Shown: positions 1 through 47,967, numbered from the stretch's first letter. The stretch: 47,967 bases of DNA from Campylobacterota bacterium (GCA_013153475.1 JAADEJ010000055.1:1-47967), one strand, 5' to 3'. Numbers and translations are program-made. Notes: generated by a model not told the origin, from the letters alone.

Positions 1-372
1 CAGATCGAACGGGTTCAAATCGCCAAACAGGAGGCGGAACGGGTCAAATATGAGGTCCTGCGGGCCAAACAGGAGGCGGAAAAACGCGCCGCCCTGGCCA
101 AAGGGGTGGCCGAAGCCAAAAAGATCCAGGCCCAGGGCGAGGCGGATCGCATTCGTATCGAGGCGGGTGCCCAGGCCAAAGCCAACAAACTGATCAGCGA
201 TTCGCTCACGCCTGAACTGTTGCAACTGCGCCAGATTCAGGTGCAGGGAGAGTTCAACAAAGCGTTGCAAAACAACAAAGACGCCAAAATCTTCCTCACC
301 CCCGGCGGCGCGGTCCCCAACATCTGGATCGACACCAAAGACAAGCAGCGCAGCAGCACGGTCTCCAAGTAA
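1..372 (+). CDS. SPFH/prohibitin-family membrane protein, C-terminal part (5' end outside window)
   Basis: The frame is open from base 1 to the TAA at 370-372, so this is the last 123 residues of a longer gene. The visible part starts with a charged, Ala/Glu/Lys/Gln-rich helical segment (repeated KQEAE and AEAKKIQAQGEA patterns). It then has the conserved prohibitin/HflC-like end in which a LLQLRQIQ helix precedes a short INP-like tail with TPGGAVPNIWID. Prohibitin and stomatin-like proteins are membrane-anchored by an N-terminal segment, here not visible, and oligomerise through this coiled coil as scaffolds that often modulate the FtsH protease. Only the C-terminal region is seen, so the exact subfamily is uncertain. 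hisIE begins 9 bases downstream. Confidence 0.8.
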   Translation, partial: QIERVQIAKQEAERVKYEVLRAKQEAEKRAALAKGVAEAKKIQAQGEADRIRIEAGAQAKANKLISDSLTPELLQLRQIQVQGEFNKALQNNKDAKIFLTPGGAVPNIWIDTKDKQRSSTVSK

Positions 373-381
373 AGGACAGTG

Positions 382-1065
382 ATGGGAGAGAGTACGATTC
401 ATATCGACTGGGAGAAAACGCCGCTGATCCCCGCCATTGTACAGGACGCCCAAAGCGGGGAGGTGCTGATGCTGGCCTACATGAACGAAGAGGCGTTTGA
501 GCTTTCGCGCCAAACCGGCTTTGCCCACTACTACTCCCGCAGTCGCAAACGGCTCTGGAAAAAGGGCGAATCCAGCGGCCACGTCCAAAAAATCGAGAAG
601 ATGCTACTCGATTGTGACGGCGACACGCTCCTTTTGAAGGTGCATCAGGAGGGGGTCGCCTGCCATACGGGCCGGCGCAGTTGCTTCTTTACCGACCTGC
701 AGACAAACCAAACCGTCAGTACCCCCGAAGTGGACACCGCCGCGACCTACGGAGCGGTAGACACCCTCTATCACACCATTTTGGAGCGCAAAAACGCCGA
801 TCCCAAAAGCTCCTACACCGCCAAACTGCTTCAGGGCAAAGAGAATAGCCTGCTCAAAAAGATCGTGGAGGAAGCGGGCGAACTCTGCTTCGCCGTCAAG
901 GATGACGACGAAAACGAGATAGTCTACGAAGCCGCGGATCTGACCTATCACGTCCTGGTGGCTTTGGGCAAGAAGGGGATCACCCCCGACCGGATCCGCC
1001 AGGAACTGGCAAGACGCTTCGGTTTAAGCGGCATCGAAGAGAAAAACAGCAGGCAAAATGGCTGA
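382..1065 (+). CDS. hisIE: Bifunctional phosphoribosyl-AMP cyclohydrolase / phosphoribosyl-ATP pyrophosphatase HisIE
   Basis: Catalyses steps 2 and 3 of histidine biosynthesis in the cytoplasm. Residues about 1-110 are the HisI cyclohydrolase domain, with [18 protein letters not shown], the metal-binding [10 protein letters not shown] stretch and [13 protein letters not shown] cysteines. Residues about 128-215 are the HisE pyrophosphatase domain, with the all-alpha MazG-like KIVEEAGEL and [13 protein letters not shown] motifs. The length of 227 residues is normal for a fused HisIE. ATG at 382 is chosen because AAGGA lies about 6 bases upstream; an in-frame GTG at 379 is the alternative. The gene overlaps the following membrane-protein gene by 8 bases, so the two are probably co-transcribed. 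Confidence 0.95.
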
Positions 1066-1582
1066 ACTGCTCAAACACTACCTCTTTTACACATTCCACT
1101 CCCTGACCAAGTACGACTATATGGCCCTGGGGTGGGTCCTTTTTCTCGCCTTTTTATTGATGTTTCTGGGCGCTTTCGTGCGACGCCGCGGTCTTTCTTA
1201 TTTTCTGCTTCTGCTGGGTATGGTGCTGCTCTTTTTCGGACCCCCCGCGGTAAAAGTGGGGCTGGACCGCTATATCCGCAAAGCGGACGTCTCTTTGAAA
1301 GAGAGCCGTTTTCTCCGCTACTCCGATGCGCTGCTGCTGGAAGGCAACCTGACCAACGCCGGTAAAGTCGATTACAGCTCCTGCGACCTGGTTATCGTCC
1401 TTTACCGTCCCCGTGATTTTCTCGGGGACTGGAGCCCCTGGCTGAAGCCTTCCGTCGTGCGTATCAAGACCCTGGAAACCCCTCTGGAAAAGGGAGAGAC
1501 TAAACCCTTTAGGATTCTTGTCGATCATCTTCCCAAGAGAAACGACTTGAATACCACCGTCACGGCAAGGTGCTACCCATGA
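1058..1582 (+). CDS. DUF2393-type two-TM membrane protein (first copy)
   Basis: A 174-residue protein with two hydrophobic segments (about residues 22-41 and 46-66). They are followed by a roughly 105-residue hydrophilic, beta-rich domain that should lie outside the cytoplasmic membrane. The layout and motifs ([37 protein letters not shown], of which LTNAGK is the clearest) match the DUF2393 family typical of Campylobacterota, whose function is unknown; the family assignment is from memory. It overlaps hisIE by 8 bases upstream. Downstream its TGA overlaps the ATG of a paralogue (ATGA), which suggests translational coupling and a heteromeric pair. Confidence 0.8.
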
Positions 1583-2121
1583 TGTACATGACCATTCTTC
1601 ACTGGCTTACACTTCTTTTCTTTATCATTCTTTTCCTGCTTCTGGTTCTCATCTCCAGAAAAGAGAAACGCAAAAACGTCTTCTGGTCCATGGTGTTCGC
1701 CTCTTTCCTGGTCACCTCCACCGGCGCGCTGTTCAGTATGTTCGTCCTGGACAAATACACCAAAAAGGCCAAACTGCTCTCCATTGAAAACCATAGGATT
1801 TTGCGAACGGAGGAGATTGTCTTCAAAGGTCGGGTCATGAATGTGGGGAAATTTACCATCGGCCGCTGTAAACTGAGTATCAAGATGATCAACAATCCCG
1901 TAGAAAGCGGCAAATTGAGCGGCAGCCAGATCTACAAACCCTCCGGTCTCGATTTTTTCAAATCCAAAGACCCAAGAAAAGAGCGGCCCAACACGATTGA
2001 AGAGGAGTTTGTGGTCGCCAGAAAGATCAAACCGGGAGAGATTCAGCCCTTTACCGTGCGGATGCCCTACCCGCCCTACTTCTCAAAGACGCGGCTCATC
2101 TACCATCTCTACTGCCACTAA
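1579..2121 (+). CDS. DUF2393-type membrane protein (second copy)
   Basis: A paralogue of the preceding gene. It has two N-terminal membrane segments (about residues 6-26 and 34-54), then a soluble domain that repeats the pattern of its neighbour: a KAKLLSIENHRILRTEEIVF strand pair, GRVMNVGKFTIGRCKL, and a C-terminal PGEIQPFTVRMPYPPY that corresponds to [15 protein letters not shown] in copy one. ATG at 1579 is chosen because it overlaps the upstream TGA as ATGA; an in-frame GTG at 1570 is less likely. Function unknown. The gene ends at a terminator hairpin that also serves the convergent radical-SAM gene. Confidence 0.8.
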   Translation: MMYMTILHWLTLLFFIILFLLLVLISRKEKRKNVFWSMVFASFLVTSTGALFSMFVLDKYTKKAKLLSIENHRILRTEEIVFKGRVMNVGKFTIGRCKLSIKMINNPVESGKLSGSQIYKPSGLDFFKSKDPRKERPNTIEEEFVVARKIKPGEIQPFTVRMPYPPYFSKTRLIYHLYCH

Positions 2122-2147
2122 AGCCCCTCTTCGCCGAGACGGGCTTT
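2120..2147. terminator. Bidirectional intrinsic terminator between convergent genes
   Basis: AAAGCCC (2120-2126) pairs with GGGCTTT (2141-2147) around a 14-base loop that can close further through CTC/GAG. The A/T flanks give a T-run on either strand, so the hairpin can stop transcription from both sides. It fills the whole 26-base gap between the two stop codons. Confidence 0.8.
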
Positions 2148-3104
2148 TCAGTAAAGATAGCCCGCCTCTTTCAACGCCGCGCGAATCTTTCTCATCTGTT
2201 CATGTTTGCAACGGCACCATTGCGGCGCCAGCAGTGTGGCGTCGTTGATGCCGGCGCTAAGTCGCTGCACGCTGACCCGATCCGGCAACATCTTGATCGC
2301 TTCGACCACCAGTCGGATATACCGTTCCTCCCCGATCGGCGCAAACCTGCCCTTTTGCAAATCCACGGCCAAGGCGGTGTTTTTGACGACATAAAGGGGA
2401 TGGATTTTAATGGAGTCTATGCCCCACGCAAGCGACCGGCGTACCGTCTCCAGCATCATGGCGTCACTCTCATCCGGCAGACCGAAAATGACGTGTCCGC
2501 ACACCTTTAGACCTCTGGCTTTGGTCTTTTCGATCCACTCCCGGACATTGGCGCTGTCATGCCCGCGGTTGATCTTGTCGAGTGTCTCGTCATAGACCGA
2601 CTGAATCCCGTACTCAACCCAGATCTCATACCTTTGCGAAAGATCGGCCAGGTAGTCTAAAATCTCCTCGGTCACGCTATCGCTGCGGGTTCCGATGCTA
2701 AGCCCCACGCAACCGGGTTGCGCCAACGCCTCCTCATACAGTACTTTAAGCGTATCCAGCGGCGCGTAGGTATTGGTGAAGGATTGAAAATAGGCCAAAA
2801 ATTTGCGCACACCGTACTTACCGGTCAATCGCTCCGCGGTAGCGGCATACTGGAGGCGTACCTGTTCGATCTGTTTTTGCAAAAGCGGATTTTCGACCGA
2901 ATCGGGGCGAAGATAGAACTTCTTGGAAGTTTTTTGGGCCAGATTGGGGCTGAAAGACTCATTCAGACAAAAAGTACACCCACCCTTGGCCACGGTACCG
3001 TCGATGTTGGGGCAGGTAAACCCCGCGATACTGAGCGGCACTTTGTAAACCCGCTCGCCGAAACGCTTGCGAAAGTAGCGGCCGATGGTATAGACTCTTT
3101 TCAT
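2148..3104 (-). CDS. TIGR01212-family (YhcC-like) radical SAM protein
   Basis: A 318-residue radical S-adenosylmethionine enzyme. Near residue 30 is the extended cysteine motif CPNIDGTVAKGGCTFC, as in the YhcC family, where a CX3CX2C variant with an enlarged first spacing ligates the 4Fe-4S cluster. Further family features are LAYFQSFTNTYAPLDTL, GLSIGTRSD, and the WVEYGIQSVYDETL and GHVIFGLPDE strands of the TIM-barrel. The reaction catalysed by the family is not established. The gene stands alone between a terminator and the purF end. A TATAAT box about 33 bases upstream of the ATG may be its own promoter. Confidence 0.85.
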   Translation of the reverse strand: MKRVYTIGRYFRKRFGERVYKVPLSIAGFTCPNIDGTVAKGGCTFCLNESFSPNLAQKTSKKFYLRPDSVENPLLQKQIEQVRLQYAATAERLTGKYGVRKFLAYFQSFTNTYAPLDTLKVLYEEALAQPGCVGLSIGTRSDSVTEEILDYLADLSQRYEIWVEYGIQSVYDETLDKINRGHDSANVREWIEKTKARGLKVCGHVIFGLPDESDAMMLETVRRSLAWGIDSIKIHPLYVVKNTALAVDLQKGRFAPIGEERYIRLVVEAIKMLPDRVSVQRLSAGINDATLLAPQWCRCKHEQMRKIRAALKEAGYLY

Positions 3105-3136
3105 GCTTGTCCGTCTTGTCGTCGTTTTTGGGTCCG

Positions 3137-3142
3137 ATTATA
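3137..3142 (-). promoter_or_regulatory. Candidate -10 box (TATAATC) for the YhcC-like gene
   Basis: Reads GCTATAATC on the minus strand, 32 bases upstream of the ATG at 3104. No recognisable -35 element is present. The same 9-mer occurs upstream of trxA and mnmG. Confidence 0.4.
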
Positions 3143-3148
3143 GCGGTC

Positions 3149-3175
3149 GGCTGTTTCAGCCCCATTAGACGGGGC
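3149..3175 (-). terminator. Overlapping hairpins after purF, possible weak terminator
   Basis: GCCCC/GGGGC (3159-3163 with 3171-3175, 7-base loop) and GGCTG/CAGCC (3149-3153 with 3157-3161, 3-base loop) share bases and cannot both form. They lie just after the purF stop. There is no U-tract, so termination is uncertain. Confidence 0.3.
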
Positions 3176-3181
3176 CTCTAT

Positions 3182-4531
3182 TTAGACGACGTAATGTCCG
3201 TCAAAGCAGGCTTTGCAGTAGTTCTGGTCATCTCCCACCGCGCGCATCAGGCCATCGATGGAGATATAGGCCAGCGAATCGGCGCCGATGTAGTCGCGAA
3301 TCTCCTCCACGCTCATGCGGGCGCTGATGAGCTTCTCTTTTTCGGGCGTATCCACCCCGTAAAAACAGGGATCGGTCGTCGGCGGGCTGGAGATGCGCAT
3401 ATGCACCTCCGCCGCGCCGGCTTCTTTGAGCATACTGACAATCTGTTTGCTGGTGGTGCCGCGCACGATGGAGTCGTCAATGACAATGAGTCGCTTGCCC
3501 TCGATCACCTCCCGGATGGGGCTGAGCTTCATCTTGACTTTGAGGTTACGTAACTCCTGGGTGGGCTCGATAAAGGTGCGCCCCACGTAGTGGTTACGCA
3601 TGATGCCAAGCTCAAACGGGATACCGCTTTCTTGCGAATACCCCAGGGCCGCCGCCACGCCGCTGTCGGGCACGGGCACCACCATGTCGGCCTCCACCGG
3701 CAGTTCCTTGGCCAGCTCCCGCCCCATCTTCTTGCGAAGGCTGTAGACGTTTTTGCCAAATACCACGCTATCGGGCCGTGCGAAGTAGATATACTCGAAG
3801 ATACATTTGTGGGGATTGGGCTCAAATACCTGCATGGAACGGGGCGCTTTGCCCTTTTCAAAAATCACCATCTCACCCGGTTTGATGTCACGGATAAACT
3901 CCGCGCCCACCAGATCAAAGGCGCAGGTTTCGCTGGCGACCATATAGCCGTCGCCGAGTTTGGCAAGGGAGAGAGGACGGAAGCCGAAGCGGTCGCGGAT
4001 GGCGAACATCTTGCTACGGCTCTGAATCACAAAGCTGTAAGCCCCCTCCACCTTGTGCAGCGCGTCGACAATCCGGTCGATCAGCTTCTCCTTCTCGCTC
4101 TTGGCGATCAGGTGGATCATGTTTTCGGTATCCATGAAGGTCTGGAATATGGCCCCTTTGTCAATGAGCTGTTTTCTGACCTCCTGGGCGTTGGTGAGGT
4201 TGCCGTTGTGCACAATGGCGATCTCGCCCAGATCGTAACGGGCAAAGACCGGCTGGGCGTCCAGAATGGAGTCGTCCCCGGCGGTGGAGTAGCGGGTATG
4301 GCCCACGGCCATGTCGCCTTTGAGCTTTTTGATCTTCTTTTCGCTAAAGACCCGGGTCACCAGTCCCCGGTCTTTGATCATGTGAAACTTGCCCTCTTTG
4401 TTGGAGCAGATGCCCGCCGCCTCCTGGCCGCGGTGCTGAAGGGCAAAGAGCCCGAAATAGGCGATCTGCGCCGCCCCTTTGACGTTAAAGACGCCTACAA
4501 CCGCGCACTTTTCGTTCAGATGTCGTTCCAT
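3182..4531 (-). CDS. purF: Amidophosphoribosyltransferase
   Basis: Catalyses the first committed step of purine biosynthesis, converting PRPP plus glutamine to phosphoribosylamine. The N-terminal Ntn-type glutaminase has its nucleophile at Cys9, preceded by a short propeptide (MERHLNEK) that would be removed. HTRYSTAG and HNGNLTNA glutaminase motifs follow. The C-terminal phosphoribosyltransferase domain holds VVPVPDSG, a flexible GRTFIEPTQ loop and the PRPP-binding VIDDSIVRGTT. The length of 449 residues is typical of the Bacillus-type class. The gene is the last of the trxA-trxB-dapB-purF run, 6 bases after dapB. Its upstream sequence has no clear Shine-Dalgarno site, so it may depend on read-through translation. 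Confidence 0.96.
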   Translation of the reverse strand: MERHLNEKCAVVGVFNVKGAAQIAYFGLFALQHRGQEAAGICSNKEGKFHMIKDRGLVTRVFSEKKIKKLKGDMAVGHTRYSTAGDDSILDAQPVFARYDLGEIAIVHNGNLTNAQEVRKQLIDKGAIFQTFMDTENMIHLIAKSEKEKLIDRIVDALHKVEGAYSFVIQSRSKMFAIRDRFGFRPLSLAKLGDGYMVASETCAFDLVGAEFIRDIKPGEMVIFEKGKAPRSMQVFEPNPHKCIFEYIYFARPDSVVFGKNVYSLRKKMGRELAKELPVEADMVVPVPDSGVAAALGYSQESGIPFELGIMRNHYVGRTFIEPTQELRNLKVKMKLSPIREVIEGKRLIVIDDSIVRGTTSKQIVSMLKEAGAAEVHMRISSPPTTDPCFYGVDTPEKEKLISARMSVEEIRDYIGADSLAYISIDGLMRAVGDDQNYCKACFDGHYVV

Positions 4532-4537
4532 GTGTTT

Positions 4538-5305
4538 TTACAACCCCAGACAATCGCTAATATCATACAGACCGGCCGGTTGATCGGCCAACCACTTGAC
4601 GGCCCGTACCGCACCTTTGGAGAAGGTCTCCCGACTGGTGGCGGTGTGGTTGAGTTCTATAAACTCGCCGTCGTTGTAAAAGCCTACCGTATGGCGGCCC
4701 ACCACGTCGCCGCCCCGCACCGCCAGGACGCCGATCTCCTCTCTTTTACGTTCCCCCGTCATGCCGTCCCGGCCGCTCACACGCACCGCGTCAAGTTCCC
4801 AGCCCCGCCCTTTGGCGGCGAACTCCGCCAGCGTCAGGGCCGTGCCGCTGGGGGCGTCTTTTTTGTAGCGGTGGTGCTGTTCGACAATCTCGATATCGAA
4901 ATCGGCCAGTTTCTCGGCTGTCATCTGCACCAGCTTTTTAAGCAGCGCGATACCGGCGGACATATTGGTGGCATACAGAATCGGCATCTTTCGGCTCGCC
5001 TCGTTCAGCAGTGCCGTTTGCGCCGCGCTTAATCCCGTGGTGCCGATCACCAGCGGGCGGGGACGATCCAGTGCCGCCTTTAAAAGCGTTTCGGTCGCTT
5101 CGGGTACCGTAAAGTCAATAGCCGCCTCACAGCTGTCCAGAAAGATTTTCGCGTCATTGGTGACCACACTGCCCTCCGGGGCCTGATAGTCTACCCCGCC
5201 TTTCTCACACAGCGCCGCTACCTCGGTGGCGGGATCTTCGGAAAGGTTTTTCACCAGCAGTTTGCCAACCCGACCGTTGGCGCCGTAGACTCCGACTCTT
5301 AGCAT
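4538..5305 (-). CDS. dapB: 4-hydroxy-tetrahydrodipicolinate reductase
   Basis: NAD(P)H-dependent reductase of the lysine/diaminopimelate pathway. The N-terminal Rossmann motif is VGVYGANGRVG. The substrate-binding region carries EQHHRYKKDAPSGTAL, where the His-His pair, Lys and SGT are the family's catalytic and binding residues. RGGDVVGRHTVGF precedes the C-terminal end. At 255 residues it is full length. The start is ATG at 5305, supported by AAGGAAG upstream; a longer open frame to 5425 is rejected because its extra 40 residues lie inside trxB and are not DapB-like. It follows trxB by 10 bases. Confidence 0.95.
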   Translation of the reverse strand: MLRVGVYGANGRVGKLLVKNLSEDPATEVAALCEKGGVDYQAPEGSVVTNDAKIFLDSCEAAIDFTVPEATETLLKAALDRPRPLVIGTTGLSAAQTALLNEASRKMPILYATNMSAGIALLKKLVQMTAEKLADFDIEIVEQHHRYKKDAPSGTALTLAEFAAKGRGWELDAVRVSGRDGMTGERKREEIGVLAVRGGDVVGRHTVGFYNDGEFIELNHTATSRETFSKGAVRAVKWLADQPAGLYDISDCLGL

Positions 5306-5315
5306 CTTTACTTCC

Positions 5316-6257
5316 TTAACCTTGGTGTCTGACAAATTCAATGGCCTGCAAAGCCGCGGTGGCGCCGTCGGCCGCGGCACACACCACCTGTTTGGGGGCT
5401 TCCACGCGAATGTCGCCGGCGGCATAAAGCCCCGGCACGGAGGTGCGCATACTCAAATCCACCACCACCTGGCCGCGCGCGTTCATCTCGCAAAGGAACG
5501 TACCGTCTTCCTGTTTAAGCACGGCATTGTTGACATCATACCCCACAAAGACAAAGACGCCGGGCACGCTCAAATCGCTCTCTTCGCCGCTGACGCGGTT
5601 TTTAAGGCGCACACCCTGAACACCCATGTTGTTGCCGTAAACCTCCTCGACCACCGTATCGGTGATGAAGACGATCTTTTCGTTGGCCTCGGCCCGCCTG
5701 ACGGTGGCGGGGGCGGCGCGAAACTCGCTACGGCGATGAATCAGGTAAACCCTGCTGGCGATCTCGGCCAGATAGAGCGCCTCTTCGAGCGCCGTATCGC
5801 CGCCGCCTATAACCGCCACCTCCTTGTCCCGGTAAAAGAAACCGTCACAGGTGGCGCAGGTGCTCACCCCCCGGCCAAAAAACTCCTCTTCGCCTTTAAA
5901 ACCCGCTTTTCTCGGCACGCCGCCGGTGCAGACAACGACGCTTTTGGCCGCGACCGTCTCGTTGTTGTCCAGCAGCAGGTCGAACCCATGAGAAGCTTTT
6001 TGCACCCTTACAACCTCACGCATCTCGTGTTTGAGACCAAAACGCATACACTGTTCGGGCCAGGGTGCCATCAGGTCCATACCGCTGACAACCTCTTTGA
6101 TACCGGGGTAGTTTTCTACCTCGCTGCTTTGGGTAATGGCGCCGCCGGGCATCCCCTTTTCGTACATCACCACGTTTTCCAGTCCGCCGCGGGTCGCGTA
6201 AAGCCCCGCCGTCAGACCGGCCGGGCCGCCGCCCACAATCGCCAGATCGAGCATCAT
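5316..6257 (-). CDS. trxB: Thioredoxin-disulfide reductase
   Basis: A flavoprotein that reduces thioredoxin with NADPH. FAD-binding [17 protein letters not shown] sits at the N-terminus, the redox-active CATC at about residues 137-140, an NADPH-binding [13 protein letters not shown] in the middle, and GLYAAGDIR with [11 protein letters not shown] at the C-terminal FAD site. The length of 313 residues is normal for the low-molecular-weight type. The start ATG overlaps the stop of the upstream thioredoxin-like gene (ATGA), and trxA is two genes upstream, so enzyme and substrate share an operon. Confidence 0.96.
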
Positions 6258-6715
6258 TGCACCTCCAGAAGGTAGATCTTGCTATCCTGCTTGTACAGGC
6301 CCTCGTCGTTCTGCTTTTTGATCATGAAGTAACCGGGTACCTCTCGAATATGGAAGCGGTGAATGATCTTCAACAGCGTATTGGTACCCGCCGTCAGGTA
6401 GATCACCCTGTCGTCGCTTTTGCGCCGCTGCTGATAAAGATCCACGGCCAGTACCCGCTGTCTGGCCGCCAGCGCGTGCAGCGCCTTGTCGATCTCTCCC
6501 ATATGCGAACTGTACACCACTACCACGTAGCGTTCATCCACGGGCTTGAAAATGGATGTTTTAGTATAGAGTATCGTCTCTTTGAAGTCGATAAACCTGT
6601 ATTGTGAGAATTTGTAGTTATAGTAGGCGAAAGCGCCGGCGATCATCGCCGCCCCGAAAAAGGAGGCGAAAACATAGGTGAAGGAGAAGGGCCCCTTCCT
6701 GCCGCCGGCTGCCAT
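6254..6715 (-). CDS. Membrane-anchored, thioredoxin-like protein of unknown function between trxA and trxB
   Basis: A 153-residue protein not matched to a named family. One membrane segment lies at about residues 14-32 ([19 protein letters not shown]), leaving a C-terminal domain of about 115 residues outside. The domain has alternating strands and helices ([48 protein letters not shown]). The REVPGYFMI segment resembles the cis-proline strand of thioredoxin folds, but there is no CXXC pair. It lies 12 bases after trxA and overlaps trxB by 4 bases. The thioredoxin-like fold is inference; a structure prediction would decide it. Confidence 0.6.
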
Positions 6716-6727
6716 CGGAATAAAAAA

Positions 6728-7048
6728 TTAACCGATCAGCACGTCGAGTTTTTCGGCAAATGCCTGTTTGGAGGCGGCACCGATCATCTGATCGACCACT
6801 TCTCCGTCTTTGAAGAAGAGAATGGTGGGAATGGAACGGATGCCGTATTTGACCGCCAGCTCCTGCTCTTCGTCGGTATTGACTTTGGCGATGGTGGCTT
6901 TGCCCTCATACTCTTCGGCCAGCTCTTCGATCACCGGCGCGATCATCCGGCAGGGTCCGCACCAGGGCGCCCAGAAATCTACCAGGGTCACACCCTCTTT
7001 GACTGTCTCTTCAAAATTGCCGCTGTTGAGCTCGACATATTTTCCCAT
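6728..7048 (-). CDS. trxA: Thioredoxin
   Basis: A 106-residue thioredoxin with the canonical WCGPC active site (Cys30 and Cys33), the FWAP strand before it, and the cis-proline segment GIRSIPTILFF. It reduces protein disulfides in the cytoplasm and is recycled by TrxB, encoded two genes downstream. An AAGGAG ribosome site stands about 9 bases before the ATG. A TATAAT box 33 bases upstream suggests it leads the trxA-trxB-dapB-purF operon. Confidence 0.97.
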   Translation of the reverse strand: MGKYVELNSGNFEETVKEGVTLVDFWAPWCGPCRMIAPVIEELAEEYEGKATIAKVNTDEEQELAVKYGIRSIPTILFFKDGEVVDQMIGAASKQAFAEKLDVLIG

Positions 7049-7081
7049 AATTCATGCTCCTTGAAAAAATTCATGCTGTAG

Positions 7082-7087
7082 ATTATA
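7082..7087 (-). promoter_or_regulatory. Candidate -10 box (TATAATC) for the trxA operon
   Basis: GCTATAATC on the minus strand, 33 bases before the trxA ATG. No -35 match is seen at 16-18 bases spacing, but the upstream stretch is A/T-rich. Confidence 0.45.
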
Positions 7088-7122
7088 GCGGTTATTACTT
7101 TAAAATTTTTTGGCCGGGACGA

Positions 7123-7449
7123 TTAAATCGTGATATTTTCCAGCCACTCACACACCCCGTCCCTGACAATCAGCGCGTCGATCTGCCAGGGGCTGTCAAG
7201 GCGGTTTTGCGCCATCCAAAGCTGTGCGCCCCTGACAATCCGACGCAGCTTGGCGGGGGTGAGATTGTAAACGGGCTCAAAACCGCTGCCGCTTTTGACT
7301 TCCACAAAATGCACCACTCCGTTCTTTTGGGCGATAATGTCAATCTCGCCCCCTTTGAAATAGACGTTGCGCGCCACGATCTCACACCCGTGGGCCCGCA
7401 AAAAATCGCAGGCCCTCTCTTCGGCGACGTTCCCCTTGGCGCGACTCAC
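7123..7449 (-). CDS. YraN/UPF0102 nuclease-fold family protein
   Basis: A 108-residue protein of the YraN family, which has an endonuclease-like (restriction-enzyme) fold. Conserved pieces are the ARNVYFKGGEIDIIAQ stretch with Glu-Ile-Asp, FVEVK with the catalytic-type Glu-X-Lys, and a C-terminal helix before RVG/ALIV. The biological role of the family is not established. GTG at 7449 is chosen as start because it overlaps the upstream formate dehydrogenase stop (GTGA) and has GGAGG 10 bases upstream. The frame is open much further upstream, but that part is shadow coding inside the dehydrogenase gene. Confidence 0.85.
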   Translation of the reverse strand: MSRAKGNVAEERACDFLRAHGCEIVARNVYFKGGEIDIIAQKNGVVHFVEVKSGSGFEPVYNLTPAKLRRIVRGAQLWMAQNRLDSPWQIDALIVRDGVCEWLENITI

Positions 7450-9524
7450 GCGGGCAAAACCTCCACATAAACGGACTTGAACGCCGCAGTTTTCACCAAA
7501 GCGTCCGATTCGTCCCCAAAGAGGTAGTTGATACGGCTTTGGGCGTGGTGGAAGGTGGTAAAGAGGGTGCCGGGGCGCATCTTTTCGGTAAATTTCACCC
7601 GCAACGGCGCGCTCCGGCCGTACCGGCTTTGAAGCACCACATACTCGCTTTCCGGTAAACGCGCCCGGTCGGCCTCGCTTGCCAGCAGAACCTCCTCGTC
7701 GTAGCGGCGGTTGAGTTTTTGACTGCATTGGGTCTGGGCGGCGTTGTTGTAGTGGGGCAGTACGCGGCCCGTTGTGAGGTAAAAGCCGTTGCCGGTCTCT
7801 CCCTTTTCTACCAGCTCTTTCACCTGTCCCCGTAGTTCGTACTGATGGTAGCTATAACGCCCCAACCCGTCTTCGGTACGAAAGTCCAGCAGGTGCAAAA
7901 CCGGGGTATCCTCAATATACACGGGCCACTGCAAACCCCGCTTGCGGTGACGTCTCAGGCGCAGGTAGCTGGCACCGCTGAATCGCCGGTGGGCCACTTC
8001 ACGCACCTCGTTCCAGACCGCTTCGCCGCTTTCGTAGGCAAAACCGCCATCCAGGGCGTTCGCGAGCTGTTGAAGCACCTCCCAGTCATCAGGCAGATCG
8101 CTGTGTGTCAGCGGCTGGGATAGGTGAAGCCGGCGCATGGCGTTGACATAGACCCCCTCTTTCTCATAGGCCGACTTCACCCCGATCACAATGTCGGCTT
8201 TTTGGGCGATCTCGGTCATGAAGAGCTCTTGCACCATCAAAAACTCCAACTTCTCAAGCGCTTTGTCAATCTTGTTCTGGTTGGGATGGATATGGGCGAT
8301 ATCCTCCCCCATATTCAATAGCGCCTTGATCTTTCCATCCAGCATTCCCTCAATCAACTGCGGGGTCATCATCCCTGTCTTTTCGGGTTTTTGATAATCG
8401 GGCGCGTAATAGGGCAGACACCCCATATCGCAGGCCCCCTGCACGTTGTTCTGGCCGCGCAGGGGCATAAGTCCCGCGCCGCTCTTGCCGATATTGCCGG
8501 TCAAAAGCGCCAGGTGGGTAATCGCCATAACGGCGTAACTGCCGTCGATATGTTCGGTAACGCCAAGCCCCCAGAAGATCATCGATTTTTTCAGCGCGTA
8601 TTCCCGGGCGATAACGGGAATTTTGGTCGCCAGATATTCATATCCCGGAATCTGCTTGAAAAAGAGCGGATCGGCGTAGGGGTCGTTCAAAATCGCCTCG
8701 CGGTAGGCCTCAAACCCCGTGGTCCGGTTTTTGACAAACTTCTCGTTATAAAGCTCCTCCTCCAAAATCACCCGGGCCATCATATTGAGCACCAGCAGAT
8801 TGGCCTCAAAGGGAATCACCGCCTTGTGCTTGGCGTACTTCATCATCTTGATCTCGCGCACGTCAATGACGGCCACGTTATCGTGCAGTCTGGCCGCGTC
8901 GATAATGCGATTGGCGACGATGGGGTGGGCTTCGGTGGTGTTGGAGCCGATGATGAGAATGAATTCGGCCTCGTAGATGTCGTTGTAAGGGTTGGTGGCC
9001 GCCCCCTCCCCGATGGTTTCACGCATACCCCTGAGACTGGGGGAGTGGCAAACCCTGGCGCAACAATCTATATGGGGTGAGCCCATCACCTGCCGGGTAA
9101 ATTTTTGCAGTAGATAGGCGCTTTCGCAGTTACTCCTGGCCCCACCCACGGCGCAAAAGCTCTCTTGTCCGTATTGCGCGGTGATCTCTTTGAGCTTCAG
9201 GGCCGCCGCTTCCACCGCACCGGAGAGATCGGTTTCAAACCACGCCCCGTCCAGCGGGCGCAAACGGCCTTGGAGCTTTTGGGCGATATCGGGGTTGCGC
9301 TCCAGAAAACGCCGGGCGATACGGGGCGCTTTAAGGCGTGCGTCGTCATGTAAAAAGTCAAACCCGTACTTACCCTTGACACACAGCTTGCCCTGACTGA
9401 CATAACCGTCCTTGTCGGCGCCGATTTTAAGCACGGTATTGCAAGACTCGTCCACCTGGGCGACAATATCGCAACCGACACCGCAGTAGGTACAGACACT
9501 CTCGATCTCTTTGACGTGTGTCAT
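7446..9524 (-). CDS. Molybdopterin oxidoreductase, cysteine-type formate dehydrogenase catalytic subunit
   Basis: A 692-residue FdhF-like enzyme. The N-terminal 4Fe-4S ligands are Cys11, Cys14, Cys18 and Cys48. The metal ligand is Cys159 in ARVCHSPSL, followed by the His-Ser/Gly-Pro context typical of formate dehydrogenases rather than nitrate reductases; many relatives have selenocysteine here. The pterin-binding RGQNNVQGACDMG and a C-terminal SR(Y)G..FTTFHHAQSRINYL domain are present. No Tat signal and no iron-sulfur or membrane subunit gene is adjacent, so this looks like a soluble, solitary enzyme. The electron acceptor is unknown. GGAG precedes the ATG; a TATAATC box lies 34 bases upstream. 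Confidence 0.85.
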   Translation of the reverse strand: MTHVKEIESVCTYCGVGCDIVAQVDESCNTVLKIGADKDGYVSQGKLCVKGKYGFDFLHDDARLKAPRIARRFLERNPDIAQKLQGRLRPLDGAWFETDLSGAVEAAALKLKEITAQYGQESFCAVGGARSNCESAYLLQKFTRQVMGSPHIDCCARVCHSPSLRGMRETIGEGAATNPYNDIYEAEFILIIGSNTTEAHPIVANRIIDAARLHDNVAVIDVREIKMMKYAKHKAVIPFEANLLVLNMMARVILEEELYNEKFVKNRTTGFEAYREAILNDPYADPLFFKQIPGYEYLATKIPVIAREYALKKSMIFWGLGVTEHIDGSYAVMAITHLALLTGNIGKSGAGLMPLRGQNNVQGACDMGCLPYYAPDYQKPEKTGMMTPQLIEGMLDGKIKALLNMGEDIAHIHPNQNKIDKALEKLEFLMVQELFMTEIAQKADIVIGVKSAYEKEGVYVNAMRRLHLSQPLTHSDLPDDWEVLQQLANALDGGFAYESGEAVWNEVREVAHRRFSGASYLRLRRHRKRGLQWPVYIEDTPVLHLLDFRTEDGLGRYSYHQYELRGQVKELVEKGETGNGFYLTTGRVLPHYNNAAQTQCSQKLNRRYDEEVLLASEADRARLPESEYVVLQSRYGRSAPLRVKFTEKMRPGTLFTTFHHAQSRINYLFGDESDALVKTAAFKSVYVEVLPA

Positions 9525-9557
9525 GGCATTCTCCGGGAGTTTGGCAATAGATAAAAG

Positions 9558-9563
9558 ATTATA
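9558..9563 (-). promoter_or_regulatory. Candidate -10 box (TATAATC) for the formate dehydrogenase gene
   Basis: TTTATAATC on the minus strand, in the 126-base gap between hom and the dehydrogenase gene. No -35 element is recognisable. The rest of this gap shows no feature I can support. Confidence 0.35.
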
Positions 9564-9650
9564 AAAGAAAATGGAAGGATTTTTCCTGAAGCGACCGACG
9601 TGATCGGATTTTTCAGCCGACCACGCCGTTTTTCTGTTTGTGAGGGGGCG

Positions 9651-10913
9651 CTATCTCTCGATGCGGATCATCACCGGCTCTTCCCGCACCGCCTCAAGGT
9701 TTCGCAAACCTTCAAGCGCCCTTTGCATCGCCGACTCCCGGCAGGCGTGGGTGGCCAAGAGCAGGGTGGCCGCCTCGTTTCGTACAGGACGCTGTAGCAT
9801 CGTTTCGATCGAGACACCCTCTTTGCCCATCCTGTCGGCCACCGCCGCCAGGACACCGGGCTTGTCGTCCACTTTGAGACGCAGGTAGTAGTGGGCGCTC
9901 ATGGCATCCTTTCGCGCCAGTCTCAACCCCTCCTCGAGCGGCCGTTTGAAGCCCAACATCGGAGAGCTCTTGCCGCCGCGGGCGATGGCGATGATGTCGG
10001 AGATGACGGCGCTGGCCGTGGCGTCGCCGCCGGCACCCGGGCCGTAATACATGGTCTCGCCCACCTTGTCGCCCACGACGCTCACCCCGTTCATTACCCC
10101 GTCAACCTTTGCGATCATCCGATCACGCGGTACCAGCGTCGGATGCACCCTCAGCTCCACCTCCTCGCCCGATTTTTTGGCGATGCCCAGCAACTTGACG
10201 GTATAGCCGAACTCCTTGGCAAAAGCAATGTCATCCTGGGTGATCTTCTCGATCCCTTCAATCAAAATATCTTCGGGTTTGGCATCGATACCGTAGGCGA
10301 TGGAAGCCAGAATCAGCAGTTTGTGCGCCGCGTCGAACCCGCCGATGTCAAAGGTAGGATCGGCCTCGGCGTATCCCAATTCCTGGGCCTCTTTGAGCAC
10401 CGCGTCAAAATCGGCGCCCTCCTGCATCATCTTGGTCAGAATGTAGTTGGCGGTGCCGTTGATGATCCCTTCAATTCGCTCGATGTGGTTGGCGCTAAGT
10501 CCTTCCCTGAGGGCTTTGATGATGGGAATCCCGCCGGCTACGCTCGCTTCGTACTCAAAGGGCAGGTCCCCGGCCAACTGCTCCAGTTCATAGCGGTGGT
10601 AGGCCAGCAGGGCCTTGTTGGCGGTCACCACTGCCTTGCCGTTTTGCAGGGCTTTTTTCACCACGGCGTAGGGCTCATCCACCCCGCCCATCAACTCGAC
10701 CACCAGATCAATTTCGGGATCGTCCAGCACCTCGTCGGGGTTGTCTGTCAGGGGAATACTTACGTCACGCTTTTTGGAAAGATTTCGCACCACCCCTTTT
10801 TTGACCACAATCTCCTTCCCGGCTCGCGCGGCGATCACATCGCGATTGGCTTTTAGAATATCGGCGACGCTTTTCCCTACCGTTCCGACACCGATAATTC
10901 CCACACGGATCAT
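9651..10913 (-). CDS. hom: Homoserine dehydrogenase with ACT domain
   Basis: Reduces aspartate semialdehyde to homoserine for threonine and methionine synthesis. An N-terminal Rossmann domain (GIIGVGTVGKSVADIL), the catalytic-domain motifs VTANKALLAYH, EASVAGGIPIIKALREG and GIINGTANYILTKM, and an ACT domain from about residue 340 (YLRLKVDDKPGVLAAVADRM) are in the usual order. The ACT domain suggests feedback control by an end-product amino acid, usually threonine. It has 420 residues, full length. AAGGAG lies before the ATG. The gene follows the aminotransferase gene by 58 bases. Confidence 0.96.
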   Translation of the reverse strand: MIRVGIIGVGTVGKSVADILKANRDVIAARAGKEIVVKKGVVRNLSKKRDVSIPLTDNPDEVLDDPEIDLVVELMGGVDEPYAVVKKALQNGKAVVTANKALLAYHRYELEQLAGDLPFEYEASVAGGIPIIKALREGLSANHIERIEGIINGTANYILTKMMQEGADFDAVLKEAQELGYAEADPTFDIGGFDAAHKLLILASIAYGIDAKPEDILIEGIEKITQDDIAFAKEFGYTVKLLGIAKKSGEEVELRVHPTLVPRDRMIAKVDGVMNGVSVVGDKVGETMYYGPGAGGDATASAVISDIIAIARGGKSSPMLGFKRPLEEGLRLARKDAMSAHYYLRLKVDDKPGVLAAVADRMGKEGVSIETMLQRPVRNEAATLLLATHACRESAMQRALEGLRNLEAVREEPVMIRIER

Positions 10914-10971
10914 GTGTGACTCCTTACCGTTTGATTCAATGAAAAATTCAGGAAGGTCACTTCGTTCCTTT

Positions 10972-12189
10972 TTATTGATTTTCTTTAAGATATTTCAGAT
11001 ACTTCTTGATGTTACGCGCCGCCTGGCGGATCCGCTTTTCGTTTTCGATCAACGCGATGCGGACATACTGGTCGCCGTACTCGCCAAAACCGATGCCGGG
11101 GCTCACCGCCACCTTGGCTTCGGTCAAAAGCTTTTTGGAAAATTCCAGGCTTCCCAGGTGGAGGGCCTCTTTGGGAAGGCGGGCCCAGACAAACATACTG
11201 GCCCGGGGTTTCTCAATCTCCCAGCCCGCCTTCGCGAACGAATCGATCAATACATCCCGGCGCTTGCGATACTTCTCCACCGTCTTTTGCACCTCATCCT
11301 CAAACTCGTCCAGCGCTACGGTGGCGGCTACCTGAATGGGGGTGAACATGCCGTAGTCAAGCCAGCTTTTGATCTTCTGCACCGCCCCGACCAGTTTGGG
11401 GTTGCCCACAATAAAGCCCACGCGCCAGCCGGCCATGTTGTAGCTTTTGGAAAGCGTAAAGCTCTCTACTGCCACATCCTTGGCGCCTTCTACCGTCAGG
11501 ATCGAAGGGGTTTTGTAGCCGTCAAAGGTAATGTCGGCATAGGCGATGTCACTGATAATGTAGAAACGCTCTTTTTTTGCCATGGCCACCAGCCGCTCGT
11601 AAAAGGCGGGTGTGACGGTGGCGGTGGAAGGGTTGTGGGGAAAGTTGACCACCACATATTTGGGCCTGGGCACCGATTCGACAAGCGCCCGTTTGAGGTT
11701 GATGAAAAAGAGCTCCTCGTCCACCTCGTACCGTTCATTGAAAACCAGCTCCATCTTGCGCACCGCGCCGCCGGCCAGCATGAAGGCGTAGGAGTGGATG
11801 GGGTAGGTCGGGTCGGGCACCACGGCGGTATCGCCCGGGTTGGTGATGGCCTGCACCAGGTGCACATACCCCTCTTTGCTGCCCATCGTCGCCACCGCTT
11901 CGGTTTCAGGATCCAGCGCCACCCCGTAGCGCCGCTCATACCAGTTACAGATGGCAAGCCGAAGTTTGTAGATCCCCTTGCTGGCGCTGTAGCCGTGGTT
12001 TTTGGGCTTTTTGGCCGCCTCGATCAGTTTTTCGATAATCTTTTCGCTCGGCGGCCCGTCAGGATTGCCCATGCTAAAGTCTATCACATCCTCCCCGGCG
12101 CGCCGGGCCGCCATTTTGAGGTCGTTTACCTCGGCAAAAACATATTTGGGGAGACGCTTGAGCTTCTCGAATTCAATTTCGTCGAACAT
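10972..12189 (-). CDS. alaC: Class I/II pyridoxal-phosphate aminotransferase, AlaC type
   Basis: A 405-residue fold-type I aminotransferase. It resembles E. coli AlaC along its whole length: N-terminal RLPKYVFAEVNDLKMAARR, DFSMGNPDGPP, GYSASKGI, PDPTYPIH, the PLP-lysine segment FTLSKSYNMAGWRVGF and a C-terminal SPGIGFGEYGDQYVR. AlaC makes alanine from pyruvate and glutamate. Members of this branch in Campylobacterota are also annotated as aspartate, methionine or LL-diaminopimelate aminotransferases, so the substrate is open; its position before hom would fit aspartate-family metabolism. AAGGAT serves as ribosome site. Confidence 0.85.
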   Translation of the reverse strand: MFDEIEFEKLKRLPKYVFAEVNDLKMAARRAGEDVIDFSMGNPDGPPSEKIIEKLIEAAKKPKNHGYSASKGIYKLRLAICNWYERRYGVALDPETEAVATMGSKEGYVHLVQAITNPGDTAVVPDPTYPIHSYAFMLAGGAVRKMELVFNERYEVDEELFFINLKRALVESVPRPKYVVVNFPHNPSTATVTPAFYERLVAMAKKERFYIISDIAYADITFDGYKTPSILTVEGAKDVAVESFTLSKSYNMAGWRVGFIVGNPKLVGAVQKIKSWLDYGMFTPIQVAATVALDEFEDEVQKTVEKYRKRRDVLIDSFAKAGWEIEKPRASMFVWARLPKEALHLGSLEFSKKLLTEAKVAVSPGIGFGEYGDQYVRIALIENEKRIRQAARNIKKYLKYLKENQ

Positions 12190-12213
12190 GACGTTTCTAT
12201 CCTTACCATAAGA

Positions 12214-13038
12214 CTAACGGGCCGAACCGGCATCGACACGTAAACCGTTGCGGAGATTCTCCAGACTGAAGCGGTCCGTAACCTTGACATACCGTGCCTC
12301 ACGGGGCAGGCGAAGGCGCAGATAGCGGGTTCTTTGCCGCGGCCGTTTGACCGATAAAACGTGCAGCATTTTATCATAAACCGTCACCGACGGATACCAG
12401 TGACTGCCGGGCATCTCCCGGAACGTCACGCTCCCAATCGCCGATACGTCGAACCAGACGGGACGGACGGGACGAACCGTCCGGCGGCTCTCTCCCGCTT
12501 TCAGGCGCGGTACGGGCAAAACGGCATGACGCGTATCGACGACGAAGAGCCAGTCTCCCTTGTCATCCAAACGGGCGTCCCGCAAATCGGCACCGTAACG
12601 CGAAAGCGCCATTTGCAAAGCCTGGGGATCGGGGAGAGAGGCGCTTTTGTATACCACCTGCCAGCGATAGCGCGAACCGTCGTACAGGGCCTCTTTCGTC
12701 AACGGTGCCGGCACACCGAGCTGCAACAATCCGCCGCCGACAACTTTGAGAAAAAGGGTCGGACTCGCCCCTTCCTTGCTTTGGAACGTGACGGTTATCT
12801 CCTTTTCCACCGGCAATGCCGTCCGTAACAGACCGTTCTCTTTCAAAACGGCGGCGATCTTTCCCACATCGTATCCCTCGGCCGTTCTAAAATCGGCATC
12901 ACGGGAAAAGAGCAGACGCAAAAGCCGCTGATGCCCCGCCACGGTCCGTTCATCCAGCATCCCCTTCGCGCTATCCAGCGCCGTGGCAAAAAGCGCCGTC
13001 GTCAGCAGCAGGGTCCATCCCAAAAACCGTATTACCAA
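12214..13038 (-). CDS. Exported protein of unknown function
   Basis: A 274-residue protein with a cleavable-looking signal peptide (residues 1-20, hydrophobic core FLGWTLLLTTALFATAL). The rest is soluble and predicted periplasmic. It shows no family motif I recognise. The C-terminal half is beta-rich and basic, with FREMPGSHWYPSVTVYD and YLRLRLPREARYVKVTDRF. The start is TTG at 13038, supported by GGAGG six bases upstream; no better start is available. It overlaps the RodZ-like gene by 7 bases, so a role coupled to the envelope is plausible but unproven. Confidence 0.65.
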   Translation of the reverse strand: MVIRFLGWTLLLTTALFATALDSAKGMLDERTVAGHQRLLRLLFSRDADFRTAEGYDVGKIAAVLKENGLLRTALPVEKEITVTFQSKEGASPTLFLKVVGGGLLQLGVPAPLTKEALYDGSRYRWQVVYKSASLPDPQALQMALSRYGADLRDARLDDKGDWLFVVDTRHAVLPVPRLKAGESRRTVRPVRPVWFDVSAIGSVTFREMPGSHWYPSVTVYDKMLHVLSVKRPRQRTRYLRLRLPREARYVKVTDRFSLENLRNGLRVDAGSAR

Positions 13039-13913
13039 CCCTTGCCTCCGTTATAACGGCGGAACGCGGCGGCGTCGATCTCCTGCAATACGCCGTTGTC
13101 GATCAGGAAGTAGTGCTTTTTCGCGTCGTTGAGTTTGATGATGTTACCCTCTCCGTCGCTGATCTCGAACCGGCCGTGCCCGGTCAACAGCAGTTTCCTG
13201 CCGTGGCTGTCGATTTCAAAAGGACGTTTGACGATTTTTACCCGCCGTTTGCGGCTTTTTAGATCGATGATCCCGATCCAAAGCTTTACCGTCGGCTCTA
13301 CAATAACGGGATCCAGCGGAACGTAAGGTTCAGGCTCCTCCGGCTGGGGCCGGGCCGCGACCTTCGCTTCGGGTGCCGCCTCGACCGTTTCCCCGTCATC
13401 CCCCTTACCTTCCGCAGGTGCCGCCTCGACGCTCTGGTCACTCTTATCCGCATCTTCCGCCGTGGCCGGCTTTTGCACCGCTTCCCCGGCCACGACCGTC
13501 GTGACGTTTCGCTCTGTTTCGACCGGTGCCTGTCGGCGCGCCTCACCCGCTTGCCCGCCGTGAAAAAAGTTCTCATAGGCGTAATATCCGCCGCCGGCAA
13601 ACACCAGCAGTACCAGCCCGATCAGCCAACCGGCCCCGCCGCTCTTTCTGCGGGCGGCGGGCAGATCTTCCCGGCTAAAGATCGGCTCGCCGGTCTGGGC
13701 GGGACGGTTTTGATAAAACTGCTTCATCTCCTCCCGCATGGCGGAAAGATCGGCGCCGAACTCCCGCTCGATAATGGCAACAAAACCGAACGCCTGGGGT
13801 CTTGGCAGGGAGCCGAATTCCCGGTTCAGCAGTTTTTCCAGATTCCGTTCGGATATTTTCGTGCGCTCGGACACCTTTTTGAGGCCAAACTCTTTGACAA
13901 TCGTTTCAAGCAT
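13032..13913 (-). CDS. RodZ-like membrane protein with N-terminal HTH
   Basis: A 293-residue bitopic protein. Residues about 1-65 form a helix-turn-helix-like domain (VKEFGLKKVSERTKISERNL). A membrane segment lies near residues 98-117 (GWLIGLVLLVFAGGGYYAY), then an Ala/Pro/Glu-rich low-complexity linker to about residue 195, and a C-terminal beta-rich domain (VKLWIGIIDLKSRKRRVKIV, GHGRFEISDGEGNIIKL). This order matches RodZ, which links MreB to the cell wall machinery. The HTH is divergent and the C-terminal domain does not closely match DUF4115. It overlaps rlmB by 8 bases and the exported-protein gene by 7 bases. Confidence 0.6.
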   Translation of the reverse strand: MLETIVKEFGLKKVSERTKISERNLEKLLNREFGSLPRPQAFGFVAIIEREFGADLSAMREEMKQFYQNRPAQTGEPIFSREDLPAARRKSGGAGWLIGLVLLVFAGGGYYAYENFFHGGQAGEARRQAPVETERNVTTVVAGEAVQKPATAEDADKSDQSVEAAPAEGKGDDGETVEAAPEAKVAARPQPEEPEPYVPLDPVIVEPTVKLWIGIIDLKSRKRRVKIVKRPFEIDSHGRKLLLTGHGRFEISDGEGNIIKLNDAKKHYFLIDNGVLQEIDAAAFRRYNGGKGW

Positions 13914-14589
13914 CTCTCATCCTGTAGATCAGTATCGCCGCCGCCGCGCTGACGTTGAGTGAATCAAACGGACGGGCCATCGCAATCGACACCATCGTAT
14001 CGATTTTGCCGCGGACTTTGGAGGGAATGCCCGCCCCTTCGCTTCCCAGCACGAGCACCCTTTTTTTCGGAAACGTCACACATTCCAGGTCCTCACCTTC
14101 GGCATCGGCGCCAAAGAGGGTAAAGCCGACCTGTTTCAGTTCATTGAGCAGATCGGCCACTCTCGGTTCCACGGCCACGGGCAGGTCAAAGAGGGCACCG
14201 GCGCTACTGCGTGCCACCCCCTCCACGGCCAGTTGCCGGATACCGGCGACGATCACTCCGTCCGCCCCCAGGGCATAGGCGCTTCGGACAATGGCCCCGA
14301 TGTTTCCCACATCGGTCACCCCCGCCAAAACAACCAGAAAATCTTCCCGTTTCAGATCGTTTACCCGCGCGAACACGTAAGGCGCCACTTCGCACAGCCA
14401 GCCCTGATGGTTCCCGCCCCGGGCCAGGGCCTGGGCCTTCTTGGCGTCCAGCCGCTCGATCGGCAGGTTCAAACGCCGAATCGCGGCGAATTCGCCTTTG
14501 GCGATCTCCTTGGCCAGATAGAGACGTGTCACAATTTCGGGATGGCGTGAAAGAAGGGTTTTGCAAACCTGTTTACCGTAAACAATCAT
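13906..14589 (-). CDS. rlmB: 23S rRNA/tRNA 2'-O-ribose methyltransferase, TrmH/SpoU family (RlmB-like)
   Basis: A 227-residue SPOUT methyltransferase. The N-terminal substrate-binding domain starts with MIVYGKQVCKTLL. The trefoil-knot motifs are GVTDVGNIGAIVRSAYALGADGVIV (motif 1), VLVLGSEGAGIP (motif 2) and SIAMARPFDSLNVSAAAAILIY (motif 3), which bind S-adenosylmethionine. RlmB methylates G2251 of 23S rRNA; its near relatives methylate tRNA, and sequence reading alone cannot separate them. It lies between rsmI and the RodZ-like gene, overlapping the latter by 8 bases. Confidence 0.85.
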   Translation of the reverse strand: MIVYGKQVCKTLLSRHPEIVTRLYLAKEIAKGEFAAIRRLNLPIERLDAKKAQALARGGNHQGWLCEVAPYVFARVNDLKREDFLVVLAGVTDVGNIGAIVRSAYALGADGVIVAGIRQLAVEGVARSSAGALFDLPVAVEPRVADLLNELKQVGFTLFGADAEGEDLECVTFPKKRVLVLGSEGAGIPSKVRGKIDTMVSIAMARPFDSLNVSAAAAILIYRMRDA

Positions 14590-14636
14590 GGTATCGATTT
14601 TATCGAAAGTTTCATTAATTCAAAGCAGCGAAAGCA

Positions 14637-15461
14637 TCAATCAACGCTTTTTGTTAATTCCCGGTAACACTCTTTGACGCTTTTGCCCGTGAGCCTGGCC
14701 ATCGCCTTGGCCTTTTTTCTGGGAGGCATATCGGAAGAGAGCACTTCGGCCAAAGCCGCTTCGGCATCTCCTTCGTCCGGCGTGACGCCATCGAGCACCA
14801 CCGCCCACTCGCCGCGGATTCCCTGCGCTTTCAGCGTTTCAAGGAGATTTTGCGCCGTTCCAAAGTAGTAGCGCTCATACCGTTTGCTGATCTCCTTGGC
14901 CAAAAAGAGCGGCCGTTTCGGCGCCTCCTGTTCCAACTCTTTCAAAAGTTTCTCCAACCGGTGGGGCGCCTCGTAAAGCACCACGGGCCAGGGTTGGCGC
15001 AACGCCTCCGCCAGCGCTTGACGGCGGGCATCCCCTTTGTGGGGCAGAAATCCGAAAAAGAGAAACCTGATCGCCTCAAACCCCGAGGCGGCGTAAGCCG
15101 TAGCAAAGGCGCTGGGACCGGGCAGAACCGTGTAAGCCACCCCGTTTTGTCTACACCATCGCGCCAACGCCGCGCCCGGATCGCTGATGCAAGGCATTCC
15201 CGCGTCACTTACATACACCACGTTTTGATCAAAAAAATCGGGGGTCAGATCGGCGATAAACTCGGCTTCGTTATGGCTATGCAGGGGGATAAAGCGTTCA
15301 ACGCGAAAGGTTTTTGAAAATCGTTCGGAGAGAAGCTGAAGCAGTCTTTTGGCGACCCGCGTGTCTTCGCAAAGCAGCACGTCCGCCTTCTCCAATACCC
15401 CGATGGCACGTATCGTAATATCTTCGATATTGCCGATCGGAGTGGGAAGGAAGGTAAGCAA
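14637..15461 (-). CDS. rsmI: 16S rRNA (cytidine(1402)-2'-O)-methyltransferase
   Basis: A 274-residue tetrapyrrole-methylase-fold enzyme that methylates the 2'-OH of C1402 in the ribosomal decoding centre. Conserved motifs are LPTPIGNIEDITIRA, ADVLLCEDTR, SLHSHNE-like PLHSHNEAEF, YVSDAGMPCISDPGAALA, VLPGPSAFATAYAASGF and FFGFLP. The only possible start is TTG at 15461, since an in-frame TAA stands three codons upstream and the N-terminus then matches the family exactly. No Shine-Dalgarno site is visible, so expression may depend on coupling to rpmE 9 bases upstream. Confidence 0.93.
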   Translation of the reverse strand: MLTFLPTPIGNIEDITIRAIGVLEKADVLLCEDTRVAKRLLQLLSERFSKTFRVERFIPLHSHNEAEFIADLTPDFFDQNVVYVSDAGMPCISDPGAALARWCRQNGVAYTVLPGPSAFATAYAASGFEAIRFLFFGFLPHKGDARRQALAEALRQPWPVVLYEAPHRLEKLLKELEQEAPKRPLFLAKEISKRYERYYFGTAQNLLETLKAQGIRGEWAVVLDGVTPDEGDAEAALAEVLSSDMPPRKKAKAMARLTGKSVKECYRELTKSVD

Positions 15462-15470
15462 AAAAGGGGG

Positions 15471-15674
15471 TTACTTGCCCAGTTTGTACTTGTTTTTGAA
15501 CTTCTCGACGCGGCCGGTGGCGTCTACGATCTTTTCGGAACCCGTGAAGAAGGGGTGGCAGGCGTTGCAGATGTCAATACGCATCTCAGGCTTGTTGGAG
15601 AGCACGGTAAAGGTGTTGCCGCACGCGCAGCTTACCTGACATTCGACATACTCGGGATGGATACCTTTTTTCAT
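15471..15674 (-). CDS. rpmE: 50S ribosomal protein L31
   Basis: A 67-residue L31 of the zinc-binding (C+) type, with CXC (Cys16 and Cys18 in SCACGN) and a CNAC pair (Cys36 and Cys39), plus the usual MKKGIHPEY start. It binds the 50S subunit at the central protuberance. The ATG at 15674 is chosen over a TTG one codon upstream because AAGGAAAG stands at proper distance. A strong sigma-70-like promoter is found upstream, divergent from the pilin promoter. Confidence 0.97.
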
Positions 15675-15763
15675 CAATCTTTCCTTGTGGTGTATAGATT
15701 TGGCGTCATATACCGCGACGGCCTCGGTACTTTGCGAAGCCGCCGCTTAGGGGGAGGGGTGGA

Positions 15764-15792
15764 ATTATACTTTAAATCCCTTTTTTTTGCAA
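15764..15792 (-). promoter_or_regulatory. Sigma-70-type promoter for rpmE
   Basis: On the minus strand TTGCAA (15792-15787), a 17-base spacer, and a perfect TATAAT (15769-15764). The predicted start is about 80 bases before the rpmE ATG. Confidence 0.7.
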
Positions 15793-15819
15793 ATTCGTCT
15801 GCAAGCCCCTCCACTTTTA

Positions 15820-15848
15820 TTGAAAAAAGCCGATCTTTGGGGTAGAAT
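15820..15848 (+). promoter_or_regulatory. Sigma-70-type promoter for the pilin pair
   Basis: TTGAAA (15820-15825), 17-base spacer, TAGAAT (15843-15848). The predicted start near 15855 gives a leader of about 100 bases before the first pilin ATG. It is divergent from the rpmE promoter, with only 27 bases between the two -35 boxes. Confidence 0.65.
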
Positions 15849-15953
15849 GGGAAACGGGAACTGTGTGGAATCGTTGCAAGCGAAAACGTGAGATACCCTG
15901 ACTTCCCATTATTTTTGTCCATACCATACATTTAAAACAAAGAAGGAGAAACC

Positions 15954-16406
15954 ATGCGGAAAGGGTTTACCCTGATCGAACTGATCTTCGTGATTGTCGT
16001 GATCGGCATTCTGGCGGCCGTCGCCATTCCCAAATACAAAAACCTCAAGCAGAGCGCCGAGGCATCCGGCGTCGTCAAAACCGTTACGGACGCCCTCTCA
16101 TCCGTACCCAGCGCCGCCGTCAACTACAGCGACCTGGAAAACAACACCACCTACAGCCTGAGCGACATTCTCGAGCTGAAAGGGAAAAACTGGTCATATA
16201 CCGACAACGGGGGCAGTGACGACGTCTATACCTTCACCCAGGACGGCAACACCGTCGCCACCATCACGTTCAACCGCACCAACCGCACCGTCACCGGCGT
16301 GATCAACTGCGGCAAGTTCACCGATCCCCAAACCCAGACCAAGTGTAAAAACCTGCTGGGCAGCACGGACGACGACAACACGCTCAACCAGACTATCGAG
16401 TTTTAA
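15954..16406 (+). CDS. Type IV pilin, candidate MshA-like major subunit (copy 1)
   Basis: A 150-residue prepilin. The leader MRKG is followed by FTLIELIFVIVVIGILAAVAIP, with Glu at +5 and a prepilin-peptidase site after Gly4; the processed protein polymerises through this helix. The globular part is rich in Thr/Asn/Asp and has a C-terminal Cys pair (INCGKF and TKCKNL), which may form the D-loop disulfide. A strong GAAGGAG site precedes the ATG. It stands before a second pilin and converges with the MSHA machinery operon. It may be the pilus shaft, but which of the two is major cannot be told from sequence. Confidence 0.85.
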   Translation: MRKGFTLIELIFVIVVIGILAAVAIPKYKNLKQSAEASGVVKTVTDALSSVPSAAVNYSDLENNTTYSLSDILELKGKNWSYTDNGGSDDVYTFTQDGNTVATITFNRTNRTVTGVINCGKFTDPQTQTKCKNLLGSTDDDNTLNQTIEF

Positions 16407-16411
16407 AAGAC

Positions 16412-16891
16412 GTGTCCGAAACAGCCGTTTCAAAAGCGTTTACCCTGATCGAACTGATCTTCGTTCTCGTCATCATCGGCCTGCTGGCCGCGGTGGCGAT
16501 CCCCAAATTCACCCATCTTTCGGATAACGCCAAAATCTCTTCGGAACTCTCGACCGCCGCGTCGGTTCAGGCGGCCATCGAAGCCTGCCACGGCGAATGG
16601 ATCGTCAACGAGGGGAGTTTCACTTGCGGGAAAAACATCGATTCGGGCAACCTCAACAGTGACGGCTACCCCGACATCGACACCCTCGGCAGCCAGAACG
16701 CCCCTTTCGAGAATCTACTGAAAAACGGCACGAATATCGGTTGGGTACGTGACGACGACAACCGTTTTTACGGTCCGGCTTCTCAAAACGGCAAAATCCG
16801 CAACCCCGATATCGCCGGCAAACCGGACGGCAACGACTACTGGGAATACAACGCGACAACCGGCACGTTCTCCCTTATCGACGTCGAGTGA
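16412..16891 (+). CDS. Type IV pilin, candidate MshA-like subunit (copy 2)
   Basis: A 159-residue prepilin starting at GTG, five bases after the stop of copy 1, with no obvious ribosome site, so translation is probably coupled. The leader MSETAVSKA is followed by FTLIELIFVLVIIGLLAAVAIPKF with Glu at +5. The residue before the cleavage site is Ala rather than Gly, which is tolerated in some Campylobacterota pilins. The first 26 residues of the mature helix are nearly identical to copy 1, whereas the globular domain differs and has its Cys pair earlier (EACHGEW and FTCGKN). It ends 3 bases from the stop of the oppositely oriented small membrane peptide. Confidence 0.85.
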   Translation: MSETAVSKAFTLIELIFVLVIIGLLAAVAIPKFTHLSDNAKISSELSTAASVQAAIEACHGEWIVNEGSFTCGKNIDSGNLNSDGYPDIDTLGSQNAPFENLLKNGTNIGWVRDDDNRFYGPASQNGKIRNPDIAGKPDGNDYWEYNATTGTFSLIDVE

Positions 16892-16894
16892 CCC

Positions 16895-16990
16895 TTACAT
16901 TTCGGTGATCTTCTTGATCACCCATAAACCGAAAGCCAGGATCACCGTACTGACGACAGCTACCCCGATGGTGCCGTATTCACTCCCCAT
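16895..16990 (-). CDS. 31-residue single-TM peptide at the end of the MSHA operon
   Basis: A short frame: ATG at 16990 to TAA at 16895, encoding MGSEYGTIGVAVVSTVILAF and then GLWVIKKITEM. It has an acidic outer end, one hydrophobic helix (about residues 7-24) and a basic inner end (IKK), as in other small inner-membrane subunits. An excellent AAGGAG site lies 5 bases before the ATG, in the 18-base gap after mshG. The strong ribosome site and tight spacing support a real gene. I recognise no family; a small accessory subunit of the platform complex is a guess. Confidence 0.6.
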   Translation of the reverse strand: MGSEYGTIGVAVVSTVILAFGLWVIKKITEM

Positions 16991-17008
16991 TTTCTCTCCT
17001 TCTCTCCG

Positions 17009-18250
17009 TTACATACCGACCGCTTCGGCCATACTCCACATCGGTAAAAAAATACCAAGCGCCAATACCAGAACGAATCCCGCAATCGCCGCAATCAGAA
17101 CCGGTTCGATCATGGCCGCCACATTGTCCACGATATACTGATAACGATCCTGATAGAACTTCGTCACCTTCTCCAGCATTTTGGAGAGCGCGCCGCCCTG
17201 CTCACCGGCCTGCACCATCTGGACAATCATATTCAAGAACATCCCGCTCTCCTCGAATCCCCCGTGAAGCGGTCTTCCCTCCTCGATAGCCTGACGAATC
17301 ATCAAGAGACGTTGGCGGATATAGCTGTTGTCCACCACCCCTACCGCGGCGTCCAGCGCGTCGGTTATGGGAATTCCCGCATGCATCAAGACGTTGAAAA
17401 TGTAGATAAACCGGCCGATCATCGCGTATTTGGTCACTTTTCCCACGATATAGATGCGCAAAAGCATCTTGTCGGCGGCCAGCCTGACCCGCTCCTCTTT
17501 CTGATAGTAGTAGGAGAAGATCATGACCATCACCACCGCCCCCGTCACGATATAGGGGCCGTAAAAACGGATCGCATGCTCGACCCACAACAGAAAACGG
17601 GTCGCAAACGGCAGCTCCACGCCGCTTTGGGCAAAAAGTTGCTGAAACTGGGGTACCACCATGACAATCACGATGGTAAAGGCGATAGCCATGGCGAAAA
17701 TGGTAAAGAGCGGATAGCGGGTCGCCTTGACCAGCTGCCGTCGATTGTCCTCGATCCTTTCCAGAATATCGGCCAGTTTGCCGACCGACTCGGCCAGCGT
17801 ACCGGTCTGCTCTCCCAGTCGGAACATGGAGAGACTGAGATTTCCAAGTTGCAGGGCAAAAGGCTCCATGGCCTGGGAGAGTCCCACCCCGCTCTCCACA
17901 TCTTTGAGGATCGATCCGAAAACCAGCTTGAGCATCGGGTCGTTGGTGGAAGCGATCACATCCTCAAGAGACTGGTTGATCGGCAAACCGGCATCAAGCA
18001 TGACGGAGAGTTGACGCAAAGAGGCGATATAGGGTTCCTGGCGCAACCGCTTCTTTTTCAAAGGCGAGCGCTGTTTCCGCCACCACTCCGAAAGCACCAT
18101 GGAGAAGGGTTTGGCAACCTCCTGAATAGAGATGAAAACTCCCAGTGTCCGGTTTTGAAACGCTTTGATCGCCTCGATTTTAGACGGAGCCTCCACCACC
18201 ACCGAATGGCGTTGACGACCGCTTTTATACTCGATACGGAAATAGCGCAA
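17009..18250 (-). CDS. mshG: MSHA/type II secretion inner-membrane platform protein MshG (GspF/PilC family)
   Basis: A platform protein of about 413 residues on which the pilus is assembled. Two GspF domains are seen: the first (about 75-200) with LRQLSVMLDAGLPINQSLED, and the second (about 275-395) with FIYIFNVLMHAGIPITDALD. Membrane helices follow each (LFTIFAMAIAFTIVIVMVVP, VTGAVVMVMIFSYYY, and a C-terminal AAIAGFVLVLALGIFLP). The start is uncertain: TTG at 18256 overlaps the mshE stop, but AGGAG sits directly against it, so TTG at 18250, six bases further, is preferred. The gene follows mshE directly. Confidence 0.9.
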   Translation of the reverse strand: MRYFRIEYKSGRQRHSVVVEAPSKIEAIKAFQNRTLGVFISIQEVAKPFSMVLSEWWRKQRSPLKKKRLRQEPYIASLRQLSVMLDAGLPINQSLEDVIASTNDPMLKLVFGSILKDVESGVGLSQAMEPFALQLGNLSLSMFRLGEQTGTLAESVGKLADILERIEDNRRQLVKATRYPLFTIFAMAIAFTIVIVMVVPQFQQLFAQSGVELPFATRFLLWVEHAIRFYGPYIVTGAVVMVMIFSYYYQKEERVRLAADKMLLRIYIVGKVTKYAMIGRFIYIFNVLMHAGIPITDALDAAVGVVDNSYIRQRLLMIRQAIEEGRPLHGGFEESGMFLNMIVQMVQAGEQGGALSKMLEKVTKFYQDRYQYIVDNVAAMIEPVLIAAIAGFVLVLALGIFLPMWSMAEAVGM

Positions 18251-18252
18251 CC

Positions 18253-19923
18253 TCAACTCCTGGTGACACGCAAAATCTCATCCAACGTCGTGATTCCGGC
18301 CATCACTTTTCGAATCCCGTCTTCAATCATCATGCTGTACACACCCCTCTCCGAGGCGATTCTGGCGATTTCGAGTTTGGAAACGTTGTCGGCGATTTTC
18401 TGGGCCACCACGTCGTCGATCTTCAGTATCTCCACAATCAAGGTCCGCCCGCTGTATCCCGTCATTTCGCACTGGGGACACCCCCGACCTTTGTAGAATT
18501 TCGGGTTTTCCGGCAGCCAGCGCGACACCTTCTGAAGCAGGTCTTTGTGGGGACGCACCTCCTCCTTGCAATAGGGGCAGATCTTTCTGACCAGGCGCTG
18601 GGCGATAATAGCCAGAAGGGAGTCGGAGATCAGGTAAGGCTCCAGCCCCATCTGAACCATCCGGCTCACCGCACTGGGCGCGTCGTTGGTATGGAGAGTC
18701 GAAAAGACGAGGTGACCGGTCAGCGAAGCCTGCGCCGCGGCGCTCAGCGTCTCGTAATCCCGGATCTCCCCCACCATGATGACATCGGGGTCCTGTCTCA
18801 AAAACGATTTGAGCGCTTCGGCGAACGTAAAACCGATCTTTTCGTTCACCTGCACCTGCTGAATCAACGAGAGCTGGTACTCGATGGGGTCTTCGATGGT
18901 CAATACCTTGTTCTCGATGCTTTTGATCTCGTTCAGGGCCGCATAAAGCGTGGTCGTCTTACCGCTTCCCGTAGGCCCCGTAAGCAAAACGATCCCGTAG
19001 GGCTGATGGATGGTGTCCAAAAAAATCCGCAGGTTATCATCTTCAAAACCGAGTTCGGACATCTTCAGCAAAACCTTCTGCTGATCCAGAATCCGCATCA
19101 CGATCGACTCGCCAAAAAGAGTCGGCGTCGTAGAGAGTCGGAAGTCGTACTCCTTGCCCTCGATCGTCAGGGTAAAACGGCCGTCCTGGGCCCGACGTTT
19201 TTCCGAAATATCCAGATTGCCCAGAATCTTGATCCGGGAAGCGAGCGCCGTATAGACTTCCATATCGAAAAGAAAGGTTTCGTGCAACACCCCGTCTATC
19301 CGTGCCCGCACCACCATCTCGTGACCGTCCGGCTCGATATGCAGGTCGCTGGCCCCGCGCAACACGGCGTCACGGATTATCAGACGGATCAACTTCAAGA
19401 CGGCGCTCTCTTCCGACTCGACCTTCAACCCCTGCTGGGAGATCTCTTTCTTGACCTCCGCCACGATCTCCTTGGTGCTCTGGATAATCTCCAGTCTTTG
19501 GAAAACGTGATAAATCTCCTCTTTCAAAGCCAGGTACAGCTTGAAAGGCTTGCTCACGACCAACCGTTCCAGAAGCTCCAGGGCGTCATAATTCAGGGGA
19601 TCGGAGGTGGCCACTTTGATCGTATCCTCATCCTCCCCGAAAGGTACGGCCATCGCCTTTTTCAGAACCTGGACAGGAAACTTTGCAAGGAGTTTGAAAT
19701 CGAGTTCGACACCGTAAAGATCCACGAAATCGAGACGAAGCTGCTCCGCCAGCGCCTCGGCGATCTGACGCTCGGTCAAAAACCCTTCGTCGATCAGCAC
19801 CTCACCGAGCTTTTTGGAAAAACCGCTCGCTTTCTGTTTTTGCAACGCCTCGCGCAACTGCTCCTCGCTGATCAACCCCTTTTCGACAAGCAGATCGCCC
19901 AACCGTACCTTTTGATGTATCAT
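18253..19923 (-). CDS. mshE: MSHA pilus extension ATPase MshE (GspE/PilB family) with MshEN domain
   Basis: A hexameric ATPase of 556 residues. It powers pilin polymerisation from the cytoplasmic face. Residues 7-60 hold two tandem motifs, RLGDLLVEKGLISEEQLREAL and KLGEVLIDEGFLTERQIAEAL. These match the MshEN consensus shown to bind cyclic di-GMP in Vibrio cholerae MshE. The ATPase core has Walker A GPTGSGKTT, an Asp box, Walker B VIMVGEIRD, the His box STLHTNDA, and a zinc-type CPYC...CPQC. ATG at 19923 is chosen: its ATGA overlap with the upstream stop and the GGAG six bases before it outweigh an ATG at 19935. Confidence 0.93.
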   Translation of the reverse strand: MIHQKVRLGDLLVEKGLISEEQLREALQKQKASGFSKKLGEVLIDEGFLTERQIAEALAEQLRLDFVDLYGVELDFKLLAKFPVQVLKKAMAVPFGEDEDTIKVATSDPLNYDALELLERLVVSKPFKLYLALKEEIYHVFQRLEIIQSTKEIVAEVKKEISQQGLKVESEESAVLKLIRLIIRDAVLRGASDLHIEPDGHEMVVRARIDGVLHETFLFDMEVYTALASRIKILGNLDISEKRRAQDGRFTLTIEGKEYDFRLSTTPTLFGESIVMRILDQQKVLLKMSELGFEDDNLRIFLDTIHQPYGIVLLTGPTGSGKTTTLYAALNEIKSIENKVLTIEDPIEYQLSLIQQVQVNEKIGFTFAEALKSFLRQDPDVIMVGEIRDYETLSAAAQASLTGHLVFSTLHTNDAPSAVSRMVQMGLEPYLISDSLLAIIAQRLVRKICPYCKEEVRPHKDLLQKVSRWLPENPKFYKGRGCPQCEMTGYSGRTLIVEILKIDDVVAQKIADNVSKLEIARIASERGVYSMMIEDGIRKVMAGITTLDEILRVTRS

Positions 19924-20969
19924 GGTTTGCTCCATCGTGAAAGCAGCGCCCGCGCCGCAGAGGAATCTTTGTAGTCAAGAAAAAGTCTCAAAATCCGTTC
20001 CGCCCGCTCACGGTTGCCCATCGCGTACTCCGCTTCGGCATAGAGAATCCACGCCTTTTCGTCATCCCGATTCAGGGCATTGGCCTGCCGAGCCCAACGG
20101 GAAGCCTCGCCGAATTGCTTTTTTTCGTAATAGAGCCGGGCGATTCGCAGCGCCGTCTCATATTTTGGAAAACGCTCAAAACGTTGCCGCAACGTCTCGA
20201 CACTTTCGATAGATCGCACCTTGATGATCGGCGAATCAACCTTTTTGGGAGGAATGGACGGTTCGCGGTTCGCGACCGCCACACGCTTTTGCCGCACCGA
20301 AACATCTTCTTTGGGGGAAACTTCCTTCTCTTTTTTTCGCGCCAAAGGAGCGGGCCATTCGGGTTCCGCCGGCTTTTCCGCCTGCGCCAGACGTGAGGTC
20401 TCAATGCCTTTTTCCCGAAGAAAACGCTCCGACTCGCTGGCGAAAAAGTAGTCGATCCGCCGCGCCGCCAATCTCTTCTCCATGGCCAGAAGATCGCGGG
20501 GAGGAACGCATCGCAGATAGATGGTCCGCCCGTCGTCGGACGATTTGATGTAGCAGGAGAGTCCCATCCGCTCCAGGCGGCTTTTTTGACGCAAAACGGC
20601 GCTTCTGTACTTCTTCTTGCTGACGACGAACTGCAGCACTTCCACATACCGCTCACTCCGTGGCGCCGTCTCCATATGCTCCTCCGGGACTTTGACCGGT
20701 TTTACGACGGATTGACGCGCCGTGACGCTCTTCTTTCGGGGCGGGAGCGTCTTCTTCACCACCGAATGAGCGTTTTTTTGAGGTGTTGCGGCATGATGGC
20801 GGGGGGAACTCCCATTTGCCGCTTTTCGGGTCGTCTCTTCCCGGCTTTGCATATACCACTGCATCCCGCCTACAAAAAGCACCGCTACCGCCGCCAGCGT
20901 ACCCCGTCGCAACCAAAGACGCATCTTTTTGCGACGGCACTCTCGCATCAGCGCGTCAAAATCACGCAT
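19920..20969 (-). CDS. mshN: MshN-like bitopic protein with SPOR-like and TPR-like regions
   Basis: A 349-residue protein. A cytoplasmic basic N-terminus is followed by one membrane segment (about residues 23-42, GTLAAVAVLFVGGMQWYM) and a long basic linker. Next is a domain of about residues 105-180 with YVEVLQFVVSKKKYRSAVLR that looks like SPOR, then a TPR-like C-terminal end (ETALRIARLYYEKKQFGEASRWARQANALN and AWILYAEAEYAMGNRERAE). MshN in Vibrio has the same position, between mshM and mshE, and a TPR end, so the assignment rests mostly on synteny and architecture. It overlaps mshM by 8 bases and mshE by 4. Confidence 0.7.
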   Translation of the reverse strand: MRDFDALMRECRRKKMRLWLRRGTLAAVAVLFVGGMQWYMQSREETTRKAANGSSPRHHAATPQKNAHSVVKKTLPPRKKSVTARQSVVKPVKVPEEHMETAPRSERYVEVLQFVVSKKKYRSAVLRQKSRLERMGLSCYIKSSDDGRTIYLRCVPPRDLLAMEKRLAARRIDYFFASESERFLREKGIETSRLAQAEKPAEPEWPAPLARKKEKEVSPKEDVSVRQKRVAVANREPSIPPKKVDSPIIKVRSIESVETLRQRFERFPKYETALRIARLYYEKKQFGEASRWARQANALNRDDEKAWILYAEAEYAMGNRERAERILRLFLDYKDSSAARALLSRWSKP

Positions 20970-21753
20970 GCTCCACTCCCGTATCCAGCGCCGCCATGCA
21001 CCACAGCGTCGCGTTGGGACGGGTAAATTTCTCCCGCCCGAGTTCCCGTGCCTCGCCCATCAGCGAAAAGAGCGACTGGAGCATCCGTTTGGTCATACGG
21101 AAATTTCCGCGGGTATACCGATAAAGCCGTCCGATCTCCCGCTCGCTCAACATGGCGGCAAAGGTATCGAAACCGTGATCTTCCAGTCTCTTTTGGGCGT
21201 AACGCCTGATCTCCCCCCTGTCCAGGCCACCCATCTCCACGACCCGGTGGCTACGGGAACGGAAATGGGGTTTGCTCAAAATCGCCTCCCCCTCTTTTCT
21301 GTGCATCGCCATGACAAAACGGAAAGCGCCGGTATCGTTGAGAATGCGAATATACTCAAAAACCTCTTCGTTCAACAGTTGGGCCTCATCGAGCATGACC
21401 AGATGGGGCATCGCCCCAAAAGCGTCCACCAGGGGTTTCTTCAACGATTCGCCGTCCCCGTCCACGGCAATCGCCGCGGCCGCGGCCAGGCGGCGTGTCA
21501 ACTCATCTCCGCTCTCGAAAGGATCGTTGAACAGAAAAACCCGCCATCCCTTGTCGGTCAACACCCTCTCCAGGGTTTTGAGCATATGGGTTTTGCCGCT
21601 CCCCGGCTCACCCAGGAGAAAAAGAAGCGGCCGCTCCTCTTTCTCCAGCAGTTTCAAAAAGATATGTTTGGCCGTTTCGGCGCTGCGGGAGTCGAAATAC
21701 TCCTCTCCCACCCTGTCGGCAAACAGCTCGGCGGCCTCCTCATACCGATTCAC
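20962..21753 (-). CDS. mshM: MshM-like AAA+ ATPase (ExeA/GspA type)
   Basis: A 263-residue AAA+ ATPase with Walker A GEPGSGKT, Walker B HLVMLDEAQLL, a sensor-like RILNDTGAFRFVMAMH and a C-terminal helical lid (YTRGNFRMTKRMLQ). Family members help place the secretin or act as assembly ATPases. The N-terminus is shorter than in typical MshM and lacks the usual MYxxxFGL start. It begins with GTG at 21753, three bases after mshL, with no clear ribosome site. Confidence 0.8.
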   Translation of the reverse strand: MNRYEEAAELFADRVGEEYFDSRSAETAKHIFLKLLEKEERPLLFLLGEPGSGKTHMLKTLERVLTDKGWRVFLFNDPFESGDELTRRLAAAAAIAVDGDGESLKKPLVDAFGAMPHLVMLDEAQLLNEEVFEYIRILNDTGAFRFVMAMHRKEGEAILSKPHFRSRSHRVVEMGGLDRGEIRRYAQKRLEDHGFDTFAAMLSEREIGRLYRYTRGNFRMTKRMLQSLFSLMGEARELGREKFTRPNATLWCMAALDTGVEHA

Positions 21754-21756
21754 GGC

Positions 21757-23304
21757 TCACTGCACCTTCTTCAGGATATCGTCGATGCTGGGCATCTGCG
21801 TCCCGTCGACGATTTTGGGCGTAATCACCACAATCAGCTCCACCTTCTGGGTCTCCACGCCGTTGTGGCTGAAAAGCATCTTGCCCAAAACGGGCAGATC
21901 TCCCAGAACGGGAATTTTGTTATGGGTGTTGATCACCCTTTTGCTGATCAATCCGCCAATGATCACTTTGTGGCCGTTCTTGACCTTCACGATGGAGGTC
22001 AACTGCTTGATCTTCACGTCAGGCGGCATGCTTCTGACGGAGGCATCCGTCGTCTGATCCCCGAAAATCGGAGCGAAATCCTGCTCCTCTTCGGGATAAC
22101 TCACGGTTCCCGTATTCCAGTTGCTGTCCAACTGCTCACTGACGACGGGATTGATCCGCAACAATATATACCCGTCCTCCGTCACTTCGGGAACGACGAT
22201 AAGGGTCAGTCCCACAAAGACGGATCCCAAGGCGTAGGTGTTGGTCGCGGTGGCGATGTTGTTGTAGTTGGAGACCGACCCGGTTTCGTAACGGTAGTTG
22301 ATCTGATCCCCCACGTTGATCACCGCGGGCTGGTTGTTCAGCGTCATCACTTTGGGGTTGGAGATGGTTCGGACATCGCCGTAATGCTGAAGAAAGTTCA
22401 GCAATCCGTCCATCGTGAACTGATACCCCAGCTTGTATCCGTCCGGCAGCAGAAAAGTCCCCCCTTTGCGGGCCAAACCGCGCAACTTCAGATCGAATCG
22501 CGACCAGTCCACGCCGGTGGTGTTGTTTTCGGAATAGCGCAATTCGATCAGATAGGCTTCCAGCATAATCTGTTTGTGAAGCCTTTCACTGACTTTGGCG
22601 ATATAGTCCGCCACCCTTTCGATCTGTCTTCGGGTACCCGTCACCGTCACGATACCCGCCTCCTTGTTGATCAGCGATTTGCTCTTGACCGCGTGGCTGT
22701 CCTCATCACGTTGCAGAATCTCGTCGATCTGCTCTTTGAAATTGTCCCAGAACTTGAACTCCGTAATCGTTTTGACCGTGGTGTAGTCGGAGTTGTCACC
22801 CCCCGGATTGTCACTATCCCCATTGCTATTGCGGTAGGTGCCGCTGTTTTGTCCGTAGCCGCCGTAATTGCCGTTGGCGCCGGTATTGGTGGAGGCCCCG
22901 ACGGTAATCGATTTGATCGATTCCGTCTTCATCTCGCTGAGATTGACGTAATCGACATGAAAGGAGCGGGTCTTGACGTAGGAGACTTTCAGGATTCTCC
23001 GCTCCGGGTCGTAATCGTAAAACATATTGTGCTCATGAAACAGAAAACGGAACATCTCATCGAGGGTATAGTCGCGGATATGCACGAGTCCCAGCGGTGT
23101 ACGGATCTTCTTTTTGATCTCCTTGTCTTCCATCAGCAGACTGAACTCGCAGGTCTGGGCCAGATTCGTCACGATGTCGTAAACGGTCACGGAAGCGCCG
23201 GCACCTTCGGCGGTATCAAAAGAGAAGAGTTTGTCTTTGCACAGATCGGCGGCGTGCGCCCCGATCCACAATCCCAACCAGATCACGAGCCAGCGTCTTA
23301 TCAT
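21757..23304 (-). CDS. mshL: MSHA outer-membrane secretin MshL (PilQ/GspD family)
   Basis: A 515-residue secretin that forms the outer-membrane pore of the pilus. It has a signal peptide (about 1-19), a STN-type N-terminal domain (about 40-110, GLVHIRDYTLDEMFRFLFHEH), a Gly/Asn/Ser/Tyr-rich linker at about 127-165, and N-domains with INKEAGIVTVTGTRRQIERV. The secretin core follows (VDWSRFDLKLRG, NPKVMTLNNQPAVINVGDQINY, IGGLISKRVINTHNKIPVLGDLPVLGKMLF, IVVITPKIV). The ATG overlaps the mshK stop (ATGA). Confidence 0.94.
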   Translation of the reverse strand: MIRRWLVIWLGLWIGAHAADLCKDKLFSFDTAEGAGASVTVYDIVTNLAQTCEFSLLMEDKEIKKKIRTPLGLVHIRDYTLDEMFRFLFHEHNMFYDYDPERRILKVSYVKTRSFHVDYVNLSEMKTESIKSITVGASTNTGANGNYGGYGQNSGTYRNSNGDSDNPGGDNSDYTTVKTITEFKFWDNFKEQIDEILQRDEDSHAVKSKSLINKEAGIVTVTGTRRQIERVADYIAKVSERLHKQIMLEAYLIELRYSENNTTGVDWSRFDLKLRGLARKGGTFLLPDGYKLGYQFTMDGLLNFLQHYGDVRTISNPKVMTLNNQPAVINVGDQINYRYETGSVSNYNNIATATNTYALGSVFVGLTLIVVPEVTEDGYILLRINPVVSEQLDSNWNTGTVSYPEEEQDFAPIFGDQTTDASVRSMPPDVKIKQLTSIVKVKNGHKVIIGGLISKRVINTHNKIPVLGDLPVLGKMLFSHNGVETQKVELIVVITPKIVDGTQMPSIDDILKKVQ

Positions 23305-23714
23305 TCCCTATCCTTCATCTCCAATAACGTTCTCTCGCTTCTTTCCGGCAAGAAAAGCTTCTCCGTATCCCGTACCAGCCATACACCCCGGCGTGATACA
23401 CGCTCAACCCGCCATCCGGCGACACGCATACCCGCCTTGACCCACTTTCGGTTGATAAACGCCTTGTCTCCCATAATCGCCAAAAGCCTCGGTCTACTCG
23501 GCGGCGGCAAAGCCGGCTTGGTGATCGGGATCGCCTTTTCGATAAGCGGTTTGGTCCGTTTGAAAGGGTCGTAAAGGGGGAAAGCGACCTCCGCCGAAGG
23601 GGTCATGCGATAGACGTTCTCCATCTTCTTCACAATGGCGTGTACCGCGGCCTTGTCCACCGCGCCCCACCCGGTTACCGCGAGCGCTATCATCCATCCG
23701 ATAACCCGTCTCAT
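23301..23714 (-). CDS. mshK: MshK-like exported pilus assembly protein
   Basis: A 137-residue protein with a signal peptide (RVIGWMIALAVTGWGAV) and a short soluble part. The middle has a DPF motif (YDPFKRTKPLIEK), and the end has the small beta domain RLLAIMGDKAFINRKWVKAG followed by GWRVERVSRRGVWLV. This resembles the periplasmic PilP/GspC-type domain that contacts the secretin. The MshK name rests on its position between MshJ and MshL and on that domain. Both ends overlap neighbours by 4 bases. Confidence 0.7.
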   Translation of the reverse strand: MRRVIGWMIALAVTGWGAVDKAAVHAIVKKMENVYRMTPSAEVAFPLYDPFKRTKPLIEKAIPITKPALPPPSRPRLLAIMGDKAFINRKWVKAGMRVAGWRVERVSRRGVWLVRDTEKLFLPERSERTLLEMKDRE

Positions 23715-24337
23715 CGGCGCGCTCCGTAATAGAGCAGCTCTATGCTGAATTTCGGCTCACCCTTTTGCGCGTCGAACCAGTACCGGTAACGGACGATCTT
23801 CATCAACGCCCCGAAACTTTCGATGTACCAGGTCAGCCTTGTGACGGCGGGGAAAGATCCCGATCCCTCCAACACCACTCTCTTTTTCTTTTCGATCAAC
23901 AAAGAGACCGCTCCCTTCTCCGCCTCGGACGAGACCGTATCGATCCGTATGCCCAGATCGACCGATCGGCGCAACACCTTCTCAAACATCTCCATGAACC
24001 GGCGGCGGTCAAAAAAGAAAAAGCGCATACCCGTCGCCTTGGTCTGAAGATATCGCACCATCGCCCGATACTCTTCGATCCGCTCCTCAAGCTTCAGATT
24101 CTCCTCCTGCGTATGGCGAATCGCTTTTCCCAACATACCCAGGGCGTTTTTTCTGATCTTCGTCTCCAACTGGGCGATTTTTCTCTCCTGCGTATCGATC
24201 TCCTCGCTCAGCGCCTCGCCCCACAGGAACCATCCCGCCGCCACGATCAGAAGTGCCGTCACGCCCGTGACGGCCCACCGTTTGGCCGGAGGCATGGCGG
24301 CCAGCTGGCTGTCGGTATTCTGCAGCAGGACGTTCAT
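23711..24337 (-). CDS. mshJ: MshJ-like (PilO-type) inner-membrane assembly protein
   Basis: A 208-residue bitopic protein. A membrane segment near residues 23-42 (WAVTGVTALLIVAAGWFLW) is followed by a coiled coil of about 60 residues (EEIDTQERKIAQLETKIRKN, and EENLKLEERIEEYRAMVRYL). A ferredoxin-like periplasmic domain ends in a strand-helix-strand pattern (GSFPAVTRLTWYIESFGALM). This is the PilO/GspM architecture of the alignment complex that links the platform to the secretin. It overlaps both neighbours by 4 bases. Confidence 0.8.
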   Translation of the reverse strand: MNVLLQNTDSQLAAMPPAKRWAVTGVTALLIVAAGWFLWGEALSEEIDTQERKIAQLETKIRKNALGMLGKAIRHTQEENLKLEERIEEYRAMVRYLQTKATGMRFFFFDRRRFMEMFEKVLRRSVDLGIRIDTVSSEAEKGAVSLLIEKKKRVVLEGSGSFPAVTRLTWYIESFGALMKIVRYRYWFDAQKGEPKFSIELLYYGARR

Positions 24338-25818
24338 CGCACGATCTCCACGACACTGCGATAGACATCTTTATCCAGGGAGATCAGGTCGGTCTGCACA
24401 CCCGTATATCCCATATCTATCAGATGCCCCATAAAACGGGCCACTCTGTCTCTCTCTTTGTAGGGAACCAGAACCTCTATCGCCATACGCTTCGAACCGT
24501 TCTGCTCCATCGAGACCGCCGATATCCGCTCTCTGGCCAACGCTTCGTCCACATCTTTTATCATCTGCCGGCGCTTCAGTTTCGACGCGACAATCAGCTC
24601 CATCACATCGGCGGCCTCATCGTAGGCGTCGATCTCCCGTTCCCCGTTTTCAACCTGTTTTCTCAACGCCTCCCGCCGCTGTCGGAGCGCTTTGAGACGA
24701 TTTTTCATCTCTGTAGCCCGCCGGGCGATTTTCCCATACTCCTTCTCCAGCCCCTGCCGTTGCTGTTTCAGGGTATCGAGCCGCCACGTCAAATAGCCTT
24801 CGCCGCCGGCGACCAGCAGCATCGCCACGGCGACCGCCGCCACGAATCTGCCCACCGCCGTACTTAAAAACGCGGGTTTTCTCTCGAATATCGTCAGATT
24901 GACCGGCTCTTCGATCCGCCCCTCCGCCACCGCCTCGGCATAACGCAGGGCGCAGCAGGTTCCCACTTCCGCTTCCGGCCACGTTCGCCCCCCGCAGGTC
25001 AAAAGGCGCTTGTCGCTCTCGGAGAAACCGTACTCGTCAAAGAGGGTCCACAATCCGGGAATTTTCCCCCCCTCGAAATCGAGATAGATCCTGTCCACGG
25101 AGGAGATGCCGAAAATTCCCCGTTTGTGATTGACGGTTTGAACGATCCGGTCGATGGCCGTCTCCAGCGCATCCCGTATCGCCGTCATGGCAAGCGACTC
25201 CTCCAGGGCGTAGGCGGAAGCGTCCAGCCCCTTCTCCGCCAACATCGCCATGATCACCGAGGGGGTCACCTGCCCTTTCAGGGCCATGGAGGCGACGGTC
25301 GGCAGGCTTCTGTGGGCGATATAACGGCCGTCTTTATACAGGAGGGCAAGGCTTTCACTCTCTCCGACTCGGACGATCAGATCGTTTCCCTCTGCCTTCA
25401 GATCACCCGAAAGGTAAAGCCCCTCGTACACCACATAGGGGATCGTGACCAGATCGATGTGTCCGATCTCCCCCGCCAGCGCGCCGTAACGTGTCTGAAG
25501 TTTTTCGCTCTCGGCGGCAAACGCCTCGACCAGCCACGCCTCTTCGTAAGAGAGGCGGTGACGGGTATAGGAGACGGCATACTCCTTCGCCACGTCAAGG
25601 CCGCTCTCCTCGAACATCGTAATCTCTACCACCGTGGCGAAACGCTCTTCCGCCGTCGAGAGAGGCAGTTTGAAGGTGTGGGAGTGAAAATCGGACGTGG
25701 GCAGTACGGTCGCGACATAACCCTTTTTCGCCTCTTTGGCCTCGCCGGGAACCTTTTTCTCCCCCTCCTGACGCCAAAGTCCACCCCGTTCGTCGATCAA
25801 CCACACCTGTTTTTCCAT
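24334..25818 (-). CDS. mshI: MshI-like protein: PilM-type actin fold fused to PilN-type segment
   Basis: A 494-residue protein. The first 310 residues or so are cytoplasmic and have the alternating strand/helix arrangement of actin-like PilM (DLVTIPYVVYEGLYL, NDLIVRVGESESLALLYKDGR, DRIYLDFEGGKIPGLWTLFDEYG). A membrane helix follows near residues 325-345 (GRFVAAVAVAMLLVAGGEGY). A coiled coil then leads to a ferredoxin-like C-terminal domain, as in PilN/GspL (RISAVSMEQNGSKRMAIEVLVPY). In Pseudomonas-type pili these are two genes; MSHA MshI is described as shorter, so the C-terminal half is notable. The ATG overlaps nothing upstream; a 35-base AT-rich gap separates it from the pseudopilin gene. 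Confidence 0.8.
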   Translation of the reverse strand: MEKQVWLIDERGGLWRQEGEKKVPGEAKEAKKGYVATVLPTSDFHSHTFKLPLSTAEERFATVVEITMFEESGLDVAKEYAVSYTRHRLSYEEAWLVEAFAAESEKLQTRYGALAGEIGHIDLVTIPYVVYEGLYLSGDLKAEGNDLIVRVGESESLALLYKDGRYIAHRSLPTVASMALKGQVTPSVIMAMLAEKGLDASAYALEESLAMTAIRDALETAIDRIVQTVNHKRGIFGISSVDRIYLDFEGGKIPGLWTLFDEYGFSESDKRLLTCGGRTWPEAEVGTCCALRYAEAVAEGRIEEPVNLTIFERKPAFLSTAVGRFVAAVAVAMLLVAGGEGYLTWRLDTLKQQRQGLEKEYGKIARRATEMKNRLKALRQRREALRKQVENGEREIDAYDEAADVMELIVASKLKRRQMIKDVDEALARERISAVSMEQNGSKRMAIEVLVPYKERDRVARFMGHLIDMGYTGVQTDLISLDKDVYRSVVEIVR

Positions 25819-25853
25819 CTGCCGGTTTCCATACGAGAATTTTGTTTATTACA

Positions 25854-26312
25854 TTATCTGATTATAACATAACCGCTTTGCGGCAGAACTTTAATCTCTC
25901 TCTGATCCGCGCCTTCCTGCAGAATCAGGCTCTTTGTCTCACCCAGCGGTTCGGAGACATGACTGCCGTCGTCGTGGGGACGCCCCAAACGGTCAAAACA
26001 GAGGGTCTTGCCCGCCAGATCGCCCGAGAGCGTCACATGGAGCCGGTAGGCCGCCCTGCCCGCCGTGGCGTTCTCTTCCAGCCCCTCCGCGCTCAACGTC
26101 ACACACCCCTCGTCTCCTCCCGTCTCTCCACCGTCAAAACCTCTGTGGTCAAACCCGATACCCGCGAACCGCGCCTCATCGATCTTCATCGCCACATAGG
26201 CCGCATCGTCCCGCAGATGCCTGACTTTCAGCATCTCGCTGCCCGTTTTGGCCAAAATGGCGATCAAAACGATCACGAATACCAGTTCCAGCAGCGTCAT
26301 GCCTCTTCTCAT
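25854..26312 (-). CDS. Minor pseudopilin (MshC/B-like)
   Basis: A 152-residue pseudopilin with leader MRRG and mature start MTLLELVFVIVLIAILAKTG, Glu at +5. The soluble part has two clusters typical of GspH-like subunits (DEARFAGIGFDHRGF; GDLAGKTLCFDRLGRPHD) and few cysteines. ATG at 26312 gives the same MRRG leader as three neighbours and has AAAGG 8 bases upstream; GTG at 26318 would give a GTGA overlap with the previous stop and is the alternative. Which Msh letter it corresponds to cannot be settled here. Confidence 0.85.
   Translation of the reverse strand: MRRGMTLLELVFVIVLIAILAKTGSEMLKVRHLRDDAAYVAMKIDEARFAGIGFDHRGFDGGETGGDEGCVTLSAEGLEENATAGRAAYRLHVTLSGDLAGKTLCFDRLGRPHDDGSHVSEPLGETKSLILQEGADQREIKVLPQSGYVIIR
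25861..25866 (-). promoter_or_regulatory. Possible internal -10 box (TATAATC) before mshI
   Basis: TTATAATC on the minus strand, at the extreme 3' end of the pseudopilin gene and 43 bases before the mshI ATG, in a conspicuous AT-rich patch of an otherwise GC-rich operon. No good -35 is seen. Confidence 0.3.
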
Positions 26313-26314
26313 GT

Positions 26315-26743
26315 TCACAACCTTTGCAGGGTACGCCGCACCAGACGCACACGTTGACGGCCGTCCACCGTCGCGTTGACCTCGACCCGCAACATCACGT
26401 AATACTGACTCTCCGGCGTGGTGATCCGCTCTACCGGCACGCCGCTACAATCACCGTCGTAAAGATAGTATTTCTCCACCGTCACCCGGGCGGTATAACG
26501 TTTTCCCCGACCGTCGGCCAGCGGGGGCGCTTCGCCTCCCGCCCAACATTTGCCGTCCTTTTTCTCTATCTCGAAGAGCGCCCACTCCACGGCGCTGTCC
26601 GTCATCAACTCCGCCTGCTCCCGCACATAGCCGTCCACCGTATAACGTACCCCCGCCCTCGCATAGCGGATCACTACGGTCAACAACCCCCCGACCATGA
26701 CGATAATCAACAGCGCCTGGATAATCCCGAACCCCCGTCGCAT
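26315..26743 (-). CDS. mshP: Minor pseudopilin MshP-like (PilX/GspK type)
   Basis: A 142-residue pseudopilin. The leader MRRG is followed by FGIIQALLIIVMVGGLLTVV. Position +5 is Gln, not the usual Glu, which is a feature of tip subunits of the PilX/GspK/MshP type. A Cys pair (GKCWAGG and DGDCSGV) may make a disulfide, and the KRYTARVTVEKYYL and SQYYVMLRVEVNATV strands form the fold. Its position, between MshO-like and the next pseudopilin, matches MshP. The start overlaps the mshO stop. Confidence 0.8.
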   Translation of the reverse strand: MRRGFGIIQALLIIVMVGGLLTVVIRYARAGVRYTVDGYVREQAELMTDSAVEWALFEIEKKDGKCWAGGEAPPLADGRGKRYTARVTVEKYYLYDGDCSGVPVERITTPESQYYVMLRVEVNATVDGRQRVRLVRRTLQRL

Positions 26744-27654
26744 CAGAACACCGCCTTCTGTTTGGCGACATGCACCGACCCGTCACCCCGAATGGCCCGC
26801 CGCATATCGATTTTCAGCCGCAACACGCCGTTGAGCGCCTCGGCCGAAAAAGCCGAAACGTCTTCGGCCAACACCGTGACCCGACCCGCTTTCGTCCCGT
26901 CACCGGGATCGGCGCAGAAAGTTTCACCGGCCCAAGGACGGTAACCGTAAAAGAGAAAGAGTGTCGTGTTCACGTCGGCAAGGTCCGAAAGCTCGAAAGG
27001 TGCGTCGTCACAACCGCCCAAGTCGACATCCGCACCGCGGGCCACGGCATAGGCGCCGGTGGAAAGGTAATATTTTTCATAAATGAAATCGGGCGTGACC
27101 GAATCGTTGATATCGATCGTATCGTCGGCCGAAAAAGCGACATCGTAAGCCAGCAGGCTCTCCCCGCCGTGCCATCCGAAAGCGCCGTGACACGCTTTGA
27201 CCGACTCGTCACCGCCGTCGAACGTCCCGGCGAAAATCAGGTTGTAGCCGCCCCCGTCTCCCATCGCGTCCTGGTTCAGACGCACCGCGCGTAATCGTGT
27301 CCGTGAACTGGCGTTCATATCCACGAATCCGTCGTAGTAACCGGCTATCAACCGCTCCTCATCCATACCAAGCCACTCCAGAACCCGATAACTCTCCGCC
27401 GCGTCTTCCAGGGCTTCGCAGGCGGTCGTACCGTCCTCTTTGATATACCCGATCACACTGTTGGGAATACGCTGATAGAGCAACGAGGCGATCTGATCGA
27501 GCGCCGTCTGGGAGGAGAGGGAGAGCTCCGTCACGGCCCTGGCCCGCGCGCTTTTGAGGTAGAGCGCCTCCAGCGCCTTGAAACTCCCCAGGGCCAATAC
27601 GGCGGAAACCGCCACCACCACCACGATCTCGATAAGCGTAAATCCCCGCCTCAC
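26743..27654 (-). CDS. mshO: Minor pseudopilin MshO-like (PilW/GspJ type)
   Basis: A 303-residue pseudopilin with leader MRRG and mature FTLIEIVVVVAVSAVLALGS, Glu at +5. It is long for a pseudopilin, as is typical of PilW and MshO. The soluble domain has PNSVIGYIKEDGTTACEALEDA, Asp/Gly-rich loops and FRAVRLNQ-type segments (LRAVRLNQDAMGDGGGYNLIF). Several Cys residues (ACEAL, KACHG, GGCDD, TFCAD) could form two disulfides. It starts at GTG, which overlaps the upstream stop as GTGA. Confidence 0.8.
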   Translation of the reverse strand: MRRGFTLIEIVVVVAVSAVLALGSFKALEALYLKSARARAVTELSLSSQTALDQIASLLYQRIPNSVIGYIKEDGTTACEALEDAAESYRVLEWLGMDEERLIAGYYDGFVDMNASSRTRLRAVRLNQDAMGDGGGYNLIFAGTFDGGDESVKACHGAFGWHGGESLLAYDVAFSADDTIDINDSVTPDFIYEKYYLSTGAYAVARGADVDLGGCDDAPFELSDLADVNTTLFLFYGYRPWAGETFCADPGDGTKAGRVTVLAEDVSAFSAEALNGVLRLKIDMRRAIRGDGSVHVAKQKAVF

Positions 27655-28211
27655 GGCATCGCCCTCCGATTGACGTAGGCCCAGCCGATATTGTAGGAAC
27701 GATAGACGAACGAGGTGTTGAAATCGCCGCCGAGCTGCCCGTCGCCGCTTGTCACCCGAACCACCAGCGTCTTGTCGGCGTTATCGGATGATTTGGTGAC
27801 ATTCACCGCCAACGCGTACGCCGCCCGGCCGCCGGTCGCATCGTCATGGCAGCTTCCGTCCCTGAAATCGTCCAGGTCGTCGCAATCGCCGTCGGCGGTA
27901 TCGTCGGGCCCCGTATCCGAACAGGTTCGCTGCCCTACCAGCGGCGCCGTGTCGTCGTTATAGGGTTTACCCTGGGTGCAGTTGATTTCACTGCTGGCGA
28001 GTATCGACCCGTTCTCCTCAATGGTCTTCTCGTCCCAGGCCGCTTTTCTGGCCTCTCCCAACAGCGCCACCGCGTCAAAAATCCCATCCTCTTTCAACTG
28101 GGTCTGCATTGCCTTGTTCGAGACGAAAACGATCTTGGGAACCGTCATGAAGACAAGCCCCACGATCACCATCGTAAAGATCAGTTCAATCAGCGTCAAT
28201 CCCCGTCTCAT
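27651..28211 (-). CDS. Minor pseudopilin (MshD/PilV-like)
   Basis: A 186-residue pseudopilin with leader MRRG and mature LTLIELIFTMVIVGLVFMTVP, Glu at +5; +1 is Leu instead of Phe. The middle is very acidic (DTGPDDTADGDCDDLDDFRDG) with several Cys and then beta strands (ALAVNVTKSSDNADKTLVVRVTS). By position between the MshQ-like and MshO-like genes it corresponds to MshD, but motif evidence is weak. It overlaps both neighbours by 4 bases. Confidence 0.8.
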   Translation of the reverse strand: MRRGLTLIELIFTMVIVGLVFMTVPKIVFVSNKAMQTQLKEDGIFDAVALLGEARKAAWDEKTIEENGSILASSEINCTQGKPYNDDTAPLVGQRTCSDTGPDDTADGDCDDLDDFRDGSCHDDATGGRAAYALAVNVTKSSDNADKTLVVRVTSGDGQLGGDFNTSFVYRSYNIGWAYVNRRAMP

Positions 28212-31200
28212 CGGAACAGCTTGACCCCGCTTCTGGTTTTGGGACTCTCCGTCACGTTGAAATCACTCCCCTCGTAGCCGCCGCTTAGCACCCCCCGACG
28301 ACTTCCCGCCCCCCGCAGGCGGGTATAGATGAAACAGGGATGACGGGTACAGTCGCTGTTCGAGTCGCCCGTATCGTAGAGGTAGCTTCCCCCGAATCCG
28401 TCCGGCACGAACCAGAGCCAGGAGGGAACGGCCATATGGACCACCCGCCGTTTCGGTGTCGAGTCGGAGATGACAAAATCGTTCACCCCGTCCGTCGGAT
28501 CGTCCAGTATGCCATCCAGCGTCACGTCGCCGTCCTCCGTATCGGTCAGCCGAACCCCGTCGGTTACGCGGGTCGCCGACACATGCCCCTGGCTTCCCGA
28601 ATCGTGCGCGGCGTTCAGATACCAATAAAGCGACATACGCCGCAGGTTCAACGCCGTTTTCGAATAGATCTCTATGCGGTAACGGTGGGGGGCGTCATCC
28701 AGCGTCGTGGTCAGGTCATCGGCCCGTAAACGTCCGTAATAGAACGTCGTGTTTCCCTCCAGCGTCTCGTAACCGTCGCTCTGCGCGTCACCGTCGTCAA
28801 CACCCGCATCCGTCAGATTCAGATCAAAAGGAGAGACAGGCAGGCTCGCGTTGCGGTCGAAATTGAAGTAGAAGACAAAAGCGGTCGTCCCGTTGGTATC
28901 CACCCGACTGTTGGCGGTCGAGAAGCTCGACGCCGGCATTTGCCACTTGACCGTCTCGTTCTTGCCGTAGTCCCAGTTGACGCTGCCGTTGACCTCGTCG
29001 GCGTCGCTGATCATGTACCCCAGTTTCCCGAGCGCGTCGGCATCGACGTCGGCGTGCGTCAATGAGAGGTTGATATCTTTGGCGTAGCAGACATCGATGT
29101 AGTTGGCGGTTCTCTCGTTCTGCCCGTTTTTGGCGACAATGTCGAAAACCACATAGGCCGACATATTCAGATCTTTCGAAAGATAGGTAAAGGGGCCGTT
29201 GTCAAACGAGTAGAGCGTGGCGTTGAGATCGAAATGGTGGGGGTAGAAGCGCAACGTCAACCCCGCGGGCGTGATGGAGAGGTTCTCCTCTTTGCTCCAT
29301 GTACCGTCCACATCCCCGTCATCGCAATCCACAGCCGCGAACCGATCCTCGCAGGTTACCGCCTCACTGACGTTCAGCTCCACCGATCCCACTTCACTGT
29401 AACGGGTATCTATCGACCGGTTGCCGTCGGCAAACTGCCACCCATCATCAATCGGCGGATCGAACACCCCCGTGATACAGTCGGCATCTGTTTCCCGGTA
29501 ACGCACTTCAAAACTGCCCCCTTCGGTCTCGTTGTAATCGAGTGCCGCGGCTCCGCTTCCGTCCAAAGCGCCAAAATCGAGCGTCAAAGACTCACCCGCC
29601 TTGTTCGAACCGGAAGCATTCACCGTAAAACGATCGGGTCGGACGGCAAAATTGTCACTCGAAAGTGTCCGATTGTCCTCATCATCCAAAGGACAGGACT
29701 CGTCAACATCATACTTCCAGTGGATATCGACCGAAAGATCCCCTGCCGCTTTCGAAACAGTAAAACTGACTTGCGTGACATTGTCTTCGGAAAAAAGACT
29801 CTTCTGCCAATCGGTCATTGCATGGGTAATGTCGTCGGTATAAACAACCCGACTACAGACTGTTCCATTGAAATTGGCATAATCAGAGCCGTCAAGAGAG
29901 GCCAGAGTAAGTGTGAAATTTTCGCCAATCCTTTTGGTAGAGATGTTTCTATCACTGATCGAACGGAAGTCATCCCAAACATCAAAAACCTGGTTCTCGT
30001 TAGGATTACCGCACTCCTGACAACTTCTGGCGGAACCATCCCAATTCTTGCCATCTTTTTCATTGTTGTAGATACTCTGGACATCACTCTCGTCCAACAC
30101 CCCCTCAAAAATCTTCAACTCGTCCAAATACCCAACAAAACTCTGAGCCGCGTCAAAATCACCCCCAACCGAATCCTGCTCCTGTCCAATAATCAGCGAA
30201 CCTGCCTGTACACTCAACGCTCCGGTGGGATAGTCGTCTTGACACGATACTTTACTGCCGTCAAAGTAGAGACAGGCGGTATCATCTTCGCGCGTCAATA
30301 CCAGTTGATGCCACGTGTTGTCATCAGTCTGCGTATCCAATGAAAACGACTGACTGGTATCTTTTATTTTTACCTTCACTTTATCGTTTTCGTAAAGGTA
30401 GATCTCCAGTTCATCGTCATCATCATCGTTCCCAAGCGCCTGCAAAATATCCTGCTGGCTACGGTTTTGGGCGGTTTTAAACCAAACGGCAACACTGAAT
30501 GCATCAAGACCATCCAATGCCTCATGATCCAGAAGAAGATAATCATCCGCCCCATCGTCACTCAGATCACCTACTTTGCACAACCCGTCGGTCACGGTGT
30601 TGGCACCGTGGGCCGTACCGTCATAACCATATCCCGTGCTATCTGTCACTTCCCCATCCGTACCGTTCCACTCACACTCATCCATTCGCCACTCGGCCCG
30701 CAACGTAAAATTTACCCAGCATAACAGATGACATTTGCTTCGGGTATCGGTATCGCTGATATAATTCATCGTATAGTCACCATCGTGACCGTCCCAATAG
30801 TTCTGAGCGAAATGATTCCCTTCCACTTTTGCTTTGGCCAGCTTGGTGTCCCCCCCCTCAGCATAAAAACAACTATCTTCTACATCGGAATCAGTATTAC
30901 CGGTATAAAGGTAAAGACCATAATCATCACTCGATTCGGTTTTTACACAAGTATCTCGCATATATATCCGAGTCGTATCATCATCGGATTTAAGATAAAT
31001 GGCCTTTTCGGTCTGGCTTTTGACCTGAGAGTTTTTCAAAGTCACTTCCGCTTTGACGGTGTAGATCCCCTCTGTATATCCCGATACATCCAGATGTTCA
31101 AGCTCAATCTCACCGGTTGCCTCATCTTCAAACCTGATTCCCCGCCTGTTATTCCCCGTCAAACGGCTTCCATCCACATGCAATCCGGCAATCTGTTTGT

Positions 31201-32614
31201 AAAAATGCAGGGCCGTATTTCCCGCATCAATATCCAATTGTGTCGCATTAATATCACTCGCGACACTTTCCACAAACATGATTCCATCATTCTCATTGGC
31301 ATGTATCTTAATATTTGAAAGCGTAAAATCGATATTCTCTCCGATAATGTTAAAATCGATACCATACCGTTCGGTTTCAATCAAAAGATCGGAAAATGAA
31401 ACGTCTGCATTAATATCTTTTTCAAAAACTATACCGCTCTCTTCGTCGGAATACAATTGACTTTGTCGAACCGTCAACGGCGCACTGACAATCTCCTTGA
31501 AACGGATGCCATCCTGGGAAGCCTCTATCTTCACCCCTTCAATCGTCAATGCGCTTCCCTCAACCTCCTTGTTAAACTTGATCCCCTGTTTATCGTCGCT
31601 TTTAATCTTAAGATCGGAAAAATTTCCGCCATCCAATATCCGGTTTGCAAAGTAGATACCAATATCCTGCGCATCAATCTCCAAATTTTCAATCGTTACG
31701 TCTTTATCCACATCCTCACCAAAATTGATCCCTTTACCCTCTTCTGAATGGAGCGATCCGATTGAGACGGTTACACCCTTTTCAATCACCTCCCCAAAAT
31801 ATATGGCATCACTTTGGGTCTCAAATGCAAGATTATCAAAACTTATACTATCTTTAATAGGCTCTTTAAAAGAGAAGCCTTTTCCATCATCAACATCGAC
31901 ACTGATATGGGAGAAAACGGCACTTTGTTGCACTTCACCATCAAACCAAACCGCTGAATCATTTGAATTAACAGTCAAATTGCTCATCGAAACAGCTTCA
32001 ACGCTCTTACCCAGATAAATTCCGCGCCCATCCGACGAATTGAGTACAAGGTTCTTGATTGTCAAATCGCCTTGGATCTCCTCTTCGATATCTACAGCAG
32101 TATTAACTGCCTCTATCAAACTATCCTGGATCGTCAGCCCGTCCAACGGCATATCGATACTTACGCCATGTTTTTCTGAATAGATTTTAAGATTTTCAAG
32201 AATAAGATTTTCACGCATCCGAGAGCGGATTGCCTCGCCGCCATCATCTTTTTGATTGATCGTCAGGCCACGTATCGTGATATTCTGAAGATCATCGTCA
32301 ATACGGATAATATCATCACCGGAATCATCTTCAATCTTTACATCATCCGGATCTCCCGTAGTAGATTCAAGGGTTAAATCATCTTTTTGAATTCGAAGAT
32401 CACTCTCCTCGTAGGTGTCGGGACAGATTTTTACAACATCACCGCTGGACACCACATTCAAAGCCGCCGCGATACTTCCGTATACCCCATCTCCGCTTTC
32501 GCATGGGTTACCCGTATCTTTATCAACAATCAGAGTCGCCGCCGACAACCGCAACATACCAAACAAAAACACAACCAACCACCGGTGTCGCCGAATAGAC
32601 CCTTCTTTTTTCAT
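28208..32614 (-). CDS. mshQ: Giant MshQ-like adhesin: beta-helix + LamG-like + DUF6701-like modules
   Basis: A 1468-residue secreted protein. It has a signal peptide (about 1-26), then a right-handed beta-helix from about 105 to 600 made of about 17 coils of 22-26 residues, each with a G-I-x-F motif (for example RGIYL 198, DAIYF 270, KGINF 294, DGIRF 369). A LamG-like domain of about 640-850 begins with the MshQ-typical AEWRMDECEWNGTDGEVTDS and has GYLDELKIFEGVLDESDVQSIYN. The C-terminal 600 residues resemble the MshQ DUF6701 region (LTLRFYPHHFDLNATLYSFDNGPFTYLS, then NYIDVCYAKD). No membrane anchor or sortase signal is seen. Its name rests on these modules and its gene position. The beta-helix part is markedly AT-rich compared with the rest (see findings). 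Confidence 0.8.
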   Translation of the reverse strand: MKKEGSIRRHRWLVVFLFGMLRLSAATLIVDKDTGNPCESGDGVYGSIAAALNVVSSGDVVKICPDTYEESDLRIQKDDLTLESTTGDPDDVKIEDDSGDDIIRIDDDLQNITIRGLTINQKDDGGEAIRSRMRENLILENLKIYSEKHGVSIDMPLDGLTIQDSLIEAVNTAVDIEEEIQGDLTIKNLVLNSSDGRGIYLGKSVEAVSMSNLTVNSNDSAVWFDGEVQQSAVFSHISVDVDDGKGFSFKEPIKDSISFDNLAFETQSDAIYFGEVIEKGVTVSIGSLHSEEGKGINFGEDVDKDVTIENLEIDAQDIGIYFANRILDGGNFSDLKIKSDDKQGIKFNKEVEGSALTIEGVKIEASQDGIRFKEIVSAPLTVRQSQLYSDEESGIVFEKDINADVSFSDLLIETERYGIDFNIIGENIDFTLSNIKIHANENDGIMFVESVASDINATQLDIDAGNTALHFYKQIAGLHVDGSRLTGNNRRGIRFEDEATGEIELEHLDVSGYTEGIYTVKAEVTLKNSQVKSQTEKAIYLKSDDDTTRIYMRDTCVKTESSDDYGLYLYTGNTDSDVEDSCFYAEGGDTKLAKAKVEGNHFAQNYWDGHDGDYTMNYISDTDTRSKCHLLCWVNFTLRAEWRMDECEWNGTDGEVTDSTGYGYDGTAHGANTVTDGLCKVGDLSDDGADDYLLLDHEALDGLDAFSVAVWFKTAQNRSQQDILQALGNDDDDDELEIYLYENDKVKVKIKDTSQSFSLDTQTDDNTWHQLVLTREDDTACLYFDGSKVSCQDDYPTGALSVQAGSLIIGQEQDSVGGDFDAAQSFVGYLDELKIFEGVLDESDVQSIYNNEKDGKNWDGSARSCQECGNPNENQVFDVWDDFRSISDRNISTKRIGENFTLTLASLDGSDYANFNGTVCSRVVYTDDITHAMTDWQKSLFSEDNVTQVSFTVSKAAGDLSVDIHWKYDVDESCPLDDEDNRTLSSDNFAVRPDRFTVNASGSNKAGESLTLDFGALDGSGAAALDYNETEGGSFEVRYRETDADCITGVFDPPIDDGWQFADGNRSIDTRYSEVGSVELNVSEAVTCEDRFAAVDCDDGDVDGTWSKEENLSITPAGLTLRFYPHHFDLNATLYSFDNGPFTYLSKDLNMSAYVVFDIVAKNGQNERTANYIDVCYAKDINLSLTHADVDADALGKLGYMISDADEVNGSVNWDYGKNETVKWQMPASSFSTANSRVDTNGTTAFVFYFNFDRNASLPVSPFDLNLTDAGVDDGDAQSDGYETLEGNTTFYYGRLRADDLTTTLDDAPHRYRIEIYSKTALNLRRMSLYWYLNAAHDSGSQGHVSATRVTDGVRLTDTEDGDVTLDGILDDPTDGVNDFVISDSTPKRRVVHMAVPSWLWFVPDGFGGSYLYDTGDSNSDCTRHPCFIYTRLRGAGSRRGVLSGGYEGSDFNVTESPKTRSGVKLFR

Positions 32615-32623
32615 CTCTATCCC

Positions 32624-33298
32624 TTACGTCAATACGCTCCCTGCCGCCAGTGTCAAAGCCGCCGTTTCACTGCGTAATACCAATGATGTATTCAACCCTA
32701 TTATATTCCCCTTTTCTTTAAAAAGTTTTCTCTCATCTTCCGAAAACCCCCCTTCGCAACCAATTAAAACCCGATTCGACAATGCTTTACAATCTATCGG
32801 CTCACCGCCAAAATCGAGTACGAAGCTGTCAGGATAGGCCTCAAAATAGTCTGCCAAACTTTCAAAAAGCTCCAACGCCATCAGACGGCTTCGGCCACAC
32901 TGTTGGGAGGAGTTGATCAGAATTCTCTCAAAACGGGAAAAATCGAGACGGAAGTTTTTCTGGCTACGGGCACAGTAAACGAAAGAGAGCCGCCCCACAC
33001 CCAGTTCGTTGAGCATCGGAAGGGTCTTTTCGATGGTTTTGGGATCCACCACGCACCACGCCAGGTGCAAAGGGTGTTCGGGCATGACCGGCTCGATCCC
33101 GGAAGACTCCAGACGCAAAACCGCTTCCCTTCGTCCTACGGTGTCGATCCGGTACCAAAAGAGCGTATCGTCACGCATATGCCGCAACCCGACGCGCTCC
33201 CCCCGCCGGTGTCGCCGCACCTTGAAAAGATAGCGGTAGGCCTCCCCCTCCACCGTCAACGTTTCAAGACCCGCCTCGGCATGGTACAAAAAACGCAT
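32624..33298 (-). CDS. rsmE: 16S rRNA (uracil(1498)-N(3))-methyltransferase
   Basis: A 224-residue SPOUT enzyme that methylates U1498 of 16S rRNA. The N-terminal PUA-like part includes RYLFKVRRHRRGERVGL. The knot domain has VVDPKTIEKTLPMLNELGV, RSQKNFRLDFSRFERILINSSQQCGRS, and the S-adenosylmethionine-binding IGCEGGFSEDE and LVLRSETAAL. It is full length. It ends 9 bases before the mshQ start, leaving no room for a separate promoter, so it may be co-transcribed with the pilus operon. Confidence 0.92.
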   Translation of the reverse strand: MRFLYHAEAGLETLTVEGEAYRYLFKVRRHRRGERVGLRHMRDDTLFWYRIDTVGRREAVLRLESSGIEPVMPEHPLHLAWCVVDPKTIEKTLPMLNELGVGRLSFVYCARSQKNFRLDFSRFERILINSSQQCGRSRLMALELFESLADYFEAYPDSFVLDFGGEPIDCKALSNRVLIGCEGGFSEDERKLFKEKGNIIGLNTSLVLRSETAALTLAAGSVLT

Positions 33299-33301
33299 GA
33301 T

Positions 33302-33712
33302 CTATCCAATAAGAGGGGTCAGACCGCCCACCAGAATCAGCCAACCGAGCTGAAAAAGATAGTATCGCGCAAACAACCGCCGCGCCGAAGCGAAACACTC
33401 CGAGCCGGGACGGGCCCGTTTGAGCCGAAGATGCCGCCGCGCCTCCAGGGTGCTCAACGCCAACGCCGCCGCGATCATCAGGATGATTTTGAGGTTGAAA
33501 TCCAGATGATAGAAGGCCATGTAGGTCGCGCCCGTAAAGACAATCATGCTCATGATCGTGATCCAGGCGATCGCCTGGATCCGAAGGTACTTTTTGAGCT
33601 TTCGATCATCCTTTTGCGAATAGATGACAAAAAGGTTCATCGCCACCAGCGCCAGCAGTCCAAAAACCGGCCACAGGTGAAGCCGCAACATTGTCTGTTG
33701 TAAGGTTTCCAT
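33302..33712 (-). CDS. Four-TM membrane protein of unknown function
   Basis: A 136-residue protein with four hydrophobic segments at about 11-29, 45-66, 73-88 and 117-133. The second spans TIMSMIVFTGATYMAFYH and the third NLKIILMIAAALALST. A basic stretch (RRHLRLKRARPGS) lies between helices 3 and 4. I recognise no family. It sits 3 bases before rsmE. A TACAAT box (33719-33724 on the minus strand) only 6 bases before the ATG would give a leaderless message if real; no ribosome site is seen. Confidence 0.6.
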   Translation of the reverse strand: METLQQTMLRLHLWPVFGLLALVAMNLFVIYSQKDDRKLKKYLRIQAIAWITIMSMIVFTGATYMAFYHLDFNLKIILMIAAALALSTLEARRHLRLKRARPGSECFASARRLFARYYLFQLGWLILVGGLTPLIG

Positions 33713-33732
33713 AGGGGGATTGTACCATGATT

Positions 33733-33750
33733 GCCGGGGAATTCCCCGGC
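33733..33750. repeat. Perfect 18-base palindrome between cytochrome c and the rsmE/msh operon
   Basis: GCCGGGGAATTCCCCGGC, a perfect palindrome that can form a 7-base stem with an AATT loop. It lies 7 bases after the cytochrome c stop and just upstream of the membrane-protein/rsmE/mshQ series. A weak terminator or an operator are both possible; the T-run that a terminator needs lies on the wrong side. Confidence 0.5.
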
Positions 33751-33757
33751 AAAATGG

Positions 33758-34291
33758 TTAAAGTTTGGAGATATAATCGGCCAGTGCTTCGATCTGCGCG
33801 TCGTTGAGTCCTTTGACCTGGGAGACCATCAACCCTTTCATCGCGCCGCCGTAACTGCCGTCCTGATACCCTTTGATCTTTTTGACCAGATCGGCTTTAC
33901 TCTGCCCGGCGATAATGTTGCTTTTACCGAGTGCGTGTTTCTCCCCTTTGGCGCCGTGACATCCCGCGCACTTGGTAAAAAGCGCCGCGCCGTCGGCTTT
34001 GGGGGCTGCCTCTTTGGCGCTCTCCACCGCTTTGGAAGCCTCCTGTTTGGCGTCATCCACCGCTTTTTGCACCTTTTTCTCAATGGTTTCCACCGCTTTG
34101 TGGGCCTCCTGCCGGGCTTGCTCGGCCACCGCTTTCACCGGTGCGGGAGCGGCTTCGGCCGCCGGTTCGGTATGGGTTTTCGGCGCCTCGGCGCTTACCT
34201 CCATTCGGGTCTTCTGACCCTCCCCGTTGCCGCAGCCTGTCAACATCAAAACCGCCGCCGCGGAAAGTGCCGTCAAAATCTCTTTTTTCAT
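33758..34291 (-). CDS. Lipoprotein cytochrome c with long helical spacer
   Basis: A 177-residue protein. The lipobox LTGC places the lipidated Cys at 20. Residues about 40-98 form a low-complexity, Ala/Lys/Glu-rich helical spacer (KAVAEQARQEAHKAVETIEK and similar). One monohaem cytochrome c domain follows, with CAGCH at 108-112 and a distal MKGLMVSQVKGL segment supplying the axial Met. It is a single-haem cytochrome of the c553/c-type small family, probably an electron carrier anchored by lipid and held away from the membrane. An AAGGAG site precedes the ATG. Confidence 0.85.
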   Translation of the reverse strand: MKKEILTALSAAAVLMLTGCGNGEGQKTRMEVSAEAPKTHTEPAAEAAPAPVKAVAEQARQEAHKAVETIEKKVQKAVDDAKQEASKAVESAKEAAPKADGAALFTKCAGCHGAKGEKHALGKSNIIAGQSKADLVKKIKGYQDGSYGGAMKGLMVSQVKGLNDAQIEALADYISKL

Positions 34292-34315
34292 CCTTGACTC
34301 CTTATTTGGTTGGTT

Positions 34316-34897
34316 TCATACGCTTTGGGGATTGACGAACCGCTCCCCCCGAAGCAGCTTCTCGAACATGGCCGGATCACCCCACTCCTCTTTGACCCGT
34401 TCGGAGAAAACTATCTTATCCAACGAAACGGGACCCATTGTGGAGTCATAGGCGTCTTGCCGGTCAGCCCGGGCGAAACCGGTCTCCGTCTCGTGCACCG
34501 TTACGGCGTGCAGGCGGACACCGGTTTCGCCGTTGACAAACTCGGTCTGTTCCAATACCCTGTCGATGAGTAGAAAGATGGTACGGGCAAACTGCTCGGC
34601 GCTGGGATTGACGGGCAGTTGCACCCACCGCTCGCTCCAGCGCTTCATATCTTTCAGATAGGCCGGGTCATCCCCACTCCAGAGTGTTACGGCATGATCG
34701 AAACTGTCGATAAAATCTTTGATCATCCCTTTGGTCAGCCCAAAATCGTAAACCATCTGCCCCCGATCGAGTCGATCGGCCTCGAAAAAGAGCTCGACTT
34801 TATAAGAGTGCCCGTGCAGGCTCCGGCTACAGCGCCGGGAGGTACAGTTACGTACGATATGGGCGTTTTCAAAACGGAAGAGTTTGCGAATGATCAC
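34316..34897 (-). CDS. queD: 6-carboxy-5,6,7,8-tetrahydropterin synthase
   Basis: Second enzyme of queuosine/7-deazaguanine biosynthesis (193 residues). The N-terminal half has FRFENAHIVRN and SLHGHSYKVELFFEA with the zinc-binding histidines; the middle has VYDFGLTKGMIKDFIDSFDHAVTLW, and the C-terminal part has VHETETGFA. GTG at 34897 is chosen: it overlaps the queE stop (GTGA) and has GGAGGAG 5 bases upstream, whereas the ATG at 34918 would lie 7 codons inside the previous gene without support. Confidence 0.93.
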   Translation of the reverse strand: MIIRKLFRFENAHIVRNCTSRRCSRSLHGHSYKVELFFEADRLDRGQMVYDFGLTKGMIKDFIDSFDHAVTLWSGDDPAYLKDMKRWSERWVQLPVNPSAEQFARTIFLLIDRVLEQTEFVNGETGVRLHAVTVHETETGFARADRQDAYDSTMGPVSLDKIVFSERVKEEWGDPAMFEKLLRGERFVNPQSV

Positions 34898-35640
34898 CGT
34901 TTCTCCTCCCTGTTCCATAGCCGCACGTGCAGCCGATCGCTGTAGCGGTACCCTTTCTCAAGGCAAAAGGCGGCCACCGCCGGGGCGTTTTGGGCCAGTT
35001 GGGTCGCGTTATCCCCCAAAGGCATACAGTAGACCTCGTTCCCAAATCCCGCCACGATCTCTTCGATCTCCTCTTTGAAAGAGAGGGCGGGATCGACGGT
35101 AAATTTGAAAAAGGAGTCCCGTCCCCGGGTGGCCAACCGCATGATGGCCGAGGGCACCACCCGCTTGGACAAGGGCTCGCCGCTGTTGGCCAGCTTGACC
35201 GCCATGGCGAATGTCACCCCCTCATAGTAACCAAACCTTTCAAAATCGGGCGCCAGGGTGGCGTTGGTCTCTATGGTTACCTCAAAGCCTTCCCTCACCA
35301 GCCACCCAACCAAACCGTAAAAGGCGGGGTCTTCCCTGTAGATCATCGGCTCGCCGCCGGTAATGACCACGTGGGGCCGATAGCCGGCCTCCTCGACATA
35401 CCCCCGCACGATCGCTACCAGGTCACCGGCACGATCGAAGCCCTGCCACCCTTTTTTAAAACGCTTGCTGTCCACCGCCCGCAGCGTATCGCACCCCGCC
35501 ACGTGTTCGCCGTCAATCTCATGAACGCCAAACCCGGGGCAACGCAGATTGCACCCGCCAAAACGCAAAAAAATAGAAGGCACGCCCACATGGCGCCCCT
35601 CACCCTGAATGGAAAAAAAGTGCTCAACCAGATAGACCAT
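34894..35640 (-). CDS. queE: 7-carboxy-7-deazaguanine synthase, variant cysteine motif
   Basis: A 248-residue radical SAM enzyme that makes CDG from 6-carboxytetrahydropterin. HFFSIQGEGRHVGVPSIFLRFGGCNLRC is the family start. The usual CX3CX2C (or CX14CX2C) motif is altered: with the ATG at 35640 as residue 1, Cys30 and Cys34 are present but residue 37 is Phe, and the next cysteine is Cys50 (GCDTLRAVD). VVITGGEPMIYRE is the GGEP motif. ATG at 35640 is preferred; it overlaps the moaA stop, and a GTG one codon earlier is the alternative. queD follows with a 4-base overlap. Confidence 0.9.
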   Translation of the reverse strand: MVYLVEHFFSIQGEGRHVGVPSIFLRFGGCNLRCPGFGVHEIDGEHVAGCDTLRAVDSKRFKKGWQGFDRAGDLVAIVRGYVEEAGYRPHVVITGGEPMIYREDPAFYGLVGWLVREGFEVTIETNATLAPDFERFGYYEGVTFAMAVKLANSGEPLSKRVVPSAIMRLATRGRDSFFKFTVDPALSFKEEIEEIVAGFGNEVYCMPLGDNATQLAQNAPAVAAFCLEKGYRYSDRLHVRLWNREEKR

Positions 35641-36605
35641 CACCCGCCCGTCTGATAAAAGGCCCTATTGGACTCTTCACCCTGATCTTCACCCCAACGG
35701 TTCTTTTCGGGCTTGTTACGAAGCACCTCGCGCAAAATCTCGCTCGCCTCGTCAATCTTTCCCGCCTTGACCGCCTCGCGAATGCTCATCGCCTCGTCAA
35801 AATAGAGGCAGGGAATCAGGTGCCCCTCGGCGGTGAGGCGAATGCGGTTGCAACTTTCGCAAAAGTCGTGCTTGTGGGGGTCGATAATGCCAAACTTGTA
35901 CCCTTCGTCCGTCATGTAATAAAACGCGGGACTGCTTCCCTCCCGTCCCAGCTTTTTAAAACGGTAGCGCTTTCTTATATGATCCAAAATCTCCTTGCCC
36001 GTCAAGCCTTTGAGCTCACCGTGGGCATGGACGTTTTCCATATATTCGATGTAGCGGATGGTCATGCCGCGGGCCTTGGCGTAATCCATCACATCCACGA
36101 TCTCATCTTCGTTGATATGTTTGAGCGGCACCATATTGACTTTGACTTTCAACCCCGCTTCCTGTGCGGCGTCCACGCCTTCTAAAACTTTATGCAGCAC
36201 ATCTTTTTGAGCGATCCGATAAGCGATATGGGGCTTGAGCGTATCAATGGAGACATTAATGCGCTTGAGCCCCGCATTTTTTAGGCGTTCGGCACACTCG
36301 GCAAGCAGATAGCCGTTGGTTGTCAAGGCCAGGTCGATATCGGGTTTGTGGTTGTGAATCATCGCCACGAAGCTGTCCAGGTCCTCGCGCAAAAGGGGCT
36401 CGCCGCCGGTAATGCGCACTTTGTCGATGCCTTCGTCAATGGCCACTTTCACAAAGGAAAAGAGCTCCTCGAAACTGAGCAGGTTCTCGTTTGGCACCCA
36501 CGAAAAGGGCTTTTCGGGCATACAGTACTGGCATCGGAAATTGCACCGTTCGGTAACGGAGATACGAAGATAGTTGACCGTACGGCCATGACCGTCAATG
36601 AGCAT
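35640..36605 (-). CDS. moaA: GTP 3',8-cyclase
   Basis: A 321-residue radical SAM enzyme, first step of molybdenum cofactor synthesis. The N-terminal cluster motif is [15 protein letters not shown] and TTNGYLL follow. The C-terminal cluster ligands are in [24 protein letters not shown]. The typical terminal Gly-Gly (QTGG) is present; it is needed for activity in the family. It supports the molybdoenzyme seen at 7446-9524. The order moaA-queE-queD is tightly packed with overlaps. GGGAG precedes the ATG. Confidence 0.95.
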
Positions 36606-36662
36606 ACGACTCCCAGCTAATTAAAGTGGGACTATTTTACTCCAAATTGTGAAAAAGAAGAT

Positions 36663-36698
36663 TAAAAAAAGAGGCGGTCGCGGAAAAAACCGCGACCG
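36663..36698 (-). terminator. Intrinsic terminator of the petABC operon
   Basis: CGGTCGCGG (36675-36683) and CCGCGACCG (36690-36698) form a perfect 9-base stem with a 6-base loop. On the minus strand it is followed by CCTC and seven T. It lies 5 bases after the petC stop. Confidence 0.92.
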
Positions 36699-36703
36699 GA
36701 AGA

Positions 36704-37633
36704 TTAATGAAGTTCGCGCCAGAGGCTCTGTTTCCACAGATAGGCGAGAATGGCGAAGATGAAGAGATAGATCATCACTTTCACACCGACACTGGTGCGC
36801 TCGTGACGCTTGGCGTCACCCACATCGGCCATATGTTCCAGAACCTTCTCGGCAGCTTCCGCCGTAACACCCACGCGAGGCATCGCCGTACCGTGAAGCA
36901 GGTTTTGCGGATTTTCCATGAAGGTTTTGAGATAGTGCTCGCCGCGACTGCGGATATACATGGAAAGATCGGGCGGCAGTTTACCCAGGTATTTGGTCAG
37001 ATGATCCTGATACTCCAGCACTTTGGCTTCAAAGAGCAGCTCATCTTTTTTATGCTTGAACTTGGGTTTTTCACCGATCTGCGTCCAGTTGTCGTAATGC
37101 ATGGCGTGACAGCGGCCGCAAGCCAGTTCATACGCCTCTTTGGGGGTCACATCTTTCTTGGCGATAGACTTCAGGTAAGCCACAATGTCAGCCACTTCCT
37201 GATCCTTGTCGCCGCCGACACCGTAAAAGGCGGGCATCGGGTAGGCACGACCCATTTTGGAGAACTTGTGCTCGACCATCAGAGCGTGCTCGGGATTTTT
37301 GATCAACGCAGCCAGGAATTTTTCATCATAAACAGAACCGGCGTTGCTCAGATCGGGCGGGTTTACGCCGAAGCTGGCAGCGGCGGCGTTGGGATCCATC
37401 GGCGCGGGCATACCGGCGGCTTTGACACCGTGACAACCGGTACAGCCGGCGCTCAGGAAAGTCTGGGCACCGCGCTGGGCGTCACCTTTTTTGGTCAGAG
37501 CGGGCAGATCGTCATATTTGAAACCGTCGCTCTCGACATGCGGATGCATGACGGAGTGGGCATAGGGCTCCACTCCCCAGTAGGTCAGCAGTGTAAAGAA
37601 TACGACTACACCGAGAATTTTCAATTCTTTCAT
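36704..37633 (-). CDS. petC: Cytochrome bc1 complex, diheme cytochrome c subunit
   Basis: A 309-residue cytochrome with two haem c sites, CTGCH at 64-68 and CGRCH at 172-176, and a C-terminal membrane anchor (about 285-302, VMIYLFIFAILAYLW) in addition to the N-terminal helix (about 6-20). This two-haem form replaces classical cytochrome c1 in Campylobacterota. It passes electrons from the Rieske protein to downstream carriers. ATG at 37633 is chosen: AAGGAGG precedes it, and the longer frame upstream lies inside petB. Confidence 0.94.
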   Translation of the reverse strand: MKELKILGVVVFFTLLTYWGVEPYAHSVMHPHVESDGFKYDDLPALTKKGDAQRGAQTFLSAGCTGCHGVKAAGMPAPMDPNAAAASFGVNPPDLSNAGSVYDEKFLAALIKNPEHALMVEHKFSKMGRAYPMPAFYGVGGDKDQEVADIVAYLKSIAKKDVTPKEAYELACGRCHAMHYDNWTQIGEKPKFKHKKDELLFEAKVLEYQDHLTKYLGKLPPDLSMYIRSRGEHYLKTFMENPQNLLHGTAMPRVGVTAEAAEKVLEHMADVGDAKRHERTSVGVKVMIYLFIFAILAYLWKQSLWRELH

Positions 37634-37643
37634 TCCAGCCTCC

Positions 37644-38858
37644 TTACACTGCTTTTTCGTTTTTGGTAATGAACGGCAGGGCAACCCAGAGGCCGATGAA
37701 GACCACGGCGGCAACCAGACCGATCGTACTATAGATACCCTGCGGCGGCAGTTTACCCATGACCGTCAGGACAATCATGTCTACCAGCAGCAGCCAGAAC
37801 CAGTATTTAAACGTACCGCGACGGCTGGCGGGCGCCACGTTGGGGCTCTTATCGAGGAACGGCAGAGCGAAGAAGATCACCTGCGCGAAACCAAAGGCGA
37901 CCAGACCCGGATCTTTGGGGAAAGGCCGCAGAATCTCGTAACTCCAGAGGAAGTACCACTCGGGATAGATGTGCGGCGGCGTCTTCAGACCGTCAGCCGG
38001 ATCGAAGTTGATGGGGTCCATGGCGAAATCGAAGTGCCAGAAGACCAGGTAGAAGTAGAAGATCAGGAAGATGCTCACGACGAACATATCCTTACTCATA
38101 AAGTCGTTGGCGAAGCGAATGACTTTGGACTCTTTCTTTTTACCTTCCAGATATTTTTTGGCTTCGGCATCAAAGTCGATCTCCTCACCGTCCTGGTTGT
38201 TGACGTGGGGGATGCGAAGGGTACCGAAGTGCAGGCCGATCAGCGCCATGATCACCAACGGCAGCAGCAGAACATGCAGCATGAAGAAGCGATCCAGGAA
38301 CGCCTGTCCGGGTACGTAGTCACCGCGGATCCACTCGACCAGGCCGTTAAGCTCAAGGCTACCGAGGCTGAAGAGGTTGGTAATAACCATACCGGCCCAG
38401 TAGCTCATCTGTCCCCAGGGAAGCATATAACCGCTGAAAGCCTCGGCGCTGAAGGTAACAAAGAGCAACATACCGGAGATCCAGATCAGCTCGCGCCCTT
38501 TTTTGTAGGAACCGTAATAGATACCGGTAAACATATGGATATAGATGATCAAAAAGACCACCGACGCCGCCACCGCGTGCATATGCCGCCACAGCCAACC
38601 GAACTCCACCTCTTTCATGATGGTGTAGTTGACGCTGTCAAACGCTAGCTTGACGTTCGGCTGATAATACATCAACAGGAAGATACCCGAAACCAGGAGA
38701 ATGCCGAAAGTCACGGCCAGAACCATCCCCATGGCCCAGAGGAAGTTGATGTTTTTGGGAATCCAGTACTCCTCGGCCAGAACACGGCGCAGCGTTTTGA
38801 TCGCCAGCCGCTGATCCAGCCACTCTTCCAGACTGTTCGCTTTTTCAAAATGTGCCAT
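37644..38858 (-). CDS. petB: Cytochrome b subunit of the bc1 complex
   Basis: A 404-residue cytochrome b with about eight membrane helices. The first half has the haem-ligand helices (WRHMHAVAASVVFLIIYIHMF and MLHVLLLPLVIMALIGLHFG) and the Qo-site PEWYF motif (HIYPEWYFLWSYEILRPFP). The N-terminal and C-terminal parts are fused, as in mitochondrial-type cytochrome b, not split as in b6f. It oxidises menaquinol. It lies 12 bases after petA and 10 before petC. Confidence 0.95.
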   Translation of the reverse strand: MAHFEKANSLEEWLDQRLAIKTLRRVLAEEYWIPKNINFLWAMGMVLAVTFGILLVSGIFLLMYYQPNVKLAFDSVNYTIMKEVEFGWLWRHMHAVAASVVFLIIYIHMFTGIYYGSYKKGRELIWISGMLLFVTFSAEAFSGYMLPWGQMSYWAGMVITNLFSLGSLELNGLVEWIRGDYVPGQAFLDRFFMLHVLLLPLVIMALIGLHFGTLRIPHVNNQDGEEIDFDAEAKKYLEGKKKESKVIRFANDFMSKDMFVVSIFLIFYFYLVFWHFDFAMDPINFDPADGLKTPPHIYPEWYFLWSYEILRPFPKDPGLVAFGFAQVIFFALPFLDKSPNVAPASRRGTFKYWFWLLLVDMIVLTVMGKLPPQGIYSTIGLVAAVVFIGLWVALPFITKNEKAV

Positions 38859-38870
38859 TTACCTGCTCCT

Positions 38871-39395
38871 TTAGGCGATAACGCCTGCTTCTTTCATCTT
38901 CTTGTACTCGGGGCCCTCTTCACCCAGAACAATGGTCGTACCTTCCAGTTTGAAGGGGGGAATCACCATCGGGCTCGGCGGGGGAGGAAGGGTGTTGATA
39001 CCGCTGGCATCGAACTCGCCGCCGTGACAGGCGCATTTGAAGTCGTGCTTGTCGGGACGATAGGCGGGGATACATCCCAGGTGGGTACACAGGCCGATAC
39101 AGACCAGGAAATGATCTTTACCCACGATCACGTCGCGCGCCGTCTCTTCCTTGGATTGTTTGGCCACCATTTCGGGGGTTTTTTTCAGAATGAAGATAGG
39201 CTTACCGCGCCATTTTTCCACATTGAGCACGTTGGGTTCAGCGGCGGAGAGATCCACCCGCGTAAAACCGGCCGCTTTGACACTCGGAAGGGGATCCCAG
39301 GTCTTCTTGGCCGCGTAAAGCGCGCCAAGACCACCCAGGGCCGCCCAACCGCCGAAGACTTTACCCATAAAGTCGCGTCGGCTGTTGTCTGCCAT
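38871..39395 (-). CDS. petA: Rieske iron-sulfur subunit of the bc1 complex
   Basis: A 174-residue Rieske protein. Tat-type N-terminus NSRRDFMGKVFGG precedes the anchor helix. The cluster boxes are CTHLGC (103-108) and CACHGG (121-126); Cys103, His105, Cys121 and His124 bind the 2Fe-2S cluster and Cys108 and Cys123 form the disulfide. It is the first gene of petABC; a strong promoter is directly upstream. Confidence 0.95.
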   Translation of the reverse strand: MADNSRRDFMGKVFGGWAALGGLGALYAAKKTWDPLPSVKAAGFTRVDLSAAEPNVLNVEKWRGKPIFILKKTPEMVAKQSKEETARDVIVGKDHFLVCIGLCTHLGCIPAYRPDKHDFKCACHGGEFDASGINTLPPPPSPMVIPPFKLEGTTIVLGEEGPEYKKMKEAGVIA

Positions 39396-39429
39396 AGCTG
39401 ATCCTTTTTTTGAGATTTTAAATCAGCTT

Positions 39430-39458
39430 ATTATATGGCCAAAAAGGTTAATGTTCAA
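39430..39458 (-). promoter_or_regulatory. Sigma-70-type promoter for petABC
   Basis: On the minus strand TTGAAC (39458-39453), a 17-base spacer and a perfect TATAAT (39435-39430), 34 bases before the petA ATG. Confidence 0.75.
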
Positions 39459-39464
39459 TAAAAA

Positions 39465-40319
39465 TTACCTGATCTTATCTTTAATATAGCGGGCCGTCGC
39501 CTCGGCTGCGTCGATTCGTAGCATATTTTCCGTATAAACGGCTGTTTCTGTCATCTTTTCATCACCGATCCGCGCGCCCGGTACACCCCACGCCGACAAC
39601 CGTTTCGCTGTTGCCTCATCTTTCGTCTCATAAAGAAATAGCGGATTCGAACCCGCCGCCAGGGCCTCCAGCGCGCTTTGGGACGAGAAGGTCAGGAAGC
39701 GACCCGCCCGGGTCAGCGCTTCGTCATACGCCTCACTCTCGAGGGTTTTGGCAAAGGCAAAAGAGAGCTCATCCAGATAGCCGGGAAAGAAGTAGTAACC
39801 CTCCAAGAGCGTCATGCCGTCCCCGCACTGTCGGCTCAGCGCCAAAAAGCGCTTCTCATAATCGGCGTCGCCGTAGAAACAGCAGACCTCATCACCGTGC
39901 TCAAAACGCCGGAAATAGCGCGGGTCCACCACCGCCGTCCTGAAAATATCCTCCGCGCTCTCCACACTGCTAATCAGCGCGCTGCCCTCTTCCGGCCTGT
40001 CGCCCGGGGTGTCGGAGAAGCGGATGAAAGCGCGAAAATGGCCTGCCATCGCCTCCCGCATCTCGCGCCCCTCCTCGGCCGAGTCGAAAATCAGGGCGTC
40101 GGCGGGCGTGGTGACGTTGGCGATGTTGCGCACCACATCCACGCTCACGTACCGACGTACCCCAAAGTGCTCTTTGGCGTACTCACCGGCCCGAAAGTCG
40201 TTGGTCAGCAGTGTCACCTCCATCCCCATAGCTTCCAGGGCGTTGATAACCGGGGCGCTGCGGCGCAATCGGTCCAGCCCCACCCGGTGGCCGGTATGCA
40301 CATAGTAAAAAAGTCTCAT
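39465..40319 (-). CDS. GT-B-like conserved protein of unknown function
   Basis: A 284-residue protein. The N-terminus ([20 protein letters not shown]) and the pattern of Rossmann-like strands with [10 protein letters not shown] resemble the N-terminal half of GT-B glycosyltransferases and PseG-like enzymes. The C-terminal part has [24 protein letters not shown], close to the SALEALA..P sequence of the nucleotide-sugar-binding half. I cannot name a substrate. It overlaps mnmG by 4 bases, so they are probably co-transcribed, which does not by itself indicate a related role. Confidence 0.55.
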
Positions 40320-42187
40320 CGGCGGTTCTTCTCCCTCATTTTGATATAGACGTGCAGTATTTCCAGCGCCGCGGGGGTAACGCCGCTGATACGCCCGGCG
40401 GCGTCCAGCGTGGGCGGACGGATCCGCGAAAGCTTCTCTTTGATCTCGTTGCTCAGACCGGAAATGACCGAAAAATCCATATCCTCCGGAATCTTGACCG
40501 CCAGCATCTCGTGCATCTTCTCGATCTGCTCTTTCTGCTTTTGGATATATTTGTCATATTTTGCGTGAATCATCAACTGCTCTTTGACCTCATCGGGCCA
40601 CCCGGCCGTCTCGGGCAGGAGCGTCTCAAGCTTATCCATCGTAAAATCGGCCCGTCCCACAATCAGCTTCAACGGAGTTTTGTCGGTAATCTTTTGCAGT
40701 CCAAGCCTCTCCAAAAAGGCCAGGTTCTCCTTGGAAGGGGTCAAAAAACGCGTCTGCATCAAAGCGATCCCCTCCTCGATCAGGCGCCTCTTCTCTTTGA
40801 GCCTCTCAAATGTCGCCTCGTCAATCAGCCCCAGGCGGTGGCCGTACGCCATCAGCCGCACGTCAGCGTTATCTTCTCTGAGCATCAGCCGGTATTCGGC
40901 CCGGCTGGTAAACATTCGGTAGGGCTCCTGGGTCCCTTTGGTCACCAGATCGTCAATCAAGACGCCGATATAGGCCTCGTCACGCCCCAGCACAAAGGGG
41001 GCTTCGCCGCGAATGGCCAGCGCCGCGTTGATGCCGGCCATCAACCCCTGCGCCGCCGCCTCCTCATAACCGGTGGTACCGTTGATCTGCCCGGCGAAGT
41101 AGAGGCCGCCGATCTTTTTGGTCTCCAGGGTGTGCTTGAGCTCCGTGGGGTCCACATAATCGTACTCGATGGCGTAGCCGTAGCGCACGATACGGGCGTT
41201 CTCCATCCCCTCCACCGACCGAATCATCGCCTCCTGCACGTCGGTGGGCAAAGAGGTGCTCATGCCGTTAATATAGTACTCCGTCGCCTCCAGGGTCTGG
41301 GGCTCGACAAAAATATGGTGGCGCTCCTTGTCCCTGAAACGGTTGATCTTGTCTTCTATGCTGGGACAATAGCGGGGCCCCACCCCCTCGATCTGCCCGC
41401 TAAACAGGGGCGCGCGGTGGAAGTTGCCCTCGATGATGCGGTGGGTCGTCTCGTTGGTATAGGCGATATAGCAGGGCAGTTGTTTCGGGTTGAACGTCGC
41501 GCGGTCGGTACGGAAACTAAAGGGCCTGGGCGGCTCGTCACCGGGCTGGGGCTCCATTTTGGAGAAGTCGATGGATGTGCCGTCAATACGGGCACAGGTA
41601 CCGGTTTTGAGCCTGCCGACCCGAAAGCCCAGGGCTTTGAGATCCTCGGCCAACTCGGTCGCGGCAAACTCCCCGGCCCGCCCCGCCTCGCGGGTAACGT
41701 CGCCGATATGAATCACCCCACCCAGAAAGGTCCCGGTGGCCAGAATGACCGCCTCGGCCCCGAAACGCTCGCCCAGGTCGGTCACCACGCCCCGCACCCG
41801 GCCGTTTTCGACAATAAGACGATTGACCATATCCTGCCGGATATCCAGGTTGGGGGTATTTAAACAGACCGTCCGGGCGGCGATGCGGTAGCGGTCCATA
41901 TCAATCTGCGCCCGGCTTCCCCGTACCGCCGGCCCTTTGGTCTCGTTGAGCACGCGAAACTGTATGCCGGCTTTGTCGGTCAAAAGGCCCATCTCGCCCC
42001 CCAGGGCGTCCACCTCTTTGACCAGATGCCCCTTGGCCAGCCCGCCGATGGCCGGGTTGCAGCTCGCCGCGCCGATCTGCTCGGCCAGAATGGTGATCAT
42101 CAGGGTTTTCAGCCCCATCCGCGCCGGCGCCAGCGCCGCCTCGATTCCCGCGTGGCCGCCCCCGATAACGATAACGTCGTACTTCAT
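40316..42187 (-). CDS. mnmG: tRNA uridine-5-carboxymethylaminomethyl modification enzyme MnmG (GidA)
   Basis: A 623-residue FAD enzyme that, with MnmE, installs cmnm5 or nm5 at U34 of tRNA. The N-terminal FAD site is [46 protein letters not shown], the CARIDG region, and [20 protein letters not shown] are typical. The C-terminal end ([29 protein letters not shown]-like) is complete. An MnmC-like methyltransferase is encoded 5.5 kb away, at the right edge of the window. A TATAATC box is 44 bases upstream of its ATG. Confidence 0.97.
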
Positions 42188-42230
42188 ACGTTCACTCTTT
42201 CCTTCGGTTTCCGTTCCAGGATAATCCCGG

Positions 42231-42236
42231 ATTATA
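42231..42236 (-). promoter_or_regulatory. Candidate -10 box (TATAATC) for mnmG
   Basis: GCTATAATC on the minus strand in the divergent gap between mnmG and the pseudo-receiver gene. No -35 match is visible. Confidence 0.4.
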
Positions 42237-42291
42237 GCTTTTTGAGTTTAAAAAAGATATGATATTGTCAACTTATAACGCAGGTAGGAAC

Positions 42292-43794
42292 GTGGAAGGG
42301 AAAATTGTCGTCTACTCCAGCGAAACGGGTCTTGGCAAGATCATCACGCCCCAGAAGAAGAAGTTCAACTTTACGGTGGACGACTGGGACGATTACGACA
42401 CCATGCCCACCGTCGGTCTTCCCATCCGCTTCACGCCCGACACCATCCACGCCCGACACGTCACGCCGGCCGAGGGGGAAAGCGCCTCCGCCGATTCCCG
42501 ACCCGCCGAAAATCCGCAAGACACAAAGGAACGCACCACACCGCCCGCCACTGCGACGGACGAGGAGACCCCTACCGAGGAGGCGCATGAACCGGAGGTG
42601 GATATCGAAACCACGATCCAGCTCCATTTCGACGACATTCTCAAAAAGATCGACGCGGACCGCGCCCTCCTGAACGAGACCCGGCGCCTCGACTTTCTGA
42701 AGATGCGCCGCTTTCTTGAAACCGCCTACAACAATCTCACCGAAATCGACCACCGTTTCGAAAACGTGTCGCTGACCGAAATCCGCAGGCAACTGACGGA
42801 CGCCTATGAAATTTACCGTCAGTTCAAAAAGCGAACCACCTACCTCTCCAAAGCCTACGAACAGGTCTTTTTGAACCGGCAGCGCCGCTACAAGGAGCTC
42901 CGCGCCAAAATCGAGATCAACAAAAACCGCATCGCGGCCCTGACCGACACCATCTCCCGTCATGAAAACGATGTCAAAGAGAAGGGCGAACGGCTCAAGA
43001 AACTCAAACCCCAAAGCGACGAAGCCCTCTACCTGACCAACGAGATCAAGATTCTCAAACGGGCCCTGGTCGACGCCATTCACGAAGTGGGAAAACTGAC
43101 CGAGGAGAACCGACTCTATGCCGAACTGCTCGACAGTTTCTACAAAGCCCATTACGACCGGTTCAAAAAACTCTTCACCGAGTTCGTCGAAACCCACGAA
43201 GCGCTGCTGAGAAAGGCGATGGATGTTCTGGCGTATCGTTTCGACGCGATGATGTGGGAGATGGCCAACCGATCCGAAGCGATTCAGCGTTTCTTTTTCG
43301 AAGCGGGCATTACCGACGAGTTCAGCTCCATCACCTACCTGAAGTACTACATCAAAACCCTCGACACTTCCAAACTCAACGAAGAAAACCGCCAACTGCT
43401 GGATCTGCTCAAATACCTGGAGGCCAAAAGCCGCTACCGCATTCTCTGCCTTGACGACGACAACGACTTTCTCTCGCTCATCAGGCAGGTCATCCACGAA
43501 ATCGACCGGGATATCAGCGTCATTCTGGCCGCGCGTCCCGAGCAGGCCGCCATCGACCTCAAATCGGGCCGTTTCGATATCGTCATTGTCAACCCCGAAA
43601 TACGCGGCATGGATGTCGATCACCTTTTGCGGATGATCAAGGAGCGGCTGCCGGAAGCGGAGGTGGCGTTTTTTGCCAAAAAGATCAATCGTACCCTGCT
43701 GCTCAAGGCCAAACAGCACAATATCGCGGCAATCATTCCCAAAACCCTCTCCAAAGAGGAACTGCATGATCAGTTTGTCCAATACCTGAAATAG
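42292..43794 (+). CDS. Cold-shock-like / coiled-coil / pseudo-receiver protein
   Basis: A 500-residue cytoplasmic protein in three parts. Residues about 1-55 look like a cold-shock/OB-type strand array (EGKIVVYSSETGLGKII, then KKKFNFTVDDW). A Pro/Thr/Glu-rich linker runs to about 105. A long helical region with coiled coil follows to about 375. Residues about 383-495 form a response-regulator receiver domain: acidic pocket Asp388-390 and conserved Lys484, but the phospho-acceptor Asp is replaced by Asn434 (VIVNPEIRGMD), and the switch Thr/Ser is missing. GTG at 42292 is chosen since the domain starts there and AGG lies 7 bases upstream; ATG at 42259 is possible. Function unknown. Confidence 0.75.
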   Translation: MEGKIVVYSSETGLGKIITPQKKKFNFTVDDWDDYDTMPTVGLPIRFTPDTIHARHVTPAEGESASADSRPAENPQDTKERTTPPATATDEETPTEEAHEPEVDIETTIQLHFDDILKKIDADRALLNETRRLDFLKMRRFLETAYNNLTEIDHRFENVSLTEIRRQLTDAYEIYRQFKKRTTYLSKAYEQVFLNRQRRYKELRAKIEINKNRIAALTDTISRHENDVKEKGERLKKLKPQSDEALYLTNEIKILKRALVDAIHEVGKLTEENRLYAELLDSFYKAHYDRFKKLFTEFVETHEALLRKAMDVLAYRFDAMMWEMANRSEAIQRFFFEAGITDEFSSITYLKYYIKTLDTSKLNEENRQLLDLLKYLEAKSRYRILCLDDDNDFLSLIRQVIHEIDRDISVILAARPEQAAIDLKSGRFDIVIVNPEIRGMDVDHLLRMIKERLPEAEVAFFAKKINRTLLLKAKQHNIAAIIPKTLSKEELHDQFVQYLK

Positions 43795-43802
43795 GAGCAA
43801 CG

Positions 43803-44420
43803 ATGTTTACCGGATTGATCAGGGAGATGGCCGACGTGCTCTCCTTCGCCAACAACATCCTGACCCTCAAAGCCCAATACCGTCCCAAAATCGGCGACTC
43901 CATCGCCGTCAACGGCGCCTGCCTGACCGTCGTGGAGAGAGGGGAAGGACGTTTCAGCGTGGAGCTGGCCGACGAAACACGGGCCGTCATCGCAACGGAA
44001 AACCTCAGGGGACGCGTTCATATCGAACCGGCTATGCAGATGGGCGACCGTTTCGAGGGGCACGTGGTACAGGGGCATATCGATACCGTCGGTACCGTCA
44101 AGACGATTACGCGGCTCACGAACGGCACCGAGTTTTATATCACCCTCGCGCAGCCCTATCTTCCCTACCTCATCCCCAAAGGCTCCGTCACCGTCGACGG
44201 CGTGAGCCTGACGGTCAACCGGGTGGATCAGGAGGGGTTTTTTCTCACACTCATTCCCCACACCATGCGCCACACCCTCTTCGGGGAATACCGCGTGGGG
44301 CGACGGGTCAATATCGAGACCGACCTGTTCGCCCGATACGTGGCGAGAATTCTCCAGGCCTCCGCATCCACGCGGCGACCCTCATGGGAAGAGATCGAAA
44401 AGATAGAGGCACTTTACTGA
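43803..44420 (+). CDS. ribE: Riboflavin synthase, alpha chain
   Basis: A 205-residue protein that dismutates two lumazines to riboflavin. Two lumazine-binding repeats are seen: MFTGLIREM with SIAVNGACLTVV and FEGHVVQGHIDTVGTV, and a second with GSVTVDGVSLTVN and IPHTMRHTLF. Length and motif order are standard. It lies 8 bases after the pseudo-receiver gene with GGAGCA before the ATG. Confidence 0.95.
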   Translation: MFTGLIREMADVLSFANNILTLKAQYRPKIGDSIAVNGACLTVVERGEGRFSVELADETRAVIATENLRGRVHIEPAMQMGDRFEGHVVQGHIDTVGTVKTITRLTNGTEFYITLAQPYLPYLIPKGSVTVDGVSLTVNRVDQEGFFLTLIPHTMRHTLFGEYRVGRRVNIETDLFARYVARILQASASTRRPSWEEIEKIEALY

Positions 44421-44440
44421 CAACAAAGAAAGGAGGTTTT

Positions 44441-44941
44441 ATGCGACTTTTTCTCGGTAGTTTCGCCGCCGTCCCCGACGCCGCGAAAATCGTGGAACAC
44501 TTTTCACCCTATTTCGATATGCGCCCCACACCGCCGCGCAATTTTCACCTGACCTGGTATTTCCTGGGCGAACACCCCTCTCCGGCCCCTTTTATCGACC
44601 GCCTCAGGGAGCTTGACATGATTCCCCGGCTTCCCCTTCCCCTGCACACCGTCGATCTTTTCGATCGGGACAATCCCCGGATTCTCCATGTCGCCCCCAC
44701 GGAAACGATCCCCAAAATCCTCCACGAAAAGATTGCGATACTGCTGGGTCTCAAACCCGACGAGCGCTTCAGACCCCATGTCACCCTGGCCCGCATCGAC
44801 AAAATCAAAGCCGACGGATGGCGGGAAGCCCTTGCCGATCTCAAAGGGTTGGAACTGGGACAGATCGAATCGACCATCTACCTGATCGAGAGCCGTTTGA
44901 CCCCCGACGGGCCCGTTTACCTTCCCATCGAGGCTTTTTGA
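44441..44941 (+). CDS. thpR: RNA 2',3'-cyclic phosphodiesterase (2H/LigT family)
   Basis: A 166-residue 2H phosphoesterase with both catalytic motifs, HLTWYFLG (about residues 34-41) and HVTLARI (about 110-116). The family opens 2',3'-cyclic phosphates on RNA ends. ATG at 44441 is chosen because AAAGGAGG lies just upstream; the longer frame from 44384 runs through ribE. Its stop overlaps the cupin start by 1 base (TGATG). Confidence 0.9.
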   Translation: MRLFLGSFAAVPDAAKIVEHFSPYFDMRPTPPRNFHLTWYFLGEHPSPAPFIDRLRELDMIPRLPLPLHTVDLFDRDNPRILHVAPTETIPKILHEKIAILLGLKPDERFRPHVTLARIDKIKADGWREALADLKGLELGQIESTIYLIESRLTPDGPVYLPIEAF

Positions 44942-45255
44942 TGCTTGTCAACCTGTTTGACGAGCTCCCCGTACCCGAAACGGGGGAGACGTTCAAAAAA
45001 CTCCTGGGCTCCCAAACGTGTCGCATCGAACTGATTGTCAGCTCCGACACCCCGGAGCCGGTTTTGTACGACCAGGAGGAGGATGAGGCCGTTTTGCTCA
45101 TAGAGGGGGGCGCGACCCTCTGGATGGACGGCCGCAGCGTCTCGTTGAGCCCGGGAGATTTTCTACTCATTCCCGCCCATACGCCCCACCGGGTCGTCCA
45201 GACGCTACCCGGCACCCGCTGGCTGGCTATTTTTAGCGGGGAGCGCCTATGCTGA
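44941..45255 (+). CDS. Cupin-fold protein of unknown function
   Basis: A 104-residue single cupin domain. The two cupin motifs are recognisable: EDEAVLLIEGGATLWMDG (motif 1, divergent) and SPGDFLLIPAHTPHRVVQT (motif 2, with His). A metal site like those of phosphomannose isomerase and RmlC relatives is possible, but motif 1 lacks the usual HxH pair, so function is open. It starts at the ATG overlapping the thpR stop and overlaps the next gene by 7 bases. Confidence 0.8.
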   Translation: MLVNLFDELPVPETGETFKKLLGSQTCRIELIVSSDTPEPVLYDQEEDEAVLLIEGGATLWMDGRSVSLSPGDFLLIPAHTPHRVVQTLPGTRWLAIFSGERLC

Positions 45256-45515
45256 CCCCCAAAGCGGCGGCGCTGAAATACCGTATGCATGAAGACCGCG
45301 CACCCAAAATCGTGGCCTCAGGCAAAGGGGAGATCGCGTTGAAAATCATTGAGAAAGCCAAAGCCTACGACGTGCCGCTCTTTCAAAACGAGGCCCTGGC
45401 CGACGCCCTTTTAAAACAGAAGGTCGACACCACCATCGACCCCCAGCTCTTCCAGGCGGTGGCGGAGGTCTTCGTGTGGCTGATGAAAAGCGAAGAGAAA
45501 GCCCGCCTCTCCTAA
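45249..45515 (+). CDS. FlhB C-terminal-like protein (FlhX/HrcU-type)
   Basis: An 88-residue protein resembling only the C-terminal cytoplasmic domain of the flagellar export switch FlhB (RAPKIVASGKGEIALKIIEKAKAYDVPLFQNEALADALL). It lacks the membrane part and has no NPTH autocleavage site. Such solitary proteins can partly replace the C-terminal part of FlhB in other bacteria; whether this one does is not known. No other flagellar gene is visible in the window. Its stop overlaps that of the convergent AMMECR1 gene. Confidence 0.8.
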   Translation: MLTPKAAALKYRMHEDRAPKIVASGKGEIALKIIEKAKAYDVPLFQNEALADALLKQKVDTTIDPQLFQAVAEVFVWLMKSEEKARLS

Positions 45516-46063
45516 GCCTCTTTGAATTTTTGCACCCGGTAAACCCAGATATCGGGATGGGCTTTGAGGCAATCGGCGGGCAGGCCGGCCTTGAGACAAA
45601 GATGGCCGAAGAAGAGATCAAAATCGTTAAGCTCCTCCCACACCTGGGGCAAAAAGGTGGCCTGACTGCCGCCAAGACGCAGGATCACCCCGTCTTCGCC
45701 GGGTACGATTTTATCTCTCAAATCCGCCTCGTCCCTATAGGCAAGCGGATGGGGCACACTCAAAAGCGACACCTCCACCGCCGTCTTTTCAAACTCCTCG
45801 ACCGACAAAGGGGCGAACCTGGGGTCCGAAAAGGCCGCCGCCCTGGCGTTGGCCACCAGATCGTCAATGAGCGGCCGATGGGGCACGATGGAGCCGATGC
45901 ATCCTCTTAGCCTGCCCCCCAGCGTCAGTGTCACGAAGGTGGCCCGCTCTTTGGCCAGTTCGGGATCTTCGGCTTTAAGCGCCTCGGTATCGACGGGCGG
46001 ATTCAGCCCAAATTCGGCGCCAATGGCCTCTTTGGCGTAAGCGATCAGTTGCGATCCGTCCAT
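45512..46063 (-). CDS. AMMECR1-domain protein
   Basis: A 183-residue protein of the AMMECR1 family, with the highly conserved LRGCIGSI motif (about 52-59), DPRFAPLSVEEFEKTAVEVSLLS, GVILRLGGSQATFLPQVWEEL and a C-terminal WVYRV. Family members often sit next to a MEMO-like and a radical-SAM gene, but neither is adjacent. Their biochemical role is not established. It shares 4 bases with the convergent FlhB-like gene. Confidence 0.9.
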   Translation of the reverse strand: MDGSQLIAYAKEAIGAEFGLNPPVDTEALKAEDPELAKERATFVTLTLGGRLRGCIGSIVPHRPLIDDLVANARAAAFSDPRFAPLSVEEFEKTAVEVSLLSVPHPLAYRDEADLRDKIVPGEDGVILRLGGSQATFLPQVWEELNDFDLFFGHLCLKAGLPADCLKAHPDIWVYRVQKFKEA

Positions 46064-46066
46064 TTT

Positions 46067-47701
46067 CTACTCCTTTACCTGCACAATACCCCGCTCACCG
46101 ACGGCGGCCAACGGCGTGCCGTCGGGTAAAAAGCGCAATCGCCATACGCTTCCAACGGGGTAACTTTTTAAATAACGCCAACCGCAACCGTAGACCCGCA
46201 CCTCCTTTTTTGCGGGTAACCACAAGCGCCCCTTATCTGTCGTCAGGTTCTGGGGCGCCGCGGCGCTGATGCTTTGGATATGGCCCAAGTTGCCCACATA
46301 TCCCGCTCTCATCCAACGGTTTTCGGAGGCTTTCAAAAGGGCGATCCTTTTGCCTTGCCGCGCCACGGCGTGCCAAACGCCGCCGCATGACGCCAGGGCC
46401 ATCACCCCTTTGGGCGGGCGGGGCGGCCGGCATACCACTTGACTTGGCTTCTTGTCACATTCTACCAAACCCTTTCGCGTGGCGACCCGTACATGATCTC
46501 CCACAATTCGCAGATCCCTGGCGTAGTTGTTGCGCAACCAGCCGATGACGGGCATCTTTTCGATCTTCCCGTCCCGTAAATCGGCCGCGCGCAATCCGCC
46601 GTAACCGCACGCCATATACAAATACCCATCTTGCGCCTGCCAATCCTTTAACTCCTCTACGGCAAAAGGAACCGCCTGTTCCTTAATCCATCGCCCCTTC
46701 TCAAACCGCCCCACATAGAGCCGCCGCCTCCGGCCGATCTCGGGCCGACCGGCGGTTATGATCCGATCGCCCACCCCGATCACCCGAAACGCTTCCATGG
46801 CCCACAACGTTTTGTCATAAACCCATCGCCCGCCTCGGCGACGCCACAGCTCCAGTCCCCGATTTTGGTCGGCTACCGCCACGGTCGTTTGAGAAAGCGG
46901 CCAAAGATCGACGCTCTTTCCGGCAAGCCGAAAACGCCACCGATCAAGGGCCGCCCGATCGTTCAAGCCCATCAATAGATCCTCGCGCAACGCGTTATCG
47001 GGCTCTTTGTCGCACCACCGGGGATGGCGCTTTATAATGGCTTTGGCCGTCTTTTCATAATCTTCGTCGCCGGGATCGTAACGCCACTCTCTCGCCTCGG
47101 CCCTTTCGGCCTCCGTCAACGTCGTCACGCCGGCACGGCGCAGGAGGGCCCGAAGGCGGTAGGCTTCACGCCAGTTTGCGCCGTGGGCCTCTACCCCTTT
47201 CTCGATACAGACCGATGCGAACGCGCGAAGCAAGGGATGGGTATCGAGATTTTGACGGTAGAGCTTCGCGGCGGGTAAAACCCCCAGCCGATCGGCCTCC
47301 CTGAATGCCCTGTGTAACGAGGGGTAGTAGTCGGGCGCTTGCCTCTTTCTGGCCCAATAGACCGCCTTAAAACCGCCGTTTGGCGCAAAAAGCGCATAGA
47401 GCAATACCGCTACGCCCGCAAAGTAAAACCCCACCGCCGCCATCCCCAAAGGACCCAAACGCCGGCGGTAGGTCAAAGCCCCCATACTGACGCCTATGAG
47501 GGCGATCAACCCCATCGCCAGATGGGGAATAAACCCGTAAATGCCGTACACCAACAACAAACCGCCCGCCGCATCGCCCGAGTAATCCCAACCGCTGATG
47601 GCACCGACCCACCAAAAGAGGCCAAAAGCCGCCAACAACGTGGCGTAACCCAACAGTAACATCCCCCAAAAAAGAGGATACCCGCCGGGCGGTTTCATCA
47701 T
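46067..47701 (-). CDS. Membrane protein with propeller-like C-terminal domain, function unknown
   Basis: A 544-residue protein. The N-terminus has four membrane helices (about 9-30, 44-65, 68-88 and 84-104 approximately). After a helical region (LRAFASVCIEKGVEAHGANWREAYRLRALLR) comes a C-terminal half from about 230 with repeated four-strand units (SVDLWPLSQTTVAVADQNRGLELWRRRG; FRVIGVGDRIITAGR; DGYLYMACGYGGLRAADLRDG; VRVATRKGLVECDKK), suggesting a beta-propeller. I recognise no named family. The start ATG overlaps the previous stop (ATGA), so it is coupled to the tRNA methyltransferase gene. Confidence 0.55.
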   Translation of the reverse strand: MMKPPGGYPLFWGMLLLGYATLLAAFGLFWWVGAISGWDYSGDAAGGLLLVYGIYGFIPHLAMGLIALIGVSMGALTYRRRLGPLGMAAVGFYFAGVAVLLYALFAPNGGFKAVYWARKRQAPDYYPSLHRAFREADRLGVLPAAKLYRQNLDTHPLLRAFASVCIEKGVEAHGANWREAYRLRALLRRAGVTTLTEAERAEAREWRYDPGDEDYEKTAKAIIKRHPRWCDKEPDNALREDLLMGLNDRAALDRWRFRLAGKSVDLWPLSQTTVAVADQNRGLELWRRRGGRWVYDKTLWAMEAFRVIGVGDRIITAGRPEIGRRRRLYVGRFEKGRWIKEQAVPFAVEELKDWQAQDGYLYMACGYGGLRAADLRDGKIEKMPVIGWLRNNYARDLRIVGDHVRVATRKGLVECDKKPSQVVCRPPRPPKGVMALASCGGVWHAVARQGKRIALLKASENRWMRAGYVGNLGHIQSISAAAPQNLTTDKGRLWLPAKKEVRVYGCGWRYLKSYPVGSVWRLRFLPDGTPLAAVGERGIVQVKE

Positions 47702-47967
47702 CTTCCAAACGCTTTATCAAACAGTGGCGCGGCCTGGGGATTGCGCAGCTTTTTCAGCGCCATATCAATAGGCTTGAGGGGCAGATCGTCCCTTAACGAC
47801 GCGATCGTGCCGCTGCGCACCCCGCCTTCGGGCGGCTCATAGACAAACAGACCGTTTTCCACCATCCCCATGCGCACCGGCGTGGCGCTGGAGTAGGTGG
47901 TAACAACGGCATCGGAATTTAGTCTCGCAACCAACTCGGCAAAATACTCTTTGGTCCAGAGCAGGGG
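47698..47967 (-). CDS. MnmC-like SAM-dependent tRNA U34 methyltransferase, C-terminal part (5' end outside window)
   Basis: The frame is open from the right edge to TGA at 47698; the 89 visible residues (PLLWTKEYFAELVARLNSDA, then VVTTYSSATPVRMGMVENGL) match the C-terminal portion of MnmC domain methyltransferases, where LW..EFF.EL and TYS.A.PVR and G.R.GT.A are conserved. The family makes mnm5 at tRNA U34 after MnmG/MnmE. The internal TTG at 47934 is not a real start. Only the C-terminal part is seen; the oxidase domain of full MnmC may be absent. Confidence 0.75.
   Translation of the reverse strand, partial: PLLWTKEYFAELVARLNSDAVVTTYSSATPVRMGMVENGLFVYEPPEGGVRSGTIASLRDDLPLKPIDMALKKLRNPQAAPLFDKAFGR

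Follow-up and report, generated by a model that had tools for sequence, protein, structure and literature searches.

A low-GC3 tract and an out-of-clade tail in an MshQ-like adhesin gene of a Campylobacterota pilus cluster

Gene content of the locus and the predicted adhesin

The window, the 47,967-nucleotide stretch of DNA analysed here, is one contig of a draft genome of 1.76 Mb in 107 contigs, with a completeness of 92.5%; the host is assumed to be a species of Hydrogenimonas (Campylobacterota). A single open frame on the minus strand encodes a probable MshQ-like adhesin of an MSHA-type pilus cluster, as judged from its sequence and its neighbours (Table 1). Pilin-like genes overlap the 3' end of this gene and an MshL-like secretin is encoded 5 kb downstream; the best match of the secretin was TIGR02519, though under the cut-off of that model. 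Two small genes lie between the 494-aa pilus gene and the secretin gene. The gene order rsmE, mshQ, pilins and pilus genes is common to several congeners and to G051. A simple scan of the end of rsmE detected no sigma-70-like promoter on the minus strand. In congener G003 (L080) no mshQ tail was found after rsmE, and the region there holds a distant secretin (26% identical to that of the window) and a prepilin-like protein; judging from this sequence, the site after rsmE may host differing pilus loci.

Table 1 Features of the locus, in coordinates of the window
Feature	Position	Strand	Basis
rsmE-like 16S rRNA methyltransferase gene, upstream of mshQ	32624..33298	-	Pfam Methyltrans_RNA, E 2e-25
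Low-GC3 tract	29488..32950 (border ranges 29389-29617, 32863-33031)	-	Amino-acid-conditioned change-point fit; 45% G+C
mshQ-like adhesin gene (probable), 1468 aa	28208..32614	-	Single open frame; DUF6701 and LamG matches
Predicted beta-solenoid head, about aa 73-571	30902..32398	-	Pfam Beta_helix and NosD; AlphaFold2 model
LamG/ConA-like lectin domain, aa 687-846	30077..30556	-	Pfam Laminin_G_3, E 1.1e-19
First beta-sandwich of the tail (FDxWD...DRNISTK), about aa 873-973, low GC3	29696..29998	-	Motif conserved in alignment A1; model
DUF6701 match, aa 1122-1364 (profile 282-500 of 577), native GC3	28523..29251	-	Pfam, E 1.8e-15
Pilin-like gene overlapping the mshQ stop codon	27651..28211	-	Prepilin motif TIGR02532
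Minor pilin gene	26743..27654	-	Prepilin motif
Small pilin-block gene, hydrophobic N-terminus, weak GspK-like match	26315..26743	-	Position conserved in congeners
Minor pilin gene	25854..26318	-	Prepilin motif
494-aa pilus cluster gene, vertical marker	24334..25818	-	Groups with congeners, support 99
mshL-like secretin gene	21757..23304	-	TIGR02519 pilus_MshL, E 5e-63, below curated cut-off

The predicted protein begins with MKKEGSIRRHRWLVVFLFGML. Pfam matches in the head were Beta_helix, its best stretch at aa 353-500, and NosD at aa 471-607, and AlphaFold2 modelled the head as a long beta-solenoid (single-sequence input, mean pLDDT 77.7). The LamG domain ends at aa ~846-868. The tail was modelled as a chain of beta-sandwich domains (17-row alignment, pLDDT 80.6; residue i of the model corresponds to aa 848+i). 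A match to DUF6701 (PF20419), the domain of MshQ, was obtained at 57.6 bits against a cut-off of 27 when the tail was scanned by itself, and was missed in a scan of the full-length protein. Profile scans of the protein gave no prepilin or N_methyl match, and the class III signal of modular pilins of the PilB/PilC type was not found. Among solved structures, no relative of the head was found below E 0.001, the weak matches being beta-helix tailspikes, lyases and one secreted adhesin. Fold matches of the tail were to long multi-domain proteins with TM-scores of only 0.12-0.26, and were discarded. No second, native copy of mshQ was found in the draft genome.

MshQ has been described as a putative adhesin of MSHA pili, and surface pili are fewer when it is lost (PMC7096442). 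Its length varies greatly among Shewanella strains (PMC7439477), and exchange of mshQ between V. fischeri strains altered host colonization and host specificity (PMC4094467). Like MshQ of Vibrio cholerae, Shewanella and Aeromonas, the protein of the window has a DUF6701 match, adjoins minor pilins and belongs to an MSHA-type cluster with an MshL-like secretin, the likeness to Vibrio MshQ being that of the Pfam model only; unlike MshQ of those genera, it has a beta-solenoid head and adjoins rsmE in Campylobacterota. The adhesin of Sulfurospirillum sp. BB15 (L129, G231) also combines a beta-helix with LamG (46-47% identity) and a tail of this kind (31%), but it carries LamG twice, its G+C stays at about 27% along the whole length and GC3 shows no step. 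Modular lectin-bearing pilins are established in Streptococcus sanguinis, for example PilC, which is ConA-like and glycan-binding (PMC9934059). By analogy with PilC, the lectin module of the window protein may serve adhesion at a type IV pilus, although PilC carries a class III signal peptide and is a pilin in its own right, and the window protein has no prepilin motif. Literature searches found no papers on DUF6701 and, by title or abstract, nothing relevant on MSHA in Campylobacterota. The kind of system is thus already known, and the window is a new, well-marked Campylobacterota example.

Extent and strength of the low-GC3 tract

The N-terminal half of mshQ had been predicted to be AT-rich from five hand-counted G+C values, and these were exact (0.417, 0.367, 0.300, 0.533 and 0.617). 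The stretch is real: G+C is 45% over 3.46 kb, the shift is synonymous, and it lies far outside chance. By comparison, the lowest 3.4-kb value was 53% elsewhere in the window and 49% in 302 kb of the same genome. Within the stretch GC3 drops from about 0.72 to about 0.46, and a change-point model with two borders gained 187 log-likelihood units.

Amino-acid content, named beforehand as one of the findings that would overturn the prediction, was excluded as the cause of the low G+C by a codon test conditioned on amino acids. In this test the 887-codon head gave a z of -13.6. With amino acids fixed, all 60-codon blocks of mshQ up to codon 1020 were low (z -2.2 to -6.2), and blocks past codon 1080 were at or above expectation, with one at -0.8. 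Background codon usage was taken from 87,114 codons, including some wrong-frame ORFs that make the background wider, not narrower. The idea that long genes generally grade in GC3 from 5' to 3' was also rejected, as the head-minus-tail difference was -0.21 for mshQ, compared with a mean of -0.009 (sd 0.052) for 54 long genes of this genome.

The predicted span of 29600-32550 came near to the mshQ portion of the tract, but the tract extends beyond this gene. Low GC3 sets in at rsmE codon ~117 (90-146), about 340 bases ahead of the start of mshQ. In 50-codon windows GC3 of rsmE is about 0.7 and drops to 0.3-0.5 in the last third of the gene (0.71, 0.52 and 0.41 by successive parts). In mshQ the same windows give 0.32-0.56 to codon 1000 and 0.62-0.90 beyond. 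Nor does the change follow the domain border. The fit puts the switch at codon 1043 (range 1000-1076), ~175 codons beyond LamG and within the DUF6701-like tail, where the model has its second beta-sandwich; a border between LamG and tail falls outside the fitted range. From codon 1043 onward GC3 of mshQ is 0.75, and the remaining pilus cluster is host-like in GC3.

Head modules and tail phylogeny among relatives

Across many genomes, homologs with the same type of tail carry zero to three LamG domains and/or a beta-helix. A scan of the collection for such tails was made with a 9-row subset of the tail alignment. The head of the window has only distant and patchy relatives, with matches in 13 of the 299 genomes of the order, its own genome included; these relatives are too distant for tree building. 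No donor of the head was found, the best head relatives being 26-38% identical. The LamG domain of the window is about equally near (47-50%) to those of Sulfurospirillum BB15 and of congeners G016 and G007.

A conserved tail with a variable head in close strains had been named as the pattern that would support exchange, and the comparison available was one between species. In the closest congener pair compared (G001/G006), protein identity is 87% over the first 100 aa, 63, 28 and 59% across LamG, and 84-92% in the tail. At the DNA level the difference is a sharp-edged cassette, some 600-680 bases long and hardly alignable, between flanks about 90% identical. This pair shows the expected pattern, with LamG replaced on a conserved tail, but in G007/G016 divergence is nearly even through the head and most of the tail. 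Exchange therefore appears to be episodic. In the adhesin of G049 (L071), LamG and the first domain unit of the tail are present twice in tandem, so the start of the tail is able to move along with LamG.

In the tail tree, seven congeners formed one clade (support 100/99) and the tail of the window grouped with two Sulfuricurvum sequences (97/87). Forcing the window's tail into the genus cost 117 log-likelihood units (AU p 5e-62). By segment, grouping with the genus was rejected for aa 1044-1250, where GC3 is native (AU p 1.2e-5), and was not rejected for aa 870-1043 (p 0.15) or aa 1250-1468 (p 0.20). The tail alignment also contains indels that are common to the congeners and absent from the window. 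In the same analysis, the adhesin tail of L126 (JALUWO010000458.1), a contig binned as Candidatus Gracilibacteria, fell beside that of Campylobacterales G025 (100/99); this contig is probably mis-binned.

Unlike the tail, the neighbouring genes were assessed with quick trees, in a series of several tests. In these the 494-aa pilus protein fell within the genus, with a support of 99. The MshL tree lacks resolution and did not reject a genus clade (p 0.62). The rsmE protein is Hydrogenimonas-like, again with a genus clade not rejected (p 0.77). A foreign 3' half of rsmE was considered and set aside, as neither half rejected the genus, in weak trees. A genus clade was rejected for the pilin at 26743-27654 (AU p 0.008) and weakly for the long-branched pilin at 27651-28211 (AU p 0.04), and was not rejected for that at 25854-26318 (AU p 0.083). 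That two minor pilins lean outside the genus, as the tail does, is suggestive only, as it comes from quick trees and from several tests.

Atypical composition thus applies to the head, and tree conflict to the tail, chiefly to aa 1044-1250, where composition is native. The DUF6701-like side had been called normal, and its GC3 is indeed mostly host-like; however, it falls out of the genus clade and its first part is still low in GC3. As the part of the tail with native GC3 rejects the genus, the anchoring end has probably been replaced as well, and G+C is an unreliable guide to what is foreign.

Origin of the adhesin allele and of the tract

Taken together, these data make it likely that the binding parts of this pilus adhesin are swapped as cassettes, that the native allele gave way to one from outside the genus, and that the latest import left the tract. 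The adhesin would consist of a beta-solenoid head and a ConA-like lectin domain (LamG) on a DUF6701-like tail, which probably attaches to the pilus tip through the minor pilins encoded next to it. Homologous recombination between conserved flanks would replace its binding parts cassette by cassette. The native allele of this Hydrogenimonas species appears to have been replaced from outside the genus, with Sulfuricurvum nearest for the tail. A latest import, with codon usage like that of intermediate-G+C genomes, may then have produced the 3.5-kb AT-rich tract that runs into rsmE. Since the out-of-clade tail is mostly native in GC3, at least two events or sources, or else amelioration, are needed.

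The original prediction held that the head was acquired or is diversifying apart from the pilus-anchoring end. Its modular part is supported, by the heads that vary on one tail type and by the G001/G006 cassette, but the anchoring end probably did not stay behind. Replacement most likely extends into the tail and perhaps into the minor pilins. The tip adhesin was probably replaced as a whole, with G+C flagging only the latest piece; the composition step marks that piece at most, not everything foreign. Exchange of the head probably changes the binding target of the pilus. If this is true, environmental Campylobacterota lineages exchange the binding end of a type IV pilus whose machine they inherit. 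G+C steps within a gene can then mislead, as here a stretch of normal G+C is foreign by phylogeny and an AT-rich stretch enters a native gene. A wider version, which we put forward tentatively and regard as possible at best, is that head, tail and minor pilins are exchanged piecewise between Campylobacterota families at a fixed rsmE site, on a vertically inherited pilus machine, and that the AT-rich tract and the GC3 dip in rsmE are scars of repeated imports from an AT-richer pool.

That dip, in the last ~50 codons of rsmE, was seen in 15 of 17 Hydrogenimonas genomes, with no such trend in 13 other genomes. Composition alone is therefore no proof of foreign origin, and some of the low GC3 reflects either an old feature of this locus or the margin of repeated imports. 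As the low GC3 also enters a Hydrogenimonas-like rsmE, a portion of the tract is either older or not foreign. The tract could instead be a regional effect of mutation or selection, arising with no recent import from a relaxation of codon selection, from expression that is low or regulated, or from repair with less GC bias, even if the allele was exchanged in ancient times. Such an effect would also account for heads being lower in GC3 than tails at 20 of 22 loci (Wilcoxon p 9e-6, for loci that are related and not independent), although this asymmetry speaks for modular exchange as well. Such an effect is nevertheless rather improbable as the explanation here. The tract of the window is much longer and stronger than those of congeners, with a GC3 of 0.45 where heads of congeners similar in genome GC3 have 0.54-0.65, and replacement of a head is directly visible in G001/G006. 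The strongest head AT shifts among the 22 loci were those of the window and G051.

Compared with the host, genomes with a GC3 of about 0.36-0.57 gave a better fit to the head codons, the gain being 0.1-0.16 nats per codon. These genomes of intermediate GC3 include two congeners, so head codon usage does not name a donor. Import from a lower-G+C congener instead of another family, bringing the 3' end of rsmE along, would predict the native-like rsmE end within the tract; low-GC3 congeners exist (G015, G010 and G009), and in codon usage G004 and G015 come close to the best outsiders in their fit to the head. Such an origin is unlikely, however, as no congener examined has a similar head (at best 35-42% identity over short stretches) and the tail lies outside the genus clade.

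The position of the tail could also reflect lineage sorting, the window having retained an ancestral tail type that other congeners lost, with no transfer between families. G009, also a Hydrogenimonas, does have a tail outside the seven-member clade. Its tail is not close to that of the window, however, and by its secretin, pilus gene and rsmE the window lies near the seven congeners and not with G009, which makes sorting unlikely.

Replacement by imported cassettes is also preferred over an assembly or binning chimera joining contigs of two organisms within mshQ, which is very improbable despite the 107-contig draft and contigs that break off no more than 200 bases past rsmE in 5 of 12 draft congeners (0.23 expected), as mshQ is one intact frame, the same module order occurs elsewhere (for example in Sulfurospirillum BB15), both flanks are host-like DNA, and both composition edges are spread across tens of codons. 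Strain variation or internal repeats, such as those of G007 and G016, would account for the contig ends. In mshQ of these two congeners, LamG-coding stretches of at least 300 nt occur in pairs (L065:4191-4490 and 5583-5882; L070:3970-4269 and 5365-5664). The paired stretches within one gene are 98% and 100% identical, while the G007 and G016 proteins differ by about 20%, a pattern that suggests intragenic gene conversion or recent duplication.
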